From positions 1 to 25,670 of the IMG/VR virus record IMGVR_UViG_3300027749_000447: a DNA stretch of 25,670 nucleotides; one strand, written 5' to 3'. The translations under genes were made by a program, and so were the position numbers. Source of the stretch: a virus. The notes beneath the pieces were generated by a model. It was not told the DNA's origin and did no database searches. It worked only from the letters and a program-made list of their open reading frames with translations. The first letter of the stretch is position 1; each line of letters opens with the position of its first letter. Below are positions 1-25,670 of this stretch, piece by piece.

Positions 1-33
1 AAGCGGGAAGCACAAAAGGCCAAGAAAAAGTGA
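1..33 (+). CDS. 3' end of an unidentified upstream gene (partial)
   Basis: The first 33 bases read without interruption in frame 1 as ten lysine- and arginine-rich residues (KREAQKAKKK) followed by TGA. The TGA overlaps the GTG start of the next gene by four bases (GTGA). This is the typical translational-coupling arrangement of phage operons, so it is probably the basic C-terminus of a real gene that begins outside the window. Its function cannot be judged from ten residues. Confidence 0.55.
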   Translation, partial: KREAQKAKKK

Positions 34-1175
34 AAATCACCCAAAAAAAGGTCACAGAACTAATCCCTTATGTAAACAACAGCCGCACCCACTCTGACGA
101 ACAGGTGGCACAGATCGCGGCAAGCATTAAGGAATTTGGCTGGACTAACCCGATATTGGTGGATGGGACAAACGGAATCATTGCAGGGCATGGCAGGCTA
201 TTAGCCGCCCGCAAGTTAGGCTACAAGGAAGTTCCCACCATAGAACTGGCAGACTTGACCGAAACCCAAAAGAAGGCGTATATCATTGCCGACAACCGCC
301 TGGCGCTTAACGCTGGGTGGGACAATGAGATGCTGACCATTGAGTTAAACGACTTGCTGGCAGACGGTTTTGCGCTCGAGATGCTGGGTTTTGACCCAAA
401 AGAGTTAGCCGCCTTGCTCGAGCCCGAGGTAATTGAGGGTTTGACGGACGAGGATGCCGTACCCGAAGTACCCGAAGAACCGACAACCAAATTGGGTGAC
501 GTATATCAGTTAGGCAACCACAGGCTAATGTGCGGGGATAGCAATAGTGTAAATAATCTTGATAAGTTGCTTGATGGCACATATCCAAATGCAATAGTTA
601 CAGACCCACCTTATGGTATTGGAATAGATGGGCAAAAAAAATCAATAAATGCTAATCCAAAGCACAATAGAAAATTTCATGAAAAGAAAAATTGGGATTC
701 TGAACGTCCTGATGCTGGAATTTTTAATTGGATTGTTGGGATAAATGTTCCAACTGTAATCTGGGGAGGTAATTATTTTGCAGATTTACTGCCTGTTTCT
801 AGGGGATGGTTGTATTGGAACAAAGGTCAAGATGGTTTAACTATGTCTGATGGTGAACTTGCTTGGACTACAGAAGATAAACCTTTAAGAAGCAAAACAA
901 TAAATCGTGGAAAATTGAGAGGAAGTGTTCATCCAACACAAAAGCCTGTTGAAATTATGGATTTTTCAATTAAATATTTAAAAGTTTCTGAAAAAGGCGC
1001 TGTGCTTGATTTGTTTGCTGGTAGCGGTACAACTGCAATTGCTTGCGAAAAAAACAAAATGCGGTCTTATTTAATGGAACAAGACCCTGGTTATTGCGAT
1101 GCAATAGTAAAGCGTTGGGAAGATTTCACCGGCAAAAAAGCCGTTTTATTGACAGAATCTGCCGAACTTGCTTAA
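30..1175 (+). CDS. ParB-like domain fused to N6-adenine DNA methyltransferase
   Basis: This 381-aa protein has two parts. Residues about 1-100 form a ParB/Sulfiredoxin-like domain with the hallmark GHGR at 53-56. Residues about 155-381 form an S-adenosylmethionine-dependent DNA methyltransferase. The catalytic DPPY (192-195) precedes HPTQKP (301-306) and the SAM-binding FAGSGTT (329-335). That order is the beta-class arrangement, and DPPY favours N6-adenine as target. No restriction gene is visible nearby, so it looks like an orphan phage methylase, which could protect phage DNA or mark a packaging site (inference). The start is GTG, coupled to the preceding stop. Base composition changes abruptly inside the gene: I count about 57% G+C at 421-480 and about 35% at 601-660, returning to the higher level near 1120. 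The methylase half therefore looks like a swapped-in module. Confidence 0.9.
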   Translation: MKITQKKVTELIPYVNNSRTHSDEQVAQIAASIKEFGWTNPILVDGTNGIIAGHGRLLAARKLGYKEVPTIELADLTETQKKAYIIADNRLALNAGWDNEMLTIELNDLLADGFALEMLGFDPKELAALLEPEVIEGLTDEDAVPEVPEEPTTKLGDVYQLGNHRLMCGDSNSVNNLDKLLDGTYPNAIVTDPPYGIGIDGQKKSINANPKHNRKFHEKKNWDSERPDAGIFNWIVGINVPTVIWGGNYFADLLPVSRGWLYWNKGQDGLTMSDGELAWTTEDKPLRSKTINRGKLRGSVHPTQKPVEIMDFSIKYLKVSEKGAVLDLFAGSGTTAIACEKNKMRSYLMEQDPGYCDAIVKRWEDFTGKKAVLLTESAELA

Positions 1176-1178
1176 AAT
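1149..1178 (+). promoter_or_regulatory. Candidate sigma70 promoter for the packaging/head operon
   Basis: A perfect -35 box TTGACA (1149-1154) is followed after 18 nt by TAAAAT (1173-1178), which matches five of six -10 positions. Transcription would start near 1185, about 17 nt before the ATG of the small terminase candidate. The boxes lie in the last codons and stop of the methylase gene, which is AT-rich, so a chance match is possible. The fit in both boxes, the position directly ahead of the terminase gene and the overlapping palindrome support it. Confidence 0.5.
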
Positions 1179-1190
1179 TTAAGCGAGTTC
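1164..1190. promoter_or_regulatory. 27-nt near-perfect palindrome over the methylase stop and the -10 box
   Basis: The left arm 1164-1176 and right arm 1178-1190 are 13 nt each around a single central A. Twelve pairs are Watson-Crick and one (1169 with 1185) is T-G. As RNA it would fold into a 12-bp stem with a 3-nt loop, but no T-tract follows, so it is a poor intrinsic terminator. As DNA it is a good dyad for a dimeric regulator overlapping the candidate -10 box. It also contains the TAA stop of the methylase gene. The dyad is visible in the sequence; its role is inferred. Confidence 0.6.
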
Positions 1191-1201
1191 CCCTTTATAA
1201 A

Positions 1202-1552
1202 ATGCCAGTAATACCCCAAAAGGCCCATGAGCCGACTGACGAAGCCCGCCGTTTGGTTGAATCCAGCAGCGGTTTAGGCTTGCCGCACGAGCAAATTGGC
1301 ATTCTTGTGGGAATAGACGACAAGACGCTGCGCAAGTATTACCGGCACGAATTAGACATGGGTAAGGCTAAAGCCAACGGACAGATCGCCAAAACGCTGT
1401 ATTCCAAGGCTATATCGGGCGACACAACCAGCCTGATATGGTGGACAAAGGCTCAAATGCGCTGGTCTGAGACGGTTAAACAAGAGTTGACCGGCGCTGA
1501 CGGTGAGCCGCTACAAGGCATCCAGGTGTCATTTGTAAAGCCGAATGAGTGA
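1202..1552 (+). CDS. Probable terminase small subunit / packaging DNA-binding protein
   Basis: This 116-aa protein lies directly upstream of the large terminase gene and overlaps it by 8 nt. Residues about 14-55 look like a helix-turn-helix segment that scores IGILVGIDDKTLRKYY as a recognition region. The rest is helical and ends in a short polar tail. Position, size and an N-terminal HTH fit a small terminase subunit, which would recognise the packaging site and hand DNA to the large subunit. The ATG at 1202 is preferred. The reading frame stays open upstream to 1043, but that part lies inside the methylase gene and has no plausible homology. No clear Shine-Dalgarno precedes 1202, so if the promoter at 1149-1178 is real the leader would be very short. 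An alternative is a related DNA-binding protein that is not the true small subunit. Confidence 0.7.
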   Translation: MPVIPQKAHEPTDEARRLVESSSGLGLPHEQIGILVGIDDKTLRKYYRHELDMGKAKANGQIAKTLYSKAISGDTTSLIWWTKAQMRWSETVKQELTGADGEPLQGIQVSFVKPNE

Positions 1553-2825
1553 AGTTCAAGGCCAAATAGCCAACGCGCAGTTTCCGCAAAAACTGCAATG
1601 CCTGTTTCAGCCTGAGAAGCAAAGATACCGAATTTTGTACGGTGGACGGGGCGGGGCAAAGTCGTGGGGAGTAGCCAGGGCATTGCTTATCAAAGGCGCT
1701 CAAAGGCCATTACGCATACTTTGCGCCCGTGAGTTTCAGACTTCAATCAGGGATTCCGTCCACAAACTGCTGTGCGACCAGATCATTGACTTACGGCTTG
1801 ACGGGTTCTATGAGATTACCCAAAACAGTCTACGGGGCAAAAACGGCACTGAATTCTCTTTTGTTGGCCTCAAGAACAACGTAGCCAACGTCAAATCTTA
1901 CGAAGGCGTGGACATTTGCTGGGTAGAGGAAGCCCAAACAACCAGCCGGTTGTCGTGGAATGTCTTAATTCCCACGATTCGTAAGCAGGATTCCGAGATA
2001 TGGGTTACGTTCAACCCTGAGTTGGAGACGGATGAGACATATCAGCGGTTTGTAATCCACCCGCCTGGTAATTCCGTGGTGCAGAAAATCAACTGGTCTG
2101 ACAACCCTTGGTTTCCAGAAACGCTGGAGTTGGAGAAGAATTCCCTACGGGACAGGGACATTGAATCGTATAACACCGTTTGGGAGGGAATCTGCCGCCA
2201 AACCGTGGATGGGGCAGTATTTGCCCGAGAAATGCAGATGGCAGACCTTGAGGAACGCATCACCAAGGTGGCCTACGATGCCACAAAACCTGTTCATGCG
2301 GTGTTTGACTTGGGCTGGTCGGATGCTACGGCGATATGGTTTGTCCAGTTCATCGGCATGGAAACCCGCCTGATTCGTTACTATGAGGACAGCCAAAGGA
2401 CGATTTCGGATTACTTAGCCAAGATGCAAACCTATGGTTATGTCTACGATACACTTTGGCTACCACACGATGCAGAGAACAAAACCCTTGCAGCGGCTGG
2501 CCGTTCCATTGACCAAATTGTGCGGGCGGCAGGCTACAAAACCAAAATTATCCCAAGAACGCCAATTCCTGATAGTATTAACGCCGCAAGGACGCTTTTT
2601 AGGAATTGCTGGTTTGATAGGGAAAACTGTGCGGATGGGCTACAATGTTTGAGACATTATCGGTTTGACGTTGACCCTGACACTAAGTTGTTCAGCAAAA
2701 ACCCACTCCATGACGAATATTCGCATGGTGCGGATGCGTTCAGAATGTTGGGGCTGGTTGTCAATGAGCCAAAGAAACGGGTAGCGAAACCGACCTACAA
2801 CGCACCACAGTCATGGATGGCCTAA
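1545..2825 (+). CDS. terL: Terminase large subunit (ATPase and nuclease)
   Basis: This 426-aa motor protein packages DNA through the portal and cuts the concatemer. The N-terminal ATPase shows Walker A GGRGGAKS (33-40) and a Walker B-like strand ICWVEEA (124-130) with the catalytic acidic pair. The C-terminal RNase H-like nuclease carries acidic residues in FDLGWSD (D255), LPHDAEN (D309) and HGADAFR (D397), spaced as expected for metal binding. The architecture matches the Terminase_3 group of large subunits. The start overlaps the small-subunit gene by 8 nt, and the stop TAA is followed immediately by the portal ATG. The length is normal and no key residue is missing. Confidence 0.96.
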   Translation: MSEVQGQIANAQFPQKLQCLFQPEKQRYRILYGGRGGAKSWGVARALLIKGAQRPLRILCAREFQTSIRDSVHKLLCDQIIDLRLDGFYEITQNSLRGKNGTEFSFVGLKNNVANVKSYEGVDICWVEEAQTTSRLSWNVLIPTIRKQDSEIWVTFNPELETDETYQRFVIHPPGNSVVQKINWSDNPWFPETLELEKNSLRDRDIESYNTVWEGICRQTVDGAVFAREMQMADLEERITKVAYDATKPVHAVFDLGWSDATAIWFVQFIGMETRLIRYYEDSQRTISDYLAKMQTYGYVYDTLWLPHDAENKTLAAAGRSIDQIVRAAGYKTKIIPRTPIPDSINAARTLFRNCWFDRENCADGLQCLRHYRFDVDPDTKLFSKNPLHDEYSHGADAFRMLGLVVNEPKKRVAKPTYNAPQSWMA

Positions 2826-4910
2826 ATGGATATTGACCCAATTATTGACGAAGCAATTGACTTTCTCAAACTCTGCAACGATGCAGACACGATGAATCGC
2901 CAAGAAGGTTTGGAGGATTTAAAGTTTGTCAATGGCGACCAATGGCCCGTTGAACTGCAAAACTCCCGTAACCTTGAATCGCGCCCTGTCCTGACGATTA
3001 ACAAGTTGGACGGATATTGCCGCCAAGTTACCAATCAGCAGCGCCAGCAACGTCCCCGCATCAAAGTTCACGCCACAAACAACGAAGCGGACGTAAAAAC
3101 CGCAGACGTAATTGAAGGAATGTGCCGGCATATTGAGGTCAATTCCAACGCTGACAACGCCTACGATACCGCTTTTGACCATGCCGTGCGGATGGGTTGG
3201 GGCTTTTGGCGGGTAACAACCGATTACGTCAAAGAAGATTCGTTTGATCAGGAAATCTACATTGACGCAATTCCAAACCCTTTTACCGTTTACTTTGACC
3301 CCAATTCCGAGCGTGTAGATGGTTCGGATGCAGAGCGCTGCCTCATCACCACCATGATGAGCAAGGCCAAGTTCCGCAAACTTTACCCCGACAATGATGA
3401 TGGAACATCCTTTACCCAACGTGGCACGGGTGATAGTCAATCCGAATGGATTACCAAGGAAGATATACGCATTGCCGAGTATTTCTACGTTAAACGGGAA
3501 TCGGCAACCCTGTACCAATTGAGCGATGGAACGTCCAAATTCTCCGAGGGTAAGGACTTTAAAGCGCGTCTTGAGGCGGCAGGCATTCAGATCATCGGTG
3601 AGCGCAAATCCTTCAAGCGGACAATCAAGTGGAAGAAACTTACTGCAATGGAGGTGATTGAGGAACGCGATTGGCCTGGCACTTATATCCCTGTTGTCCC
3701 CGTTTACGGGCGGCACGTTGTCATTGGTGACAAGCGCCACAAGTTTGGCATGGTGCGTCACGCCAAGGATGCCCAGCGGATGTACAACTTCTGGCAGACC
3801 ACCATTACAGAATCGGTTGCGCTGGCTCCCAAAGCCAAATGGATCATGGCAGAAGGCCAAGATGAGGGTCACGAAAGCGAATGGGCAGCGGCTAACGTTA
3901 AGTCATTCCCACTGCTGCGCTACAAGCAAACCGACATTGATGGAAATACCGCACCGCCTCCGCAACGCCTCCAGCCCGAGCCACCGCCTTCCGGTGTCAT
4001 GGCAGCAGCGGCAGGGATAAACACCGACATTGCCACTCTGATGGGCATTTATGACCCGTCACAGCAGATGCCAGGCAATATCTCAGGTAAAGCGCTAAAT
4101 GGGCAGCAGCAACAGGTCGACCTGACAAACTTTGACTTTTACGACAACCTTACAAAGTCAATTGCTCAGACCGGAAAGATCATTCTTGATTTAATTCCCC
4201 ATATTTACGACTCCCAGCGAGTAATGCGGATCATTGGGGCAGACGGAAAGCCTGATTTGGTCAACATTAACCAGCCGAGCCAAGACGATCAAGGCGTGTA
4301 TAAGGTCATGCACGACATGACGGTTGGGCAGTACGATGTGGTAATGGATACCGGCCCAGGCTTCAATTCCAAGCGCCAAGCGGCAGTTGAGGCAATGATG
4401 CCATTGGTAAACGGCAACCCCGAACTGTTTAAAGTTGCGGGCGACTTGGTGTTCCGAAACATGGATTTCCCTGGCGCAGAGGTCATTGCCGACCGTCTTG
4501 CCGCTTCCAATCCCATGTCGCAGATTGACGATAAATCGCCTGTTCCGCCCCAAGTTCAGATGCAACTCAAGGCAAATCAGGCCCAAATGCAGCAAATGCA
4601 GCAACAATTGCAGCAAATGCAGATGGTCATTAAGCAGCGTCAGGACATTGAACAGGTCAAGCAGGATGCCGAGACCAAGCGCGTGTTGATTAAAGAAACC
4701 AACCGCGCCCACGACATTGAACTGAAAAACGCCGAGCGCCACAAGGAAATGGAACTCAAGGTCGAGACAACGGCCCACGATACTGTGCTGAAAACCCAAA
4801 CCCAACTGGAAATTGAGCGCATGAAGGGTGAAATTGCCCTCATGCTGGCCCATTTGGACAAGGCAGCGGCCCATGCGGCATCGTTGGAAACAACTGAGCG
4901 CGCAATATAG
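2826..4910 (+). CDS. Portal protein, P22 gp1-like
   Basis: This 694-aa protein is the dodecameric ring at the capsid vertex through which DNA enters and leaves. The N-terminal half reads like the P22-type portal family, with conserved FVNGDQWP near residue 40, a TNQQRQQRP stretch near 75 and YFDPNSERVDGSDAERC around 160. The middle holds the wing and stem. From about residue 575 the chain becomes glutamine- and methionine-rich and then a long charged helix to the end, which probably forms the barrel (crown) inside the capsid, as in P22. It begins directly after the terminase stop (TAAATG) with no clear Shine-Dalgarno, so translation is probably coupled. P22 portal is 725 aa, so the size fits. 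The long open frames on the opposite strand are composition shadows. Confidence 0.95.
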   Translation: MDIDPIIDEAIDFLKLCNDADTMNRQEGLEDLKFVNGDQWPVELQNSRNLESRPVLTINKLDGYCRQVTNQQRQQRPRIKVHATNNEADVKTADVIEGMCRHIEVNSNADNAYDTAFDHAVRMGWGFWRVTTDYVKEDSFDQEIYIDAIPNPFTVYFDPNSERVDGSDAERCLITTMMSKAKFRKLYPDNDDGTSFTQRGTGDSQSEWITKEDIRIAEYFYVKRESATLYQLSDGTSKFSEGKDFKARLEAAGIQIIGERKSFKRTIKWKKLTAMEVIEERDWPGTYIPVVPVYGRHVVIGDKRHKFGMVRHAKDAQRMYNFWQTTITESVALAPKAKWIMAEGQDEGHESEWAAANVKSFPLLRYKQTDIDGNTAPPPQRLQPEPPPSGVMAAAAGINTDIATLMGIYDPSQQMPGNISGKALNGQQQQVDLTNFDFYDNLTKSIAQTGKIILDLIPHIYDSQRVMRIIGADGKPDLVNINQPSQDDQGVYKVMHDMTVGQYDVVMDTGPGFNSKRQAAVEAMMPLVNGNPELFKVAGDLVFRNMDFPGAEVIADRLAASNPMSQIDDKSPVPPQVQMQLKANQAQMQQMQQQLQQMQMVIKQRQDIEQVKQDAETKRVLIKETNRAHDIELKNAERHKEMELKVETTAHDTVLKTQTQLEIERMKGEIALMLAHLDKAAAHAASLETTERAI

Positions 4911-4913
4911 ATT

Positions 4914-4929
4914 TGTGGTATAAACCACA
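4914..4929 (+). other. Small hairpin in the portal-scaffold gap
   Basis: In the 67-nt gap after the portal stop, TGTGGT (4914-4919) and ACCACA (4924-4929) form a perfect 6-bp inverted repeat with a 4-nt loop. A weaker 5-bp repeat (AACCT/AGGTT) follows at about 4931-4949. No T-tract is present, so it is not an obvious terminator. It could be an RNA-processing or stability element, or chance. Confidence 0.35.
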
Positions 4930-4977
4930 CAACCTTACCAGTTAGGTTTCAACTGGGCAAAAATCTTGAGGAAACTC

Positions 4978-5883
4978 ATGTCAAGTGAAAAAGAAGCCGG
5001 TCAAGTATTGACTAGCGAGAATGCAGCGGAATTTTATGCAAACCGAATGGGTTTAGCCGATCAAGCGCCTGCCGAGGCTGAAGTTGAGGATTCTCCTTCA
5101 GAGCCGACAGATAACGAGGATCGGAGTGAATCAGGAGCAGAAAAGGAAGCGAAACCGACAGAGGAACGGAAACAAAATCCGAAACTTGAAAAGAGGTTTT
5201 CAGAGATAACCAAGCAGCGCGAACAGGCCCGTCAAGAAGCGGCGCAGGAACGTGAGGCAAGGCAAAAGCTGGAAGCTGAGTTAGCGGCAGTACGTCAGCA
5301 GCAACAACCCCAACAGGTTAAAAATGCAGACGTAAAGCCTCAACCGAGTCAATTTACGGATGCTTTTGAATACGCAGAAGCATTGGCAGATTGGTCGGCT
5401 GAGCAGGCATTGGTTAGGCGAGATCGTGAAGATGTGGAGCGCAGGGCAGACGAAGCGCGGCAGAAAGTAATTTCTACCTGGGCGCAGAAGGTTGCAACAG
5501 CGAAGGCCGATATTCCCGATTTTGATGACATGGTGGCCTCAAGTGGTGTTGCGGTAAGCGACCCCATTCGTGATGCCATTTTGGAGAGTGACGTAGGCCC
5601 ACAAATCCTATACCACTTAGCCAAAGAGGACGATCTTGCAAAGAAGATTGCCTCAATGTCGCCATTTGCTGCGCTACGCGAGATTGGAAAGTTGGAAGCG
5701 AAGTTTGAGAAGCAACCTGAGACTAAGCAAAGTAATCCTGTCGGTAAAAGTAAAGCACCACCACCGATCAGCCCGATTCGGAATGCTGGAAACGCTAACC
5801 AAGTAGAAATTGGCTCAGACGGTCAGTTTCACGGAAGTTACCAAGCGTGGAAAGCGGCTCGCAAGGCTGGTCGAATTCGATAG
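4978..5883 (+). CDS. Scaffolding protein
   Basis: This 301-aa protein lies between the portal and coat genes, the usual place for a P22-type scaffold, which guides coat assembly into a procapsid and then leaves. The composition fits: a very acidic N-terminal stretch (about residues 20-60), a charged coiled coil (about 65-110, rich in E, R, Q and A), and a short basic C-terminus ending in SYQAWKAARKAGRIR. That tail recalls the basic helix-turn-helix by which P22 scaffold binds coat. The ATG at 4978 is chosen because GAGGA (4968-4972) sits at correct spacing; the frame also opens with TTG at 4966, inside that ribosome-binding site. Sequence similarity to known scaffolds is not obvious by eye, so the call rests on position and composition. 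Confidence 0.85.
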   Translation: MSSEKEAGQVLTSENAAEFYANRMGLADQAPAEAEVEDSPSEPTDNEDRSESGAEKEAKPTEERKQNPKLEKRFSEITKQREQARQEAAQEREARQKLEAELAAVRQQQQPQQVKNADVKPQPSQFTDAFEYAEALADWSAEQALVRRDREDVERRADEARQKVISTWAQKVATAKADIPDFDDMVASSGVAVSDPIRDAILESDVGPQILYHLAKEDDLAKKIASMSPFAALREIGKLEAKFEKQPETKQSNPVGKSKAPPPISPIRNAGNANQVEIGSDGQFHGSYQAWKAARKAGRIR

Positions 5884-5904
5884 TTTATTTTTTAAGGAAA
5901 AATC

Positions 5905-7137
5905 ATGGCAAATAATTTGCTAACCATTTCCAAGATCACCAACGAAGCGCTGATGGTCTTGGAGAACGAACTCACTTTCACCAGTGAAGTAGACCGCAAC
6001 TACGACGACCAATTTGCCGTTGTTGGTGCGAAAATCGGTAACACCGTGAACGTCCGTAAACCTGGTCGTTTTATCGGTACTACGGGGCCAGCGCTTAATG
6101 TTGAGGACTTCAACGAATCGTCTGTACCTGTCACTTTATCGACACAATTTCACGTTGATACCCAGTTCACCACTCAGGACTTGGCTCTGTCTCTGGATAT
6201 GTTTTCGGATCGTGTGCTGAAGCCCGCCGTTGCTGCAATCGCCAATAAGATTGACCGCGATGGTATGGTTATGGCTAATTCGAACACCGCGAACATCGTC
6301 GGCACTGCCGGTACGCCCCCAACTGGTCTGATTACTTATCTGACCGCTGGCGCATACTTGGACAGCGAAGGCGCTCCCCGTGACGGTCGCCGTTCGGTCA
6401 TCATTGAGCCATTCACTTCTGCAACTATCGTCGACAGCCTCAAGGGTCTATTTGTACCCCAAGAAGCCATCGGCGAACAGTATCGCAAGGGTTTGATGGG
6501 TCGTGATTCGGCTGGATGCAATTGGAAACTGGATCAGAACGTTGTTAGCCAAACCTTTGGTTCGTGGAGCGCAAACACCATTGCAATCAACGTGACTACA
6601 GCAACCGGCTTCCTGACTTCTGGTTGGTCGCAATTCTCGACTATTTCTTTGGCTGCATCGTCTGCTTCTACGCTCAATGCTGGTGACGTGTTCACCATCC
6701 CTGGCGTGTTCGCAGTCAACCCACAGAATCGTCAGTCTTACGGCAAACTGCGTAACTTTGTTGTGATGGCTACGACTTCTGTCGGAACTGGCGCAACATC
6801 GGTACAAGTTAGCCCCGCTATCATTACCGCTGGTCAATTCCAAAACGTCAGCATCACTTCTAGCGGTTCGCAAAACATTACGGCGTTTAACAACACCGGC
6901 GTGGCTTCCCCGCAAAATATAATGATGCACCGCAATGCATTTACGCTGGCTATGGCTCCACTCGAGCTGCCAGACGGAGTCCATTTTGCTGGTCGTGCAA
7001 GCGATAAGGAAATTGGTTTGTCTATGCGTGTTGTACGTCAATATACTATCAACAATGATAGTGTGCCAACGAGATTGGATGTACTCTATGGCTGGGCTCC
7101 ACTCTATCCCGAGTTGGCCTGCCGTATCGCCTCCTAA
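5905..7137 (+). CDS. Major capsid (coat) protein, P22 coat-like
   Basis: This 410-aa protein belongs to the P22 coat protein group, which uses the HK97 fold with an inserted I-domain. The N-terminal part has ALMVLENELTFTSEVDRNYD near residue 15, a typical N-arm and early-helix region, followed by KIGNTVNVRKPGRF. Residues about 215-330 are threonine/serine-rich and beta-like (including GDVFTIPGVFAVNPQNRQS) and correspond to the I-domain. The C-terminus carries RVVRQYTINNDSVPTRLDVLYG, another family signature. P22 coat is 430 aa, so this is near full length. A strong AAGGA site lies before the ATG. The gene is followed by a stable hairpin and another small structural gene. Confidence 0.95.
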   Translation: MANNLLTISKITNEALMVLENELTFTSEVDRNYDDQFAVVGAKIGNTVNVRKPGRFIGTTGPALNVEDFNESSVPVTLSTQFHVDTQFTTQDLALSLDMFSDRVLKPAVAAIANKIDRDGMVMANSNTANIVGTAGTPPTGLITYLTAGAYLDSEGAPRDGRRSVIIEPFTSATIVDSLKGLFVPQEAIGEQYRKGLMGRDSAGCNWKLDQNVVSQTFGSWSANTIAINVTTATGFLTSGWSQFSTISLAASSASTLNAGDVFTIPGVFAVNPQNRQSYGKLRNFVVMATTSVGTGATSVQVSPAIITAGQFQNVSITSSGSQNITAFNNTGVASPQNIMMHRNAFTLAMAPLELPDGVHFAGRASDKEIGLSMRVVRQYTINNDSVPTRLDVLYGWAPLYPELACRIAS

Positions 7138-7144
7138 TTGGATA

Positions 7145-7164
7145 GGGGGGGAGAAATCCTCCCC
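7145..7164 (+). other. GNRA-capped hairpin after the coat gene
   Basis: An 8-bp stem (7145-7152 with 7157-7164, seven G-C/A-T pairs plus one G-U) is closed by a GAAA tetraloop. A run of seven T occurs only 10 nt downstream (7175-7181), too far for a standard intrinsic terminator. The next gene's ribosome-binding site follows directly. It may be a weak terminator or a 3' stabiliser of the coat transcript. Confidence 0.55.
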
Positions 7165-7194
7165 GTTCATTAACTTTTTTTAAGGAAACTTATC

Positions 7195-7638
7195 ATGGCA
7201 AATCCAGGCCCAGCAGTAACCATTTCTGCTCATCCCCAAGGTGCTACCACTGGCACAACCTTGCGTCTTATTGGCACGGTTAAAAACGTGACCGCTAACG
7301 CTATCGGCAACTATGCTATCCCCGTGGTTAACTCCTCGGTTTATCTGTTGCAAAGTCTTATCGTCACCAATCTGAACAACGCAGGCGCTTCTGTAACGCC
7401 TACTGGTTTGGCAATGGGTGTCGCTACGACTTCTGGCGGTTCTAGCTTGTATGGTTCAATTACTGCCTCGCAATTGAGCACTCCTCAAGGCGTGTCGCTG
7501 GTTGCTCCTTCTGCATCGACTACTGGTAACACAGTACAAAACCTGTACTTGAACGTGACCGCTGGACTGACAACTGTCGTTCCTGGCGCTACGTTTGACG
7601 TATACGTTTACGGTTACGACTTTAGCGTACCGTTCTAA
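7195..7638 (+). CDS. Small virion protein, possible head decoration protein
   Basis: This 147-aa protein lies right after the coat gene with a good AAGGAAA ribosome-binding site. It has no signal peptide, membrane segment or cysteine. It is rich in threonine, serine, glycine, valine and alanine with alternating hydrophobic residues, which suggests a beta-sandwich. Such a small beta-rich protein next to the coat gene, bounded by a terminator on its 3' side so that it shares the coat transcript, fits an abundant decoration or capsid-cementing protein. No recognisable catalytic motif is present and I cannot name a family, so this is inference from context. Confidence 0.7.
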   Translation: MANPGPAVTISAHPQGATTGTTLRLIGTVKNVTANAIGNYAIPVVNSSVYLLQSLIVTNLNNAGASVTPTGLAMGVATTSGGSSLYGSITASQLSTPQGVSLVAPSASTTGNTVQNLYLNVTAGLTTVVPGATFDVYVYGYDFSVPF

Positions 7639-7658
7639 ACTGATGTAAAAAGAAAGAG

Positions 7659-7688
7659 GGCCATCTCTGCAAGGGGGTGGCCTTTTTT
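7659..7688 (+). terminator. Intrinsic (Rho-independent) terminator
   Basis: GGCCATC (7659-7665) pairs with GGTGGCC (7676-7682) as a 7-bp stem with one G-U pair and a 10-nt loop. It is followed at once by six T (7683-7688) and preceded by an A-rich run. This is a textbook intrinsic terminator, 21 nt after the stop of the putative decoration gene and inside an otherwise continuous late operon. Confidence 0.88.
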
Positions 7689-7724
7689 CGTTACAATTTA
7701 TCTACCTTTTCAAAGGAAATCAAA

Positions 7725-8165
7725 ATGTCAAATTCACAAGCAATTGGCGCAGCATATCTTGACCAAGATATCATTGATGCTAATTATTCTTTGGTTAATG
7801 CGGTAACAGGCCAAATGGGTTACACCACTGGAAGCCCTACAACCGCAGTTAGTTCTGTTACCCAAGCAACTAGCAAATCTACCGGCGTGACTATTAATGC
7901 AGCGGCAGGTCAAATTGTTACAAACAATGCGGCACTTGCAGCGGCGGCTGAAGTTGCATTTGTAGTCACAAACAGCGTAGTAAGTGCTTATGACATCCCC
8001 GTCATTGCATTGGCCTCGGGCGCTACTACTGCTGGAACTTATCTTTTGTCGATTGCAGCAGTCGCCAATGGTTCGTTTACTGTTGTAATTTCTAATGCAA
8101 GCGCAGGCTCTTTGAGCGAAGCCCTGACACTTAATTTTGGCATCATTCACGTTGCTCAACTTTAA
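7725..8165 (+). CDS. Beta-rich virion protein of a family common in phages
   Basis: This 146-aa protein is rich in alanine, serine, threonine and valine. The core pattern of TQATSKSTGVTINAAAGQI, then NNAALAAAAEVAFVVTNS, and later SAGSLSEALTLNF recurs in many phage structural proteins, usually near decoration or fibre genes; this is from memory. It probably folds as an immunoglobulin- or jelly-roll-like beta-sandwich. The ATG at 7725 has an AAAGGAAA site in front. An in-frame ATG at 7677 would start inside the terminator stem and is rejected. The gene lies just after the terminator, so its expression depends on read-through or on a promoter I cannot see. Confidence 0.75.
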   Translation: MSNSQAIGAAYLDQDIIDANYSLVNAVTGQMGYTTGSPTTAVSSVTQATSKSTGVTINAAAGQIVTNNAALAAAAEVAFVVTNSVVSAYDIPVIALASGATTAGTYLLSIAAVANGSFTVVISNASAGSLSEALTLNFGIIHVAQL

Positions 8166-8167
8166 TC

Positions 8168-8512
8168 ATGGCTAATACGTCTGTTCTAAGATTAGCGGGA
8201 AAAACAACCGCTGTTTCTGTGACAGCATCGTCCACAACTGCTTTATCTATTGATGACCAAACGAACGACCAAGTAAACTTTGCGGCGTTCCTAAACACCG
8301 GCGCAGTCGCCGTTGCGGTCAAAATGGGTGATGCTAATGTGGGTGCTGCTGTGTTGCCGGTGGCTGGTACACCTGGCGACTTCTTGCTTCCTGCGGCAAT
8401 GACATCCCCGATTGTGTTGGCTTGTCCTACTGTTCCCTTTTATGTTCGCATGATTGGTGCAGCGGCTGGCCCTTCACTTGTGTATGTAACACCTGTCGCG
8501 GATCAAAGTTAA
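8168..8512 (+). CDS. Small hypothetical virion protein
   Basis: This 114-aa protein starts 2 nt after the preceding stop and ends one base before the large fibre gene. Hydrophobic and small residues alternate throughout (for example AVAVKMGDANVGAAVLPV), with proline-rich turns in the C-terminal half, which suggests an all-beta fold. No motif, signal or membrane segment is seen. Its position among decoration and fibre genes suggests a capsid or fibre accessory role, but I do not recognise the family. Confidence 0.65.
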   Translation: MANTSVLRLAGKTTAVSVTASSTTALSIDDQTNDQVNFAAFLNTGAVAVAVKMGDANVGAAVLPVAGTPGDFLLPAAMTSPIVLACPTVPFYVRMIGAAAGPSLVYVTPVADQS

Positions 8513-8513
8513 T

Positions 8514-11396
8514 ATGTCTGACCCTGCTAAAACAGTAGACCAAAACATCCTGCCCGTGCAGGCTCTGTTTAACTTGGATAACACATTCAATACGTTTATT
8601 GGGCAGGGTCAGCCATTTACCGCCTCAATTAGCCCCGATCAATCGGGCTTGCACATCACAAGCAGCACGATTGACAGCACCACAATCGGTGCGACAACTC
8701 CATCCACGGCGGCATTTACCACTGCCACAGCGTCAAATGCTCCTGTTGGGGCGACTGACCTGACAAATAAGTATTACGTTGACGCGCTGGCCCTTGGACT
8801 TTCGTTCAAACAGCCCGCTTTGTGCGCGACAACGGCAAACATTACGCTTTCTGGCTTGCAAACCATTGACGGCATCACGGTCGCAGCGGGTGATCGAGTT
8901 TTGGTCAAAAACCAAACGACTCAAGCCAATAACGGCATTTATCTTGCAGCGGTAGGCGCATGGACTCGATCTCCTGATGCTGACGCATATTCTGAATTGG
9001 TGTCTGCCTTCCTGTTTGTGGAAAGCGGATCGACCTTGGCAGGGACTGCATGGTATTGCACAAGTCAGCCAGGCGGTACTTTAGGCGTTACTGCAATTGT
9101 ATGGAGCAACTTTAGTGTTGCATCAGCATATTACGCAGGCACAGGGTTAACCCTTGCATCAAACACGTTTTCCATCACAAACACAGGTGTTTCTGCGGCG
9201 ACTTATGGTTCGGCCTCTGTTGTCCCTGTCGTGGCGGTCAACGCTCAAGGGCAGATCACCAGCGCAACAAACACAACGATTGCCATTGCAAACACGCAAG
9301 TTTCGGGTCTTGGCACGATGTCCACCCAAAACGCAAACAATGTCGCAATAACGGGCGGGTCAATCACAGGAACGCCGATTAGCGGCTCTACGGTCGGTGG
9401 CACGACTATCACCGCATCCACCCAATTTAGCGGCCCTGGCACGGGTTTAACAGGCACTGCAAGCGGTTTATCCATCGGGGGTAATGCAGCAACTGCAACT
9501 AGCGCCACAACGGCAGGCTCAGCGACCACCGCAACCACCGCAACAAATCTCGCAGGCGGGGCCGCAGGGTCACTCCCCTATCAGTCGGCATCCAGCACAA
9601 CCGCCATGCTCGGCATTGGTTCATCGGGGCAAGTCTTGTCCGTGGTCGCTGGCCTGCCTGCATGGAGTTCGGTGTCAGGCATGGCGGTTACGTCATTTAG
9701 CGCAGGAACGACAGGATTTACCCCATCCTCGGCAACCAATGGCGCAGTTACCCTTGCTGGAACGCTAAACACTGGCAACGGCGGCACGGGTCTGACAACA
9801 TTTACATCGGGCGGTGCGGTTTACGCCACATCGACTTCTGCGCTGACCACAGGCACTTTGCCGGTCGCCTCGGGCGGCACAGGGGTGACAAGCAGCACCG
9901 GCTCGGGAAATAACGTCCTGTCCACCAGCCCCACATTGGTAACGCCTGTTTTGGGGACACCCACATCGGTGACGCTGACAAACGGCACGGGTTTACCCTT
10001 AACCACAGGCGTGACAGGAACGCTGCCAATTGCGAATGGAGGCACAAATGCGACAGCAACTCCGACTGCGGGCGCGGTTCCGTATGGCACGGGTACGGCT
10101 TATGCGTTTACTGCGGCAGGCACGACAGGCCAGGTCTTAACGTCTAACGGATCGGGCATTCCAACCTGGTCAACACCATCATCGGGCATTGCGATTACCG
10201 ACGATACAACTACGGCGACTGCGTTTTACCCATTATTTTCTACGGCGACAAGTGGCACAGTAACCACGGAATACACCAGTTCCACAAAGTACAAATACAC
10301 GCCTTCCACCGGCACATTGGTGGCAACCGTATTTAGCGGATCGGGCGCAAGCCTAACTAACATTCCTAACGGAGCATTGACGAACTCAAGCGTTACCGTT
10401 GGATCAACCGCAATTAGCCTTGGCGGTTCATCAACTACTCTTGCTGGCTTGACTTCTGTAACGTCTACCACTTTTGTCGGCGCTTTAAGTGGAAATGCGT
10501 CTACTGCAACAAGCGCAACGACTGCCACAACCGCAGGAAACGTCACCGGCACGGTTGCCATTGCCAATGGCGGCACGGGTCAAACAACGGCTTCTGCTGC
10601 TTTTAATGCGCTTTCCCCCATTACGTCAACTGGTGACTTAATACTTGGAACTGGTGTAAATAGCGCGGGGCGTTTGCCAATTGGAACAAATGGCTATGTT
10701 CTTACGTCTAATGGAACAACCGCATCATGGGCAGCGGTAACAGGAACGGGAACAGTCACATCAGTAGCGGCAACAGTTCCTTCCTTTTTGTCAATAACTG
10801 GAAGCCCAATTACAACATCAGGCACGTTGGCAATTAGCTATTCGGGAACGGCTTTGCCTGTAGCTAACGGAGGCACGGGTCAAACCACAGCATCTGCTGC
10901 TTTTAATGCTTTATCTCCAATCACCACTACCGGCGATTTAATCCTTGGAAATGGCACAAATAGCGCCACTCGACTAGCCATTGGAACTAATGGATATGTC
11001 TTAACTTCTAATGGAACGACTGCATCTTGGGCGGCTGCAACAGGTGGTGTATCGCAAATTATTGCAGGCACAAACGTAACAATTTCTCCTGCTGGCGGGA
11101 CTGGCGCAGTTACCATTAACGCAAGCGGTGGAGCAAGCGCTTACACTCGAACATCATTTACAGCAACCGCAGGGCAAACGGCTTTTACAGTTACTTATGC
11201 GGTAGGTTACTTGCAAGTCTATGTAAACGGCGTATTGCTGGCGACTTCTGACTACACCGCAACAAGTGGAACTAGTTTTACCCTTGGCGTGGCTTGCGCT
11301 GTTGGCGACATTGTTGAAGCGCTTGTTATAACCACATCAGTGACTGGCGTAACAACAGGAAAATCCATTGCAATGGCGATGATTTTTGGATATTAA
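8514..11396 (+). CDS. Large tail fibre protein with tandem modules
   Basis: This 960-aa protein is low in charged residues and rich in T, S, G and A, typical of trimeric fibre shafts. Residues about 1-95 form the N-terminal attachment-like part ending in TNKYYVDAL. Residues about 103-203 are a module frequent in phage tail fibres (TIDGITVAAGDRVLVKNQTT, then NNGIYLAA and WTRSPDAD). The middle holds repeated GTLPIANGGT-type shaft repeats. A 58-aa module occurs twice, at residues 684-741 and 784-841. Residues about 875-960 form a C-terminal domain (FTVTYAVGYLQVYVNGVLL) also common at fibre ends. It probably makes first contact with the host surface. The start ATG lies one base after the previous stop. 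Codon use shifts toward A/T-ending codons in the last third, consistent with mosaic growth. Confidence 0.88.
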   Translation: MSDPAKTVDQNILPVQALFNLDNTFNTFIGQGQPFTASISPDQSGLHITSSTIDSTTIGATTPSTAAFTTATASNAPVGATDLTNKYYVDALALGLSFKQPALCATTANITLSGLQTIDGITVAAGDRVLVKNQTTQANNGIYLAAVGAWTRSPDADAYSELVSAFLFVESGSTLAGTAWYCTSQPGGTLGVTAIVWSNFSVASAYYAGTGLTLASNTFSITNTGVSAATYGSASVVPVVAVNAQGQITSATNTTIAIANTQVSGLGTMSTQNANNVAITGGSITGTPISGSTVGGTTITASTQFSGPGTGLTGTASGLSIGGNAATATSATTAGSATTATTATNLAGGAAGSLPYQSASSTTAMLGIGSSGQVLSVVAGLPAWSSVSGMAVTSFSAGTTGFTPSSATNGAVTLAGTLNTGNGGTGLTTFTSGGAVYATSTSALTTGTLPVASGGTGVTSSTGSGNNVLSTSPTLVTPVLGTPTSVTLTNGTGLPLTTGVTGTLPIANGGTNATATPTAGAVPYGTGTAYAFTAAGTTGQVLTSNGSGIPTWSTPSSGIAITDDTTTATAFYPLFSTATSGTVTTEYTSSTKYKYTPSTGTLVATVFSGSGASLTNIPNGALTNSSVTVGSTAISLGGSSTTLAGLTSVTSTTFVGALSGNASTATSATTATTAGNVTGTVAIANGGTGQTTASAAFNALSPITSTGDLILGTGVNSAGRLPIGTNGYVLTSNGTTASWAAVTGTGTVTSVAATVPSFLSITGSPITTSGTLAISYSGTALPVANGGTGQTTASAAFNALSPITTTGDLILGNGTNSATRLAIGTNGYVLTSNGTTASWAAATGGVSQIIAGTNVTISPAGGTGAVTINASGGASAYTRTSFTATAGQTAFTVTYAVGYLQVYVNGVLLATSDYTATSGTSFTLGVACAVGDIVEALVITTSVTGVTTGKSIAMAMIFGY
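10563..10736 (+). repeat. 58-aa fibre module, copy 1
   Basis: First copy of a 58-residue shaft module running from ANGGTGQTTASAAFNAL to NGTTASWAA. It is 53 of 58 residues identical to copy 2, which starts exactly 300 nt (100 residues) later, although about 35 of the 58 codons differ. Confidence 0.92.
10863..11036 (+). repeat. 58-aa fibre module, copy 2
   Basis: Second copy of the 58-residue module. It differs from copy 1 in five residues (S/T, T/N, V/T, G/T, P/A), while most codons carry synonymous changes. The 42-residue linkers that precede and follow the copies are unrelated. Confidence 0.92.
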
Positions 11397-11405
11397 GGAA
11401 AAAAC

Positions 11406-11777
11406 ATGGCGAATCCAAACATTGTTAATGTCACATCAATTTATGGCAATACGTCTTATTTGATCCCAAGCACAACGTCCGCAACAACATGGACTGCTCT
11501 TACTCCTGCGTCTGGAACAGTAAACAAAATTGACAACATTGTTGCTGCAAATGTAACGGGTTCTTCTGCGTCAGTTACGGTTGCAATTAATAGTGCTGCG
11601 GCAGGCGCTGGAACAAATTATCGACTTGTTTATCAAGTGCCAGTTCCAGCTAATGCTTCAGTTGTTGTTGCAGATAAAAGCACAGCCTTTTATCTTGGAG
11701 AAGCGCAATCTATTGTGGTAACAGTAGGTACGGCATCCGCAATTGAACTTACTTCATCTTATGAGGCTATTACCTAA
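11406..11777 (+). CDS. Small virion/fibre-associated protein
   Basis: This 123-aa beta-rich protein has few charges and many V, T, S and A residues. An AAGGAAAA site precedes the ATG. Its stop overlaps the start of the next gene by one base (TAATG), so the two are translationally linked. The next gene encodes a glycine-rich adhesin, so a fibre-connector or capsid-fibre role is plausible. I do not recognise a named family. Confidence 0.65.
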   Translation: MANPNIVNVTSIYGNTSYLIPSTTSATTWTALTPASGTVNKIDNIVAANVTGSSASVTVAINSAAAGAGTNYRLVYQVPVPANASVVVADKSTAFYLGEAQSIVVTVGTASAIELTSSYEAIT

Positions 11778-12772
11778 TGTCTACTAGGTATAAAGGTTCT
11801 TTGATGTCCGCTACTGCGGCAGCAACTAGTACTACTGTAGCTGCTGGAATTTGGCGCTCCAATGAAGTTATGCAAGGATTGCAATCATCCTCATGGCCCA
11901 AAGTAGGCATTCTTATAGATTATTTAATTGTTGCTGGCGGCGGTGCTGGCGGTGATTGGAATTCTAGTGCATCTGCGGCTGGTGGTGGGGCTGGAGGAGT
12001 TCTTTATTCTACTTCAGTAAATGCTCCTTTTTCTGTTTCATTATCAATTACTATAGGATCAGGCGGTACAGCAGGATCAACAGCAGCAATTAATGGGGTA
12101 AATTCATCAATTATAGGTACGGGGATAAGCGCAACGGCAACTGGCGGTGGCGGGGGTGGTGGGGGCTCAGATTCAGCTACGGCGTTTTATGGTGCTTCTG
12201 GAGGTTCTGGTGGTGGAGCCGGTGCAATTTCAGGGGCAACGGCAGGCGCAGGAGTTTCTGGACAAGGTTTTGCAGGCGGAACTGGATTTATAACTACTAA
12301 TGATACGGCTGGTGGTGGTGGTGGCGCTGGTGGCGCTGGTGGTGTTGGTGGGGCTGGAGCAGGAGGCGCAGGAGGAATAGGAATTGCTGATGCGAACATA
12401 GGTGGAATGTTAGCGGCAACTTCATCTGGTTCTAATGGATATATTGCGGGCGGTGGCGGCGGTGGTATATCTGTAGCAACTTCTGGGGGCGGCGCTGGAG
12501 GTTCTGGTGGTGGAGGCAGAGGAGGTTCTGGAGCATCGTCAACTGTTCCATCATTAGCAGGAACAGCTAATACTGGTGGTGGAGGAGGAGGAAACTCATA
12601 CAATTATTCTCCAACAACTAGAAAAGCTGGAGGAAGCGGTATTGTAATTATTAGAACACTGTCTTCAAGTTCAGCAGCATCATCAACAACAGGACTTGCT
12701 GCGGGGTATCCGCTTATTTCTGGAAGTTACCGCTATTACAAATGGATTGGTAATGGTTCAATTACGTTCTAA
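11777..12772 (+). CDS. Glycine-rich tail adhesin
   Basis: This 331-aa protein opens with a short conventional part and then YLIVAGGGAGG (about residues 49-60), the signature start of glycine-rich phage fibre-tip domains. Several long glycine runs follow, separated by short hydrophilic loops. They end in a conserved closing strand, GGSGIVIIRT, and a short aromatic tail (YYKWIG). Such domains fold as polyglycine-II sandwiches whose loops determine receptor choice in adhesins such as those of T4-like phages. This is therefore a likely host-range determinant at a fibre tip. It overlaps the preceding gene by one base. The proline-rich open frame on the opposite strand is a shadow of the glycine codons. 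Confidence 0.8.
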   Translation: MSTRYKGSLMSATAAATSTTVAAGIWRSNEVMQGLQSSSWPKVGILIDYLIVAGGGAGGDWNSSASAAGGGAGGVLYSTSVNAPFSVSLSITIGSGGTAGSTAAINGVNSSIIGTGISATATGGGGGGGGSDSATAFYGASGGSGGGAGAISGATAGAGVSGQGFAGGTGFITTNDTAGGGGGAGGAGGVGGAGAGGAGGIGIADANIGGMLAATSSGSNGYIAGGGGGGISVATSGGGAGGSGGGGRGGSGASSTVPSLAGTANTGGGGGGNSYNYSPTTRKAGGSGIVIIRTLSSSSAASSTTGLAAGYPLISGSYRYYKWIGNGSITF

Positions 12773-12774
12773 TC

Positions 12775-13134
12775 ATGGCACATTTTGCAAAACTTGATGA
12801 AAATAATGTAGTCTTTGAAGTAAATTGCTTGGACAACAATGAACTGCTTATTGATGGCGTAGAAGTTGAAGCCAAAGGTATTTCCTTCTTAACTGTTTGG
12901 AGTGGGGGCTATTACAACTGGAAACAAACTTCATACAACGGCAATTTCCGCAAAAACTACGCTGGCATTGGTTATACTTACGATCCTGGCAAAGATGCGT
13001 TTATTCCTCCAAAGCCGTATGCAAGCTGGGTTCTTGATGAACAAATTTGCCTTTGGTTGCCTCCAATCCCTTGCCCTGATGACGGAAAAACTTATAATTG
13101 GGATGAAAACACAACTTCTTGGGTGGCAACATGA
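12775..13134 (+). CDS. Conserved phage protein of the fibre cassette
   Basis: This 119-aa protein carries a pattern I recognise from many cyanophages and other aquatic phages: MAHFAKLDENN at the start, WKQTSYNGNFRKNYAGIGY in the middle, FIPPKPYASWVLDE and a final YNWDENTTSWV. These proteins are encoded among tail or fibre genes; the function is not established to my knowledge. It starts 2 nt after the adhesin stop, and its own stop overlaps the next start (ATGA). It is rich in tryptophan and tyrosine, which would suit a surface or glycan-contacting role, but that is speculation. Confidence 0.78.
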   Translation: MAHFAKLDENNVVFEVNCLDNNELLIDGVEVEAKGISFLTVWSGGYYNWKQTSYNGNFRKNYAGIGYTYDPGKDAFIPPKPYASWVLDEQICLWLPPIPCPDDGKTYNWDENTTSWVAT

Positions 13135-13373
13135 GCATTCCACGCAATCTGTCCATTCTTGCTGAAAATACAAGTTCGGCGGGGGTTGTTACGTTAGCAA
13201 CAAACGCAACAAACATTGGTATCACGGACGATACCGCAACAACTTCGGCGGTTTATCCTGTTTGGGTAACTGCTAACACAGGAAATTTGCCCGCAAAGGT
13301 AACTTCCACTAAACTTAGTTTTAAGCCAAGCACGGGCGCTTTAACTGCCTCGCAACTTATAATTGCACCATAA
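13131..13373 (+). CDS. Short fibre-module protein
   Basis: This 80-aa protein starts at the ATG of an ATGA overlap with the previous gene; a start four codons upstream is possible but less likely. Residues about 33-70 (ITDDTATTSAVYPVW to KPSTGALTAS) match a segment of the 960-aa fibre (ITDDTTTATAFYPLF to TPSTGTLVAT, around 10192-10326). It is thus a stand-alone copy of a fibre-shaft module, probably a fibre segment or connector. It is short and could be a remnant of a larger fibre gene, although the start and stop are both well placed. Confidence 0.65.
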   Translation: MSIPRNLSILAENTSSAGVVTLATNATNIGITDDTATTSAVYPVWVTANTGNLPAKVTSTKLSFKPSTGALTASQLIIAP

Positions 13374-13382
13374 GGAAATATC

Positions 13383-14336
13383 ATGGGTCAACTTACATTT
13401 CAAGCAACTTTAGGCGGTTCGGTCAATCTTGTTGGCCCAAATACCGCCTCAACAGTAAGTCTTACTTTGCCAAGCGCAGATGGAACTGCCAATCAACCTT
13501 TAATTACAAATGGAAGTGGCACATTAGCATTTTCTGGTTCACCTACGTTAAGCGCTCCTGCTCTTGGAACGCCTGCTTCCGGCATATTAACAAACGCAAC
13601 CGGCCTTCCGCTTTCAACAGGCGTAACTGGAACTTTGCCGATTGCTAATGGCGGCACAGGACTTACCACAACGCCCGCAAACGGAGCCTTAGATATAGGC
13701 AATGGAACAGGATTTACTCGCACCACATTAACCGCTGGGTCAGGTATTACTGTTACAAACGCATCAGGTGCTATTACTATTGCTTCTTCTAGTGGTGCTA
13801 GTGCAATGACTTTGATTAGCACATTAACCGCTAATAATACAAGTCAAACATTGCAATGGACAGGATTAAGTGGATATAATAATTATTTATTGATTGTTGA
13901 CAATTTAAGGCCAGCAACATCAGCAGATGGTTTTAATATTCAAATTGGATATGGAGCAGGGCCAACTTGGTCAACCGCACAATATTGCGGAGAAAACATT
14001 TATGTAAATGGTACAACAAACGCAGTAGGTTATGGAGTTCAATCTCAATCGGCAGATGTTTCTGCTATTCTTTTTGGAGCAAGTTCTATTTTTAATGGTG
14101 GATCAGGATTAAGTAGCGTAGTTCATATAAACAATTTTAATTCTGCTCCAGCAAATGACACAACATTTTATTTTCAAACTTTATCATATCTCAGCACAAC
14201 TTCTCCATATTATCAATATAACACTGGGGCATGGGCATTAAGAAACAACTCAGTAGCAAAAACAGCAATAAGAATTTACACTAATACTAATAATATTGCC
14301 ACTGGAGTTGTTTCTTTGTATGGCATTTCTTCATAG
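13383..14336 (+). CDS. Second tail fibre / receptor-binding protein
   Basis: This 317-aa protein has a conserved N-terminal shaft segment (GQLTFQATLGGSVNLVGPNT, about residues 2-21), then GTLPIANGGTG repeats shared with the 960-aa fibre (about residues 65-95). The C-terminal domain (about 145-317) is different: rich in aromatic residues and asparagine, with beta-sandwich character (LISTLTANNTSQTLQWTGL at its start). That domain is encoded by noticeably more AT-rich DNA, as expected if receptor-binding tips are exchanged between phages. An AAGGAAA site precedes the ATG. It is likely a host-recognition protein. Confidence 0.8.
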   Translation: MGQLTFQATLGGSVNLVGPNTASTVSLTLPSADGTANQPLITNGSGTLAFSGSPTLSAPALGTPASGILTNATGLPLSTGVTGTLPIANGGTGLTTTPANGALDIGNGTGFTRTTLTAGSGITVTNASGAITIASSSGASAMTLISTLTANNTSQTLQWTGLSGYNNYLLIVDNLRPATSADGFNIQIGYGAGPTWSTAQYCGENIYVNGTTNAVGYGVQSQSADVSAILFGASSIFNGGSGLSSVVHINNFNSAPANDTTFYFQTLSYLSTTSPYYQYNTGAWALRNNSVAKTAIRIYTNTNNIATGVVSLYGISS

Positions 14337-14344
14337 GATGAATT

Positions 14345-14677
14345 ATGGCACTTAATGAAAAAATTAAAGCGTACCTTACGCAATCTAATATTACTAACGA
14401 ATTAGATGATTATCAAACTGGTCAACCAGAGGGTGAGCCTGACCAAATTTTGCATTGGAATGAAAAGTTAGGCGCGCGGCCTACGCAAGAGCAATTGGAT
14501 TCAGCATGGGCGGCTAAAGTCGCTGCGGATGATGCCGTGGCGTATAAAGCAAAGCGAAAGGCTGAATACCCTTCTGCGACTGATTATTTTGATGGAATTG
14601 TTAAGGGCGACCAAGCGCAAGTGCAGACTTACATTGATGCGTGTAATGCAGTCAAGGCCAAATATCCCAAACCATGA
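14345..14677 (+). CDS. Tail-fibre-associated / assembly-chaperone-like protein
   Basis: This 110-aa charged, helical protein has a C-terminal half (KRKAEYPSATDYFDGIV, then [13 protein letters not shown]) resembling the end of small proteins encoded next to fibre genes in cyanophages and other phages. Its composition is quite unlike the beta-rich fibres around it. That suggests a helper that binds or folds fibres rather than a shaft component, which is inference. The start has an AGGA site, and the stop overlaps the next ATG by four bases. Confidence 0.68.
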   Translation: MALNEKIKAYLTQSNITNELDDYQTGQPEGEPDQILHWNEKLGARPTQEQLDSAWAAKVAADDAVAYKAKRKAEYPSATDYFDGIVKGDQAQVQTYIDACNAVKAKYPKP

Positions 14678-15003
14678 TTGCAAAATGGAAAATTCTTGAT
14701 ATTTCCGTAGAGGGCGAGGCGATAACCCATGCCAAATATCACGTTTGGGCGACAGATGAGACAAATGTGGTTGAAACTGAAGGAAATTGGGAGTTTGACA
14801 AGTTCAGCATCAAAAAGCCTTACGCCAAGGTTACTGAGCAAGATGTGATTGATTGGATCAAAGATGGAGCAACGCAATACGGGCAAAATGTAATAGAATC
14901 ACGGCTAGAGGAACAATTGGCGCTTCTAAGCAAGACGAAATCTGTTGTGCCTCCGTGGAAACCGCCCGTGTTTACCTGGAGTAGCAATGGCACAGCCAAT
15001 TGA
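14674..15003 (+). CDS. Conserved phage protein of unknown function
   Basis: This 109-aa protein is coupled to the preceding gene by an ATGA overlap, and its 3' end overlaps the gp4-like gene by 17 nt. The N-terminal half is beta-like ([20 protein letters not shown]). The centre ([20 protein letters not shown]) is a helix, and the C-terminus is proline-rich ([13 protein letters not shown]). The combination of ESRLxxQLxxL followed by a PPW.PP tail is one I have seen in small proteins of phage tail regions, without a known role. It is probably a tail or fibre accessory protein. Confidence 0.68.
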
Positions 15004-15958
15004 CATAGTTTCAAGATCATTAAAAGACATCGGCGCACTAGAAGCCGGTGAAACGCCTACGCCTGATGCAGCGCAAGATGCGTTTGATATGCTCAACGAT
15101 ATGTTAGATCAATGGTCTAACGAAGATATGATGGTCTACAACTTCACGGAAATTATCTTTCCCGTGGTAAGTGGACAGACCCAATACACAATTGGCCCAG
15201 GCGGTACAGTCGGCTCAAGTTTCACTGGCTCGATCTCAGGAAACATCCTGACCGTCACTGCCATCACATCGGGCGCAATTACGCTTAACCAAACCCTAAC
15301 CGGCACAGGAATTACCGCAGGCACAACCATCGTTTCGTTTATTGGTGGTTCGGGTGGTGATGTTTTGGAGGCAGGCACTTATCAAGTTAACATATCGCAG
15401 ACGGTCGCCAGCACCACAATCTCGGGGTACTACCAAAAGCCTTTGCGCGTCAATTCGTCATTTGTGCGGATTAATACAACGTCCAATGGTCAGCCTATCC
15501 TCGGTGGTGGCCTTGACTATCCTGTCGCCGTTCTAACCCTTGATGACTACTCATTGATCGGCCTAAAAACACTCAATGGCCCTTGGCCCAAGGCTTTGTA
15601 CTACAACCCTGGCGACACACTAGGAAATCTGAGCGTTTGGCCCAATCCGTCACAAGGCGAAATGCACTTGTTTACGGACACAATCTTTGCCCGATTTACC
15701 ACGATGTTTGACATCATGCGAATCCCGCAGGGCTATGTTAATTGTTTGCGTTGGTGTCTTGCAGAACGTTTGATGCCTATGTACGGCAAAGCCAGCCCCG
15801 TGCAAATCGGCATGATTTCCAAGTTTGCAGGCGAGGCCAAGGCTACTATCAAGCGCACCAATATGCGTCCGCAGATGGTTTCCCGCTATGCAGATGCTTT
15901 GCTTACAGGACGTTCCAAAGACGCTGGCTGGATACTTACGGGGGGTTTCCTGAGGTGA
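14987..15958 (+). CDS. P22 gp4-like head-to-tail adaptor with an inserted domain
   Basis: This 323-aa protein aligns in pattern with the P22 gp4 group, the first ring below the portal. The N-terminal helix region has [19 protein letters not shown] and a ML(N)DMLDQW motif. The C-terminal part has [30 protein letters not shown] and [18 protein letters not shown], then a helical end. Between TIGPGGT and YYQKPLRV (residues about 75-147) an extra beta-rich module of about 73 residues is inserted. It matches two modules in the downstream gp10-like protein. P22 gp4 is 166 aa, so insertion and tail extension account for much of the larger size. The start at 14987 has GGAG (14978-14981) at good spacing; the frame opens earlier at 14945 without a ribosome-binding site. 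The gene overlaps its upstream neighbour by 17 nt. Confidence 0.85.
15209..15427 (+). repeat. Beta-rich insertion module, copy in gp4-like gene
   Basis: About 73 codons inserted between the conserved TIGPGGT and YYQKPLRV segments. The pattern is [15 protein letters not shown], [16 protein letters not shown], then [16 protein letters not shown]. The same pattern occurs twice in the gp10-like gene at 16978-17391. Confidence 0.82.
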
Positions 15959-15968
15959 CATATTCCGC

Positions 15969-15994
15969 TATAATGTGGTTGTACTTTAAAGGAG
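15969..15994 (+). promoter_or_regulatory. Perfect -10 box and strong RBS ahead of the HNH gene
   Basis: The 42-nt gap before the HNH gene contains TATAAT (15969-15974), a perfect sigma70 -10 box, and AAAGGAG (15988-15994), the best Shine-Dalgarno in the window, 6 nt before the ATG. The -35 position (about 15946-15951, TTTCCT) is weak. The pairing suggests the endonuclease gene carries its own expression signals. Confidence 0.5.
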
Positions 15995-16000
15995 TAAACC

Positions 16001-16579
16001 ATGTACACAAAGGAAGAAGCAATCCAAAGGAAACGCGATCGTGACAATGCTGCTTATCGGAACAAGGTTGGAAGGCCAGTAGGAAATCCTGGCAAGCCCG
16101 CTAGTACGCCGGAAGTGATATGGAGCAAAGTTGATAAACGTGGCGAAGATGAATGTTGGAATTGGACAGGATACAAAAATGAAGATGGATATGGCAGAAC
16201 ATGGATTGACGATGTGGGCTACTATGCTCACAGGGTCATCTATGCGCTTGCTAATCCAAACACTATCACTTATCGTGCGCCAAGCAGAACAAGTGATTTT
16301 GGCTTTGTCCTTCATACTTGCGACAATCCATCGTGCTGCAATCCAAAGCATTTATTTCTTGGCACTCATGCTGACAACATGGCTGACAAAGTTGCAAAAA
16401 AACGATCTCCTGATTTCAAAGGAGACAAAGGCCCAAGGTGCAAACTTTCAATGTCGCAAGCCCGAGAAATCAGGCAACTACGCAAAGAAGGCGTTTCTGC
16501 CCGTGAACTTGCTCAAAAATATGAAATCAGCCTTCCGTCAATCAAAACATTGTTGCGCGGTGATTCCTACAAGGAATAA
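16001..16579 (+). CDS. HNH endonuclease, homing-type
   Basis: This 192-aa protein has an HNH nuclease core: [14 protein letters not shown] (about 53-66), then HRVIYALA (from H77). The metal-binding/catalytic segment [20 protein letters not shown] begins at H105 and holds C107, C112, C113, N114 and H117, followed by DNM. The C-terminal 45 residues ([17 protein letters not shown] to [12 protein letters not shown]) form a helix-turn-helix of the type fused to phage homing endonucleases, which supplies DNA specificity. It is free-standing between the gp4- and gp10-like genes, which are normally adjacent, and has its own -10 box and RBS. It is therefore probably a selfish intergenic endonuclease that cuts phages lacking it. 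An overlapping open frame at 16131-16589 is a shadow. Confidence 0.9.
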
Positions 16580-16581
16580 AT

Positions 16582-18567
16582 ATGCCTGAGTTCGGATTTG
16601 TGGGACCAAGTTACGAATCTCCCTCGATTTATCAAGAATCGCAGGAGTGTATTAACTTTTTCCCCGAAATTGACCCACTAAAAGAAGGTGGCGTTCGGGG
16701 CGTTGTGGCGCTTTATCCGACCCCTGGCCTAACCCTTGAGGCGGTACTAAACAACGCCGAAGTGCGCGGCCTGCGTACTTTGTCGGGCGGCAGTCAGATG
16801 ATTGCGGTCTGCGGCTCTTACGTTTACGTCTTTACGTCAAACCTGTCAGCTACCGTGGTAGGCATTCTCAATTCGTCTGCGGGTCGTGTTGGCCTTTCTG
16901 ACAACGGAATTAACGCTTATATCGTAGACGGAGCCTATCGGTACACATGGCGCATTTCTAGCCCCGCAAACGCTGTTTTTACGGGTTCTATCAGCGGAAC
17001 AACCCTGACGGTCACGGCGGTCAGCAGTGGCACGATTACGGCCCACCAATCCCTCACAGGTATCGGCATCACTTCAGAGACGGTGATTACTGCCTTGGGC
17101 TCGGGTTCCGGTGGAACAGGCACTTACACGGTCAACCTTTCCCAAACCGTGTCAGCAGAAACAATGACTTCTGCTGCGGTCGGCGCTCGGTTCACTGCGA
17201 CCATTGCAGGAACAACCCTCACGGTATCCGCAGTCGCAAGCGGGACAATTTACCTTGGTCAAACCTTACAAGGTGCTGGCATCACGGCAGGCACAATCAT
17301 CAAGGCATTGGGCACAGGAACTGGTGGGATTGGTACTTACACAATCAGCACCGCCCACACTATCGTTACCGGCATAACAATGTATGCGTTGAATTTCAGC
17401 GTATTGCCAAGCACAGATGGTGCGTTTAGTGGCGGCACATCTGTGGACATTGTGGACAATTACTTTGTCTACAACAACCCAGGCACTCAGCAATTTGGTT
17501 CGTCTGATCTGTTGAGCCCAATTTCCACTTCTACGTCTTACGCATTGAAAGACGGTTCACCTGACAAACTAATTGCCCTAATTGTTGACCACCGCGAAGT
17601 TTATTTGATGGGTGAGGCATCGTCTGAAGTTTGGACGGATGTTGGCTCGGTTCCTTTCCCTTTTCAGCGTATCCCTGGAACATCTACCCAGCACGGTATT
17701 GCTGCCCAATTTTCGGTCGCCCGCCTTGGCAATTCCTTTGCCTACGTTTCCCGAAACAATCGGGGCCAAGCGCAGATCATGCAAATGGAAGGGTATATCC
17801 CTAAAAGGATTTCTACCCATGCAGTCGAGAACACCTTAACAAATCAATACATTGACGATGCTATTTCGTACACCTACCAATTGGAAGGCCACGAAATCTA
17901 CGTCACGACATTCCCGACTTTGAATCTGACATGGGCCTATGACTCCACGACAACCATGTGGCATAAATGGCTCGGCATGGCCTCTGATGGCACTTATATG
18001 CGTCATTGGAGCAATTGCGTTGCATCGTTTCAAGGATTGGTTTTGGTCGGCGATTACTCCAATGGAAAAATCTATTCCTTGGACAAAAAGAATTACACCG
18101 ATAACGGCACAAACGTTCGCAGGGTGCGCCGTGCGCCTCACTTGGTGTCTGACTTCCAGCGTGAATACTTTGATGAATTGCAGATTCAATTCCAACCAGG
18201 TGTAGGCACTACTGGCCTATCAAGCCCGCAATTCTTTGTTGTGTACTTGGGCCAAAACTACACCATTGCGAGCGCCGATACATTTACAGCATTGCCTAAC
18301 TACCAGTATGTTATTGGCGAGCCTATTCAGCCAACAAACACAACCACGACTTATCCAAAAGCAATGTTGCGTTGGTCTAATGATGGTGGCTCTACTTGGT
18401 CAAAAGAGTATTGGGTCAGCATCGGACAATTGGGCAAGTTTAAGAATCGCGCTATTTGGCGGCGTTTGGGCATGGCTCGTGACCGTGTGTTTGAAGTGGC
18501 TGTTTCCGATCCTGTAAACGCTGTCATCGTATCCGCTAACCTTAAATCGTCAGTCGGGGAAAACTAA
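16582..18567 (+). CDS. P22 gp10-like packaged-DNA stabilisation (tail hub) protein
   Basis: This 661-aa protein matches the phage stabilisation family of P22 gp10, which plugs the portal-gp4 channel after packaging. The N-terminus is characteristic ([26 protein letters not shown]), followed by a run of beta-propeller-like strands ([29 protein letters not shown]). Conserved later segments include [47 protein letters not shown] and [13 protein letters not shown]22 gp10 is 472 aa. Much of the excess is an insertion at residues about 128-271 made of two copies of the module found in the gp4-like protein. It starts 2 nt after the HNH stop with AAGGA inside the HNH gene end, so the original gp4-gp10 junction has been rebuilt around the endonuclease. 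Confidence 0.9.
16978..17188 (+). repeat. Beta-rich insertion module, first copy in gp10-like gene
   Basis: Residues 133 to about 203 of the gp10-like protein: [19 protein letters not shown], then [20 protein letters not shown], then [16 protein letters not shown]. It is closer in sequence to the module in the gp4-like protein than to ordinary gp10 sequence. Confidence 0.85.
17191..17391 (+). repeat. Beta-rich insertion module, second copy in gp10-like gene
   Basis: Residues 204 to about 270: [19 protein letters not shown], then [20 protein letters not shown], then [17 protein letters not shown]. It starts exactly 71 residues after the first copy, in tandem. Confidence 0.85.
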
Positions 18568-18797
18568 TGGCACTTTCTAATACACAGCAGATCAATCCAT
18601 ACCCACAAGCGGCGTTTTTGGATCAAAACACAAACCGCCCAACTCGTGCATGGCAGCAGTTTTTCCTCAATTTGCTTAATTTTTCAAGCGCAACCACGGC
18701 AACCGCAGGGTCAGCAACCTTGCCCGCCAACCCAGTCGGGTTTATAAACGTGACCGTAAACGGCAACGCTTATAAAATTCCGTATTACAACGTTTAG
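18567..18797 (+). CDS. Small conserved protein in the tail-needle position
   Basis: This 76-aa protein overlaps the gp10-like stop by one base (TAATG). The pattern of AFLDQNTNRPTRAWQQFFLN, a short T/A-rich linker, LPANPVGFINVTVNG and a terminal KIPYYN is one I have seen in phages at this same place; its function is unknown to me. In P22 the next gene after gp10 encodes the needle gp26, a 233-aa trimeric coiled coil. This protein is far too short and has no coiled coil. It could be a miniature plug replacing the needle tip, or simply an accessory hub protein. Confidence 0.7.
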   Translation: MALSNTQQINPYPQAAFLDQNTNRPTRAWQQFFLNLLNFSSATTATAGSATLPANPVGFINVTVNGNAYKIPYYNV

Positions 18798-18808
18798 GAT
18801 TAGATATG
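18796..18808 (+). promoter_or_regulatory. Leader AGGATTAGATATG, copy 1
   Basis: The 13-nt sequence overlapping the preceding stop and the ATG at 18806 is identical to 20641-20653 before the next large gene. AGGA acts as the Shine-Dalgarno with 6-nt spacing. Confidence 0.5.
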
Positions 18809-20641
18809 CCAGCCTTTGTTGAACCATCATGGGTTAAAAACGCCAAACAGACTATTGGGACAGGCGTGGAGCCGGTGTACCCAATGAAAACTGTTCATGG
18901 CGGTAATCAAGTTCCTGACACGGAAGCAGATCCTATTGGCTACCGTTATGACAACGGCAGAAGCCAATATCAGTATCTTGACTTGGCTGGCACACCTACC
19001 AACTTGGTAAACCGTGGCAACCTTGGGGAAACAATCAAAACATTGGCCCCTATTGCCCTGTCAATGATTGGCGCTAACTTTCTTGCCCCCGCCCTTAATG
19101 ATTTGTTTGGCCCTACTGCTAGTGATTTAATGGGCGGTGGTGGTTCTGAGTTTGGCGCTGGCGCTGGTGATTTTCCTGCAAATCAAATTCAAGGATTTGG
19201 ATTTGGTGCGCCTGATACGTCTTTGTTGTCAAACCCTTATGCTGGTGTTTTTGATGCTGCTGGCAATGTAGTAAGCAATGCAGGAGATGTATTAAGCGCA
19301 GCAGACATTGCAGCTATGGGTGGCGCAGACATCGCTGGCTTGTCAGGAACTGCCGCTTCTAACTTGGCTGCTTCTGTTGCTGGAGGAATGCCAGCGCTTG
19401 AGGCTGCTGCCGCCGCTGCCGGTGCAGGGCTTACTACTGGTGCTGGTACTCAAGGATTAAAAGCGACTTTAAATACGTCTGCTTTACCTGGGGCGGAATT
19501 AGCAGCAGGTGGCCTTACAGGTCTTAAAGCAATTGCAAACACATCAGCAGACCCTGGTGCTGTATTAACGTTAGGTGGCGGCCCTGGCGCATCGTTAAGA
19601 ATAGGCGACAATCTTGTTACAGGAAGTGACATTCTTAATTTAGCAAACAAAAATCTTGTAAGTTCAAACGTTGTTACAAACGCACTTGGCGCTATTCCAA
19701 CAAATGCTCTTGGAACACTTACAACTTCTAACCTTGCGGCACTAAGCACAGACTACCTTAAAACATTAAATACGTCTTTTATTAGTGCTTTAAACACATC
19801 TAATGTTTCTGCGCTTACAACAGATACATTAAAACCGTTAGTTACATCTAACGTTGCTGCGCTTACTACTTCAAACACAAGTTTATTGAAGCAATTGTCA
19901 GACTTGACTGGCTTGACGGGAACGCAACTTGCCACATTCCTGACTGGCCTCACAGGCGCAGGCAATGCTGTAAACCTAACTAATGCTATCAATACAGGAT
20001 TGGACGCTACGACCGCAGCAAACACAGCCTCGCAAGGCGTTCTAAAAAGCATTTACGACCAGCAATTAGGGTTCCAAAAGCCTTATCAATTAACTGGAAC
20101 AAATGCGTTAAGTCAACTTGGTGCGCTTGGAACGGGTCAGTATCAGCAATATGATCCCACAACGGGACTACCCACAACAATGGGGACAGGCTCGGGTTAT
20201 TTGCAGCACCAATTTGATGCCTCAGACTTAGCCAAAGGACTTGCACCAAACTATGATTTCATGCTCCAGCAAGGGCAGATGGCAAATCAACGCGCTGCAA
20301 ACGTTGGCGGTGGTGCGTTGTCTGGCAATACCCTGCAAGGCTTGAACAAGTACACGCAAGACTATGCAGGCAACGCATATCAAAATGCGTTCAACAACTA
20401 CCAAACGCAACGCCAAAACATCTATGGTAATTTGTCAGGATTGGCTGGAATGGGTCAAACCGCAAACACAGGCGCAGCGACTGCTGGAACGTCTTACGGC
20501 AAAGGCACAACTGACTTGCAAACCGCATTGGCTAACGCACAAGCCGCAGCAGCAATTGGTAAAGCGCAAGCTGTGGCAGGCGGCACAACCGGCCTTGCAA
20601 ACTCCACATTCCTTGCGTCTTTACTTGCTCCCCCGAAATAA
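18806..20641 (+). CDS. DNA transfer / ejection protein with octapeptide repeats
   Basis: This 611-aa protein is the first of three internal virion proteins. The C-terminal third resembles the family of phage DNA transfer proteins: GLAPNYDFMLQQGQMANQRA, then GGALSGNTLQGLNKYTQDYA, then a NxYQTQRQNIYGNLSGLAGMGQTA stretch and an Ala-rich end. An amphipathic or hydrophobic segment (residues about 76-101, LAPIALSMIGANFLAPAL) could enter a membrane. Residues about 205-265 include two related GLKAxxNTSAxPGA segments, and residues 289-360 are nine octapeptide repeats. In P22 the proteins after gp10 and gp26 (gp7, gp20, gp16) are ejected to help DNA cross the envelope, and this gene occupies that place. 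The start has an AGGA site. The repeat region uses A/T-ending codons, unlike the C-terminal third. Confidence 0.8.
   Translation: MPAFVEPSWVKNAKQTIGTGVEPVYPMKTVHGGNQVPDTEADPIGYRYDNGRSQYQYLDLAGTPTNLVNRGNLGETIKTLAPIALSMIGANFLAPALNDLFGPTASDLMGGGGSEFGAGAGDFPANQIQGFGFGAPDTSLLSNPYAGVFDAAGNVVSNAGDVLSAADIAAMGGADIAGLSGTAASNLAASVAGGMPALEAAAAAAGAGLTTGAGTQGLKATLNTSALPGAELAAGGLTGLKAIANTSADPGAVLTLGGGPGASLRIGDNLVTGSDILNLANKNLVSSNVVTNALGAIPTNALGTLTTSNLAALSTDYLKTLNTSFISALNTSNVSALTTDTLKPLVTSNVAALTTSNTSLLKQLSDLTGLTGTQLATFLTGLTGAGNAVNLTNAINTGLDATTAANTASQGVLKSIYDQQLGFQKPYQLTGTNALSQLGALGTGQYQQYDPTTGLPTTMGTGSGYLQHQFDASDLAKGLAPNYDFMLQQGQMANQRAANVGGGALSGNTLQGLNKYTQDYAGNAYQNAFNNYQTQRQNIYGNLSGLAGMGQTANTGAATAGTSYGKGTTDLQTALANAQAAAAIGKAQAVAGGTTGLANSTFLASLLAPPK
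19670..19885 (+). repeat. Nine tandem octapeptide (24-nt) repeats
   Basis: Residues 289-360 of the ejection protein read as nine consecutive octads with pattern hydrophobic-x-T-(S/N/D)-x-(L/V/I)-x-x, for example LTTSNLAA, LSTDYLKT, LNTSFISA, LNTSNVSA, LTTDTLKP, LVTSNVAA. The first two octads (VVTNALGA, IPTNALGT) are looser. DNA copies differ in many codons, so this is an old or selected repeat, not a recent slippage. Confidence 0.85.
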
Positions 20642-20653
20642 GGATTAGATATG
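20641..20653 (+). promoter_or_regulatory. Leader AGGATTAGATATG, copy 2
   Basis: Second exact copy of the 13-nt translation-initiation leader, overlapping the last base of the previous stop and the ATG at 20651. Confidence 0.5.
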
Positions 20654-21955
20654 GCAGACTCTTTTACAGGCTACACCAATCTTGCCATGCCGCAAACGTC
20701 CCTTGCGGACATGATGAACATGGCATCGGGTGTGCAGCAATACCAGCAAGCGCAGCAGATGAATCCTTTGGCTTTGCAAAAAGCCGCAGCAGATTTGCAA
20801 ACAGCACAAGCAAATGCCAAACTTGCTACAGGAACAGTTGATCCAAAAATTGCTCAGCAGCAAGCAATGACATCAACTTCAATTAGTGAAGCAGAGATGA
20901 AAAAGTTGGAATCACTAAATAAAGTTCATCAAACTGCTGCTGGAAATCTTTTGTCAGTAGCGCAAAAAGAAAATCCTACTTATGATGATTTGATTAATAG
21001 CATGACAAAAACTTTGGATTCAATTGGTGCAAGCCCTGAAGCCAAGAAAAATTCATTGTCGCAAATTCCTGATGAATTAAAAACTGCATCGCCTGCAAAA
21101 ATTAAACTTTTTGCCGCACAAGAAGGAACTAAGTCTTTATCTGCATCAGATAGGTTTAGCCAATTGTTTCCAGAATCAAAATTTTTGGCAACTGGTGGAG
21201 AAACGTTGCCTGTTCAAGGTGGAAATCCTGCTGTTACTGGTGTTCCTGCTGGTACTGTTGCTGGCAAAGCTATTCCAAACACATTCCCAGTAACAACGCC
21301 AATTATTAACCCAAATGGAACGCCTGGTTATATGGGCGCTCCTGGAAATATGCAAGCAGCATTAACTCCTGCTCAAACGGCGGCATCAACTGGCGCTGGA
21401 GAAGCAATTGCATCAGATTGGAAGCAAACACAAGCAGATGCTTCTTCAGCCCAATCTCACAAAGCAATTTTTCAAACTATGAAGTCGCTTGTGCCAACCG
21501 CATACACAGGTTTGGCAGCAGACAAAAAATTGCTTGGCGACAAAATTTTGGATTTTATTGGCGCTTCTCACGATACTGCTGCTGCATCTAGTACGGAAGA
21601 ATTGGCAAAAAATCAAAACTTGCTTGCTTTGGTTGGAGGAAATACCGATTCAGCAAGACAATTGGCGCAAATTGCCAATCCTAATGTCTCAATGACAAAA
21701 GAAGGTATAAACAAAGTAATTAACCAATTGTTGTCTTTTGAAGAATTTAAGACTGCAAAAGCAAATTATTTGAATGGTTTGCAATCTAACCCTGTTGCTT
21801 ATGGAAACAGATTGCAACAATGGCAAAATGCTGCTGACCCACGTTTCTTCCAAGAAATGACACCTCAAGAATTTGCTGCATTGAAAAAATCATCTGATTA
21901 TGCGGACTTGATGAAAAAACGTGCATTGGCTAAACAATATGGGATCATTCAATAA
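20651..21955 (+). CDS. Putative internal virion / ejection protein
   Basis: This 434-aa protein is encoded between two other large internal-protein genes. The N-terminal third is helical and glutamine/alanine-rich (MASGVQQYQQAQQMNPLAL). The middle (about residues 180-245) is a proline-, glycine- and threonine-rich linker, and the C-terminal half is helical and charged, ending in MKKRALAKQYGIIQ. No membrane segment, signal peptide or catalytic motif is visible. Position corresponds to the gp20 slot of P22 (471 aa), and the helix-linker-helix composition is like ejection proteins, but direct similarity is not evident. From about 20880 the DNA is clearly more AT-rich than the preceding gene's end. 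The stop overlaps the next start by one base. Confidence 0.72.
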   Translation: MADSFTGYTNLAMPQTSLADMMNMASGVQQYQQAQQMNPLALQKAAADLQTAQANAKLATGTVDPKIAQQQAMTSTSISEAEMKKLESLNKVHQTAAGNLLSVAQKENPTYDDLINSMTKTLDSIGASPEAKKNSLSQIPDELKTASPAKIKLFAAQEGTKSLSASDRFSQLFPESKFLATGGETLPVQGGNPAVTGVPAGTVAGKAIPNTFPVTTPIINPNGTPGYMGAPGNMQAALTPAQTAASTGAGEAIASDWKQTQADASSAQSHKAIFQTMKSLVPTAYTGLAADKKLLGDKILDFIGASHDTAAASSTEELAKNQNLLALVGGNTDSARQLAQIANPNVSMTKEGINKVINQLLSFEEFKTAKANYLNGLQSNPVAYGNRLQQWQNAADPRFFQEMTPQEFAALKKSSDYADLMKKRALAKQYGIIQ

Positions 21956-24450
21956 TGAGCACTCTAGCCGAATTGATGGATGCAGAGCAGCCCGCGCCTG
22001 CTCAAAATGCGCCTGCAAAAAAAGGCGGTCAATTAACCAAAGAGGCAATGCTTGGTTATAACGATCTTGCGGAAAGATTGAGGCAATTTCAGTCAGTCAC
22101 AAAAGACATAAAGCCTGGAACTGACACATATCAAAGAAACATGGCAGACATTGCTGAAGCGCAAAGAACGCTTCAACAAGCTGGTCAGCCTATTTCTGCA
22201 GCAGCCACTCCTAAAACAGGAACTTTGGCTGATTTTATGGCGGCAGATGAAAGAACGCCTGCGCCTCAAACTCAAGCGGTTATTGGTGGAAGTGGTCGTG
22301 GTGTGCAAGGTGGCCCAACGGCAGAAGAATTACAGGCTTATCAAGCCAAACCCCAAGGCATCGTGGCCCAAGCCTTCCAACGCGCATTGCAACTTAAACA
22401 ACGTGCGCCTGGTGAGATTGCATCGGCGCTTGATGTTGTTGCAGGGCTTCCATCTCAAGCTGCTGGAACGGCTGGTTATTTTGCAGGACGCGCATTTGGT
22501 TTAACAGATGAAGAAGCAAAAGCAGCGTCCCAGCCTGTTTCGCAAGCATTGGCAAATCCTGTTGGTCGACTTACCAACACAGTTGGAACGCCTGGTTATG
22601 AAACTTCATTGCCTACTCAAGCATTGCAAGCTGTTGGCGGCGTGCTTTCTAAAGGCGCTCAAACAGTTGGTGAGCGCACAGGAATTAGTCCTACAGACAT
22701 TGAACAAGGCATTTCTGCTGCAATGATGGCTATGCCTTTTGCCCCTAAATTAATTAAAACTGCTGGCAAAAAAATTGGTGTTTCTTTGCCTGAGTACACT
22801 GTTCAACCATCGCCAGGAACGGCTGCTGCAGTTGGAGAAAGAATTAACCCAACAGTTCCTGAGACGGCTCCTGTTTCAACTGCGCCTGCTGGTTCTGTTG
22901 GTGCTGCTGCTGCTACTACTGATCCTTATGCTGGAAAAATAAGTGGTGAAGAACTTGTAAGAGGCAATTTTCCTCAAATTAAATTGTCTAAAACACCGCA
23001 AGATGCAGCATTGCCAGAACAATCAACTAGAGCGCAAATTGCAAATGAAGTTCTTGGTAATAGTGGGCAAGTTCGTCCAGGAGTTGTTACTGGAAACGAA
23101 AACACATTACGCAATGAATACACATTGGCAAATATGCCAAACCCAACGCCAGAAGGTCAAGTTTATAAGCAACAAATTGCAAATGAGCAAATTGCATTGT
23201 CTAACTATGCAAAAGACCGTGTAGACGCTACTGGAGCAAATCCATCATTGATTAACGATGAACAGCGTGGACGCACGGTTAATGATGTGTTTTATGGTAA
23301 CCATCCTGATGACCCAGTTCCTACAAGCATTACTGGATACTTTCAAAGAGCAAAAGAAAAAATTTATAAATCTGCTAAAGATAAATATGGCGATAACCCA
23401 ATAACAACATCTCATGTCAATAATTTATTGAGCGATCCACAATGGACTGCTGGACTTGAAATAAAAGGTGTTCAAGGAGTTGCATCTTCTGCGCAAAAGT
23501 TAATTGATTTGGCTAAAAATGTTGGGTTTAAAGATGCAAATGGGACGATGCAGCCTGCGGGCTCTGTTGGTGCATATGATGCAGTTCGCAAAGCATTAAA
23601 TGCAGAATGGACTCCTGCAAATTCAAGAGCAATTGGTGCTATCAATGGCGCTATTGATATGGACATTGCAAGTGCCGCTGACCCTAAGTTATACAAACTT
23701 GGCGACAACATTCATAAATTAGAAAAAACAATTTTTGAATCAAAAGGCATTAACAGTTTATTTGGTGAGCAAGATAGAAATGGTGTTACCGTATCATCTA
23801 CGCCGTTAGAAAAAATACTTCCAAAACTTAACAATTTGCCTCAAGATCAATGGCGGCACGTTAGAGATACTTTAGATCAATTTGCAAATGGAAATTTAAG
23901 AAATGCTCCCGAGGGGATGCCTGCTATTCCTAAAGAATTGCAAACTGCAGCACAATCCGCTAAAAATGAAATTGATGGAGCATTGGCTAGACAAGTTTAT
24001 GAATCAGGTGCAGCCAAAGCTGGCACATGGAATCAAAACTCTGTAAACAATACATTAAATTCAACTGTTGGTCAAAAAATCTTAGGACATTTTCCTGCTG
24101 ATGAAGTTGCAAAATTTCATGCTTTAAATCGTGCTGGGTATTTGATGCCTGGCGTTCACCAATATGAAGGTGCTGGATTACAAGGGCAACGTGTAAAAGG
24201 CATAATTGAAGGAAATGTAGAAAAAACTGGCACAGCATTAGGTGGCGCTCTAGGCGGTTTTGTTACAGGCGGAAGTCCTATGGGTGTTGGTGCTGGTGCT
24301 TATATTGGCAAACAAACTGGAGCTAAATTAGCATCAACAATGGAACAAAAAGCATTGCAAAAAGCAGCAATTAAAGCACAAGAAAAAATGAAACAAACGT
24401 CCAAGCTAGGAACGTCATTAAATGACATCAAGAACTTAGGAAGCAAATAA
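21955..24450 (+). CDS. Large internal virion / ejection protein
   Basis: This 831-aa protein lies in the gp16 slot of the P22 order (P22 gp16 is 609 aa). The N-terminus is disordered and proline-rich and holds a short motif twice: TLAELMDAEQPAPAQ (3-17) and TLADFMAADERTPAPQ (90-105). Residues about 140-190 and 245-275 contain alanine-rich, weakly hydrophobic helices. Residues about 440-745 are helical and charged. The end (about 758-790, TALGGALGGFVTGGSPMG and following) is a glycine-rich hydrophobic segment that could insert into a membrane, followed by a basic lysine-rich helix. No lytic transglycosylase motif was recognised. Base composition is mosaic: I count about 52% G+C at 22381-22440 and about 27% at 23341-23400. 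It shares a base with each neighbour (TAATG). Confidence 0.74.
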   Translation: MSTLAELMDAEQPAPAQNAPAKKGGQLTKEAMLGYNDLAERLRQFQSVTKDIKPGTDTYQRNMADIAEAQRTLQQAGQPISAAATPKTGTLADFMAADERTPAPQTQAVIGGSGRGVQGGPTAEELQAYQAKPQGIVAQAFQRALQLKQRAPGEIASALDVVAGLPSQAAGTAGYFAGRAFGLTDEEAKAASQPVSQALANPVGRLTNTVGTPGYETSLPTQALQAVGGVLSKGAQTVGERTGISPTDIEQGISAAMMAMPFAPKLIKTAGKKIGVSLPEYTVQPSPGTAAAVGERINPTVPETAPVSTAPAGSVGAAAATTDPYAGKISGEELVRGNFPQIKLSKTPQDAALPEQSTRAQIANEVLGNSGQVRPGVVTGNENTLRNEYTLANMPNPTPEGQVYKQQIANEQIALSNYAKDRVDATGANPSLINDEQRGRTVNDVFYGNHPDDPVPTSITGYFQRAKEKIYKSAKDKYGDNPITTSHVNNLLSDPQWTAGLEIKGVQGVASSAQKLIDLAKNVGFKDANGTMQPAGSVGAYDAVRKALNAEWTPANSRAIGAINGAIDMDIASAADPKLYKLGDNIHKLEKTIFESKGINSLFGEQDRNGVTVSSTPLEKILPKLNNLPQDQWRHVRDTLDQFANGNLRNAPEGMPAIPKELQTAAQSAKNEIDGALARQVYESGAAKAGTWNQNSVNNTLNSTVGQKILGHFPADEVAKFHALNRAGYLMPGVHQYEGAGLQGQRVKGIIEGNVEKTGTALGGALGGFVTGGSPMGVGAGAYIGKQTGAKLASTMEQKALQKAAIKAQEKMKQTSKLGTSLNDIKNLGSK

Positions 24451-24992
24451 TGGCAGTCAATCTTTCACCCATCGGTAACGGATTCCAGTTCTTTACCACT
24501 ACAGGAATCCCTCTAAATGGGGGATATATCTACACTTACTTGGCTGGCACTACAACGCCTGCCACAACGTATACCTCATTGGCGGGAACGGTTGCTAACA
24601 CCAATCCTATCCAGTTAGGTACGGACGGAAGGCCACCGCAAGAAATTTGGCTAACCGCAGGCTCTAACTACAAGTTTGTTCTGACTGATTCTTCAAACAA
24701 CGCCATTGCCACATACGACAATTTGTACGGCATCATCGGCACCACATCGGCGGTTAGCGCAGTCCCATCAGGCGGCATCATCATGTGGTCTGGTTCTATT
24801 GCGTCAATTCCAACTGGTTATTACCTTTGCGATGGGTCTAACGGCACTCCCAATTTGAAAGACTCTTTTGTTGTTGGGGCTGGTAACACTTACTCAGTCG
24901 GCAATACGGGTGGATTTACGTCATCGGTGACAAGCAGCGTTGGTACTAACCTTCCAACTTATTACGCACTTGCATTTATCCAAAAATCATGA
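24450..24992 (+). CDS. Short tail fibre: head-binding domain plus tail-collar domain
   Basis: This 180-aa protein has an N-terminal domain (about residues 5-90) with the pattern of P22-tailspike-type head-binding domains: FTTTGIPLNGGYIYTYLAGT, TPATTYTS, NTNPIQLGTDGRP, EIWL and YKFVLTDSSNNAI. In P22 this domain attaches the tailspike to the gp4/gp1 region. The C-terminal half (about 107-180) is a phage tail-collar domain: GIIMWSGSIASIPTGYYLCDGSN, GTPNLKDSFVVGAG, and the closing YYALAFIQKS. There is no beta-helix or enzyme domain, so it is a short fibre or adhesin and not an endoglycosidase tailspike. The presence of this anchor supports the P22-like virion model. Confidence 0.85.
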   Translation: MAVNLSPIGNGFQFFTTTGIPLNGGYIYTYLAGTTTPATTYTSLAGTVANTNPIQLGTDGRPPQEIWLTAGSNYKFVLTDSSNNAIATYDNLYGIIGTTSAVSAVPSGGIIMWSGSIASIPTGYYLCDGSNGTPNLKDSFVVGAGNTYSVGNTGGFTSSVTSSVGTNLPTYYALAFIQKS

Positions 24993-25159
24993 CAGAAACT
25001 GAAGCCCGCCTAAATTCGCATGAAGCCGTTTGCGCTGAGCGATACGAACAGATTAACGCCAGGTTAAAACGCCTTGAAAGAATATTAATGAGCGCTGCCG
25101 GTTCTATGTTGCTTGGCATGGCAGGGATTATCTTTACATTTATAAGCCATGTGAAATGA
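24989..25159 (+). CDS. Small single-span membrane protein, XhlA/holin-like
   Basis: This 56-aa gene is coupled to both neighbours by ATGA overlaps. Residues about 1-34 are charged and helical (ERYEQINARLKRLERIL, with coiled-coil heptads). Residues about 35-53 (MSAAGSMLLGMAGIIFTFI) are one membrane segment with a short tail (SHVK). A coiled coil followed by one C-terminal membrane helix resembles the XhlA/haemolysin-type proteins near phage lysis genes. It could be a holin partner or lysis regulator; sequence similarity alone does not prove this. Confidence 0.75.
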   Translation: MTETEARLNSHEAVCAERYEQINARLKRLERILMSAAGSMLLGMAGIIFTFISHVK

Positions 25160-25626
25160 TTGATCCTCTAACCGCCTTTGCAGCAGCGCAAGCCGCCGTA
25201 AAGGGGGTTAAGGCTGCCATTGCTTTAGGGAAAGACATTCACGCTATTACAGGCGACATGATGAAGTTCTTTGAGGCAAAGGACGTAGTTCAAAAAGCCG
25301 CCTCAAATCCTAAGTCAGCGTTTGGAAAGTCAGATACCGCTGCGGCTTTTGAGATTGTCATGCAAGCCAAGCAACTTGCAGATGCTGAGCGCGAACTGAA
25401 CAACTACATGGTTATGTCTGGCAATGCTGACTTGTGGCAACAGTTAATGATTGAACGCAACAACATTATTCAAACCCGCAAAAAACAAGAAATTTTGGAC
25501 GAAAAACACGCCGCCGCCAAGAAAAAAGAAATAGATGAATTCATTAATTGGCTGCTTGGTGGCGCAATTGCTATTTTGGTTTTGGGCCTTGTCTTTTGGT
25601 GGCTAACACTTTTAATGGGGAAATAA
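25156..25626 (+). CDS. Conserved phage membrane protein of unknown function
   Basis: This 156-aa protein opens with MIDPLTAFAAAQAAVKGVKA, continues with a helical region containing FEAKDVVQKAA and AKQLADAERELNNYM, then a charged coiled coil (about 98-127). It ends in one strong C-terminal membrane segment (about 130-153, NWLLGGAIAILVLGLVFWWL). I recognise this overall pattern from marine and freshwater phages, where the protein is encoded near the end of the structural or lysis genes without a known function. A tail-anchored, coiled-coil protein next to a holin-like gene could be an inner-membrane lysis factor or a virion membrane protein. It overlaps the previous gene by four bases. Confidence 0.78.
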   Translation: MIDPLTAFAAAQAAVKGVKAAIALGKDIHAITGDMMKFFEAKDVVQKAASNPKSAFGKSDTAAAFEIVMQAKQLADAERELNNYMVMSGNADLWQQLMIERNNIIQTRKKQEILDEKHAAAKKKEIDEFINWLLGGAIAILVLGLVFWWLTLLMGK

Positions 25627-25670
25627 ATGAGTGAGGAAAAAATTCAGAACATGGAAGCCAAAGGGCAACT
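25627..25670 (+). CDS. 5' end of a further gene (partial)
   Basis: An ATG directly after the preceding TAA opens a frame (MSEEKIQNMEAKGQ) that runs off the window. The tight spacing and the charged helical start suggest a real gene of the same operon. Nothing more can be said. Confidence 0.5.
   Translation, partial: MSEEKIQNMEAKGQ

Follow-up and report, generated by a model that had tools for sequence, protein, structure and literature searches.

In SPP1, a phage of Bacillus subtilis, the packaging site pac overlaps the late promoters PL1 and PL2, the ribosome binding site and the 5′ part of gene 1, that is terS, which codes for the small terminase subunit, and an early phage factor is required for late transcription (PMC6316719). 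To judge from the title of a 1997 paper cited in the same article (PMC6316719), the SPP1 terminase represses its own synthesis. In P22 the pac site lies inside terS, which is gene 3 of that phage (PMC9611059). Here we describe a locus in which a promoter stands immediately before terS, as in SPP1, together with packaging genes of the headful type.

The sequence analysed, hereafter the window, was a virus record of 25,670 nt from a freshwater phage belonging to an uncultured group with a P22-like portal. The features of the region around terS are collected in Table 1. From comparison with related phages we consider, with a probability of roughly 0.78, that a sigma-70-type promoter within the end of the methylase gene drives terS-terL, that the dyad overlapping this promoter is incidental, and that the leader and about 28 codons of terS constitute a separate cis element.

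Table 1. Coordinates of the features of the terS region in the window
Feature	Position	Strand	Remarks
ParB_N + N6/N4 DNA methyltransferase gene	30..1175	+	open at its 5′ end in this window; stop codon TAA (1173-1175) inside the dyad
-35 element TTGACA	1149..1154	+	inside methylase Leu-Thr codons; kept in non-methylase and non-coding contexts
Dyad, 13+1+13	1164..1190	.	12/13 pairs; unconserved in relatives
-10 element TAAAAT	1173..1178	+	TTAAAT at spacing 17 in most relatives
Conserved terS leader CGAGTTCCCCTTTATAAA	1184..1201	+	no Shine-Dalgarno; 72/78 motif matches directly before terS
Predicted transcription start	1186	+	A of AGTTCCCC, 8 nt past the -10 element; inferred from the -10 position
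terS, small terminase subunit	1202..1552	+	PHROG 309; ATG at 1202
terS codons 2-28	1205..1285	+	synonymous variation suppressed; the cis element may continue here
terL, large terminase subunit	1545..2825	+	Terminase_3; start overlaps terS stop
P22-like portal protein	2826..4910	+	–

Scans of the window with Rfam and for tRNAs gave no matches, and a search by sequence for relatives of TerS in the PDB found none. The methyltransferase half of the first gene (approximately 500-1175) is AT-rich, with a GC content of about 0.35 against about 0.50 in the flanking regions, which suggests a recent exchange of modules within the fused ParB-methylase gene. Short inverted repeats (GTGGTATAAACCAC; CCAGTTAGGTTTCAACTGG) were seen at 4905-4980, before the head scaffolding gene, and similar hairpins occur in related loci; the TTG at 4966 listed as the start of this gene is probably wrong and the ATG at 4978 right. 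Terminator-like hairpins were present at 7143-7165 (GGGGGGGAGAAATCCTCCCC), behind a gene whose last position is 7137, and at 7655-7690, after 7638, where GGCCATC...GGTGGCC is followed by a T tract.

As relatives we considered about 240 loci, most of them carrying a TerS relative, obtained by searches with TerL and TerS and by a scan of viral contigs for the leader motif.

The preliminary description of this DNA had reported a TTGACA-N18-TAAAAT promoter ahead of the packaging genes, and the sequence is present as described, with 11 of 12 matches to the consensus and with the hexamers separated by a distance within the 16-18 nt of the sigma-70 type; its -10 element ends 23 nt before the ATG of terS, not 24 nt as stated there. 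Since a TTGACA-N16-19-TANNNT pattern is expected 0.9 times by chance in a window of 25.7 kb and was found once, the exact match of the hexamers has no significance by itself. When scored with a weight matrix, the site ranked among the best 0.12% of 65-nt windows, and 86% of the relatives with a methylase upstream fell in the top 5%. Most relatives have a weak -10 hexamer, TTAAAT, lacking A at the second position. With either form of the hexamer, relatives usually have 7 nt between the -10 element and AGTTCCCC. The sequence 3′ of the predicted start reads CGAGTTCCCCTNTATAAA(AG)ATG.

Among methylase-bearing phages TTGACA before terS is almost constant. It was found in 54 of the 72 distinct loci with a methylase upstream and, with the same filter, in 7 of the 26 loci with another upstream sequence, although one of these seven, L104, does have a methylase tail, which escaped the filter. 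At this point the methylase gene has two neighbouring Leu codons, the second of which supplies TTG, the first half of the -35 element. This second codon reads TTG in 78/78 relatives and never changed on a tree of terS, whereas the adjacent Leu codon underwent 22 synonymous changes (TTG, TTA, CTT, CTG, CTA) on the same tree; the tree is possibly distorted by recombination, the effect of which would be equal for both codons. Most other variable codons had 7-19 changes, and the Thr codon of the -35 element (ACA) had 6, below most of them. The hexamer is thus conserved beyond coding need, given the invariant TTG and its retention in the non-coding DNA of two relatives, L172 and L195.

The slot before terS is exchanged in related phages, in which we observed an N6/N4 methylase, a Mom-family protein, a C5 methylase, a class I methyltransferase, a Tet/JBP-type oxygenase or a DUF968 protein (window 30-1175 and loci L010, L124, L128, L149, L222 and L195). 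A Mom-family protein (match to Pfam PF25680 with E about 1e-44) is encoded upstream in L010 and L124, and the upstream gene of L094 and L145 has the same C-terminal sequence; TTGACA and a T(T)AAA(A)T box are retained in all four. L172 and L195 have a gene for a DUF968-type protein in this place and a terL of another kind (as seen in L172 and in an overlapping frame of L195). The TTGACA-N18-TAAAAT of these two loci is non-coding and lies directly 3′ of a terminator-like hairpin with seven T's; transcription from upstream would therefore stop there, and the promoter is likely the source of terS transcription in both. These loci point to a promoter that is independent of the methylase and is kept when the upstream gene is replaced. 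The phages with a C5 methylase, a Tet/JBP-type oxygenase or a class I methyltransferase are without TTGACA, some of them with other promoter-like sequences, and both the phages with a C5 methylase upstream and one terS clade (TTGTTAGAATCC...GCTTAACGAG) keep the leader with no recognisable promoter. The promoter is therefore common, not universal.

The 27-nt palindrome that had been described over the -10 box was confirmed as GAACTTGCTTAAA-A-TTTAAGCGAGTTC, exactly at the position in Table 1, and it covers the methylase stop codon as had been said. Its thirteenth pair is a T opposite a G, a U-G wobble in RNA and a mismatch in DNA. It is the sole dyad of at least 12/13 pairs (gap up to 10) in the window, the average of the shuffles being 0.28 per window, and such a dyad was contained in 0.8% of local 601-nt shuffles. 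The dyad is unusual locally and only mildly so across the whole window.

In the preliminary description this was the geometry of a repressed or autoregulated promoter, and comparison with relatives bears out the promoter half of that proposal and not the operator half. In an operator reading, the promoter would be blocked by a regulator bound to 1164-1190 as a dimer, which could be TerS, the methylase or a protein of the host. The dyad is properly placed for this, over the -10 element and the start, it has no equal in the window, and its core GCTTAAAATTTAAGC is kept in a subclade (10/73 distinct relatives); against this stands the behaviour of the pairing in related phages. We counted pairs with the right arm fixed and gaps of 0-6, and the median was 7/13 over 73 distinct relatives, a number that includes the sequence of the window itself. 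At least 11 pairs were present in only 4/73, 12 being reached solely in the window and 11 in three others, and three relatives with TerS 96-98% identical had 10/13. Conservation of the dyad in related phages had been proposed as a check, and many of them have the same methylase-terS-terL order and no dyad.

In 18 aligned close and middling relatives 75.0% of the dyad cells were paired, as against 74.3% in shuffles, and there was no excess of compensatory changes (one double change versus 0.3 expected, some slid controls being equal or higher). The pair at C1167 was absent from every relative aligned, and the DNA T-G mismatch was retained in 17 of the 18 sequences; in a Watson-Crick operator the retention of an inner mismatch of this kind would be unexpected. 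The palindrome is hence neither conserved nor compensated among the relatives. Its left arm is already accounted for as methylase codons (Glu-X-Ala) and the TAA stop, and its right arm is part of the conserved terS leader (CGAGTTCCCCTNTATAAAA). Second copies of the dyad or of the leader were not found in the window, in which half-sites with at most 2 mismatches numbered 9 versus 4.5 expected, two of the nine being the arms of the dyad themselves. As its pairing is not conserved, we rejected the dyad as an operator, a role that seems to us quite improbable; the dyad is not shared by related phages and, on this comparison, is probably not a docking site of a regulator.

The ParB-like domain of the methylase had also been suggested as a binder. 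Only an N-terminal ParB_N domain was matched in the methylase, with no complete ParB with a helix-turn-helix as would go with a parS site, and TTGACA persists in methylase-less phages; binding by the methylase is therefore unlikely. The small terminase may regulate its own synthesis, in which case it would act on the conserved leader and the beginning of terS and not on the palindrome.

We also considered the dyad as an RNA hairpin in read-through transcripts, acting as a terminator, an attenuator or a processing site. The plus strand does fold strongly here (-14.1 kcal/mol, z -7.0), the wobble giving 13 pairs, but the stem is AT-rich and is followed by CCCUUUAUAA (CCCTTTATAA) with no U tract, unlike an intrinsic terminator. 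We rejected this hairpin because no terminator was called and the pairing is unconserved in relatives, and we regard it as the least credible of the roles considered for the dyad.

The right arm of the dyad leads to the leader. The motif TTCCCCTNTATAAAANATG occurred in 78 viral contigs, the six occurrences other than those before terS being apparently unrelated, and the TTCCCC form of the leader was present in 161/176 loci with the same TerS type, a share that is inflated, as part of the set was found via the TTCCCC motif itself. The leader is retained where the upstream gene and even terL differ (L172 and L195), and it is missing from terL homologues with another TerS type. We saw no matching leader before the terS-like genes of the spring-water assemblies MW202867 and MW202613 or of two cultured phages that are more remote but have a TerS relative, Acinetobacter P711 and Pseudoalteromonas SL25. 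An upstream in-frame start of terS, by which the leader would be translated, was rejected: differences in length before the ATG (AAAATG, AAAGATG, AAAAGATG) shift the frame, so the leader is not coding. In one relative, L043, a deletion joins the -10 element directly to TTCCCC; with a start 7 nt downstream the terS transcript would therefore be almost leaderless.

The constraint continues into the gene. The ratio of observed to expected synonymous difference was 0.59 in terS codons 2-28 versus 0.85 in the rest of terS (Mann-Whitney P 5e-5), and it was 0.84 versus 0.89 for the start of terL and 0.93-0.95 for the start of the portal gene. No conserved RNA structure was found across the leader and the 5′ part of terS. 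A conserved stretch of non-coding and 5′ terS sequence tied to terS, and a promoter directly before this gene, are thus present here as in the SPP1 type of region, and a DNA-level element running from the promoter into terS would be the simplest reading of the leader and the codon constraint. The element may serve TerS recognition, packaging start or translation.

The first possibility to be weighed is that the promoter, the leader and the 5′ part of terS form a pac region recognised by TerS, which would start packaging there and repress the promoter of its own gene, an arrangement reported for gene 1 of SPP1. Drawn by analogy, it is a tentative proposal and falls short of being the likely one. 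It agrees with a leader that is confined to terS and moves with it, with the suppression of synonymous variation at the start of terS and not of terL or the portal gene in the absence of an RNA fold, and with the overlap of pac, promoters and 5′ gene 1 in SPP1 (PMC6316719); the P22-like portal and the circular complete relatives fit headful packaging. However, the ends of the few near-full-length contigs gave no common cut position, and codon constraint at the start of a gene can arise otherwise.

Such an origin could be translation, if the leader and the constrained codons were an A-rich initiation region without a Shine-Dalgarno sequence that keeps TerS low relative to TerL. We consider this somewhat doubtful. 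There is indeed no Shine-Dalgarno before terS, whereas AAGGA stands before several other genes of the window that have space for such a sequence; ATAAAA precedes the ATG, and the predicted leader is only 16 nt long. This would leave unexplained the invariant TTCCCC and a constraint reaching codon 28, and no conserved structure accompanies it. Still more speculative, and in our opinion unlikely, is a terS cassette made of the promoter, the leader without Shine-Dalgarno TTCCCCTNTATAAAA and the first 28 terS codons, which would be at once the late promoter and the packaging-start site of a large group of uncultured freshwater phages, be repressed by TerS and form the fixed border of the slot for modification genes, so that modification and packaging would be coupled.

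Returning to the sigma-70-type promoter with a separate cis element, we propose that the promoter lies where the upstream DNA-modification gene has its final codons and that the host RNA polymerase would start at about A1186, both the use of this polymerase and the exact start being inferred. The transcript would carry terS, terL, the portal gene and later genes, so that the promoter very probably switches on the DNA-packaging genes. The dyad would be a lineage-specific near-palindrome arising by chance where methylase codons and the stop meet the terS leader, and not itself regulatory. The leader and the first 28 or so codons would belong to terS as a separate cis element, into which, as a longer element, the promoter probably merges.

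The locus resembles SPP1 also in a conserved cis sequence by which the promoter is continued into 5′ terS. It differs in that both hexamers are sigma-70-like, whereas the -35 of SPP1 PL1 is atypical (PMC6316719), in the position of the promoter within the upstream modification gene and in the lack of a Shine-Dalgarno. With P22 it shares the type of portal and, as a candidate, a link between packaging start and terS sequence, but its strongest conservation is in the leader and the first codons, unlike a pac within the gene. With TTGACA, a spacing of 17-18 nt, TAAAAT or TTAAAT and a start near the next gene it is like ordinary sigma-70 promoters that lie at the 3′ end of the preceding phage gene; unlike those, it is retained when Mom-type or other genes replace that gene.

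The analysis provides uncultured freshwater phages of the P22 portal type with a concrete late promoter and with a candidate for the element at which packaging starts, and it illustrates that a merely operator-like palindrome can be told apart from a real promoter by comparison of relatives. Should TerS recognise the leader as a pac, the SPP1 arrangement would be extended to phages of quite different hosts.
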